Part shown: one piece after another, positions 1 through 30,542 of the stretch | Position numbering within the stretch: the first letter of the stretch is position 1 | How the letters are laid out: every line of letters begins with the position of its first letter | IMG/VR virus record: IMGVR_UViG_3300031576_000233 | Span: 1-30,542 of that record | Origin: a virus | DNA: 30,542 bases | Direction: 5' to 3' (one strand) | Made by a program: the position numbers and the translations under genes | The notes under the pieces: generated by a model | The model's input: only the letters and a program-made list of their open reading frames with translations | Databases searched by the model: none | What the model was told of the DNA's origin: nothing

Positions 1-12
1 TTCGCTAACGCG

Positions 13-315
13 ATGATGTGCGGCGAGGATACCTACCGCTGGCAGCAGGAGAAAGCGGTCGAGGAGGCGCTGCTGTTGGCCGCCTGCCTCACCTGCGGTT
101 TCACCTACGCCACTCACAAAGGCAACCTGACCCCGTGTCCGGTTTGCGTGCTGGCAGAAGCGAAGCGCAACGCTGTGCCGAAGGGAATGGAACTGGTCTG
201 CGCGACATGCCGCTTTCCAGTACCTGACAGCGGGGAACGATTCTGCGACTCGGGCGAGGTTTGTCCGCACCACTTCGGGCGTCGCACCGCCCCTCCCGCG
301 AGTGCGAAGGGATAG
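13..315 (+). CDS. Small double zinc-ribbon protein, possibly cut by the left edge
   Basis: A protein of up to 100 residues with two cysteine clusters. The first is CLTCG followed about 15 residues later by CPVC. The second is CATC followed by CDSGEVCPHH. Two CxxC pairs in each half suggest two zinc ribbons, so a nucleic-acid or protein-binding role is an inference. The frame is open to base 1 and no ribosome site precedes the ATG at 13, so the true start may lie outside the window. The next gene follows after 3 bases, which fits one transcript. The specific function is unknown. Confidence 0.6.
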   Translation: MMCGEDTYRWQQEKAVEEALLLAACLTCGFTYATHKGNLTPCPVCVLAEAKRNAVPKGMELVCATCRFPVPDSGERFCDSGEVCPHHFGRRTAPPASAKG

Positions 316-318
316 AAA

Positions 319-699
319 ATGAACCTGGCAGTGATGAGCATCAACGCCCAACTCGCCGCTCGCGCCGTGAAAGAGGCTGTCGGCTTGGAAGCCAAGATCA
401 AGGCCGGGATGCGTGCCGTGATCGAGCAGAACTTTATGGACACGAACGAGGACTCCATGATGCAAGCTGCGCTCGCTGCGGTGCTCTTGGACGTGGGTCA
501 GGACAGCGAGGACAGCAAACGCCTCACCCACAGCATAGACGCGGTACGCAAGCTATCCGCGTTCCTGACGGCCGCTCAGGCTGGTCTGTACGTCAGCCTC
601 GAATCCGCTCTGCCGGACGCGAACGCCGCACCACTGCCACTAATCGCGTGGTGGCATGAGGCCAAGACTCCCGCGAGCGGCACGGTGGAGGGCAAATGA
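319..699 (+). CDS. Hypothetical phage protein, 126 aa
   Basis: An alanine-rich, largely helical, soluble-looking protein without cysteine clusters, membrane segments or a recognisable catalytic motif. The start at 319 follows a purine-rich AAGGGA a few bases upstream. Its stop overlaps the ATG of the next miniprotein (ATGA at 696), showing translational coupling. I do not recognise the family. Its place in a run of very small genes suggests an early accessory function. Confidence 0.6.
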   Translation: MNLAVMSINAQLAARAVKEAVGLEAKIKAGMRAVIEQNFMDTNEDSMMQAALAAVLLDVGQDSEDSKRLTHSIDAVRKLSAFLTAAQAGLYVSLESALPDANAAPLPLIAWWHEAKTPASGTVEGK

Positions 700-863
700 G
701 CCGCGCTCCGTTACTAGGACACTATTTTCTCGGACGCTGCTGGTGCGGTGAGGTTGGGCTCGTAGAAAAAGGCAATGATCCTGTATGCGCAAGGTGTCTG
801 CCTGGCCTAGCGGACCGCAGCAAGATTCAAGAAATAATCGCTCGTGCAGAAGGTGTTAAATGA
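696..863 (+). CDS. 55-aa zinc-ribbon miniprotein
   Basis: A short gene starting ATGAGC at 696 and ending TGA at 861-863. The protein contains CWCG and, about 16 residues later, CARC, a single four-cysteine ribbon, followed by a short helix ending EIIARAEGVK. It overlaps the previous gene by four bases and the next reading frame by four bases (ATGA both times), the usual pattern in this block. The cysteine spacing makes metal binding likely. The partner is unknown. Confidence 0.55.
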   Translation: MSRAPLLGHYFLGRCWCGEVGLVEKGNDPVCARCLPGLADRSKIQEIIARAEGVK

Positions 864-880
864 GCATCAAGGAGGGTGGA

Positions 881-1060
881 ATGAAGCCATTTTACGCATG
901 GGCTGTTGTGCATTCCGGTGATAACATCGATTGTTGGGATTGGCGCATCCCGGTTTATTGGTATATGCGCCAAGCAATAGAAGCAAAGAAAAAGTACACG
1001 TTCTCTAACAGCAAAGTGGTTCGCGTCTACATCACCCTCGCGCAGAAAAGAAAGTCATGA
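881..1060 (+). CDS. Hypothetical protein, 59 aa, start set by a perfect Shine-Dalgarno
   Basis: The frame is open from an ATG at 860, but a perfect AAGGAGG at 869-875 lies five bases before the ATG at 881, so 881 is the better start. The protein begins MKPFYAWAVVHSGDNIDCWD, is rich in tryptophan and tyrosine and ends in a basic KRKS tail. No family recognised. Its stop overlaps the ATG at 1057. Base use here (about 850-1060) is less GC-rich than its neighbours, which hints at separate acquisition. Confidence 0.55.
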   Translation: MKPFYAWAVVHSGDNIDCWDWRIPVYWYMRQAIEAKKKYTFSNSKVVRVYITLAQKRKS

Positions 1061-1152
1061 GCTACCCTATGGCCGTTCCCCGCAGCGTACTGCGCGAGAG
1101 GCGGCTGCTGCGCAGGTTCCACAGACCCATGTTCTTTCGCCGTTTCCTATGA
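1057..1152 (+). CDS. Possible 31-aa arginine-rich miniprotein
   Basis: ATG at 1057 overlaps the preceding stop (ATGA), and its own stop overlaps the next ATG at 1149 (ATGA). The product is very basic, with RERRLLRRFHR near the middle and FFRRFL at the end. It may be a real DNA-binding or membrane-active peptide, or only a translational relay that carries ribosomes to the nuclease gene. The conserved overlap pattern is the only support. Confidence 0.35.
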   Translation: MSYPMAVPRSVLRERRLLRRFHRPMFFRRFL

Positions 1153-1487
1153 GCGCCATGCGCCGGCGTGCTGGCGATCAGAAAGCCGGGAGCCCGCTGG
1201 AGGCCGCGCTCGAGCTCCAGTTGCGGGCGCTCAAGCTGCCTCTTGGGTGGCGGCAGTACCAGCCCATCCTGAATCGCAGGTTCCGGCTCGACTTCGCGTG
1301 GCCCGAGCGCAAGCTCGCCGTGGAGTGCGACGGGATGGTGCACAGGATCAAGGAACGGTTTGAATCAGACGCCGAGCGGCACAACGTCTTGCTTGACGCC
1401 GGCTGGAAGGTTTACCGCGTCACCGGCAAGATGATCAGGAGCGGCGCCTCGGCGGCGATGCTCGAAAAACTGCTTCGTGGAAAATGA
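1149..1487 (+). CDS. DUF559 / Vsr-like PD-(D/E)xK nuclease
   Basis: A 112-residue protein with the compact fold typical of DUF559 and very-short-patch-repair-like nucleases. An N-terminal helix carries acidic residues (SPLEAALELQL, about 15-25). A strand RFRLDFAWPERKLAVECDG (about 45-62) holds the candidate catalytic Asp48 and Glu59. A C-terminal part (LLDAGWKVYRVTG) closes the fold. The family is known to resemble restriction-enzyme cores. The specific target is inferred only: phage versions may cut branched or mismatched DNA, or host DNA. The gene overlaps both neighbours by four bases and probably acts early. Confidence 0.75.
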   Translation: MSAMRRRAGDQKAGSPLEAALELQLRALKLPLGWRQYQPILNRRFRLDFAWPERKLAVECDGMVHRIKERFESDAERHNVLLDAGWKVYRVTGKMIRSGASAAMLEKLLRGK

Positions 1488-1825
1488 GATTCCTACCTGA
1501 TGAGTTCGTGCAGGAGCTCATGGAGAGCCTGGAGTCCAAGGCGCGCGTGTACGCCAAGGCCAAGGCGAATCGTGCGGGGCTGGAAGAGGACCGGAAGATC
1601 ACGAAGAACGAGCTCATGATGGTGGCCGAGGCCGACGACGTGCACACGATCACGAAGCAGGAACGCTTTGCCTACTCGCACCCGACTTACCGGGCCATCG
1701 TCAACAGGCTCAAAAAGGCGATCGAGGACGAAGTGAACGCCGAGTACGACTGCAAGCTCGCCGAGCTCCAGTTCGAGGCCTGGCGGACCATCAATGCGAA
1801 CGAGCGCGCGGCTACGCGCGGATAG
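1484..1825 (+). CDS. Hypothetical helical protein, 113 aa
   Basis: Coupled to the nuclease gene by an ATGA overlap. The protein is highly charged and predicted by eye to be almost entirely helical: repeated Glu/Lys/Ala stretches such as ESLESKARVYAKAKANRAG and a C-terminal segment KLAELQFEAWRTINANE. It resembles small phage proteins that assist recombination or nuclease partners, but no motif proves that. Adjacency to the nuclease is the main functional hint. Confidence 0.6.
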   Translation: MRFLPDEFVQELMESLESKARVYAKAKANRAGLEEDRKITKNELMMVAEADDVHTITKQERFAYSHPTYRAIVNRLKKAIEDEVNAEYDCKLAELQFEAWRTINANERAATRG

Positions 1826-1834
1826 GATGATTCC

Positions 1835-2156
1835 ATGAAATCGTACGAAGGCGATGCAGACGGAGAGGTGTATGTGGTCGAGGGTCTGCGGCGCACACCG
1901 TTGTCATTGCACCTTGAGCTGCGCAACCATAGCCCTGACGGCTTCGCTTGGGGGTACGGCGGCAGCGGCCCATCGCAGCTGGCCCTGGCCATCCTGGCTA
2001 ATCTGGTGGGTGATAAAAAGGCGGTGCTGTGGTATCAGCCCTTCAAATGGCGCTGGATCGCGCAGCTTCAGCGCGAGGAGCCGTGGTCGCTGTCCGAGAA
2101 GCAGATCAAAGGATGCGCTGACCGTGCTCGAACAAGAGGCGCGCAACACGCAATAA
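1835..2156 (+). CDS. DUF6166-like protein, apparent +1 frameshift near 2111
   Basis: The protein begins MKSYEGDADGEVYVVEGLRR and carries the core FAWGYGGSGPSQLALAIL followed by WYQPFKW, which I associate with the DUF6166 family of unknown function. Read straight through, the frame runs to 2281, ends in implausible residues and overlaps the convergent gene by about 115 bases. Skipping one base at 2111 (AAA GGA read as AAA GAT) gives a sensible end, DALTVLEQEARNTQ, with a stop at 2154-2156, just short of the convergent gene. I infer a one-base insertion in sequence or genome. The full-length product would be about 106 residues. The start follows a weak site after TAGGATGATTCC. Confidence 0.55.
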
Positions 2157-2166
2157 TTCTGGCGAT

Positions 2167-2412
2167 TTACGGCAGACTCTCGAAATACGCTTCAACTTCC
2201 TTCATTCGATCGCGCACGATGCGCAGCGCGCGATTGACTGCTTGCTTCTTCATCTTCACGCGGCGCCCCGCTTCCGGCTGAGTGAGTCCGTCGAGCATCA
2301 CCAGGATCACGGCTTTACGCGCCGGCCTGCGCAGGCGCGTCATGGCGAGCGCTGCCTCAATGAGCAGTTTTTGCGCTTGAATGGGTAGTTCCTTGTTCAA
2401 CTCTTGTGCCAT
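2167..2412 (-). CDS. Small helix-turn-helix DNA-binding protein (KorA/TrfB-like)
   Basis: An 81-residue protein, last gene of the minus-strand operon. Residues 41-66 form a clear helix-turn-helix, DGLTQPEAGRRVKMKKQAVN followed by RALRIV, close in pattern to the TrfB/KorA repressor motif (GLSQTEAA...LKRQSVN). The start at 2412 is chosen because GAGGAG lies nine bases upstream, although the frame extends further. It overlaps the upstream gene by 16 bases. A role as repressor or transcriptional regulator of the divergent phage promoters is an inference from the motif. Confidence 0.65.
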   Translation of the reverse strand: MAQELNKELPIQAQKLLIEAALAMTRLRRPARKAVILVMLDGLTQPEAGRRVKMKKQAVNRALRIVRDRMKEVEAYFESLP

Positions 2413-2585
2413 GCGCCGAATCTCCTCATGTGGGTTTCGAACCGCTCGGCCTCCATATAGTGGCCCTCGGGGGATCTGTCTATTTCCTTTCCCTTGGGGC
2501 TCAGCTTGTAGCAGTACCACTTGTCCGTTTTCATGTTCAGCACGATGCGGTACCGTAGCCGCCCGCCCCTGTGTTTATCACCCAT
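2397..2585 (-). CDS. Hypothetical protein, 62 aa
   Basis: Starts MGDKHRGGRLRYRIVLNMKT and contains the tract KWYCYKLSPKGKEIDRSPEG, a small beta-rich basic protein. The ATG at 2585 overlaps the upstream gene's stop by eight bases and has GGGAG about ten bases before it. A longer frame to 2639 exists but lacks a ribosome site and would overlap its neighbour extensively. I do not recognise the family. Confidence 0.5.
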   Translation of the reverse strand: MGDKHRGGRLRYRIVLNMKTDKWYCYKLSPKGKEIDRSPEGHYMEAERFETHMRRFGAWHKS

Positions 2586-2784
2586 CGTCCACGAGCTCCC
2601 AAAGATCCATGTGGAATTCGCCTGCTGTGTCCGCGCCATCGTGTTCGATCAGTACATCGCATGGGAACGACCTGCGAAACCCAACGACGTAGCCGCGTAT
2701 TTTCTCGTCGAATTTCAGTGCGTCCCTGCATTTGCGCGTGGGCTTTACCTCTTGGCCGATCTTGAATTTGTCACGCGCGATCAT
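2578..2784 (-). CDS. Hypothetical protein, 68 aa
   Basis: Starts MIARDKFKIGQEVKPTRKC with GGAGG nine bases upstream. The remainder, YVVGFRRSFPCDVLIEHDG then HMDLWELVDD, reads like a small SH3-like or KOW-type beta barrel (FKIGQEV...GYVVGF...VLI), but this is only a visual impression. It overlaps the upstream gene by 14 bases and the downstream gene by eight, so translation of the whole group is coupled. Confidence 0.55.
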   Translation of the reverse strand: MIARDKFKIGQEVKPTRKCRDALKFDEKIRGYVVGFRRSFPCDVLIEHDGADTAGEFHMDLWELVDDG

Positions 2785-3376
2785 CGCATCGTGCCTCCGG
2801 AAAAAAATCTCTGATGTCGGCCCAGCGATCATTGAAATCGAGCGTAGCCCCCATTTGGTCAACCCACTGCATATCCACCCGAGGGATTTTCGCACCCGGA
2901 TCTTTTAAGTCGCACGGCGCGGCCGTGTCAGCAAGGCTGTGGTGTATGCGGCAGGTAATCGGCCGGTCCTCGTAGATGCTGCAGCTTTGCGTCGCGCCGT
3001 CGAGGAATGGGCACGGCTTGCCGTAGTACCGTTTTATGTTGCCTTCGCGCAGATCGTACAAGACCTCCGGCGTGATCGGCGCACCCGCTTTCTCGTCGAG
3101 TTTACGCCCGCTGGTCGCAGACAAGAGAAGGGCAATGCTTCGGCTGATCGGCAGCGCGATATGGCAGCACGCAGCGCAGCCCTTGCGGCAGGGCGTGTGC
3201 GGCTGAATCTGCTGACTTATTTCGTCGGCAATTTGCACGAGCCGCCAGTGCTTCAGCTGTCTCGTGCCAGGCCCTTGCACGATGGCCTGCGTTTGCTGCG
3301 CCCGGTTGTCTATCTTGCGCAGCGAATCGCTGATGGCGTCGGCGCGCTGGTGCACTCTATCTTCTTCGGTGGTCAT
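2771..3376 (-). CDS. YkgJ-family cysteine-cluster (zinc/iron-chelating) protein
   Basis: A 201-residue protein with the YkgJ signature PCRKGCAACC at residues 62-71 (Cys63, 67, 70, 71). Further metal-ligand candidates lie in KPCPFLDGATQSC and DRPITCRIHH. The family is known to bind a zinc or iron centre through a CxxxCxxCC cluster and its biochemical role is poorly defined. The N-terminal 50 residues are a charged helix absent from the minimal domain. The gene overlaps its upstream neighbour by 20 bases, within a minus-strand operon. Presence in a phage accessory operon is known from other phages, but the function here is unknown. Confidence 0.75.
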   Translation of the reverse strand: MTTEEDRVHQRADAISDSLRKIDNRAQQTQAIVQGPGTRQLKHWRLVQIADEISQQIQPHTPCRKGCAACCHIALPISRSIALLLSATSGRKLDEKAGAPITPEVLYDLREGNIKRYYGKPCPFLDGATQSCSIYEDRPITCRIHHSLADTAAPCDLKDPGAKIPRVDMQWVDQMGATLDFNDRWADIRDFFPEARCDDRA

Positions 3377-3647
3377 GTCGGGTGCCAGTACTGGCGAGGA
3401 TCGCGCGGAATGCCGCGTCGATCTTGTTTGCCTCGACCTTGTCCTTCGCCGACTCGGTCGCTGCTCTCGCTATGAACTCGGCCAGCCCTTGGTGCGCGTA
3501 GTACACGGATGGATTGAACCGCGCGACCTCCACGCCCAGCGGGTTCGCCCAACGAGTCATGGTGCGAAGCGTGATGGTCGGGTTGCCGCGAACATCGCGT
3601 GTTGCCAGGTCCATATCGATCCAGAATTCGCCTTGTTGTCTCATCAT
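3357..3647 (-). CDS. Hypothetical protein, 96 aa
   Basis: Starts MMRQQGEFWIDMDLATRDVR and continues with MTRWANPLGVEVARFNPSVY and a charged C-terminal helix (AATESAKDKVEANKIDAAFR). Either of two adjacent ATGs (3647 or 3644) could be used. It begins two bases after the stop of the TOPRIM gene and overlaps the YkgJ gene, so it belongs to the same operon. No known domain is evident. Confidence 0.55.
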   Translation of the reverse strand: MMRQQGEFWIDMDLATRDVRGNPTITLRTMTRWANPLGVEVARFNPSVYYAHQGLAEFIARAATESAKDKVEANKIDAAFRAILASTGTRHDHRRR

Positions 3648-3649
3648 GG

Positions 3650-4548
3650 CTAGGCGTCCCCCTCGAATTCATCGGCCACTTTCGTTATTTTCACGCGTAG
3701 TTCCTCGATTTCTTTCGTGCGCTTACGCCACAGGGTCTTGTCCACCCACTTGTTGATTTGACTGCGCACGAGCCTGTCGAGGTACTGCGGCTTCAGCGCA
3801 TCGAGCTCCCACGACTCGTCGCCGTACTCGCGGGCGTAGCTCGCGAATCTGGCGTCTGTGGTCTTGGCCGGGTTGGGCGGTGGTTTCTGATCGTCGATCT
3901 GTTCCATCGTGAGCGCGATGCGCGTAAGACCCACGTCGCCGCCGAACTCGTCGGTGAAGAGCTGGATGCGTTCCTGCAGGTCGCGCGTCATGTCGATCCC
4001 CGAGGGGTCATATCGCCGCAGTGTAGAATGCGCACGATCTGTCCAGCGTTCAGAGCGTCGGCTAGATCGGCCACGCAGAACTCGCGCAGCACGGTGCCCG
4101 AGGGGTAGCCACGGGCTGCCAGCAAGGGCACGTCGAGCGCCTTGCATGCGCGATCCAGCACCCCGGCAAGCGCTTCCTTCTCGACGATCACGAACACGCG
4201 CGCGGCCTGGCCCTCCCACATATCCATGTGGAAGGAATCGGCTGCGGCACGCACGATGGAGGCCGCGGACTCCCACCTGGTACGGCGCAGGAACTCGCGC
4301 GTGCGGTCCTCGATGGCTTCCCAATCCATGAGGCCGGCGAGCTTCGCGTCGTTCACAATGCCGGTGATGCGCTTGTAGCTCTGCTCGGTGTTGGGCACGA
4401 CGGCGCGGGCGACGAGCTGGTAGTAGAGCTGGCGCACCGTGAGGCGGTAGCCCTGCTGCACGTAGTCGGCAACAATGATGTTCATCGTTTGGATAAGCGT
4501 CAGGCTGTCGGCCGCGAATTTTTTGTCGATGTAGGCTTGGGTGCTCAT
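3650..4548 (-). CDS. Topo VI-A/TOPRIM-like protein, split by a one-base frameshift
   Basis: The first frame (4548 to 3988) gives MSTQAYIDKKFAADSLTLIQ, then LTVRQLYYQLVARAVVPNTE and FVIVEKEALAGVLDRAC, the architecture of phage proteins related to the topoisomerase VI A/Spo11 TOPRIM domain. It ends abruptly at HCGDMTPRGST. The other frame continues as DPSGIDMTRDLQERIQLFTD to 3650. Joining them at about 4012 with a -1 shift produces GDYDPSGID, matching the canonical GDHDPSG metal-binding TOPRIM motif. The intact protein would be about 300 residues. No slippery heptamer is visible, so a base deletion (error or mutation) is more likely than programmed shifting. A role in DNA metabolism is inferred. 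Confidence 0.7.
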
Positions 4549-4573
4549 GCGTATCTACCTGTTCTGATGGCCA

Positions 4574-4819
4574 TTAGTGAATATCCTCGGTGCTTGCTTC
4601 GATGGTGATGGTGTCGCCTTTTGTTTCCCCGTCCTGCGCGGCCTCGCGCCAGTAGCCGCCGGCGAGTGTCTGGTCTTTGACGAACTCCGGGGAACCGAAG
4701 CGATCGCGCGCGAGCATGCGCGCCACGCGCCGCGCTCTCGGCAAACTGCGCGGTGCGTCGATCACCGTGCGCTTGATCGCGCCATTCTTCATTGTCCCGA
4801 GCGTGATGTAGTAGGGCAT
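4574..4819 (-). CDS. Hypothetical protein, 81 aa
   Basis: Starts MPYYITLGTMKNGAIKRTVI and ends ETKGDTITIEASTEDIH. GAGGA precedes the ATG at 4819, and the start overlaps the stop of the upstream gene (TAATG). The longer open frame upstream to 5167 is rejected as arginine-rich antisense-like sequence. The protein is small and soluble-looking with a basic central helix (RARRVARMLARDRFG). Function unknown. Confidence 0.6.
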   Translation of the reverse strand: MPYYITLGTMKNGAIKRTVIDAPRSLPRARRVARMLARDRFGSPEFVKDQTLAGGYWREAAQDGETKGDTITIEASTEDIH

Positions 4820-5355
4820 TACTTGTCCTCGTTGCGCTTGAAGCGGCGCCAACCATCGCCGTCGTACTTCCCATTCAGCTCGTGTTCGATCACGGCGCAA
4901 ACGTCGAGCGTGATATCGGCGAACGGCTTGGCCTTTGGATCGTCGGACTTGAATTCGCCATCCTCCGGCGAGTGGCACAGCCCGTAAATGGCGGACGCAG
5001 GAACCTGGGAATTCTTCAGGTCGCCGTCCTCGGCGTAGTCGCCAACGATGGCTATGCGGTCGCCCGCCCAGCGCCCAATGGTGCGCGCCGCGATCACCGG
5101 ATATTGCTCCGGCATCGGCCCGGGCGAAGTGTTGTGCTTGGGGAACGTGCGCTCCGGCCCGTGCCAATTCTCTTGAAGGTCAAGATCCCCGATGCCGCGC
5201 GCCTCAGGCATGGCCGCGGTCAAGACGACCAGCGCCGCGCCTACACCGGCGTCTCTATTTGCGAGTTGTTCCCACAGCTTCAGGCCACTGCCCAGCTTGT
5301 GGGGATTGATGAATTCCCTCTTGTCGAGGTTAACTGGAAACCGGTATTGACCCAT
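4819..5355 (-). CDS. Conserved phage hypothetical protein, 178 aa
   Basis: Starts MGQYRFPVNLDKREFINPHK with a strong GAAGGAG before the ATG at 5355. This N-terminus (MGQYxxPVNLDKxEFINPHKLG) is a pattern I recall from many phage and prophage hypothetical proteins of unknown function. The middle contains YPVIAARTIGRWAGDRIAIV, then a negatively charged region (GDYAEDGDL) and a basic C-terminus. It is likely cytoplasmic and lies in the minus-strand operon between an HTH gene and an unknown. Confidence 0.7.
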   Translation of the reverse strand: MGQYRFPVNLDKREFINPHKLGSGLKLWEQLANRDAGVGAALVVLTAAMPEARGIGDLDLQENWHGPERTFPKHNTSPGPMPEQYPVIAARTIGRWAGDRIAIVGDYAEDGDLKNSQVPASAIYGLCHSPEDGEFKSDDPKAKPFADITLDVCAVIEHELNGKYDGDGWRRFKRNEDK

Positions 5356-5392
5356 GGCTGTTTCTCCTTCAGGTAGTTGGGGTGAAAACGTT

Positions 5393-5620
5393 TCAGTCGG
5401 TGACGTGGCGCCAAGTTGCGAACGTCAGCGCTTTGTGGATGGTGCTCTGGCTCACTTGGTACCGCGCGGCGAACGCTTCCGCGGAGTAGGCCGTATCGAG
5501 CAGGCGTTTCAGCCGCTCCTTGCGCGCGTGCTGGCGCCGGATCCGTGCGACGAGGGTTTCGTTCAGCTTGGCGCTGCCGCATTCGCTACCGCGCGGCGCG
5601 CGTTCGTAGGTCGAGCTCAT
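5393..5620 (-). CDS. Small helix-turn-helix protein, 75 aa
   Basis: Residues about 20-70 read KLNETLVARIRRQHARKERL, then YSAEAFAARYQVSQSTIHKA and TWRHV. This is the resolvase/homeodomain-like HTH often seen alone or fused to HNH endonucleases in phages (ELAxRFGVSxSTIxKIxxxxTWxHV). The ATG at 5620 lies one base past the stop of the upstream 29-residue peptide gene, so it is translationally coupled and lacks its own ribosome site. A regulatory or DNA-binding role is inferred. Confidence 0.65.
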   Translation of the reverse strand: MSSTYERAPRGSECGSAKLNETLVARIRRQHARKERLKRLLDTAYSAEAFAARYQVSQSTIHKALTFATWRHVTD

Positions 5621-5621
5621 G

Positions 5622-5711
5622 TTAGAAGCTGACCGAGAGGCCGACGTAGGGCTGGGCGTTGACTACGCCGGCGCTCAGCAGGCCGGCGATGATCAGGGCG
5701 TGGCGTTTCAT
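5622..5711 (-). CDS. 29-aa secreted micropeptide, first gene of the minus operon
   Basis: ATG at 5711 follows CGGAGAGC by a suitable gap. The product begins MKRHALIIAGLLSAGVVNAQ, a textbook short signal peptide (basic start, hydrophobic core, small residues before AQ), followed by only PYVGLSVSF and a stop. That tail resembles the first strand of an outer-membrane porin. It leads directly into the HTH gene. It could be a genuine exported peptide, a remnant of a porin 5' end captured from a host, or a leader for coupling. The sequence alone cannot separate these. Confidence 0.45.
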   Translation of the reverse strand: MKRHALIIAGLLSAGVVNAQPYVGLSVSF

Positions 5712-5904
5712 GGCGTTGCTCTCCGTGGTTGCGTTGCGTGGTTGCGGTAGCGATCGCTCGCGCGACCTTGAAATAGTAAACGCACAAGTAAACCGTTGCA
5801 AGCATGAATTTTTCGTCAGTGTGTGCTCACGTATTAAAATAATGTCAACCGTATAGCATGGAAAGCGTTTACCCTTTGTTGTCCATTTTTCGGAGGTAGT
5901 GAAG
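5712..5904. promoter_or_regulatory. Divergent intergenic control region
   Basis: This 193-base region separates the minus-strand operon from the plus-strand operon and is much more AT-rich than the flanks. It holds a minus-strand sigma70-like promoter (5773-5801). Two direct copies of AGTAAAC lie at 5776-5782 and 5788-5794, and a related inverted copy, GCGTTTAC, occurs near 5874. The plus-strand side has AT-rich TATTAAAAT at 5832-5840 but no convincing -35 box, so the plus promoter is unassigned. The repeats are plausible operator sites for one of the phage HTH proteins. Confidence 0.55.
5773..5801 (-). promoter_or_regulatory. Sigma70-like promoter for the minus-strand operon
   Basis: Read on the minus strand: TTGCAA (5801-5796), a 17-base spacer, then TACTAT (5778-5773). 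Four of six bases match in each box. It points towards the micropeptide gene at 5711, about 60 bases downstream. Both AGTAAAC repeats fall within or beside it, so binding there would block transcription. Confidence 0.5.
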
Positions 5905-6237
5905 ATGCCATGCGATAGCAGTCCAAACCTGACAGATCAGGCCAAGGTCAACATGGCCGAAGCGGTCAAGCAGCTGGATGCAGCGCTCAGTGCGGGCGCC
6001 GTGTCGGTCGTCGTAGGGGCGCAGGGGTCTATCGCGTTTCGCGGCTGGGCTAACGCCCAGCGCGCGGGGCTCACCGACTTGTGCGCGTATCGCCGCCTTG
6101 CTGCAGCGAATAGCCCGGCGCTTCGCCGGGCCGTTGCAAGGGCGGAAGCGGTTTCCGGGGTCAAGGTCGATGCCCGGGCAATCTCCCAGGGTGTTCACTC
6201 GCACGACGGCGGACAGACCTGGGGCCATCACAACTAG
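5905..6237 (+). CDS. Hypothetical protein, 110 aa
   Basis: The ATG at 5905 is chosen over an in-frame GTG at 5899 because GGAGG (5892-5896) is eight bases before the ATG and only two before the GTG. The protein begins MPCDSSPNLTDQAKVNMAEA, contains a Val-rich strand VSVVVGAQGSIAFRGW and ends GVHSHDGGQTWGHHN, with five histidines near the C-terminus. It is the first gene of the plus-strand operon and lies 14 bases before the AAA+ ATPase. Function unknown. Confidence 0.6.
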   Translation: MPCDSSPNLTDQAKVNMAEAVKQLDAALSAGAVSVVVGAQGSIAFRGWANAQRAGLTDLCAYRRLAAANSPALRRAVARAEAVSGVKVDARAISQGVHSHDGGQTWGHHN

Positions 6238-6251
6238 AACGGGAGAAAATC

Positions 6252-7808
6252 ATGTCGGAAATTTCTGCAGGATCGCGCGCCGCGACCGATGTCGCCGCGC
6301 TGCTGCGAGCTCGTAACCCTCTGCTGTGGATCGTGACGTGCGAAGAGGCGCGCGTCGAGCGCTTGCTTGTCGAGTCGGCGCAAGCCGCGCAATACGACCC
6401 GCGTTTTTGGGATTGCGCGACCGGCATTTCCAACTTTGCGGGCGAGCCGCGCGAGTCCGGCGCGAGCTGCACAGACCCGGCCGAAGTGTTGCGCGTGATT
6501 CGCGACAGCACGGCGCGGCAACTTTGGGTGCTGCGCGATATGCCGGCCTGGCTGCGTGACCCTTCGGTCCTGCGCTCGTTGCGTTCCCTGGCGCGATCGC
6601 TGCCCATGGCGTCGCGCGAAGAGGCGCGCGCGGTCATCCTTCTGACGCCTTCGGCGGAGATTCCTCCCGAGCTCGCCGGCCATGCGATTGTCCTGGAGTG
6701 GCCGCTGCCGGATCGCATGGAAATCGGCGCCATCCTTGACGCCGCAATTTCCGCGCTGCCCGAGGATCTGCGCGACCAGGCGGCGCAGAACGGTGCGCGC
6801 GACGCGGCGATTGATGCCGCTGTCGGGCTCACCGCCGAAGAGGCGCAATCGTGTTACGCGAAGTCGCTGGTCAGTACGCGGCGCATAGAACCTGCCGTCG
6901 TCGCCCAGGAAAAAAAGCGGGTGATCGCGCGGGAAAAAGTGCTCGAGTGGTTCGACCCCCTGCCGGGCGGGCTGGATGCGGTTGGCGGGCTGGATGCGCT
7001 CAAGGGTTGGCTGATGGGCCGGCGCGCCGCGTTTGGGCCGCGCGCTCGGGCCTACGGCCTGCCGGCGCCGAAAGGTTGCCTCCTGGTCGGCGTGCCGGGT
7101 TGCGGGAAGTCACTCACCGCGAAGGCGATCGCCACCGCCTGGGCTATGCCGCTGCTGCGTCTCGATATGGGCGCCCTCAAATCCAAGTGGGTAGGCGAGT
7201 CCGAGGGAAACATCCGCAAGGCGCTCAAGGTCGCGGAAGCGGTCGCCCCGTGTGTGCTATGGGTCGATGAGATTGAAAAGGCGCTCGCAGGCGCAACGCA
7301 AGGCGCGGCCGATGGCGGCGTATCCGGGGACGCGCTGGGCGCGGTGCTGTCCTGGATGCAGGATCGCGCGGGTTCCGTGTTCGTGGTCGCCACCGCAAAC
7401 GATGTTTCTGCGCTGCCCCCTGAACTGCTGCGCAAGGGCCGGTTTGACGAGTTGTTTTTCATCGACCTGCCGAACCGCGCCGAGCGCGTAGAGATTGCGC
7501 GGGCCTCGCTCAAATCCTACGGCCGCGCGGTCGACATCGACCTCGGCGCGGTCGCTGATGCCACTGCGGATTTTACCGGCGCAGAAATCGCGGCGCTGGT
7601 GCCCGATGCGCTCTTCGTCGCTTTTGCGGACGCGGAGCGCGCCATCGTGTCGGGCGACTTGGTGAAGGCGGCGGGCGCTACGGTGCCACTCGCGCGGACG
7701 GCAACGGAGAAAATTGCGACGCTGCGCACGTGGGCGAAAGGGCGCGCGCGGCCGGCTACAACGCCGGGCGCGAGCAATGTGCAGAGCGGCCGCAAGTTGG
7801 ATGTTTGA
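6252..7808 (+). CDS. Ycf46-like AAA+ ATPase
   Basis: A 518-residue protein matching Ycf46, a AAA+ family first known from plastids and cyanobacteria. The N-terminal ~230 residues have the Ycf46 pattern (LLRARNPLLWIVTCEEARVE, then FWDCATG, LWVLRDMPAWL and PPELAGHAIVLEWPLP). The linker VLEWFDPLPGGLDAVGGLDA leads to the ATPase core. Walker A GVPGCGKS lies at about 280-287, Walker B LWVDEIEKA at about 336-344, sensor 1 VVATAND near 380, and the arginine-finger segment LRKGRFDELFF near 393-403. GGGAG precedes the ATG. It probably remodels a protein or nucleoprotein complex. The downstream gene is a likely partner. Catalytic residues look intact. Confidence 0.88.
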   Translation: MSEISAGSRAATDVAALLRARNPLLWIVTCEEARVERLLVESAQAAQYDPRFWDCATGISNFAGEPRESGASCTDPAEVLRVIRDSTARQLWVLRDMPAWLRDPSVLRSLRSLARSLPMASREEARAVILLTPSAEIPPELAGHAIVLEWPLPDRMEIGAILDAAISALPEDLRDQAAQNGARDAAIDAAVGLTAEEAQSCYAKSLVSTRRIEPAVVAQEKKRVIAREKVLEWFDPLPGGLDAVGGLDALKGWLMGRRAAFGPRARAYGLPAPKGCLLVGVPGCGKSLTAKAIATAWAMPLLRLDMGALKSKWVGESEGNIRKALKVAEAVAPCVLWVDEIEKALAGATQGAADGGVSGDALGAVLSWMQDRAGSVFVVATANDVSALPPELLRKGRFDELFFIDLPNRAERVEIARASLKSYGRAVDIDLGAVADATADFTGAEIAALVPDALFVAFADAERAIVSGDLVKAAGATVPLARTATEKIATLRTWAKGRARPATTPGASNVQSGRKLDV

Positions 7809-7830
7809 TCAATCAAAAGGAGATGCAGCC

Positions 7831-8694
7831 ATGAGAATCAGTGTCCTGAAACCCGGCCTGCTGGTGTCGCTGAAGACTAGCGTTGCCGGCGCCGTGAAGT
7901 ACCAGCGCACGGAGCTCGAGGCCGAGCACGTTGACCAAGACGGCGCCAGCGTGGCGCGATGGGAAACTACGCGCGAAATCCCCGACCCGGCGGAATTCGA
8001 CCGCGCGACGAAAGCGCGCAGCGCTGCCCGCGCGGTGATCGCAGGAACCTGTTGCGCGTCGTCGTTCGGCCTGCTCTGCCCCACCGAAAAAGAGGGCGAG
8101 CTCCAGGCGGCCATGACCGCGGCGCAAAAGCTGGTAAACGATTTCAACATCACCGCGAAGCGCTCGCGGATCGACGTTTACGTCCTGATCGGGCGCGTAG
8201 CGGACAACGATGTCGAAGCGGCGCGCGCGATCGGCGCGGAGTTGCGCGAGTTGGTGGAACTCATGCAGGCGGGAATCAAGGCGGCGGATCCTGATGCCAT
8301 CCGCGACGCGGCGAACCGGGCGCGCGCCCTCGGCGGCATGCTCTCCGAGGATGCGGGGCGCAAGGTTAGCGAAGCCATCACCCAGGCGCGCAAGGTCGCC
8401 CGCGAGCTCGTCAAGCGCGTGCAGGGCGCCGGGGAACAGGCGGCGGTAGTCGTCTCTCAGTGCAACGTCGAAGCCATCGAGCGCGCACGCTTCGCGTTCC
8501 TCGATCTGGAGAAGTCGGACGCACCCGCGCCCGAGTCTGTGCCTGTGCCGGCGCGCGGCATTGACCTGCCGGCGCCGGGCGAAGCGTTCGCGCCGCCGGA
8601 TATGCGCGCCGCAGCGCCGCCGGATATGCGCGCCGCAGCGCCGCCGGATATGCGCGCCGCAGCGCCGCAGTCGAAGCTGCAGCTTGAGCTGTAG
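7831..8694 (+). CDS. Helical partner protein of the AAA+ ATPase with C-terminal PPDMRAAA repeats
   Basis: The ATG at 7831 has AAAGGAGA just upstream. An open frame further upstream overlaps the ATPase gene and is ignored. The 287-residue protein starts MRISVLKPGLLVSLKTSVAG, a beta-type N-terminal domain. A long helical section follows (about 60-240), with acidic and basic heptads that may form a coiled coil. A proline/alanine tail carries three exact copies of PPDMRAAA and ends QSKLQLEL. Tight spacing (22 bases) after the ATPase suggests an adaptor or substrate. The family is not recognised with certainty. Confidence 0.65.
   Translation: MRISVLKPGLLVSLKTSVAGAVKYQRTELEAEHVDQDGASVARWETTREIPDPAEFDRATKARSAARAVIAGTCCASSFGLLCPTEKEGELQAAMTAAQKLVNDFNITAKRSRIDVYVLIGRVADNDVEAARAIGAELRELVELMQAGIKAADPDAIRDAANRARALGGMLSEDAGRKVSEAITQARKVARELVKRVQGAGEQAAVVVSQCNVEAIERARFAFLDLEKSDAPAPESVPVPARGIDLPAPGEAFAPPDMRAAAPPDMRAAAPPDMRAAAPQSKLQLEL
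8591..8670 (+). repeat. Three perfect 24-bp tandem repeats plus a partial fourth
   Basis: Copies at 8591-8614, 8615-8638 and 8639-8662, and an 8-base partial copy at 8663-8670. The unit is in frame and encodes PPDMRAAA. Perfect identity suggests recent slippage expansion and probable length variation between related phages. Confidence 0.92.
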
Positions 8695-8702
8695 GGGGCG
8701 CC

Positions 8703-8861
8703 ATGAGAAAAACCCTCGCAGCTCTAACCGGTTTCGCGCCGTTCGCCGCCTTGGCGCACCCTGGACATGGGCTCGACCTAGTGCACGCGCCAGGCGAGTT
8801 CTACGCCCTGGTGGCGGTGGCGATCGTCCTGGGTTCGCTGCTCGCCGGGCGGCGGCCATGA
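8703..8861 (+). CDS. 52-aa membrane protein with signal peptide and HPGHG motif
   Basis: Starts MRKTLAALTGFAPFAALAHP. A signal-like hydrophobic stretch ends at ALA, followed by HPGHG and a second hydrophobic segment FYALVAVAIVLGSLLAG before a basic RRP end. Small AHPGH proteins of this shape are common in proteobacterial chromosomes, so a host origin is likely. Position after the ATPase and partner genes and before a terminator suggests it anchors or works with them at the membrane. A holin or spanin role is possible but nothing specific supports it. It overlaps the next gene by four bases. Confidence 0.6.
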   Translation: MRKTLAALTGFAPFAALAHPGHGLDLVHAPGEFYALVAVAIVLGSLLAGRRP

Positions 8862-9061
8862 CTCGCAAACGGGTCTCAAGGTCGCGCCTAAACGCAGTGG
8901 CGCTGGCTCTATCCCTGGCCAGAATGGAACTGGCCTGCGTTGAGCGCCGCGCCGGCGCGTATGCGGCGCAAGCGGCACTCGCGCAAGCGCAGCTCAACAG
9001 CATCCCGGCTTGGGTGCTCTACCTGGTCGCGGGATGGCGCGACATGCACACCAAGCGGTAG
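8858..9061 (+). CDS. Hypothetical basic protein, 67 aa
   Basis: ATG at 8858 overlaps the preceding stop (ATGA). The sequence begins MTRKRVSRSRLNAVALALSL, continues through an alanine/glutamine helix (AYAAQAALAQAQL) and ends WVLYLVAGWRDMHTKR. The short hydrophobic patch near the C-terminus may be membrane-associated. It is the last gene before a strong terminator. Function unknown. Confidence 0.5.
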   Translation: MTRKRVSRSRLNAVALALSLARMELACVERRAGAYAAQAALAQAQLNSIPAWVLYLVAGWRDMHTKR

Positions 9062-9107
9062 ACTCTCGATTCTCCCGCCGTGCGGCCAGTTAGGCGCGCG
9101 GCTTTCA

Positions 9108-9141
9108 GGCCCGGGCACCCCCTACAGCCCGGGCCTTTTTT
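9108..9141 (+). terminator. Rho-independent terminator
   Basis: A perfect 9-bp stem, GGCCCGGGC (9108-9116) with GCCCGGGCC (9127-9135), a 10-base loop, then six Ts (9136-9141). It lies 46 bases after the last gene of the ATPase operon and ends that transcript. Confidence 0.9.
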
Positions 9142-9147
9142 GGCTAT

Positions 9148-9176
9148 TTGCGCCGCGACCGCGGTCGGGCGATACT
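9148..9176 (+). promoter_or_regulatory. Promoter with a palindrome in its spacer
   Basis: TTGCGC (9148-9153), 17-base spacer, GATACT (9171-9176), immediately after the terminator and 33 bases before the next gene. The spacer contains the perfect 12-base palindrome CGACCGCGGTCG, a natural position for a repressor site. Confidence 0.5.
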
Positions 9177-9209
9177 TGTCAGGCAGTTCAACCCATCAAG
9201 GAGTCGATC

Positions 9210-9380
9210 ATGCCCAAAGGCAACCCCAGCGGATACCAGACGAAGAACAGCCCTGCCACCGTGCACCAGACTGCGCCCGTGGAACGCGGCGAGCGCAAGG
9301 ACCCGCCCAAGGGCGCACAGCAGCCTGGCGCCGGCATGAAGAACGCGCAGACCAGGAACAGCCGCCCGAACCGCGCATGA
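9210..9380 (+). CDS. Hypothetical protein, 56 aa, disordered
   Basis: Starts MPKGNPSGYQTKNSPATVHQ with AAGGAG at 9198-9203. The whole protein is rich in Pro, Gly, Gln, Lys and Asn (GAQQPGAGMKNAQTRNSRPN) and is probably unstructured. It may be a small accessory or virion-binding peptide. It overlaps the next gene by four bases and is first in the transcript from the 9148 promoter. Confidence 0.55.
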   Translation: MPKGNPSGYQTKNSPATVHQTAPVERGERKDPPKGAQQPGAGMKNAQTRNSRPNRA

Positions 9381-9754
9381 CTTCCGCCCCGCTGCTTGGG
9401 GCGGGCGGCAAGCTGCTGAGCTCGAGGCAACCCAGCGCGCCGATCGCGCGCGCCCAGCTGTGCCCATTCCCGCAGCTCGCCGGCGTCGTCCTGGTGCGCA
9501 TCCGGTCGGCACAGGGCGCACCCCCTGAAGCCTGGCGCCTCATCCTCGCCCAACGCATGGGCATCGGCCCGGAAGGCGTAGCGTTGAACCTCGACCTGCT
9601 GCGCGGCGCCAAGGGCCGCGACGTGGCGCACACCCTGCGCGAGCTCGCCCGCGGCCTGGACGCGATGGTCGATGCGGCCGAAGCCGCCCAGGCGGCCGTC
9701 CAAGCCTCGCCCGATGTTCAGCCCACCGCAGAACAGCCCCAAGCCAAGGCGTAG
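9377..9754 (+). CDS. Hypothetical protein, 125 aa
   Basis: Coupled to the previous gene (ATGA). The middle has QLAGVVLVRIRSAQGAPPEA followed by alternating strand/helix and a helical C-terminus (ELARGLDAMVDAAEAAQAA). The last part overlaps the start region of the small-terminase gene. No domain recognised. Confidence 0.5.
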   Translation: MTSAPLLGAGGKLLSSRQPSAPIARAQLCPFPQLAGVVLVRIRSAQGAPPEAWRLILAQRMGIGPEGVALNLDLLRGAKGRDVAHTLRELARGLDAMVDAAEAAQAAVQASPDVQPTAEQPQAKA

Positions 9755-10499
9755 GCGGCTCCAGGGCAGCGCTGCCACCGCCGGCCAGCCTACCCCACGC
9801 CCCAGCCCCCAGGCAGCGCCAGCGCGGCCCACGCCGCGCGTCTCGCCACCATCGAGTCCACCACCAGCAGACCCTGCACCAGAAACCCGGGAAGACTCGC
9901 CCGCTCTGGCCTTGCTCTCCGACCCAGGTGCAGGTGCACCCCAAACCGCGCTCTACGACCTCCGCCCACAGTTCGACGCCCCAACCCCGCAATTGCCTCC
10001 CGAGCTCGCCGACCCGCTCAACGCCCGCGAGCTGCGCACCGTCTGGCTGATGGTCGCCGGCCGGACCTACGCCCAAGCCCTGGACGAGTGCAACATCCCA
10101 CCACGCGCCGCCCTCCGCGACTCAGGTCCGCCGCCGTACGTCAGGGCTGCAGTGGACGAACTGATTAGACAGGTGGCAGCTAGTTGCGCAATCTCGCGAA
10201 CGTGGATTTTGATCAACTTGGTCGCGATCTATAGGCGGGCCTCGATGGGCGAGCCAGTCGTGGACCGCCGCGGCGCGCGCACAGGAGAGTGGCGCTTCGA
10301 CGGTTCCACCGCAGTCAAGTGCTTGGAATTGCTTGGAAATCAGGCAGGTATGTTTGGTAAGCGAGTGGTGCACGACGTACCCAACGAGGTCCGTGATCTG
10401 ATGCGAGCTGTCGCAGCTCGAGGTCGACCGGCCCTGGGTGCACATGGCCGGCCGCGCCTTGTCGGATCCGATGATGCAACGCCGCAAACAGCCGATTAA
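9714..10499 (+). CDS. Probable terminase small subunit
   Basis: Residues after a long Pro/Ala-rich N-terminal stretch read PELADPLNARELRTVWLMVA (an HTH-like start), then YVRAAVDELIRQVAASCAIS, TWILINLVAIYRRA and STAVKCLELLGNQAGMFGKR. This order (DNA-binding helix, then KxLELLGxxxGMF) is the hallmark of small terminase subunits, which select the genome end for packaging. The start is uncertain: ATGs at 9672, 9687 and 9714 are all in frame. 9714 gives the shortest overlap. The large subunit gene lies about 5.5 kb downstream, an unusual separation. The proline-rich N-terminus is longer than typical. Confidence 0.75.
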   Translation: MFSPPQNSPKPRRRRLQGSAATAGQPTPRPSPQAAPARPTPRVSPPSSPPPADPAPETREDSPALALLSDPGAGAPQTALYDLRPQFDAPTPQLPPELADPLNARELRTVWLMVAGRTYAQALDECNIPPRAALRDSGPPPYVRAAVDELIRQVAASCAISRTWILINLVAIYRRASMGEPVVDRRGARTGEWRFDGSTAVKCLELLGNQAGMFGKRVVHDVPNEVRDLMRAVAARGRPALGAHGRPRLVGSDDATPQTAD

Positions 10500-10996
10500 C
10501 CTCGAAGTCACGCGAGCGAATGAGCGTAAGCGCATGATCGCCCTCAATTGGTGCAGTGCAATGTCAATCAAGCGCCATTATGTTAAACCGGCTAACTCGT
10601 TGACTATCCAGAACATAGTGCCGGATCGCTGCACCAAGCCTGTGGCGCCACGTGCCAGGCACGCGGCCCATGCCTGCAAGCGAGGCCCTGGAGCTTCGCT
10701 GGTGCAAGCGCTCGCTCACGCTGCACGACCGCGCGCGCGTGGCGAGCCGTGGCCTGCTGGGTGGGGGTGGGGGCAGTCGCCACGCCACGCCCCACACCGG
10801 CCCGCGCGATTCAGTACCGTCCCTATCCCCACCGCGCCCCGTTTTCCAGATCTTCAACCGGTGGCCTTTGAGACGGTACCGGTGGAATTTTTTCGCCACG
10901 TTTTGACGAATTTGACATGTGGTCTCGCGTGGCGTCGAGCGCGAGCTCGGCGCAGGGTTGTAGGCCGGTAGCACTGCAAGGTGCTGAACAGCAGCC

Positions 10997-11010
10997 CGGT
11001 GCTAGCACCG
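10997..11010. repeat. Perfect 14-bp palindrome
   Basis: CGGTGCTAGCACCG is its own reverse complement. It is a candidate protein-binding or strand-opening site 15 bases before the hexamer array. Confidence 0.8.
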
Positions 11011-11024
11011 TAACCCCCGTGAAG

Positions 11025-11060
11025 TTGAGCCTGAGCTTGAGTCTGAGCCTGAGCTTGAGA
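11025..11060 (+). repeat. Six tandem YTGAGN hexamers
   Basis: In order: TTGAGC, CTGAGC, TTGAGT, CTGAGC, CTGAGC, TTGAGA, with a partial TGAG after them. They lie between the palindrome and the 9-bp repeats. Confidence 0.85.
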
Positions 11061-11083
11061 TGAGTGGCCCAGCCATGACTAAC

Positions 11084-11128
11084 AGGCCAAGTAGGCCAAG
11101 TAGGCCAAGCCGGTCAAATAGGTCAACA
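11084..11128 (+). repeat. Five 9-bp iteron-like repeats
   Basis: AGGCCAAGT, AGGCCAAGT, AGGCCAAGC, CGGTCAAAT, AGGTCAACA, directly adjoining. The first three differ by one base and the last two are diverged. Spacing of exactly 9 bp places all copies in regular helical register, as in plasmid and phage replication origins. Confidence 0.8.
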
Positions 11129-11156
11129 TGTCCATGGACGTTCAATGACATCCAAT

Positions 11157-11185
11157 TTGACAAGAACTATCAACACCACGATGAT
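11157..11185 (+). promoter_or_regulatory. Promoter with perfect -35 just before the SSB-like gene
   Basis: TTGACA (11157-11162), 17-base spacer, GATGAT (11180-11185). A start point six to eight bases downstream would fall at or beside the ATG at 11193, so the message may have little or no leader. Confidence 0.45.
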
Positions 11186-11192
11186 CGCCTTC

Positions 11193-11540
11193 ATGCTGGA
11201 CGTGCTGATCGGTGGGGTGATGATCAAAGACCCGGTGTCGCGGGTAGGGAAAAGTGGGAAGGAGTACGCGACGTTTTTCGTGCGGGCGCCGTGTGATGGA
11301 GAGGATGCAGTGTTGGTGTCGGCGATCGTGTTTTCCCCGGAGCCTGTTGCGCAGGTGCTAGCGCTGGGCAAGGGAGACGCGGTATCGTTCGCGGGGTCCG
11401 CCAAGTTGACGAATTGGACGAAAGCTGATGGCAGCGTGCATCATGGAATCGGCGTCACCGTGTCGCAGATATTGAGCTCGTACCACGTCCAGAAAAAACG
11501 CCGGGTGATGGCTGGCGCTGAACAACAAGAGGAGGGCTGA
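11193..11540 (+). CDS. SSB-like single-stranded DNA-binding protein
   Basis: From the ATG at 11193 the protein begins MLDVLIGGVMIKDPVSRVGK, the standard start of short phage/prophage SSB-type OB-fold proteins (xxLIxGxLxxxPxxRTGKxG). It continues EYATFFVRAP, VLVSAIVF, LGKGDAVSFAGSAKLTNWTK and ends in a basic tail. Length 115, shorter than bacterial SSB, without the acidic SSB C-terminal tip. No Shine-Dalgarno is visible. In-frame ATGs at 11145 and 11181 are possible but the family start favours 11193. It would protect single strands at the adjacent candidate origin. Confidence 0.72.
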   Translation: MLDVLIGGVMIKDPVSRVGKSGKEYATFFVRAPCDGEDAVLVSAIVFSPEPVAQVLALGKGDAVSFAGSAKLTNWTKADGSVHHGIGVTVSQILSSYHVQKKRRVMAGAEQQEEG

Positions 11541-11544
11541 CTCT

Positions 11545-12351
11545 ATGTTCGCCAAGTTGTTCCAGTCGATGTACGACGGCACACTGGGCACAAGGGGGCC
11601 GTGGGAAGCCCTGGTGACCTTCCAGCAAATGCTCATCCTCGCGGATCGCTTCGGGGATGTCGACATGACCATCGAAGTGATTCAGCGGCGAACACAAATC
11701 CCGCTCGAAATCCTGACACGCGGCGTGGAGGAACTGCTCAAGCCGGATCCAGACAGCCGAGACACCAGCGAGCGAGGCAGGAGAATCGTGCCGCTGGAAG
11801 ACAGCAGATCATGGGGCTGGCACATCGTGAACTACGGCCGGTACTCTCAAATCCGCAGCGCGGAAGAGCGCCGGGAGTACAAGGCGAACTGGTACCGGGA
11901 ACAAAAAGCCGGGAAGACCACCACCCAGGAACCAAAGCCGGCCACGCCGACGAAAGAAAAAGGCAACGGCGAGGATAAGGAGGTTTCCGGCGCCGCGGTG
12001 TGGGTAGCCTACGAAACCGCCTACCGTGCGCGCTGGGGAGTTGCCCCCGCACGAAACGCGAAGACCAACGCGCTGTGCAAACGCTTCGCCGGCACGTTGC
12101 CAGCTGCAGAAGCGCCGCTGGTCATACGGTTTTTCCTGCAATCCAACCGAGGCCTGTACGTCGCCGCGAAGCACGACCTCGCGCTCGCTCTGCGGGACGC
12201 GCAGGCGTTGCGCACCGAGTGGATGCGGGGCGAACACGGCACCGACGCCGGTGCGCGCCAGGGCGATCGCACCGCGGCGCGCTACGAAGCATTTCGCCCC
12301 ATGATCGAAGAAGCAAATCAACGCGAAGGAGGAGAAAATGGCAAAGGATGA
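11545..12351 (+). CDS. Phage replication initiation/organiser protein
   Basis: A 268-residue protein. The N-terminal ~100 residues (MFAKLFQSMYDGTLGTRGPW, then TIEVIQRRTQIPLEILTRGV) resemble a winged-helix replisome-organiser domain. A charged linker (about 115-150) follows. The C-terminal domain WVAYETAYRARWGVAPARNA, then FFLQSNRGLYVAAKHDLALA and LRTEWMRG, is a module I know from proteobacterial phage replication proteins. It likely binds the origin and recruits helicase. It starts four bases after the SSB stop and overlaps the next gene by 14 bases. Confidence 0.72.
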   Translation: MFAKLFQSMYDGTLGTRGPWEALVTFQQMLILADRFGDVDMTIEVIQRRTQIPLEILTRGVEELLKPDPDSRDTSERGRRIVPLEDSRSWGWHIVNYGRYSQIRSAEERREYKANWYREQKAGKTTTQEPKPATPTKEKGNGEDKEVSGAAVWVAYETAYRARWGVAPARNAKTNALCKRFAGTLPAAEAPLVIRFFLQSNRGLYVAAKHDLALALRDAQALRTEWMRGEHGTDAGARQGDRTAARYEAFRPMIEEANQREGGENGKG

Positions 12352-12634
12352 TGGTGGGCCGGCTTTCCCGATCGCGAACGAAACCGGCATGCACCGGTGG
12401 GCGTTGGCGAACAGGGCGGACGAGACCGAGGAATCCTACATTGCGGCCTACGCTATCGCTGCCTCCGGCATGAGCCTGCGCGATCACTTCGCCGGGGAGG
12501 CCATTCCCATCGTGTTCGCACAACTCGACTCTACCAATCCCCTCGCCACACAAAATCGACCATTGCAAGTGCTCGCCGCGAAGATCTGCTACGAAATCGC
12601 CGACGCCATGCTCGCGGAGCGACGCCGTGAATGA
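12338..12634 (+). CDS. Conserved GGPAFP phage protein, 98 aa
   Basis: Starts MAKDDGGPAFPIANETGMHR with AAGGAGGAG upstream. The sequence GGPAFP then GMSLRDHFAGEAI, and a final YEIADAMLAER, is the signature of a very widespread phage/prophage protein of unknown function. Its copy number in phages is high but no biochemistry is assigned. It overlaps genes on both sides in the replication block. Confidence 0.8.
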   Translation: MAKDDGGPAFPIANETGMHRWALANRADETEESYIAAYAIAASGMSLRDHFAGEAIPIVFAQLDSTNPLATQNRPLQVLAAKICYEIADAMLAERRRE

Positions 12635-12878
12635 CCTCCAAGAACTCCCAGCGATGTCGAATGAGCAATTTGCGCTTGCGATTCTGGCGGCCGAGGGGAA
12701 AATTTCCGATGCAGTAAAAGGCGAGGCTGTGGCCGTGGTGATAGCGGCCTTGACCAGCATTCTTGGAAAAGCACTCGCCGTGTACGCAAGAAAAAACCAA
12801 CTGGAATCGGCGATTGAAATTGCCATCGTTGGTATGCGTGAATCGGCCGCCACCGAGCTGGAGGGCGGTCATGCCTAG
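12627..12878 (+). CDS. Hypothetical protein, 83 aa
   Basis: Overlaps the GGPAFP gene by eight bases and the next gene by eight. Composition is helical (MNDLQELPAMSNEQFALAIL, then a long valine/alanine helix EAVAVVIAALTSILGKALAV). The hydrophobic stretch could be a membrane helix or a packed core. No domain recognised. Confidence 0.55.
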   Translation: MNDLQELPAMSNEQFALAILAAEGKISDAVKGEAVAVVIAALTSILGKALAVYARKNQLESAIEIAIVGMRESAATELEGGHA

Positions 12879-13458
12879 CCGTCGCCTGCTCGAGGCTGTA
12901 GCCGTGTGCTGCGAGCTCACGGGCACCGACCTGTCCACGGGCGCGGCGCGCGCGCTCACCGCCGATCTGTCGCAATACCCGGAGGATCAGGTGCTCGGCG
13001 CGCTGCAGCGCTGCCGGCGGGAGTTGCGTTCGCGCCTCACCCTCGCTGACATACTTTCTCGCCTGGACGATGGTCGCCCGGCGCCGGAAGAGGCGTGGTC
13101 CATGGTGCCGCGCGCCGAGGATGCGAGCTGCTTCTGGACGAGCGAAATGCGCGAAGCGTTCTTCGTCGCCTACCCGCTGGTAAAAGAAGGTGAACTGGTG
13201 CAGGCCCGCATGGCGTTCTTGGAGGCTTACCGCGGCAAGGTGCAGTTGGCGCGCGACGCCTCACTCCCGGTGAAGTGGGAGTTTTCCCCAGGGCACAGCA
13301 AAGACGGTCGCGAGCTCGCGCTGCTCGACGCAGTGGAAAAAGGCCGGCTCAGCGTCACCGACGCCGCCAACCTTCTCCCGAACCACCGTGAGGACGTGGT
13401 GTTGACCGCGCGCCTCCTCGCGCTCGCCAAGCGCGCGCTCCCGGCACTCCCGCGATGA
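12871..13458 (+). CDS. Conserved phage hypothetical protein, 195 aa
   Basis: Starts MPSRRLLEAVAVCCELTGTD. Sequence features such as LSQYPEDQVLGALQRCRREL, LTLADILSRLDDGRPAPEEA and MVPRAEDASCFWTSEM match a protein often found beside replication genes in proteobacterial phages. Its role is usually unstated and it may assist replication loading. The start at 12871 overlaps the preceding gene by eight bases and the stop overlaps the protease ATG. Confidence 0.7.
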   Translation: MPSRRLLEAVAVCCELTGTDLSTGAARALTADLSQYPEDQVLGALQRCRRELRSRLTLADILSRLDDGRPAPEEAWSMVPRAEDASCFWTSEMREAFFVAYPLVKEGELVQARMAFLEAYRGKVQLARDASLPVKWEFSPGHSKDGRELALLDAVEKGRLSVTDAANLLPNHREDVVLTARLLALAKRALPALPR

Positions 13459-14000
13459 ACTGGTGGTCTTTCACCTGGTTCGTGATCGCCCTCGCCGTCC
13501 TCTATTTTCCCGTGCTGTGGCTGTGCCTCATCGCTGGCACTCTCGTCTTTCCTTTCCTATTTCTCGCGAACGCCGAGCGCTGGGTCGCGCCGCCGTCCTA
13601 CGTCGTCGACCTGATCGAGCGCTCCGGGGTTCCGGCGGTCGAGCTCTACATCGACAACATCAAACAGAACGACACGTTGCCCATACATTGCGCTGCGTTT
13701 GCTTGCGCGCTTTTCCCGAGGCGCCACGTGATCGTGTTCGACGAGGAATTCCTGCGCGTAGCTTCCAGCGTGCAAGTCATGTTCGTCCTGGGCCACGAAC
13801 TGGGACACCACAAGATGGGGCACACGCGCCTGCTCGCCAAAATCAAGGAATTGACCAGGTTCACCTTCGGATTGCATTTGGCATGCGCGGAGTACGACCT
13901 GGATTTCCGCGAGGCCGCGGCGGACGAATACGCGCGGTTGTTGACCGGCTGCCCGCAAACGGTACTCCATGGACTGCGCTTCCCATCCTCAAACCGTTGA
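13455..14000 (+). CDS. M48-like membrane zinc metalloprotease
   Basis: A 181-residue protein with a hydrophobic N-terminus containing about two membrane segments (residues 6-38) and a catalytic domain. HELGH at 114-118 supplies two zinc ligands and the catalytic glutamate. The third ligand is probably Glu153 in FREAAADEYA, matching the ExxAD pattern of M48 (HtpX/Ste24-like) proteases. It is shorter than typical HtpX (about 290) and lacks extra membrane helices. The gene overlaps the previous stop (ATGA). It is likely an inner-membrane protease acting on host or phage proteins. The substrate is unknown. Confidence 0.8.
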   Translation: MNWWSFTWFVIALAVLYFPVLWLCLIAGTLVFPFLFLANAERWVAPPSYVVDLIERSGVPAVELYIDNIKQNDTLPIHCAAFACALFPRRHVIVFDEEFLRVASSVQVMFVLGHELGHHKMGHTRLLAKIKELTRFTFGLHLACAEYDLDFREAAADEYARLLTGCPQTVLHGLRFPSSNR

Positions 14001-14313
14001 CTTGTTCCACGTAGAACGACACCCGCTGGCATTCGATCCGCCGCCGCGCTTCTCCCCGTCGATCGAGGGCACACGCTGCCGATGCGAAGCATGCTCGCCC
14101 GAGGATCCCGGGCCGACCTACACCGAGGCGTACCGGCATCTGTGCGAAGTCCGCTCGGTGGAAAACATGGACCCCGTGGCGCGGGCGTGGTATCTCGACA
14201 GGAACAAAAACAAGCGAGCCGACAGGATCATGGCGTCGATGAGCGAGCATTCGCTCGAGACATGGGCTACCGAGTTGGAGCTGCAGTGTGGCCATCTGGC
14301 CGATCACGAGTAG
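13969..14313 (+). CDS. Conserved phage protein with a CxCxxC motif, 114 aa
   Basis: Begins MDCASHPQTVDLFHVERHPL and carries RCRCEACSPEDPGPTYTEAY, then RHLCEVRSVENMDPVARAWY. The segment TYTEAxRHxCExRxVxNM is one I associate with small phage proteins of unknown function from the same replication neighbourhood. Cysteines may bind metal. The start overlaps the protease gene by 32 bases and no strong ribosome site is visible, so the true start could be slightly downstream. Confidence 0.6.
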   Translation: MDCASHPQTVDLFHVERHPLAFDPPPRFSPSIEGTRCRCEACSPEDPGPTYTEAYRHLCEVRSVENMDPVARAWYLDRNKNKRADRIMASMSEHSLETWATELELQCGHLADHE

Positions 14314-14806
14314 ACGCGGCGGGCGCCTGGTCCGCTACCTCGCCGATTACGTCGGGGTAAGCGAGGAGCGTTTCCGTGCCACGCTGAAGATGCGCAAGCT
14401 CGCAAAGCGAGCGGCTTACTATAGAAAATACAAACGGCGGTACCGGACTGGCGAAAGGAGAACGCGGGCGGTGAAGTCGCACTTCGAGCGCAAATACGCC
14501 TATGCTCCAATGTCGGAGTTTTGGGGATTGATGCAGACGGCGAGGCTGACGATAAAGGAGTTCTGTGCGCTGGCAGGGATCTCGACCACGAGTTTTTATA
14601 ACTGGTACGGCTTCCCGATGCACAAGTGGCCGATCGAACTGCTGCGCGCGCACATCTGGTCGCGTAACATGTCCGAGTACCTGCTGAAAAAAGGCGTCGA
14701 TACCGCGCAGTTCAAGGCCACACTACCGCCGCTCTCGGCCCCCGGCAGCCGGGCGCTCACCGAACGCGGTGTTCCGAAAATCGCCGGCATGGACAAGGAG
14801 GAGTGA
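14288..14806 (+). CDS. HTH DNA-binding protein, 172 aa
   Basis: Residues 86-108 (RLTIKEFCALAGISTTSFYN then WYG) form a helix-turn-helix with a tail HKWPIELLRAHIWSRNM, as in phage Cro/repressor-like and late regulators. The preceding part is strongly basic (YYRKYKRRYRTGERRTRAVK). It overlaps the previous gene by 26 bases. A role as transcriptional regulator, perhaps of the late structural block that follows, is inferred from position. Confidence 0.6.
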   Translation: MAIWPITSRRGGRLVRYLADYVGVSEERFRATLKMRKLAKRAAYYRKYKRRYRTGERRTRAVKSHFERKYAYAPMSEFWGLMQTARLTIKEFCALAGISTTSFYNWYGFPMHKWPIELLRAHIWSRNMSEYLLKKGVDTAQFKATLPPLSAPGSRALTERGVPKIAGMDKEE

Positions 14807-14807
14807 C

Positions 14808-15065
14808 GTGGAAAACGTGATGTTCAAAGTGGAGCACGAACAGGTCGGCCGGAACGAGTACAACATGGAGAAGACAACGCGCGTGATCGTTGTCGCTAAG
14901 GAACGGCCACTTCTCGGCCTCGCGGAGGCGAGACAGGCGAAGGTCGAACTCGAGGACGCTCTCACTGCCCTCGTTGCCTCGTATCGGCGCTGCGTGAGTG
15001 CGCACGTCGTCGAGGTCACCGGCGAAGAGATCGACAACCGCGTGACGGTGACGGTGGCCCTGTGA
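14808..15065 (+). CDS. Hypothetical protein, 85 aa, GTG start
   Basis: GTG at 14808 lies four to five bases after AAGGAGGAG. An internal ATG at 14820 is less well placed. The protein reads MENVMFKVEHEQVGRNEYNM, then TTRVIVVAKERP, a charged helix, and a strand pair AHVVEVTGEEIDNRVTVTVA. Its mixed alpha/beta make-up suggests a compact soluble protein. Function unknown. Confidence 0.55.
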   Translation: MENVMFKVEHEQVGRNEYNMEKTTRVIVVAKERPLLGLAEARQAKVELEDALTALVASYRRCVSAHVVEVTGEEIDNRVTVTVAL

Positions 15066-15418
15066 GTTTCTCCCCGCCGCCGGACCGCGTGGCGCTCAGC
15101 GCGGCCGCACGCAAGCACCTTCCGGGCGCCGACGTCGTGCACGTCTTTGAAATGATGCCAGGCCATGAGCCATGGAAGCTGCTCGCACGTATCCTGCCAA
15201 ATAAAGTATCCGTGCAGCACTTCGGGGACGACGAGCTCCAGGGCGCCTGCGTCAAGGCAGCGAAGGAACTGGAAATCGCGTTCGAGCATGACCACGAAAC
15301 GCGATTCCAGACCGATCACCGCATTGCCGCACGGTTCTCGATTCGTGGTCGAGACACGTGGTCTGCGCCACATGCAGCACAAGGTGAAGAAAGGTGTCGG
15401 TGTGCTGAAAGAAATTGA
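15062..15418 (+). CDS. Hypothetical protein, up to 118 aa; C-terminal end uncertain
   Basis: GTG at 15062 overlaps the previous stop (GTGA). The N-terminal 90 residues look natural (DVVHVFEMMPGHEPWKLLAR, then ACVKAAKELEIAFEHDHETR). The last ~20 residues (SAPHAAQGEERCRCAERN) look like out-of-frame translation, and the next gene overlaps by 131 bases without a ribosome site. A further single-base shift joining the two frames is possible but unproved. Confidence 0.5.
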   Translation: MSFSPPPDRVALSAAARKHLPGADVVHVFEMMPGHEPWKLLARILPNKVSVQHFGDDELQGACVKAAKELEIAFEHDHETRFQTDHRIAARFSIRGRDTWSAPHAAQGEERCRCAERN

Positions 15419-15491
15419 GGAAGTGTCGGACAATCACCTCGAGCAAGGAGAGGGCTGTTACCGCACGCAGCCGGTCCTGTACGACGAATAG
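15288..15491 (+). CDS. Hypothetical protein, 67 aa (or continuation of the previous gene)
   Basis: The frame from 15288 gives MTTKRDSRPITALPHGSRFV, then HMQHKVKKGVGVLKEIEEVS and a final QPVLYDE. An ATG at 15372 is an alternative start. Neither has a clear ribosome site. The C-terminal half is natural-looking. It may be an independent gene, or the true end of the 15062 gene after a one-base shift. Confidence 0.45.
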   Translation: MTTKRDSRPITALPHGSRFVVETRGLRHMQHKVKKGVGVLKEIEEVSDNHLEQGEGCYRTQPVLYDE

Positions 15492-15518
15492 GAGGGGGAC
15501 AACCTGAAGGAGAAGACC

Positions 15519-15845
15519 ATGCAATCGAAATTCGCGGAAACGGCACAGCATTTCAGCCGCGTAGCCGCTGCATTGCTGGAAAGCGGAGCAAGGAAGGCGA
15601 CGTTGTACCTGTCGCAGAAGTTGACGGTGAAGGCATCCGTTCCGATCTACGCGCCGCGGGACAAGAAGGGGGTGCGCAAGTACCCGAAGAAGGTGCACGA
15701 CATGCGCAGCAGCCGCGTGGAGATTCTCTTCACTTCCGGGGCTCCAAACTTCGAGGAACGATACTTCATCCGCCAGGCGGTGAAGGCGGGAGAGCCGTTT
15801 CCGGTGAAGAAGATTCAACTGAAGTTCCTGCCCGGCACGGCGTAG
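15519..15845 (+). CDS. Hypothetical protein, 108 aa
   Basis: ATG at 15519 follows AAGGAGAAG. The protein begins MQSKFAETAQHFSRVAAALL and contains KATLYLSQKLTVKASVPIYA, a basic strand-rich region (RDKKGVRKYPKKVHDMRSSR) and FIRQAVKAGEPFPVKKIQLK. Basic charge suggests nucleic-acid contact. Family unknown. It ends one base into the GTG of the next gene. Confidence 0.6.
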   Translation: MQSKFAETAQHFSRVAAALLESGARKATLYLSQKLTVKASVPIYAPRDKKGVRKYPKKVHDMRSSRVEILFTSGAPNFEERYFIRQAVKAGEPFPVKKIQLKFLPGTA

Positions 15846-16039
15846 TGGCGAGCCCGTTCGTAGAGCTCGATGCGCAGGTCAATGAGTGGCTGACCATTGA
15901 TCTGCGCAATCACTATGACGACGAACTGGATTTCGTTATCGTCGTCCCTGGATTCGGCCAGAAGCATCGCGCGGGGCTGGATTGCTGGTGCGAGCCGTTG
16001 GAAGATGACGGCGTGATCGTTCACAACGGATCGCACTGA
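15845..16039 (+). CDS. Hypothetical protein, 64 aa, GTG start
   Basis: GTG at 15845 overlaps the preceding stop by one base (TAGTG) and its own stop overlaps the TerL ATG by one base (TGATG). The acidic sequence includes LDAQVNEWLTIDLRNHYDDE, then FVIVVPGFGQKHRAGLDCWC. Translation of TerL is probably coupled to it. No family recognised. Confidence 0.55.
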   Translation: MASPFVELDAQVNEWLTIDLRNHYDDELDFVIVVPGFGQKHRAGLDCWCEPLEDDGVIVHNGSH

Positions 16040-17616
16040 TGCCTTTCGACCCGCCGCCGCAGGAACCTGTCCTCGGGGAACGCGCCCCCACGGAGGCATC
16101 TGCGGCGGCGGGGGTTGTGGACGTAGCGGTAGTCGATCAGTTCGCCGACAAGCGTTGGCGCATGGCGAACCTGTACTACATCCTCAACGAGTTGAATCAG
16201 GAAGTGAAGTTCGTCCCGAATGAAATGCAGGCGAAGTTTTGGGTCGAGATGTGGTACCTAAACCTGATTCTGAAGGGCCGGCAGCACGGCTTCACCACCT
16301 TCATTGACCTCTATATTCTCGACGAGTGTATCTGGCACCCGAACCAGGTCGGCGGCATCATCGCCCACACGCTGGACGATGTGCGCAAGATCTTCCGACG
16401 CAAGATCAAGTACCCCTACGATCGCTTGCCAGAGCAGATCAGGCAGGCGAATCCGGCGACGAACGACAGCGCGCAGGAGCTCATCTTCGCCAACAAGAGT
16501 GAAATCAGCGTCGGCACATCCATGCGCGCCGGCACGTTGTCGTACCTGCACGTTTCGGAGTTCGGAATTATTTCGCACAAGTATCCGGAGAAGGCCGAGG
16601 AGATCAAGACCGGATCCTTCAACACCGTGCATCAGGGAAGCTATATCTGGGTCGAGTCGACCGGCTATGGCAAGGGCGGTGAATTTCACGACATGGTGAC
16701 CAAGGCGATGAACAATCGCCGGCAGGGGAAGCCGCTCACCAAGATAGATTTCAAACTGCATTTCTATCCGTGGTGGGTGAACAGCAAGTACAAGCTTCCG
16801 ATGGAGGATGCGCGCAGCGTAGTCTTTACCCGCGAGCAGAACAGCTACTTCACTCGCGTGGAGAAGCTGACTGGCACGAGGCTCGATTTCCAGCAGCGCG
16901 CGTGGTACGTCAAGAAAAAGGAATGGAACGGCGAATTGATGTTCCGGGAATATCCAAGCACTGACAAAGAGCCGTTCGATGCCGTGATCCGCGGCGCGGT
17001 GTTTGGCTCGCAGATGGCCAAGGCCCGCGAGGAGGGCCGCGTGACCAGGGTGCCACACGATCCCGCGCTCGGCGTGGATACCTGGTGGGATCTCGGGCTT
17101 CGCAACAAGATGGCGATCTGGTTCGTGCAGCAGTTCGGCATGCAATTCCGCTTCATCTACTACCACGAGGTCGAGAACGAATCGCTCGAGTGGCACATCA
17201 GGCTGCTTGCGCAACTCAAGGACGCGAACAAGTGGAACTACCGGCATCACCTTGGGCCGCACGACCTGGAAGTGCGCGACATGTTCACGAAGAAGACGCG
17301 CTTCATGCAGGCGAAGGCTGCGGGCCTGACCTTCATCGTAGGCAAGCAGTGGGACATCGACGATCAGATCGAGGCCGGCAAAAACCTGATCCCGATGTGC
17401 TGGTTCGACGAGGAAAACTGCGATGTAGGAATCTCGCGGCTGGAGAATTACCGCTTCGAGTGGAACGAGAGCCTGCAGAGCTACACGAAAGAGCCGCGCC
17501 ATGACGAGAATTCCCACGCATCCTCGGCGTTCATGAGGGGCGCGATGCAAGCTGGCGTCGGTGGCCAGGGCAGCACCCGGGCGCGCGCCGTCCAGGAAAT
17601 AAAATTCGCAACGTAA
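16039..17616 (+). CDS. terL: Terminase large subunit (packaging ATPase/nuclease)
   Basis: 525 residues. The ATPase domain has a variant Walker A, KGRQHGFTT (79-87), of the KxRQxGFTT type used by several phage terminases, and a Walker B-like strand LSYLHVSEFG with Glu near 174. The nuclease domain (from about 345) has GVDTWWDLGLRNKMAIW with Asp347/351, GPHDLEVRD near 410-420, and HDENSHASSAF near 488-498, the three acidic clusters of an RNase H-like fold. It pumps DNA into the procapsid through the portal and cuts the concatemer. The small subunit is far upstream (9714). Start coupled to the previous gene. Confidence 0.93.
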   Translation: MPFDPPPQEPVLGERAPTEASAAAGVVDVAVVDQFADKRWRMANLYYILNELNQEVKFVPNEMQAKFWVEMWYLNLILKGRQHGFTTFIDLYILDECIWHPNQVGGIIAHTLDDVRKIFRRKIKYPYDRLPEQIRQANPATNDSAQELIFANKSEISVGTSMRAGTLSYLHVSEFGIISHKYPEKAEEIKTGSFNTVHQGSYIWVESTGYGKGGEFHDMVTKAMNNRRQGKPLTKIDFKLHFYPWWVNSKYKLPMEDARSVVFTREQNSYFTRVEKLTGTRLDFQQRAWYVKKKEWNGELMFREYPSTDKEPFDAVIRGAVFGSQMAKAREEGRVTRVPHDPALGVDTWWDLGLRNKMAIWFVQQFGMQFRFIYYHEVENESLEWHIRLLAQLKDANKWNYRHHLGPHDLEVRDMFTKKTRFMQAKAAGLTFIVGKQWDIDDQIEAGKNLIPMCWFDEENCDVGISRLENYRFEWNESLQSYTKEPRHDENSHASSAFMRGAMQAGVGGQGSTRARAVQEIKFAT

Positions 17617-17627
17617 GAGGGAAGACC

Positions 17628-17919
17628 ATGTACCCCACGATTGGCAGGCTGGTGCACTACCATGACCGATGAGCAGCAAATCAACCGGCGGCGCCTTGCG
17701 CGCACGCACGACATCGACTGGCCGAAAGGCGCACAGGCGCACATTGGCCAGCCAGTTCAAGCTGGTGACGTTTTCCCGATGGTCATCGTCTGGGTGTCGA
17801 TCGGCGCCGGCGCGTTGGTGAGCGGTCAGGTTTTCCTCGACGGCAACGATGTGCTGTGGGTCAGGGATGTGTCCGAAGGTGACGGCTTGGGCCAGTGGTC
17901 CTGGCCACCGCTCAAATAG
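17628..17919 (+). CDS. Conserved phage protein, apparent one-base frameshift near 17661
   Basis: With AGAGGGAAG upstream, ATG 17628 begins MYPTIGRLVHYHDR then stops. In another frame, ATG 17662 gives MTDEQQINRRRLARTHDIDW, then AHIGQPVQAGDVFPMVIVWV and VFLDGNDVLWVRDVSEGDGL. The expected family protein reads MxPTVGRxVHY...INRRR...VFLDGN...WP in one frame, so removing one base (C near 17661) restores VHYMTDEQQINRRR. The 17662 ATG lacks a ribosome site. The conserved protein has no known function but commonly follows terminase genes in related phages. The intact form would be about 97 residues. Confidence 0.6.
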
Positions 17920-18013
17920 CTAAACCGTTTACCTGCAAATCCCTGTGAGTCAGTGCTGGCTTGCGCTGCGGAGACGCTGCGGATACGCTTTCTCGTCCAG
18001 CAAGGAGGCCTCG
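17920..18013. promoter_or_regulatory. Short intergenic gap with an operator-like TAAACCGTTTA
   Basis: This 94-base gap in an otherwise packed block contains TAAACCGTTTA near 17922, a near-palindrome around one central base, similar to TAAACCGTT in the divergent promoter region (from about 5789). It also has a CTGCGGA direct repeat. No convincing -10/-35 pair. A regulator-binding site is possible. Confidence 0.3.
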
Positions 18014-18277
18014 GTGAACGAGCATCAGCGCAAGATGGCCAGAAAATCGAAGAAAATGGCAGGGTATCGCGACGGCGGGCTCATCCTGAAGCGCGCAGAG
18101 CAACTCGACATCGAAGCCGCCGATGAACGCAAAGCGTACAAGACGCTCAGGCCGCTTGACCCAGCCACCGAGCCAGTAAAGAGCCTGCGCGATGTGATCA
18201 ACTCCGACTTACCGCCGAAGAGCGGCAAACCCCCGGTGCGGATGGACAAGAATCCAAACCGCTTCGTGCGAGGGTAA
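18014..18277 (+). CDS. Hypothetical protein, 87 aa, GTG start, YRDGG motif
   Basis: GTG at 18014 lies five bases after a perfect AAGGAGG (18002-18008). The protein begins with a basic stretch (MNEHQRKMARKSKKMAGYRD) and contains GYRDGGLILKR, then RMDKNPNRFVRG. The motif YRDGG recurs in the portal protein's C-terminus (GYRDGGMVMDR, then RMDVNRP). This suggests a shared interaction element of head proteins. It ends one base before the portal ATG. Confidence 0.6.
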   Translation: MNEHQRKMARKSKKMAGYRDGGLILKRAEQLDIEAADERKAYKTLRPLDPATEPVKSLRDVINSDLPPKSGKPPVRMDKNPNRFVRG

Positions 18278-20485
18278 ATGGCCATCATCGGTCTTCGCGT
18301 CGTCAGCAACAAGCAGCTCGCGCAGAACGAGGAGGCCCGCTACACCGCGCAGCGTCAGACGCAGCAGGAAAGCATGTTCCTGCGCGGGCTTGCAGGTCAT
18401 ATCGAGAAGGCGTGGCAGGCCGCGCAGCAGGCCAAGCGCTCCATCGAGGACCAGATGTTGCGCTCTTTGCGCCAGCGCACCGGCGTCTACGAACCGAGCG
18501 ATCTCGCGTTGATCCGCCAGCAAGGCGGTTCCGAGATTTACATGATGTTGACCAGCGCCAAATGCCGCGGCGCCGAGGCGTGGCTGCGCGAGATTCTGCT
18601 CAACGAGTTGGAGCGTCCGTGGGGGCTGGACCCCTCGCCGATGCCGGACCTCCCGCCGATGGTGCAGCAGGCGATCGTCAACAACGTCTTCATGGAAGCG
18701 ATGGCCGCGGGCTGGGAAGTGGATGATTCCCGCCTGGACGAACGGTTGCTCACCGTGAAGACTCTCGCCTACAAGCGCATGATGGGCCTTGCCCGCAAGA
18801 TCGCGGAACGCCACGAGCTCGTGATCGCCGATCAGTTCGCCGATGGCGGCTGGCGCGAGGCGCTGGACGAGTTCATCTACGATCTGGTTACGTTCCCGAA
18901 CGCTTTCATCAAGGGGCCGGTGATGCGCAAGCGCAAAATGCGCAAGTGGCGCCCTGGCCAGGGCGGACAATGGAACGCGGTGGTCGAGGAAGTGATCATG
19001 CCGACCTACGAGCGGCGAAGCCCGTTCGATATTTTCCCCTCGCCGGCGATGCGCCACATCCAGTTCGGAAATCTCATCGACCGGCACCAGTTCACGCGCT
19101 TGCACTTGCAGCAGCTTTTCGGCGTGCCCGGCTATTCCGACGACGCGATGGCGCAAGTGCTGACCGAGTACGGCGACAAGGGCTACAACTCGCGGCAGAT
19201 GAACGACCACGAGCGCGCCGTTCTCGAGTTACGCCGGCAGGAGGAATACGACCCGGAGGGCACGATGGAAGCCCTCAACTTTTGGGGATCCTGCCAGGGC
19301 CATTTGCTGATGCAATGGCAATACGAGAACCAGGTAGAGCGCGAAGAGGAAATTCTTCCGAATCGCGAATATCAGATCGAGGCGTGGAAGATCGGCCGCT
19401 ACATCATCAAGGCGGAGGTCAACCCTGATCCGCTGGGCAAGAAGCCCTACAGCAAGGCGAGCTTCGATTCAATCGCCGGCGCGTTTTGGGGGCAGGGTCT
19501 TCCAGAAATCATCAAGGACACGGCGGCGATGTGCAACGCCGCCGCGCGCGCTATCTCGAATAACGCGGCCGTGGCGAGCGGACCGCAAACGGAAATCAAC
19601 GTAGACCGGCTGGCCGATGGCGAGCCCGTCACGAAGATCTACCCGTGGAAGATCCACCAGACGGTTTCCGACATGACGGGCAACAACCAGCCAGCCGTGC
19701 GCTTCAGCCAGCCGCAGATGCACGTCCAGGAGCTTTTGCTCATCTACAACCACTTCGAGCGTGTCGCCGACAACGAGAGCGGCTTCCCCAACTACACCTA
19801 TGGGGACGCGAAGGTGGGCGGCGCCGGGCGCACATCGAGCGGCCTCGCGCAGCTGATGGGCAACGTCGGCAAGGGTGTACGCCGCGTCGTGAGTCAGGTA
19901 GACATGTACGTAATCGAGCAGTGCGTGGCGCGGCAGTACGACTACAACATGGAATATCACCCGGACCCGTCGATCAAATTCGACCTCCGCCCGGTGGCGC
20001 GCGGCAGCGTGGCCATGCTGATCAAGGACCAGATCGCTCTGCGGCAGAAGGAAATGCTGCAGGCGACCCTCAACCCGCTGGATGCGCAGATCATCGGTGC
20101 GCGCGGGCGCATGGAAATGCTGCGGCCGGCACTCAAGGCCGCGGAATTCCCGGTTGAGAGGATCCTGCCGACCGAGCTGGAGCTCGAGCTCGCCATGGCC
20201 ACGATGCCGCCGCCGGCGCAACTGCTGGGCAAGACCGGGCCGAACGCTGCTGGAGAACCTGGCGCGGCGCCCGGCCGCGGCGAAGGCGGCGGAACACCGG
20301 AAGGTCCGGAGAATCAGGACCTCGCCGGCAATCCGCCACAGGGCGTGCGCGAGCGCGAAGCCACGCAGGGCTACCGCGATGGCGGCATGGTGATGGATCG
20401 CATGGACGTCAATCGACCGATCAAACCACGGCGCTACAAGATGTGGCGCGGCGATGACGGCGAGATGATGGCCGAGGAGCTCTGA
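18278..20485 (+). CDS. Portal protein
   Basis: 735 residues, the size of large podovirus-type portals. Recognisable features are an N-terminal helical part (residues 1-110), the stretch EAWLREILLNELERPWGLDP and central YERRSPFDIFPSPAMRHIQF. GAFWGQGLPEIIKDTAAMCN and AAVASGPQTEINVDRLADGE follow, then a helical barrel region (QVDMYVIEQCVARQYDYNME). The C-terminal tail carries GYRDGGMVMDR. It sits after terminase, as expected for the head-vertex ring through which DNA enters. The next gene starts in its stop (ATGA). Confidence 0.85.
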   Translation: MAIIGLRVVSNKQLAQNEEARYTAQRQTQQESMFLRGLAGHIEKAWQAAQQAKRSIEDQMLRSLRQRTGVYEPSDLALIRQQGGSEIYMMLTSAKCRGAEAWLREILLNELERPWGLDPSPMPDLPPMVQQAIVNNVFMEAMAAGWEVDDSRLDERLLTVKTLAYKRMMGLARKIAERHELVIADQFADGGWREALDEFIYDLVTFPNAFIKGPVMRKRKMRKWRPGQGGQWNAVVEEVIMPTYERRSPFDIFPSPAMRHIQFGNLIDRHQFTRLHLQQLFGVPGYSDDAMAQVLTEYGDKGYNSRQMNDHERAVLELRRQEEYDPEGTMEALNFWGSCQGHLLMQWQYENQVEREEEILPNREYQIEAWKIGRYIIKAEVNPDPLGKKPYSKASFDSIAGAFWGQGLPEIIKDTAAMCNAAARAISNNAAVASGPQTEINVDRLADGEPVTKIYPWKIHQTVSDMTGNNQPAVRFSQPQMHVQELLLIYNHFERVADNESGFPNYTYGDAKVGGAGRTSSGLAQLMGNVGKGVRRVVSQVDMYVIEQCVARQYDYNMEYHPDPSIKFDLRPVARGSVAMLIKDQIALRQKEMLQATLNPLDAQIIGARGRMEMLRPALKAAEFPVERILPTELELELAMATMPPPAQLLGKTGPNAAGEPGAAPGRGEGGGTPEGPENQDLAGNPPQGVREREATQGYRDGGMVMDRMDVNRPIKPRRYKMWRGDDGEMMAEEL

Positions 20486-20862
20486 TGACACCGAGAGAGG
20501 GTCGAGTCGCTACGCTCCGTCTGCTGTGCGCCGAGCCGATGTTTCTGTGCCTGTTCACCAAAGGCCCGGTAGCCGGCAAGGACGAATGTTCCATCCAAGA
20601 CTTCACCCCATCCAAGGCATCACAAATGCGCCCGATGTCGATGCGTGACTGGCTGATCGACGAAGAAAAGGTGACGGCGATGGCCGACAAGCGCACGTTC
20701 GGATTTTCGAGCGTTGGAGAGAAGATCCTGGGCTGGTACATGATTCTTAAGAAGGACAGTTTGGTCATCGGCTACGATTACTTCCAAGACTCGTACAAGA
20801 TCAACTCTACTGACGACAAGGTTGGAGCGCGTCCTCGGTTGATGTTGGGCGCGATTAAGTAG
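20485..20862 (+). CDS. Hypothetical virion-region protein, 125 aa
   Basis: Overlaps the portal stop by one base. The C-terminal half, MADKRTFGFSSVGEKILGWY, then LVIGYDYFQDSYKINSTDDK and ARPRLMLGAI, resembles short phage structural/accessory proteins whose role is unassigned. The N-terminal half is less typical, so the start could be later (for example the ATG at 20680). Confidence 0.5.
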   Translation: MTPREGRVATLRLLCAEPMFLCLFTKGPVAGKDECSIQDFTPSKASQMRPMSMRDWLIDEEKVTAMADKRTFGFSSVGEKILGWYMILKKDSLVIGYDYFQDSYKINSTDDKVGARPRLMLGAIK

Positions 20863-20872
20863 GCGGCCGCCC

Positions 20873-22588
20873 ATGCCCGGCGTAGTCAAGCATGCTCTCG
20901 TAGCGACGACGCCTGACGACCCAGCGTATGAAATCCGACCGTCGCACTGGAACAACACCCACGCCGTAACGCTCAATGCCGTAGGCTCTGAACTGACCGG
21001 GGCATTCTCTAATTCCAACGGCCTGTCGTTTGGACTGGAGGGGGGCGGGGCGATCACCGGCAGCTACACCGTGCCCTCCACGGCGGGGCTGCTTTCCAAC
21101 ATCAAACTCTCGGCCGGGACGCTTTCCCAGCTTCGCTCCGATGTCACTTTTTCCAACGCCAACGGGGTCAGCTTCGGGCTGGAGACGAACGGCGTCGTTA
21201 CAGCGAGCATAGGCGCTGGGGGCGCACCGGGCTCGATTTCGGCCGGCACCACACGCTTCGCCCTCGGCGAAGCGGTGTTCTCAAACTCCAACGGCATCAG
21301 CTTCGGCCTGAACGGAGCCACCGTCACTGCTTCTCACAACGGGATCTCGAACGTCAACGTCTCCGCCGGCACGACCAGCAACAACCTCTCGAATGTCGTT
21401 TTCTCAAACTCGAACAATGTCAGTTTCGGGTTGAATGGTTCCACGGTCACAGCGACGGCGACCGTGGTCTCTACTCAAGGCTCGATCAACCTCTCGGCAG
21501 GAACGACCTCGAACCTCGCCTCGGCGTTCACGTTCTCGAACTCGAACGGGGTCTCCTTCGGCCTTAACGCCTCGACTATCACGGCTTCGGTTGCGACCTC
21601 GCTCACCAATATCCTGGTATCGGCGGGAACGACATCGAACCTGCGCTCCAACATCACATTCTCTAACGTCAATGGGGTGTCTTTCGGCTTGAACGCTGGC
21701 ACGATCACCGCCTCGCACAACGGGCTGACCTCGCAATCGACGAACTTCCTCGCTATCACGCTAGGCGGCAATACCGCAGGCACCACCACTTTCCACGCCA
21801 CCAACAACCAGACGATCTGGTTGAACGGCGGGGCGAACGTCACGCTCTCTGGTAACGGCTCCACGATCACGATCTCGGCGGCTGCGGGCGGAGGCGGGGG
21901 TGCCCCCACGTTGTCTCGGTGGATGAACTTGATAATTGGGCCGGGGGATACCGACAACTTTGGGGAAGCAGGTGTTTCTTTTGCCACTTCCAATGCGACC
22001 TTGATGCTGATTCCGCTAGTTCCGGGGCAAAATCTCTTTCCCGGTAACATGACGGTGAGCACTGCCTTCATTAAAATGAGCGGGAACCATAGTGTCGCAA
22101 CTGCATCGACAGCGGCAAAGACTTACCGCGTTTCGTTAGGTATCTACACGCAAGTCAACTCTACACAACTGAGTCTGTTGAACTCTGTATCTACGTCATT
22201 TGGAACGGGCGCAGCTGCAAGCAACCAAACCGCTTCTTACCACGGCCAACGGTATATATCTATCCACTCCAGTGACTGGAGTGCTCAGCCTTCATTTTCG
22301 CAAACGCTCTATTACTTGGGGTATTGGATTCGGTCTTCTGGCGAGTCTTTCGCGCTTTCATGGTTTGGCGCTCGCCCACCTTATCACGGCGCCCAATTTT
22401 CCGGCACGATGGGAATCTCGTCGGCAACCAATACATCGCGTGGACATTTCCCCTGGGCCGGGGCCTACAGCGTGAGCTTTACTACAGCGATGCCTAATAC
22501 TATCGGCCCATCAGAAATTAACAAAAATGCTGGTTCGGCGGGCGGGTTTCCCATGATAATTTTCGAAAACTATGCGAGCGTATTCTAA
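20873..22588 (+). CDS. Repeat-rich tail fibre / tail spike protein
   Basis: 571 residues. The N-terminus VVKHALVATTPDDPAYEIRP then SHWNNTHAV is a common start of phage tail and structural proteins. Residues about 45-275 contain six near-copies of FSNSNGVSFGL, each separated by SAGTTSNL and TITAS-type segments, a likely trimeric beta-repeat shaft. A glycine hinge (GGGGGAPTL, near 338-346) leads to a ~225-residue C-terminal domain rich in Ser/Thr/aromatics, with lower GC than the shaft, the probable receptor-binding tip. No lyase active site is evident. Confidence 0.75.
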   Translation: MPGVVKHALVATTPDDPAYEIRPSHWNNTHAVTLNAVGSELTGAFSNSNGLSFGLEGGGAITGSYTVPSTAGLLSNIKLSAGTLSQLRSDVTFSNANGVSFGLETNGVVTASIGAGGAPGSISAGTTRFALGEAVFSNSNGISFGLNGATVTASHNGISNVNVSAGTTSNNLSNVVFSNSNNVSFGLNGSTVTATATVVSTQGSINLSAGTTSNLASAFTFSNSNGVSFGLNASTITASVATSLTNILVSAGTTSNLRSNITFSNVNGVSFGLNAGTITASHNGLTSQSTNFLAITLGGNTAGTTTFHATNNQTIWLNGGANVTLSGNGSTITISAAAGGGGGAPTLSRWMNLIIGPGDTDNFGEAGVSFATSNATLMLIPLVPGQNLFPGNMTVSTAFIKMSGNHSVATASTAAKTYRVSLGIYTQVNSTQLSLLNSVSTSFGTGAAASNQTASYHGQRYISIHSSDWSAQPSFSQTLYYLGYWIRSSGESFALSWFGARPPYHGAQFSGTMGISSATNTSRGHFPWAGAYSVSFTTAMPNTIGPSEINKNAGSAGGFPMIIFENYASVF

Positions 22589-23313
22589 TGAACCCACAGA
22601 TCACGATGCAGGACATCGGGGGGGCGCACAACCGCGACCTCAAGGCGTCCACCGCGAGGATCATCCGGGGCGCGAGCTGGAAGAAGCAGCGGGTCGTGCT
22701 GGTGATCCCGGCCGGGGACTCGATCCCGGCCAAGGTCGCGCTCTCGCACTGGAATTTGATCTTCCCGCCGAACCAAGGTGTCGCCCGCATCCTCGCTCAG
22801 GGAATGGAAGTTGGAGAAGCTTACTCGCGGACCATTGAGTCGATTCTTGCCCATCCAGAACTCCAGAAGTGGGAATACGTGCTGACTATCGAGCACGACA
22901 ACATGCCGCCGCAGGACGGGCTGCTGAAGTTGATCGAGGACATGGAGGCGCATCCAGAGTTCGCCTGTATTGGCGGCCTCTACTGGACGAAGGGCTACGG
23001 GGGCTGTCCTCAGATATGGGGCGATCCCAAGGACCCAGTGCTCAACTTCCGCCCACAGCCACCCGATCCAGGCGGGGGACTGGTCGAGTGTTGTGGCACC
23101 GGCATGGGCTTCAATCTGTGGCGCATGAAAATGTTTAAGGATGCGCGCTTCAGGAGGCCGTGGTTCAAGACACTCACTGGTCAAGAGGGGCAAGGCGTGG
23201 GAACTCAAGACCTCTACGCATGGACGGATTTCAGGAAATACGGATACCGTTGCGCCATCGACTGTTCGGTGCGTGTGGGTCATCACGACAATGCAACAGA
23301 TACGGTTTGGTGA
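22588..23313 (+). CDS. Glycosyltransferase-like protein (GT-A fold)
   Basis: 241 residues. KKQRVVLVIPAGDSIPAKVA starts a Rossmann-like nucleotide-sugar domain. WEYVLTIEHDNMPPQDGLLK carries a DxD-like acidic pair (EHDN) for metal and donor binding. FACIGGLYWTKGYGG and GTQDLYAWTDFRKYGYRC with CSVRVGHHD are the usual C-terminal acceptor-side motifs of family-2-like enzymes. The stop of the tail fibre overlaps its start by one base. It may glycosylate virion proteins or host surface sugars. This is inferred from position. Confidence 0.72.
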   Translation: MNPQITMQDIGGAHNRDLKASTARIIRGASWKKQRVVLVIPAGDSIPAKVALSHWNLIFPPNQGVARILAQGMEVGEAYSRTIESILAHPELQKWEYVLTIEHDNMPPQDGLLKLIEDMEAHPEFACIGGLYWTKGYGGCPQIWGDPKDPVLNFRPQPPDPGGGLVECCGTGMGFNLWRMKMFKDARFRRPWFKTLTGQEGQGVGTQDLYAWTDFRKYGYRCAIDCSVRVGHHDNATDTVW

Positions 23314-23323
23314 AAGGACAACG

Positions 23324-23959
23324 ATGAGTCTGAAACAGAGGCGCAAGCTGGCGGCTGCACCTGAGCGCAAGTTCCTCAAGCTCGATCTCGGATGCGGGCC
23401 TCATCCGCGCGAGGGGTTCGAGGGTGTTGATTCCCGTAACTTCGGCCAACCGTGGCAGTGCGATCTTGCAACGACGCCGTGGAGATTGACGCGTTTCGCC
23501 ACGATGAAGGGGCAGTCGGAGGCTTACCCGGTGTCTGGCGTAGAGCCGTTAGGGGATGGTTCGGTAGAGGAGGTGCATTGCTCACATTTTCTTGAGCACC
23601 TCACCGGGCCGCAGCGCATCCACTTCGTCAACGAATTGCACCGCGTCCTTGTTCCGGGCGGCAAGTGCATGGTAGTCACCCCGCATTGGGCCTCGAACCG
23701 AGCCTACGGCGACTTGACCCACCAGTGGCCGCCGGTCTCCGAGATGTGGTTCTACTATCTCAATGCCGAGTGGCGCGCGGCGAACGCCCCGCATAATGAC
23801 TTCTACAGGTGCGACTTCGAGGCAACGTGGGGTTATGCGTTGCATCCGGAACTCACGCAACGCAATCAGGAATATCAGATGCACGCTCTTTCCTTCTGGA
23901 AAGAGGCGGCGCAGGACATCATCGCAACGCTCACCAAGAAGATCGTCATCAAGCATTGA
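23324..23959 (+). CDS. SAM-dependent methyltransferase
   Basis: 211 residues starting MSLKQRRKLAAAPERKFLKL with GAAAGGA just upstream. Residues 20-27 (LDLGCGPH) are the SAM-binding glycine motif and Asp36 (GVDS) the ribose-binding acid. HFLEHLTGPQRIHFVNELHR, then VLVPGGKCMVV, completes a class I methyltransferase pattern. It follows the glycosyltransferase by ten bases, so the pair probably modifies the same target, such as a sugar or virion protein. No DNA-methylase specificity domain is visible. Confidence 0.8.
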   Translation: MSLKQRRKLAAAPERKFLKLDLGCGPHPREGFEGVDSRNFGQPWQCDLATTPWRLTRFATMKGQSEAYPVSGVEPLGDGSVEEVHCSHFLEHLTGPQRIHFVNELHRVLVPGGKCMVVTPHWASNRAYGDLTHQWPPVSEMWFYYLNAEWRAANAPHNDFYRCDFEATWGYALHPELTQRNQEYQMHALSFWKEAAQDIIATLTKKIVIKH

Positions 23960-23996
23960 TACCGAGCCTTGATTCATGGGGTGAAGGTGGCCTAGC

Positions 23997-24494
23997 GTGA
24001 TCGGCGGCTTCCAAGTCGGGCCGTTCCAACTGGCATACCAGCAGGGTGTGCCGGTTGGTATCCCTATTGGTCGGCCGCATCGCAAGGGGTACGGCTACCA
24101 GCCAGCGTTCATCCCGAATCTCCGCGAGGAACCAGAGCTCGTCAAGCCTTCTAAGGCCGAGCCGCGGCCGGTGGCGCCCAGTTATGTCGAGGTTCCGATC
24201 CATGTTTCCTTGGAGCTTGGCAGCGCGGTCGATTCGTTCTTCGAGGTATCGGTCGCCTCGGTCATTGGTTTGCCTGCAGCGCGCGCATTCGTCGACGGCT
24301 TCATGGAGGCCAGCGCACCGTTTACCGCTTCGGTAATCGGTATGCAATCGTCCGCAGACGTGGATTGGAGCTTTATTGGCCAGGTGCAGACCGGCATGGT
24401 GCTTGGCTCGGAGGTCGATTCCGATCTGGACGAGGCGCGCCGCAGGCCGATCAGCGATGGCGATGCGCTGGACATCCTGTCGAAGCTGGTTTGA
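23997..24494 (+). CDS. Hypothetical virion-region protein, 165 aa
   Basis: GTG at 23997. The N-terminus MIGGFQVGPFQLAYQQGVPV (a phage structural-style start) is followed by a proline-rich linker and a region of repeated SVxxxxxVxSFxEVSVAS-like strands. No cysteine, enzyme or membrane motif is seen. Position between methyltransferase and other virion genes suggests a minor structural protein. Start is supported only by coupling context. Confidence 0.5.
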   Translation: MIGGFQVGPFQLAYQQGVPVGIPIGRPHRKGYGYQPAFIPNLREEPELVKPSKAEPRPVAPSYVEVPIHVSLELGSAVDSFFEVSVASVIGLPAARAFVDGFMEASAPFTASVIGMQSSADVDWSFIGQVQTGMVLGSEVDSDLDEARRRPISDGDALDILSKLV

Positions 24495-24558
24495 CAGCCA
24501 ACGGGAAACGTCACACCATACGTTGCAAGCAAGCACCCACTAACTGCTTGGGCTCCCT

Positions 24559-24921
24559 ATGATGAACGAACAAGTCGAGGTAGCGAAAAGCGCGGCAAGA
24601 ACAGCGTCTTGGGCCGTGATCGTTCGCAACGCACACGGTCTCTACGGCCGTCTCGTAATCGATGTCACCGCCATCGCCGCCACCCCATCGGTGGTCGTCA
24701 CGATCCGCGGCATCGACAAGGTGAGCGGCAAGAAGACCGACATTCTCGCGAGCGCGGCGATCGTCGGCGTCAGCACCACCGTCCTGCGCGTCGGGCCGGC
24801 CTTGACCGCCGCCGCGAACGCCGTCGCGAACGACTTCATGCCCTCCGACATCGAAATCAACTTTGCCCACGCCGACGCGGATTCGATCACGTACAGCGCT
24901 GGGCTCGACCTGGTGCAGTAG
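24559..24921 (+). CDS. Probable virion beta-sandwich protein, 120 aa
   Basis: Starts at ATGATG (24559 or 24562) without a clear ribosome site. The pattern GLYGRLVIDVTAIAATPSVV, then VTIRGIDKVSGKKTDILASA, VLRVGPALTAAANAVANDFM and ADADSITYSAGLDLVQ matches a recurrent phage protein with a beta-sandwich look, found in virion gene blocks. Exact position in the particle is unknown. Confidence 0.6.
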   Translation: MMNEQVEVAKSAARTASWAVIVRNAHGLYGRLVIDVTAIAATPSVVVTIRGIDKVSGKKTDILASAAIVGVSTTVLRVGPALTAAANAVANDFMPSDIEINFAHADADSITYSAGLDLVQ

Positions 24922-24963
24922 CCCTCAACCGAAAGCCGCAGCAGCGGCGAAAGGAGATCCACC

Positions 24964-25707
24964 ATGGAACGCGAACGGTTTGGACTGAGAAGCGTACAAG
25001 GCCCGCGGCACCCGAGCGGTATCGGCGTGCCGGTGTACTTCGACACCGATCCCGGCAACCGGGAGCAGGGCGTGCACATCTTCGGCAATTGGGCCTTCGA
25101 TCCCTCGAAGTGGCACAGTTTCTTCGACGACTTCGATCGCTATGTGGCTGGCGATTGGACCATCACGAACGTCGGGGTCACGCCCACGCAGACGTTGGCC
25201 GACATCGACGGCGGCGGCCTCTTGATCACGCTGACCGCTGGCGTGGCCGATTCGAGCTTTCTGCAGAAGAAGGGCGAATCCTTTCTCTTTGAAGCGGGCA
25301 AGCCGCTCGTCTTAGGCGCGCGCTTCAAGGTCTCGGACGCGGTGCAGAGCGTCTTCGTGATGGGCCTGCAGATCACCGACACCACGCCGCTCGACGTTAC
25401 CGACGGCGTTTTCTTCATGAAAGACGATGGGGACGCGAATATCGACTTCCACGTCGAGAAGGCCAACGTCGCAAGCTCAGCCCTCGTGATCGGTACTGTG
25501 GTCACCGACACGTTTGTGTCCGTTGAGTTTGCCTACGATGGCCGCAGCGCCGTGCACTACGGCGTCAACGGCCTGCCCAAGGGCAGCCTGCCTGTGACTA
25601 ACCTCCCGGCGACAGAGCTCACCGTGTCTTTCGGCATCCAGAACGGCGAAGCCGTGGCGAAGACCGAAACCGTGGATTACGTGTTTTGCGCCAAATACAG
25701 AGGCTAG
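24964..25707 (+). CDS. Probable virion protein with lectin-like fold, 247 aa
   Basis: ATG at 24964 after AAAGGAGATCCACC. The protein contains FFDDFDRYVAGDWTI, FEAGKPLVLGARFKV, VFVMGLQITDTTPLDVTDGV and VSVEFAYDGRSAVHYGVNG, a repetitive strand pattern like concanavalin/lectin-type beta sandwiches used in capsid or tail decorations. It ends FCAKYRG. Nearly the same AKYRG end is repeated just beyond the endonuclease gene that follows. It is thus a likely neighbour of an insertion. Confidence 0.62.
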   Translation: MERERFGLRSVQGPRHPSGIGVPVYFDTDPGNREQGVHIFGNWAFDPSKWHSFFDDFDRYVAGDWTITNVGVTPTQTLADIDGGGLLITLTAGVADSSFLQKKGESFLFEAGKPLVLGARFKVSDAVQSVFVMGLQITDTTPLDVTDGVFFMKDDGDANIDFHVEKANVASSALVIGTVVTDTFVSVEFAYDGRSAVHYGVNGLPKGSLPVTNLPATELTVSFGIQNGEAVAKTETVDYVFCAKYRG

Positions 25708-25714
25708 AGCCGAC

Positions 25715-26206
25715 ATGCTGAGTACGGAGCAGCGTCGTCAACGAGCGTGCCAAGCAACGGCGCGGTGGAAGGAGCGTAACCAGGAAAAGGTTAAGGCATG
25801 GCGCGAAGCGAACCCCGAGAAGGTAAAGGCAATGGGGCAACGCTATTACCTGAAGAACGCAGAAAAAAGGAAGGCCCGGGCAACGGCTTGGCGAAAAGCA
25901 AACCCACGACGGACAAAGGAGATGATGCTGAAGATTAAGTTCGGCATCAACCACGACGAGTACGACGCGCTACTTAGGCAGCAAGAGGGCCTATGCGCGG
26001 TCTGCCGTCAGCCTGAAAAGGCCGCGCATCATTCGCGCTGGGGAAGCAACGGCAAGCTGCGAGCCCTCGCCGTCGATCACGATCACGTCACCGGTAAGGT
26101 CCGCGGTTTGCTCTGTTCTTCTTGCAATGGTGCGCTCGGTCAATTGCGCGAGAGCGTTGAAATCATCGAACGTCTTAGGGCGTACTTGTTGAAGGTGCGC
26201 CAATGA
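25715..26206 (+). CDS. HNH / recombination endonuclease VII-type nuclease
   Basis: 163 residues. The C-terminal domain has zinc ligands Cys94 and Cys97 (LCAVC), the catalytic DHDH at 121-124 (LAVDHDHVTGKVRG) and Cys134/Cys137 (LCSSC), the endonuclease VII/His-Me finger layout. The N-terminal 70 residues carry basic WR(E/K)ANP repeats typical of mobile phage endonucleases. It sits alone in a virion gene run, seven bases after one gene and overlapping a 14-codon frame after it. It probably cuts branched or target DNA and behaves as a mobile free-standing endonuclease. Confidence 0.85.
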   Translation: MLSTEQRRQRACQATARWKERNQEKVKAWREANPEKVKAMGQRYYLKNAEKRKARATAWRKANPRRTKEMMLKIKFGINHDEYDALLRQQEGLCAVCRQPEKAAHHSRWGSNGKLRALAVDHDHVTGKVRGLLCSSCNGALGQLRESVEIIERLRAYLLKVRQ

Positions 26207-26247
26207 GCGGCTGGCTCAAATCCACGGACGCGAAATACCGCGGCTGA
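26203..26247 (+). CDS. 14-codon frame MSGWLKSTDAKYRG, remnant or relay
   Basis: ATG 26203 overlaps the endonuclease stop (ATGA) and its stop overlaps the next ATG (TGATG). The last residues AKYRG match the end of the 24964 gene. It may be a recombination remnant of that gene's 3' end, or a coupling relay. Unlikely to act as a protein. Confidence 0.3.
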   Translation: MSGWLKSTDAKYRG

Positions 26248-26543
26248 TGAACCTTCTCGCCCCACCTGACGAGAGAACCAAAGCGGCCCTCACGCGGCTG
26301 CGGCACGACCAGGACTACCAGGAAGTGCTCGCGTGGCTCGAATTCTCATTGCAGAGGATCGACGCCGCGAAGCGTGAACAGATCGACGGGATCGTGCTGC
26401 GCATGCAGCAGGGTTCCGCGAAGACGCTCGCCGAGTTGATCGCCAATTCGAATGGCGACTACACGAAGGGCGCAATCGCTCCCCGGAACACCCAATTCGG
26501 GCTCCAGGGGAGCGCGAACACCGTAGCGGGCAAGGCTCCGTAG
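26247..26543 (+). CDS. Hypothetical protein, 98 aa
   Basis: Starts MNLLAPPDERTKAALTRLRH in a TGATG overlap. The first 65 residues are helical (YQEVLAWLEFSLQRIDAAKR, then MQQGSAKTLAELIANSNGDY). The C-terminus becomes Gly/Asn-rich. It precedes the scaffold gene, suggesting a minor head-assembly factor, but no domain is recognised. Confidence 0.55.
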   Translation: MNLLAPPDERTKAALTRLRHDQDYQEVLAWLEFSLQRIDAAKREQIDGIVLRMQQGSAKTLAELIANSNGDYTKGAIAPRNTQFGLQGSANTVAGKAP

Positions 26544-26576
26544 CGGAACACCCCAACCCAACGGCTCGAGGAAATC

Positions 26577-27518
26577 ATGGCACTACCGGAAGCGGCACAA
26601 CGCAAGGTCGAAGAAGCGAAACGTCTGTCCGAGGACTACGCCAAGAGCAAGCAACCGCCCGCACCGGCGGCAGCGCCACGCATGGACCCGCCACCGGCGG
26701 CCCCTGCGCCGCAGCCCGCTGCGGACACGGCAGCTTTGCAGGCGGATGTCGCAAAACTGACGGATGACCTCCGCCGCCTGAACGCGGCGAATCGCAACCT
26801 GCAGGCGAAGTACGAAAAGGAGACGCCGCGGCTGATGTCTGAGAACGACCGGCTCAAAAAGGAGCTGGACGAACTCCAGAACGCGGCGAAGCGCAAGATC
26901 GAGGCCGGAAACATCGACAGCCTTGGCGACGACGAGCGATCGCTCGCCGGCCCGATGCTGCCAGTGGTGGCCAAGATCGCGCGCGAGGTCGCCGAGAGCG
27001 CGATCGACGTGCGACTCAAGCCCGTCACGGAACGCATGGACCAGTTCGAGAAGCAGACCGAAGCGGTTTACTTCGCGACGCTGGACGATGGCGTGCCTGG
27101 CTGGGACGCGCAAGATGGATCGAGCATCAACGACGACCCGAAATTCAGCTCCTGGCTGCAGGGCATCGACCCGAAGACCCAGCGCACACGCTTTGATCTC
27201 ATTCAGCGCGCGCAAGCGGCCCGTCAAGGACACCGCGTGGTCGATATCGTTAACGCTTTCAAGGAAGGCCGTGAAATCGGAGCGCGCGAAACCGCGAAAC
27301 CTCCACCCACACCGCCACTATCGCCAGAATTGGAAGCGGGGAAACCGCCGCCGGTTCAGGCGAAGAACGGAAAGATTTGGTCGCGAGCCGAAATCACCCA
27401 GTTCTACCGGGAGAAGAATTCGGCGCCGCACTACCAGAGCATGGAGGGCAAGCGGAAAGCGCGCGAAATCGAACTCGACATTTTCGCCGCACAGAAAGAG
27501 GAACGTATCGTGGGCTAG
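26577..27518 (+). CDS. Capsid scaffold protein
   Basis: 313 residues, directly upstream of the major capsid gene, the standard scaffold position. A proline-rich stretch (about 25-50) is followed by a coiled coil (about 50-110: VAKLTDDLRRLNAANRNLQ, then ENDRLKKELDELQNAAKRK). The middle carries VYFATLDDGVPGWDAQDGSS and the C-terminal end KIWSRAEITQFYREKNSA, a conserved capsid-binding segment in phage scaffolds. It is charged and without membrane segments. It guides capsid shell assembly and is expelled before DNA packaging. Confidence 0.85.
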   Translation: MALPEAAQRKVEEAKRLSEDYAKSKQPPAPAAAPRMDPPPAAPAPQPAADTAALQADVAKLTDDLRRLNAANRNLQAKYEKETPRLMSENDRLKKELDELQNAAKRKIEAGNIDSLGDDERSLAGPMLPVVAKIAREVAESAIDVRLKPVTERMDQFEKQTEAVYFATLDDGVPGWDAQDGSSINDDPKFSSWLQGIDPKTQRTRFDLIQRAQAARQGHRVVDIVNAFKEGREIGARETAKPPPTPPLSPELEAGKPPPVQAKNGKIWSRAEITQFYREKNSAPHYQSMEGKRKAREIELDIFAAQKEERIVG

Positions 27519-27552
27519 GCCCACTCGTCCTCTACGCGGCCGGGAGATTCAT

Positions 27553-27705
27553 ATGAAACCGTTTCTCAGCAAGATGAAGCTCTGGTGCGCCAAGGCGCTC
27601 CAGGCTTTCCTGTCGGTTTTTTCCACGCAGAAGGTGCCTCACATCTTCTACATGGCCGTACCAGCAGCATCCGGCCATCCGCAGTACAGCGGCACCTTCA
27701 TCCCT
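27553..27705 (+). CDS. Major capsid protein, exon 1 (5' of group I intron)
   Basis: ATG at 27553 after GGGAG gives MKPFLSKMKLWCAKALQAFL, continuing to MAVPAASGHPQYSGTFIP at the splice junction (51 codons). An alternative start, ATG 27652, gives the short family-like N-terminus MAVPAASGHPQYSGTFIP but has no well-placed ribosome site. Unspliced translation stops at 27714 after two intron codons. Joined to 28384 the reading continues IPEIWSGKLVEKFY, the conserved N-terminal arm of this capsid family. The spliced protein is 339 residues (306 from the second ATG). Confidence 0.82.
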
Positions 27706-28383
27706 AGCCTTTAATTTTGGGGATGTAAAACCCTCTCTGAACATCATGGAAAACGTCATCAAAGACGCAACCAGAGGGAACCTGCCTCCCAAGTTCACCT
27801 GGGACTACGTTGCTGGTTTCTTCGACGGAGAAGGGTGCATCGACGTGCAGAAGATGTACCCGAAGGGCGCGCACCAGGGCCAGTTGTATGTCCGGCCGAG
27901 GCTGCGTCTTTGCCTTTCGATTGTCGGCCTCGATTTGCTCACGCAATTGCGCGATCAATTCGGCGGTCATCTTTGCCACCGCAAGGGACATGGGAACGCC
28001 AAACCTTCCGTGTCCTGGGAAATTCTGAACGAGGCGGATATGCGGCGCTTTCTGTCGCGATTCTCCGACAAGCTCGTTCTGAAGCGAGAGCAGGCCAGGC
28101 TCGCCCTGTGGTGGCTGGAGAACGTGAAGGGGCGCCAGAAGCACCTTCACGGCGACATCTGCGCGGCGCGGCACGCTTTCGTCGAAGAACTGCGCGCGAT
28201 GAAGCAGGACCCGCAGAGACTGAGCGAGAGGGCGACGCAGTGTATCGCTGCGTTGATGCGACAGTCCGACCTCCATAGCGATGTGGAGACCATGGCGGAA
28301 ACGACCATGGCGCGCGCGGCATGAGAAAACTTCTTCTCATCCTCGCGTTCATTGCGCTTACTCCGGCGCAAAGCAACAGCAAG
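27706..28383 (+). ncRNA. Group I self-splicing intron in the major capsid gene
   Basis: Length 678 bases. P1: CATCCCT (27699-27705) with GGGGATG (27719-27725), with the splice-site U pairing with G. P10: exon-2 GAAAT (28384-28388) with ATTTT (27714-27718). P3: CCCTCTC (27731-27737) with GAGAGGG (28226-28232). P5: CGTC/GACG (27754-57, 27764-67). P6: GGG and CCTGC (27776-27785) with GCAGG and CCC (28204-28212). P7: GACTG (28218-28222) with CAGTC (28262-28266). P8: CGACGCAG (28233-28240) with CTGCGTTG (28248-28255). P9-type hairpins follow at 28271-28288, 28290-28310 and 28321-28340. The intron ends in the required G (28383). P4 is only weakly drawn. The endonuclease frame fills L6. Confidence 0.9.
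27746..28324 (+). CDS. Single-motif LAGLIDADG homing endonuclease, intron-encoded
   Basis: 192 residues. Residues 21-33, YVAGFFDGEGCID, are the LAGLIDADG helix with the catalytic acid. Then LRLCLSIVGLDLLTQLRDQF, VSWEILNEADMRRFL and ALWWLENVKGRQKHLH give the usual DNA-binding saddle. Only one motif is visible, so it likely works as a homodimer that cuts intron-free capsid genes at the exon junction, copying the intron. It overlaps core helices P5 to P9. No Shine-Dalgarno before the ATG. The P3 strand lies just upstream, so translation may be limited while the RNA is folded. Confidence 0.88.
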   Translation: MENVIKDATRGNLPPKFTWDYVAGFFDGEGCIDVQKMYPKGAHQGQLYVRPRLRLCLSIVGLDLLTQLRDQFGGHLCHRKGHGNAKPSVSWEILNEADMRRFLSRFSDKLVLKREQARLALWWLENVKGRQKHLHGDICAARHAFVEELRAMKQDPQRLSERATQCIAALMRQSDLHSDVETMAETTMARAA

Positions 28384-29250
28384 GAAATCTGGAGCGGAAA
28401 GCTCGTGGAGAAGTTCTACGACGCCACCGTGTTCGGCGATATCGCCAACACCGACTACGAGGGCGAGATCAGCAAGATGGGCGACAAGGTGAACATCCGT
28501 ACCACGCCGACCATCATCATCCGGGACTACCAGAAGGGCGGCAATCTGCAGTACCAGCGCCCGGAAAGCCCCAATGCAGAGCTGGTGATCGACAAGGCGA
28601 AGTATTTCGCCTTCATCGTCGACAACATCGACCGTTTCCAGTCGGACATCAACCTGATGGACGACTGGGCCGGCGACGGTGGCGAGCAGATGAAGATCGC
28701 CATCGACACGGACATCCTCGCCGTGATCCCTGCCGACGTTCCCGCGCAGAACAAGGGCGCGACCGCCGGCCGCAAGTCGGCGAGCTTCAACCTCGGCGCG
28801 ACCGGCGCCCCGTTCGTTCTCACCGCGGCGAACATCGTGGAATTCCTCACGGCGTGCTCGACGGTGGGCGACGAGCAGAACTGGCCGGAGACGGGCCGGT
28901 GGCTGGTGATGCCGCCATGGATGCGGTTCCTGCTGATGAACAGCGACCTGAAGAATGCCAGCCTCGCGGGTGACGAGACCTCGATCCTGCGCAACGGTCG
29001 CATCGGCGTGATCGACCGCTTCATGATGTACGTGTCGAACAACGTCTCGACCGCAGTGGACGGCGCTTTCACCGTCTACAACGTGATGTTCGGCCACAAG
29101 TCTGGCCTCACGTTCGCAGCGCAGATGACCGAAATGGACACGCTGAAAGCGGAGTCCACCTTCGGCAATCTCGTGCGCGGCCTGAACGTGTACGGCTACG
29201 AGTCCATCAAGCCGGAGGCGCTGGGGCTGGGCTACGTCCGCAAGGGCTGA
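28384..29250 (+). CDS. Major capsid protein, exon 2
   Basis: 288 codons of HK97-fold-type coat: EIWSGKLVEKFYDATVFGDI, then NTDYEGEISKMGDKVNIRTT, IRDYQKGGNLQYQRPESPNA, IDNIDRFQSDINLMDDWAGD and GRWLVMPPWMRFLLMNSDLK. This tract and its place after the scaffold identify the major capsid. The in-frame ATG at 28321 (MRKLLLILAFIALTPAQSNS) is inside the intron and would give a false signal peptide. The real upstream residues come from exon 1. Confidence 0.9.
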   Translation, partial: EIWSGKLVEKFYDATVFGDIANTDYEGEISKMGDKVNIRTTPTIIIRDYQKGGNLQYQRPESPNAELVIDKAKYFAFIVDNIDRFQSDINLMDDWAGDGGEQMKIAIDTDILAVIPADVPAQNKGATAGRKSASFNLGATGAPFVLTAANIVEFLTACSTVGDEQNWPETGRWLVMPPWMRFLLMNSDLKNASLAGDETSILRNGRIGVIDRFMMYVSNNVSTAVDGAFTVYNVMFGHKSGLTFAAQMTEMDTLKAESTFGNLVRGLNVYGYESIKPEALGLGYVRKG

Positions 29251-29272
29251 TCCAGCTAAACCCATGAACCAA

Positions 29273-29296
29273 GGGGGCGGCCAAGTTGGCGTCCCC
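29273..29296 (+). promoter_or_regulatory. Hairpin between capsid and decoration-type genes
   Basis: GGGGGC (G) GCC, loop AAGTT, GGC GTCCCC, with one G-T pair and one bulge, followed by GTTT. It may be a weak attenuator lowering expression of later genes relative to the capsid, or an mRNA stabiliser. Not a strong terminator. Confidence 0.4.
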
Positions 29297-29315
29297 GTTT
29301 AGAAAGGAAACGAAC

Positions 29316-29897
29316 ATGAAACGCATTGATCTCACGCATCTGGCCGTGGCTGCGGCATTCGCCGCCTCGCCGTTCGGCGCGCTGGCGGCCATGAATGGCG
29401 GGCCGCTGGATTTCCTCAAAGACAAGGCGACCTACCCGTACTACGGCGGCGTGCCTGGCACGGGTGCCGCCGGCCAGCCCGCGACACCGGGGGTTTTCTC
29501 CGTGGTCGACATCAAGCTGGACTTCGCCGCGATCGCGGCGGCGCGCGTCGCCGCCGGCCAGGCGGCGATCGGCGCCGCCGACGTGCTCGAGCTGATTCCG
29601 GTCCGCCCCGGTACCTGGGTGCCGTTCGCAGCCCTTCAGGTGGTCACGGCCGAAGGCGCCGTGGCAACGGCCGATCTGGGCGATGGAGTGACCCCCGCAG
29701 GATTCATCAGCAACGGCGATCTGAACGTGGTGGGTTGGTCGTCAAATCTGATCACCACGGTGTACTCGCTCGCGACGGCCGGCGGCAAGCTCTACACCGC
29801 CACCGACACGATCGACCTCGTGGTGGACAGCGCGTCGGTGGATGTGGCCGTGTTGCATCTCTTCGCCGTGCTCGTCGATTTGCGGCAGTACCGCTGA
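29316..29897 (+). CDS. Probable capsid decoration protein with signal-like N-terminus
   Basis: ATG at 29316 after GAAAGGAAACGAAC. The protein starts MKRIDLTHLAVAAAFAASPF then GALAA, which resembles a signal peptide, followed by a strand-rich body (VVDIKLDFAAIAAARVAAGQ, LELIPVRPGTWVPFAALQVV, LNVVGWSSNLITTVYSLATA, VDVAVLHLFAVLVDLRQYR) like small phage capsid-associated proteins. Position right after the capsid supports a decoration role. Export is doubtful for a virion protein, so the signal-like start may be chance, or the start may be the ATG at 29388. Confidence 0.6.
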   Translation: MKRIDLTHLAVAAAFAASPFGALAAMNGGPLDFLKDKATYPYYGGVPGTGAAGQPATPGVFSVVDIKLDFAAIAAARVAAGQAAIGAADVLELIPVRPGTWVPFAALQVVTAEGAVATADLGDGVTPAGFISNGDLNVVGWSSNLITTVYSLATAGGKLYTATDTIDLVVDSASVDVAVLHLFAVLVDLRQYR

Positions 29898-29923
29898 GAA
29901 GGACCTAGCGAGCGTGCCCTGAC

Positions 29924-29950
29924 CCCGGGGGCTGCGGTCCCCGGGTTTTT
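29924..29950 (+). terminator. Rho-independent terminator
   Basis: Stem CCCGGGG (29924-29930) with CCCCGGG (29939-29945), eight-base loop, then five Ts. It ends the capsid/decoration transcript 14 bases before the next gene. Confidence 0.82.
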
Positions 29951-29964
29951 ACCGAGGAGGAACA

Positions 29965-30336
29965 ATGGAACGAGTGCTCCAGAGATACCTGGTCCGGCGA
30001 TCCACGAAGGACGTATTCCCCTACAACGCGATCATGGCGACCCGCAAGGATCTGGAGGAGGTCTACGCCGAAAATGCGCAGGCGGCGCTCAACCAGAACG
30101 GCATGCCGGATCCGCGCAAGATTTCGCTCGACGAGATCGAGGCCATGCCGGTGAAGGACCTGATCCTGTTCGCGAAGGTGCGTATGGGGTTGGAGCTCGA
30201 CGCCTCGAAGAAGAAAGCCGAGCTGCAGGATCAGGTAAAGCTCGCCATTTTCCAACCGCCCGCCGAAGGCGCGGTCCCGGAAGCGTTTACGCCGTCGCCG
30301 CCGGAGCTCGACCGGCCGCGAGCGAGGGTCGTGTGA
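29965..30336 (+). CDS. Hypothetical virion-region protein, 123 aa
   Basis: Starts MERVLQRYLVRRSTKDVFPY with GAGGAGG upstream. The central helix (EIEAMPVKDLILFAKVRMGL, then KKKAELQDQVKLAIF) resembles a short SAP/Rho-N-type helical pair, a fold found in phage head-completion and termination proteins. The C-terminus is proline-rich. It lies between the terminator and the connector gene. Confidence 0.55.
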   Translation: MERVLQRYLVRRSTKDVFPYNAIMATRKDLEEVYAENAQAALNQNGMPDPRKISLDEIEAMPVKDLILFAKVRMGLELDASKKKAELQDQVKLAIFQPPAEGAVPEAFTPSPPELDRPRARVV

Positions 30337-30342
30337 CGGGCC

Positions 30343-30542
30343 GTGCAAGCGATCACGCTTATTAACCTTTGCGCCAGGGAGTACAACGATGTAGCGTACC
30401 AGCGCATTGCGAAGAGCGGCTCGGCCACGAACTGGCTAGATTGGCTGAACGACGCTCAGCGTGCCGTGGTGATTGTCCGCCCGGACGCGAATTCCATTCT
30501 TCAGGCTTTCCAGCTCGCCGCCGGGACCAAGCAGGCCATCCC
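30343..30542 (+). CDS. Head-tail adaptor-type protein, partial at the right edge
   Basis: GTG at 30343 in the same frame as, and after the stop of, the previous gene. The visible 66 residues read MQAITLINLCAREYNDVAYQ, then WLDWLNDAQRAVVIVRPDAN and LAAGTKQAIP. This N-terminal pattern (INLxxREYNDVAYxRI...WLxWLNDAQRAVVxVRPDA...AGTxQxIP) is characteristic of phage adaptor/connector proteins (DUF6682-like). The gene continues beyond the window. Confidence 0.72.
   Translation, partial: MQAITLINLCAREYNDVAYQRIAKSGSATNWLDWLNDAQRAVVIVRPDANSILQAFQLAAGTKQAI

Follow-up and report, generated by a model that had tools for sequence, protein, structure and literature searches.

Is the stretch of repeats that lies in front of the replication genes of this phage its origin of replication? 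The DNA analysed here, which we call the window, spans an entire virus record (IMG/VR UViG_3300031576_000233; 30,542 bases; linear class) and has phage-like genes for terminase, portal and capsid. An earlier note had seen in it an origin-like arrangement of a palindrome, six hexamers and five 9-bp iterons. That view is supported, as relatives of the adjacent initiator carry the same pair of iterons and hexamers, from which we infer origin activity. With a probability of about three in four, the segment 10997-11173 is a replication origin of the iteron type, laid out on a lambda-like plan, with hexamers where lambda has its AT-rich tract.

Two repeat arrays and their setting

The repeats follow a terminase-small-like gene (9672-10499) and precede an SSB-like gene (11145-11540, forward strand). 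The first of them, a perfect 14-bp palindrome, CGGTGCTAGCACCG, at 10997-11010, is real, but its proposed part as an origin element is doubtful: it carries no evidential weight, because perfect palindromes of at least 14 bp number 4 in the window, where 3.1 are expected by chance. The two arrays that follow are of another kind. Six tandem hexamers TGAGNN (CTCAAG/CTCAGG type on the reverse strand) occupy 11026-11059 with an exact spacing of 6 bp, a seventh TGAG standing off register at 11061; their period-6 score is 24/30, when the maximum is 21 both in 100 simulated windows and elsewhere in the window. Five 9-bp iterons of the AGGCCAAGT type, at which the 11545-12351 product may bind, extend over 11084-11128 and read, in order, AGGCCAAGT, AGGCCAAGT, AGGCCAAGC, CGGTCAAAT and AGGTCAACA; they score 28/36 at period 9, with maxima of 26 in 100 simulated windows and 22 elsewhere in the window. 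Both arrays are detected by TRF, they are the strongest of period 6 and of periods 8 to 12 in the 30.5 kb, and none of 2000 simulated 645-bp regions attained either threshold, so that the hexamers and the regular 9-mers are confirmed as the earlier note had described them. Strong repeats are confined to 10997-11128, none of like strength being seen in 10500-10990. A search of viral_contigs with the exact pattern of the 9-mer array gave no match.

Calling this region gene-free was a fair reading: two ORFs overlap it (10438-10971 and 11060-11296), both unsupported, and a PHROG search with the second gave no match. Rfam and tRNA scans came out empty, as did a blastn comparison of positions 10000-16000 with phages. 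Compositional bias was of little help. GC skew shows a trough at about 10.3-11.2 kb, but the cumulative curve over the record has no usable inflection: the trough is only local, the global extremes sit at the record ends and a linear-class record is often a fragment, which makes the skew uninformative.

By sequence, the iterons are flanked on one side by the hexamers and on the other by an AT-rich stretch (11114-11173); among all 60-mers of the window this stretch ranks second for low stability, when the hexamer tract stands at about the 11th percentile. This difference in stability suggests a variant of the origin reading, which we see as possible but the less probable course: the duplex would open at 11114-11173, and the hexamers would be an array of start sites for the host primase, at CTG, or a spacer. 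The AT-rich stretch also overlaps a sigma-70-like promoter, recognised by sequence match (TTGACA-17-GATGAT, 10/12, 11157-11185, forward strand).

Other features of the window may be recorded here. The replication module lies, unusually, between the terminase small-like and large-like (16039-17616) genes. ORF 7714-8694 contains near its end a 24-bp unit in 3.3 perfect copies (8590-8668), which encodes APPDMRAA repeats, and a putative tail-fibre-like protein (20873-22588) displays many FSNSNGVSFGL repeats. ORFs 25715-26206 and 27746-28324 resemble, by eye, homing endonucleases (HNH-like; LAGLIDADG-like motif GFFDGEG), the latter directly preceding the major capsid gene.

The initiator gene and its neighbours

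The arrays had been placed before SSB-like and replication-organiser genes. Their upstream position stands, 417-519 bp from the start of an initiator-like gene, while the SSB assignment is weak: the product of 11145-11540, with its uncertain start codon, matches PF00436 under the curated cut-off (E=5e-4) and phrog_44 at E=0.01. Its relatives were searched for in viral_contigs and among phages and none was found; a model of its fold was too poor (pLDDT 48) and was set aside.

The initiator-like gene is at 11545-12351 (forward strand). The C-terminal half of its product matches proteins of 20 phage records, several annotated as replication initiation, some of them O-like, and others as transcriptional regulator, helix-turn-helix or hypothetical protein; the direct PHROG match of the product is a family of unknown function. 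An iteron-type phage origin is recognised by tandem direct repeats near an initiator gene and by a cognate initiator of the O-like, DnaD-like or primosomal kind, and both are found here. No Pfam or PHROG family corresponds to the N-domain by itself (residues 1-102), which is shared with phage initiators that have other C-domains, of phrog_9474 (locus L002, where the N-domain is 67% identical to that of the window) and phrog_678 (L003, L006). An AlphaFold2 model built on a 16-row alignment is confident over residues 21-100 or so, with pLDDT above 90 over most of them, and its elements follow one another as in a winged helix. Its structural matches are mostly winged-helix proteins, including plasmid initiators (4pt7_B, Z 6.2; 1hkq_A, Z 6.2), and among the PDB matches listed none stands out, the top Z being 7.8 and all below 8. 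The domain is thus predicted to be winged-helix-like. Further on, the gene at 12874-13458 (forward strand; phrog_6028, to which no function is assigned) sits at a possible helicase-loader position. Downstream of a relative of this gene, at L012:9848-9910, about seven 9-bp repeats, GTAGCAAGT, encode VAS repeats.

The array pair is conserved while its site moves

Absence of the repeats from relatives with the same genes would have spoken against an origin. The pair is present, either upstream of the initiator gene (L002, L044, L095) or within it. L002 displays, in order, hexamers (AGTCTGAGTATGAGTCTGAGTATGAG), 9-bp repeats, a 12/12 promoter in the same place as that of the window, and the initiator gene; its arrays and initiator are not separated by an SSB gene. 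At L044 a non-coding module occurs twice, 10-bp iterons being followed by GCAGAG/GCAGAT hexamers, and at L095 GTGGAT iterons precede (GCAGAT)7, also in non-coding DNA, about 0.6 kb from its initiator, which is distantly related and encoded on the other strand. Identity to the window's initiator is 37% over 143 aa and 35% over 79 aa, respectively. These two loci were located via the hexamer pattern, the other family members via protein homology; the hexamers of L044 and L095 are therefore present by construction, when their iterons, non-coding place and initiator are independent of that selection. Two loci from a TerL search (L009, L010) were left out, as the region upstream of the initiator was absent from what aligned.

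In many relatives the pair follows the N-domain inside the gene. GTAACG-type iterons then precede (ACAGAT)4-8, encoding (TD)n; in other members GTGGAC-type iterons precede (GCAGAG)5, encoding (AE)n; further members have CTCAAC 9-mers with a weak purine tract. L014 carries in its gene 9-mers followed by ACTCAT/ACTCAG (the L002 hexamers in reverse complement), an array that is short and non-significant alone (p=0.39). Altogether a period-6 array is significant (p<=0.05) in 15 of the 17 members tested, some of them near-identical, L003 (iterons present, no clear hexamers, p=0.25) and L014 missing the threshold. Iterons reach p<=0.05 on the 5' side of the hexamers in 10 members; in the window and L002, where the modules are inverted, they do so on the 3' side (a 3' periodic match in L027 is the hexamer array itself). 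In L027, L029, L030 and L031 the 5' iterons beside the hexamers fall below significance.

The promoter shared by the window and L002, directly beside the iterons in both, invites another explanation, namely that the 9-mers are an operator: the initiator, or a repressor, would bind them and control the promoter at 11157 of an SSB/initiator operon, a regulatory role and not an origin. L003 fits this account, with an inverted repeat, GTTGAGACTCAAC, just before the initiator ATG (about 4974-4986), in which the CTCAAC iteron core is inverted; by its sequence this is a typical autoregulatory layout, like that of autoregulated plasmid initiators. We nevertheless consider it improbable that regulation is the whole story, as many relatives have their arrays in-gene, where an operator would be of little use, and the hexamer tract has no place in such a model. 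Besides, operator and origin roles may coexist, as in iteron plasmids.

It could also be argued that the arrays are codon repeats, leader peptides here and acidic linkers elsewhere, kept by protein selection or slippage. Open frames do span both arrays in the window, readable as (LS)n and (RPS)n, with hexamer variation synonymous in one frame, and L002 has ORFs of 65 and 52 aa across its array. Yet frames and peptides differ between the window and L002, and the L044 and L095 modules lie outside initiator genes. Moreover, in nine members met by protein homology the Thr and Ala codons of the array end in A in 49 of 49 cases, as against 25% elsewhere in the same genes. This makes the codon account very improbable, the more so in view of the wider survey of the hexamer described below.

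A hexamer shared by phage initiators

A scan of IMG/VR for (RCAGAK)5 returned at least 120 loci, and the figures given here apply among the matches listed; as a control we used (RCSGAM)5, which encodes the same peptides with different codons and has 120 loci among the matches listed. The (T/A)(D/E) frame is the longest in 104/120 loci, when it is in 46/120 of the control, and complete ORFs that are 180-380 aa long and have the array at residue 80-200 number 73/97 versus 15/95. Fifteen of 20 loci taken at random from the 120 listed have a replication PHROG match, and one of the remaining five, L113, is related to the window's initiator family. With the arrays removed, 64 C-terminal and 63 N-terminal parts from the first 80 listed loci still find most of their matches among families of replication initiation, primosomal and DnaD-like proteins; in the 46 sense ORFs of the control, head proteins and proteases lead and replication families have 1-3 members each. 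A periodicity of 8-23 bp is present in the 100 bp 5' of the hexamers in 49/101 dereplicated listed loci and on the 3' side in 6/101, whereas the control has no side bias (14/103 and 19/103); full flanks were available for 111/120 RCAGAK and 109/120 control loci. Without dereplication the counts, among the matches listed, are 64/113 (5') and 8/119 (3'). The spacing of the 5' iterons is mostly 11 bp (27/49), which is about one helical turn and not a multiple of the codon length. That spacing, and the fact that (RCSGAM)5 occurs, among the matches listed, mainly in other genes, argue again against codon repeats. RCAGAK arrays thus lie mostly in replication initiators, with iterons far oftener on their 5' than on their 3' side, which suggests a rule, and the hexamer type is under constraint at the DNA level, even if slippage could explain part of the codon uniformity within arrays.

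Some loci differ in layout. At L067 the hexamers run antisense in a gene that looks DUF1376-like by eye and encode (SA)n, while the arrays at L050:218-247 and L062:473-502 lie outside any 100-aa ORF, that of L050 being followed by an inverted repeat around GCTAGC. Eight phages with named initiators were examined (L282-L289): DC33 has (ACAGAG)4 after GATATCAA iterons, YMC11/07/P54 and the YdaU gene of Rac-SA53 have 2-3 hexamers, phi297 has (ACAGGG)5 and PBR31 broken copies; hexamers were not seen in SPN1S, TL-2011b and Cy-LDV1. The position of oriJ of the Rac prophage relative to ydaU was sought and not found. Nine named O-like phages recognised by C-domain homology (L033-L041) contain other in-gene repeats, of 17, 22-23 and 12-13 bp; no long RCAGAK array was seen in them, and ACAGAG copies occur in two. 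The Pseudomonas lambdoid members of this set (L033, L034, L038, L040) have their 17- and 22/23-bp repeats, of the GCAGATGCTGCACCC type, inside O-like genes. In the open-access literature we found no report of such hexamers in phage initiators, and 'unreported' is provisional to that extent.

How does the window fit in? Judged by sequence, its hexamer (CTCA/TGAG) seems only a cousin of RCAGAK, linked to it through L002, L014 and a shared position, and it would be its functional equivalent; which strand corresponds to RCAGAK is ambiguous, and the assignment is taken from L014. CTCA-type arrays were also looked for in 398 bacterial genomes: 23 have a match, none of the 23 beside an initiator, and most of the matches are (EP)n or (HE)n genes, so that the CTCA type is not supported as a general motif and the variant rests on the window, L002, L014 and position.

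The hexamers as primase start sites can now be weighed as well. DnaG prefers CTG, and the complement of RCAGAK has CTG every 6 nt. However, CTG is found in only part of the hexamers of the window and L002, and across families the hexamers adjoin iterons on a fixed side.

The reading that we prefer remains an iteron-type origin, which might work as follows. The winged-helix N-domain of the initiator would bind the five 9-bp iterons and multimerise; the duplex would then open on one side of them, either at the hexamers, a candidate strand-opening or loading tract, or at the AT-rich tract 11114-11173, and the helicase would be loaded at the opened tract. The less stable and promoter-bearing 11114-11173 may be the opening site, or only a promoter. 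Were the hexamers the opening or loading tract, this would explain why one motif is kept while iterons and initiators diverge. One may go further and propose that a directional RCAGAK array, with rarer variants including CTCA, is a strand-opening or helicase-loading element shared by iteron origins across phage initiator families, usually placed in a (Thr/Ala-Asp/Glu)n linker within the gene and here non-coding, a phage counterpart of the DnaA-trio; we regard the odds of this generalisation as even. The rule of iterons followed by a hexamer array of fixed polarity could then locate the origins of many uncultured phages, and the TDTDTD/TETETE linkers of phage replication proteins would be recast as DNA elements. 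Where the copies are free-standing (window, L002, L044, L095), mutating the hexamer would leave every protein intact, which makes origin opening directly testable.

Known systems offer three comparisons. The array pair of the window is best read as a plan related to that of lambda ori. In lambda-type origins the tract is needed for unwinding, and the window resembles them by its direct repeats with an adjoining candidate opening tract and by an initiator with its own DNA-binding domain (PMC7466680); many relatives of this initiator also carry their arrays in-gene. Ori lambda proper lies within the O gene, whereas the module of the window is outside the initiator gene, 417-519 bp upstream and inverted, with 9-bp iterons and an adjoining tandem hexamer. 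The DnaA-box and DnaA-trio system is alike in having double-strand sites with a polar short tandem motif on one flank (PMC10201434, PMC10797057). It differs in that the window has no sign of DnaA, that its motif is TGAGNN (RCAGAK elsewhere) and not 3'-GAT-5' trios beside DnaA boxes, and that single-strand reading of the hexamer is hypothetical; this would be a likeness of working, not membership. Finally, iteron plasmid origins share with the locus a winged-helix-like initiator domain, iterons and an inverted repeat before the gene of the kind seen in L003, while the two-part gene, with its phage O-like or primosomal C-domain, and the hexamer tract set it apart from them.

Follow-up and report, generated by a model that had tools for sequence, protein, structure and literature searches.

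The window analysed here is an entire viral metagenome record of 30,542 bases. Within it, a capsid gene is divided into two exons; the exons and all intron, ribozyme and LAGLIDADG endonuclease features of the window given below lie on the plus strand. Exon 1 (27553..27705) comprises 51 codons from a predicted ATG start codon at 27553 to ...SGTFIP and ends in TTC ATC CCT, and exon 2 (28384..29250), which begins GAA ATC TGG and encodes EIWSGKLVEKFYDATV..., matches the Pfam family PF25209 (Phage_capsid_4) with 38.3 bits. The 678 nt between them (27706..28383) end in G, and a TAA at 27712..27714 closes the reading frame of exon 1. Upon conceptual splicing the joined exons encode ...QYSGTFIP-EIWSGKLVEKFYDATV..., with a predicted spliced-RNA junction of ...TTCATCCCT joined to GAAATCTGG.... 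Upstream, in the structural gene block, the window also holds a free-standing endonuclease VII-type gene (25715-26206; PF02945, E=2e-21).

Capsid relatives were found in 228 viral stretches, the top match being 85% identical, and together with the PF25209 match they bear out the initial annotation of the interrupted gene as the major capsid gene. In the two nearest capsids, L003 (85%) and L004 (77%), there is no insertion: FIP runs directly into EIWSGKL, and both proteins have an N-terminal extension resembling that of the window capsid. The earlier proposal that joining SGTFIP to EIWSGKL removes an in-frame stop thus agrees with what the capsid alignment shows. Among the best 80 of the 228 relatives, the codon region is uninterrupted in 76 and interrupted in the same capsid region in four (L063, L070, L077 and L080). 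Among 50,697 isolated phages, no close relative was found.

Introns at the same capsid codon

Is the insertion at this codon found elsewhere? An endonuclease of 49% identity gave the first lead, to L002, where a related insertion occupies this codon too. Two DNA patterns of the conserved core, followed by a broader one, then recovered L084/L100, L085 (nearly identical to L088 and L089), L063/L086, L087/L099, L090, L101, L102 (nearly identical to L106), L103, L109 and L110, each with its intron at this codon, and an endonuclease profile search added L120-L122, L124 (with its near-copy L125), L126-L128, L129 (with its near-copy L130), L132 and L133. Including the window copy, we count 22 same-codon introns, and 7 of the 21 others lie in a second capsid family. 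The same-site introns are 302-770 nt long and fall into all three length classes modulo 3, all 22 end in G, and all contain in-frame stops, which in every relative occur at intron codons 2-7. Stops, lengths and the terminal G exclude in-frame translation of the insert, and with it the refuting case considered at the outset, a 226-codon insertion read through in the relatives. Intronless relatives and the 21 other introns support the originally assigned borders to the base.

The smallest same-site member, in L109 (10453-10754), is a 302-nt intron in which the endonuclease body is deleted, leaving a remnant MNPEYLAGLL followed by a stop, and the core is intact. An ORF-less core of this lineage was also observed in a different gene (MAAGAWTVKF...) on the minus strand of L107 (~6370-6574, borders approximate), where it adjoins a separate endonuclease-like gene. 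The exact core pattern had no matches in 84,980 prokaryote genomes and yielded no prophage or host link.

Ribozyme core and exon-intron pairing

All the elements that the initial annotation had named, namely P1 with its U.G pair, P10, P3, P5, P6, P7, P8 and the terminal G, are present and supported by comparative alignments. P1 (27699..27725) pairs exon CATCCCT (27699-27705) with the IGS GGGGATG (27719-27725) and places a U.G at the 5' splice site, while the P10 guide ATTTT (27714-27718) faces GAAAT of exon 2 (28384-28388). P3 is formed by CCCTCTC (27731..27737) and GAGAGGG (28226..28232), P4 by C27745 and TGG (27747-27749) with CCAG (27771-27774), P5 by CGTC (27754-27757) with GACG (27764-27767), P6 by GGG (27776-27778) with CCC (28210-28212), and P6a by CCTG (27781-27784) with CAGG (28205-28208). 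The 5' strand of P7 consists of G28216, a bulged A28217 and GACTG (28218-28222), which pair with CAGTCC (28262-28267), and P8 joins ACGCAG (28235-28240) to CTGCGT (28248-28253). P3 and P7 cross, forming the pseudoknot that is a hallmark of group I introns. In the 3' domain, predicted folds of 12 homologous domains include two P9 hairpins, CTCCAT (28271-28276) with GTGGAG (28283-28288) and CCATGG (28290-28295) with CCATGG (28305-28310); the counterparts in relatives form matching stems from different sequences. As expected for a method that ignores pseudoknots, the minimum-energy fold of the whole intron lacks the pseudoknotted core.

We scored these pairings in two alignments. In 21 sequences, P1, P10, P3, P6/P6a and P7 are paired in 99.4% of cells and 17 of 31 pairs show double-sided changes; in 12 relatives, P1, P10, P3, P4, P5, P6a, P7 and P8 are paired in 96.6% of cells, with double-sided changes in 18 of 43 pairs. 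Neither count was reached by any of 500 shuffles, figures that are not to be read as probabilities because the relatives are not independent, yet slid structures, which preserve this relatedness, collapse to 36-52% paired in the larger set and 40-46% in the smaller. P4 and P5 were scored in the 12-row alignment only, since MAFFT placed P4 one base off in the 21-row alignment, and so was P8, which had been trimmed from long-loop members before alignment. In the 12 relatives, P4 (97.9% of cells paired) and P5 (87.3%) both show compensatory changes, and P8 is paired in 91.4% of cells with all six pairs changed on both sides. In the 21 sequences, P3 is paired throughout (100%) with four of seven pairs changed on both sides, P6a pairs occur as up to four pair types, and P7 is likewise 100% paired with double-sided changes: its outer pair, on the far side of the bulge, is G-C in 12 sequences, C-G in 7 and A-U in 2, and its innermost pair is A-U in 11 and G-C in 10. 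The pair G28218-C28266, expected to form the guanosine site, is invariant.

The pairings between exon and intron co-vary as well. The U.G at the 5' splice site is present in 21 of 21 sequences, and the flanking P1 pairs are compensated in L109, L122, L126, L127 and L133. Where the window has CATCCCT/GGGGATG, L109 has TATCCCT/GGGGATA, L122 and L126 have GTCCCT/GGGGAC (encoding F-V-P), L127 has ATTCCT/GGGAAT, and L133 has CACGCCT/GGGCGTG (L-T-P). P10 is paired in 98.8% of cells in the 21 sequences. Compensation with exon 2, U-A being replaced by C-G, is seen in three relatives, GAAG facing the guide CTTT in L122 and L126 and GAG facing CTT in L090. This co-variation is strong sequence evidence that the exon borders assigned here are those used.

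The covariance-model search that had been proposed as a check did not recover the intron. Rfam gave no meaningful match in the window at the gathering threshold or at E<=10 (for RF00028, none in 27600-28500), and RF00028 had no match at E<=5 in L109 or L107, the natural endonuclease-less cores. RF00028 does find other large capsid-gene group I introns; that it misses L109 thus points to a divergent lineage rather than to the absence of an intron. The window intron shares with RF00028 (Intron_gpI) the P3-P8 topology, the bulged P7, the guanosine-site pair and the U.G in P1. We attribute the miss to model coverage, and a match to RF00028 does not define the group I structural class. A recent paper on a group I database puts the number of group I introns in Rfam at only 2,611 (PMC11835236). 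Because the standard Rfam model does not see this lineage, capsid genes in viral surveys may be split and their N-arms mis-annotated.

The endonuclease and alternative readings of the locus

The initial annotation described the intron as compact, which holds for the ribozyme and not for the intron as a whole, most of which is filled by an overlooked ORF. This ORF (27746..28324) encodes a 192-aa LAGLIDADG homing endonuclease with a single motif, YVAGFFDGEG, and a TGA stop, and matches PF00961 (E=1.9e-06, 29.1 bits, cut-off 23.1). A profile built from seven endonuclease relatives matches I-CreI-derived, I-MsoI and I-CvuI chains in the PDB (best E=2e-13), enzymes that reside in algal organelle rRNA introns and share the single-motif LAGLIDADG fold, over only ~110 residues. 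From the single motif and this likeness a homodimer is expected, as for those enzymes. The best endonuclease matches in the 50,697 isolated phages are below 41% identity; that in Cyanophage PP is a free-standing gene between the terminase on one side and the portal on the other.

The body of the endonuclease sits within the P6a loop, and its 3' end overlaps the ribozyme core. A strongly conserved RLSE stretch is encoded by the very bases that form J6/7, P7 and P3, and in the cores examined arginine is AGA or CGA and serine AGY. Owing to this double use, translation through the stretch should compete with ribozyme folding. In most relatives the endonuclease starts in the P6a loop, in several with a GGAGG-like site ahead of it; the start is intact in L088 and L110. 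The window copy has no ATG in the P6a loop, and its sole in-frame ATG (27746) lacks a clear ribosome-binding site, so that expression of the window endonuclease is doubtful and the protein may be poorly made. Two further arrangements were observed. In L063, L129, L132 and L133 the endonuclease frame extends into a P8-loop insert with paired Cys-X2-Cys motifs, which are zinc-finger-like. In L119 (3001-3600) a related LAGLIDADG gene stands free immediately 5' of a capsid gene that is uninterrupted and has deviating target codons (TTCCTGCCAGAG), possibly a free-standing or intron-lost state.

We conclude that 27706-28383 is almost certainly a group I intron that is mobile, encodes a LAGLIDADG homing endonuclease and interrupts the major capsid gene, a reading derived from comparison of sequences. 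Could it be a group I intron by descent that is dead or splices poorly in the window copy? Its endonuclease start region is unlike those of the relatives, perhaps through decay, and its 3' domain contains an extra hairpin. However, the window retains intact P1, P10, P3, P6, P7 and P8 helices as well as the guanosine-site pair, and a protein that is both essential and abundant relies on splicing, which makes a defective copy very unlikely.

A second alternative is that a free-standing homing endonuclease gene split the capsid gene, with the capsid protein made, without splicing, from an internal ATG at 28321 (MRKLLLILAF...). This ATG is in frame and overlaps the endonuclease stop (ATGA), and L119 offers an example of a related free-standing endonuclease directly 5' of a capsid gene; the capsid gene of L119, however, is itself uninterrupted. 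Moreover, in the frame of exon 2, relatives have a stop right at its 5' border (TAG directly followed by GAG in L090 and by GAA in L103), the ribozyme pairs co-vary, exon-intron pairs included, and an internal start would forfeit the conserved N-arm. We therefore regard this split as extremely improbable. The ATG opens a signal-peptide-like stretch, MRKLLLILAFIALTPAQS (28321-28383), that continues into exon 2 and is probably a chance product of a P9-region hairpin. LAGLIDADG domains are found also in inteins and in some group II introns, but the chance that the element is an intein, a group II intron or a translational bypassing element is negligible, since every relative has in-frame stops, with lengths in all three classes modulo 3 (against an intein), the P3/P7 pseudoknot and terminal G are those of group I, and Rfam found no group II match in the window.

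Predicted mobility and comparison with known systems

In the mobile group I intron proposed here, going by established group I biochemistry, an external guanosine bound at P7 would attack after the splice-site U of P1, and the freed end of exon 1 would then attack after the terminal G, with exon 2 held in P10. The exons would be ligated as ...SGTFIP-EIWSGKL..., yielding the full-length capsid protein. The endonuclease, made from unspliced RNA and dimerizing like I-CreI, would cut a capsid gene that lacks the intron at the near-symmetrical TTCA-TCCC-TGAA (putative cleavage target, the TTCATCCC^TGAA region), and repair would copy the intron in.

The insertion point, between P and E of P-E-[IV]-W-S, is common to both capsid families. 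The capsids of L120-L128 are ~46-51% identical to that of L108 and, where aligned, only ~21-31% identical to the window capsid. That the target encodes the conserved F-I-P-E-[IV]-W would explain how the lineage keeps one codon in two capsid families. The second-family endonucleases form one supported clade (99/99), and the same-codon intron occurs sporadically among the capsid relatives. Given this single clade, the data fit one or a few transfers, or old inheritance; frequent exchange is not shown. We speculate, very tentatively, that the lineage could be specialised on capsid genes and cross distant phages by way of the F-I-P-E-[IV]-W target, and that cutting might favour carriers in mixed infection, making the intron partly a weapon; on balance we consider this unlikely. 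In PhiPA3, a different phage with a different gene, an intron-encoded phage endonuclease is reported to interfere with a co-infecting virus (PMC11620839).

The capsid-gene location, at first thought worth documenting because phage group I introns are known mostly from DNA-metabolism and terminase genes, has precedents. Mycobacteriophage LittleE (Cluster J) has a capsid-gene intron whose splicing was demonstrated by RT-PCR and N-terminal sequencing; it is probably of group I and, like the window copy, lies in the major capsid gene and has a U before the 5' splice site, a terminal G and a LAGLIDADG-like ORF, but it belongs to another phage group, measures 819 bp and carries the endonuclease ORF on the opposite strand (PMC3706429). 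A lactococcal phage capsid intron is mentioned as a citation in the same paper. Group I-type introns, several per gene, are reported in the MCP genes of Delta and Zeta crAss-like phages; these are different phages, and fidelity to one codon across capsid families is not described in the available portion of that paper (PMC7886860). The lineage is undescribed in the open-access literature searched, a scope outside which most subscription papers lie. What appears to be new is thus an intron lineage that Rfam does not see and that keeps to a single capsid codon, with splicing and homing predicted. The 22 same-site introns, the exon-guide co-variation, the endonuclease-less derivative and the free-standing endonuclease offer a series for testing movement between phages and the tolerance of introns in an essential, highly expressed gene.

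Other insertions occur close by. In L123 and L131 the intron is apparently displaced by about four codons (borders approximate). Near the same capsid codons, L070 (1900-2780) probably has a further group I intron, whose ORF carries two LAGLIDADG motifs and which has no Rfam match. Other group I introns are inserted between YEG and E in L063, L077 and L080; Rfam, whose gathering score is 50, gives them 37.0, 43.6 and 54.2 bits. That in L063 (2075-3006) follows TEYEG, contains an HNH-type ORF and is the second in its capsid gene, the two introns being 27 codons apart.
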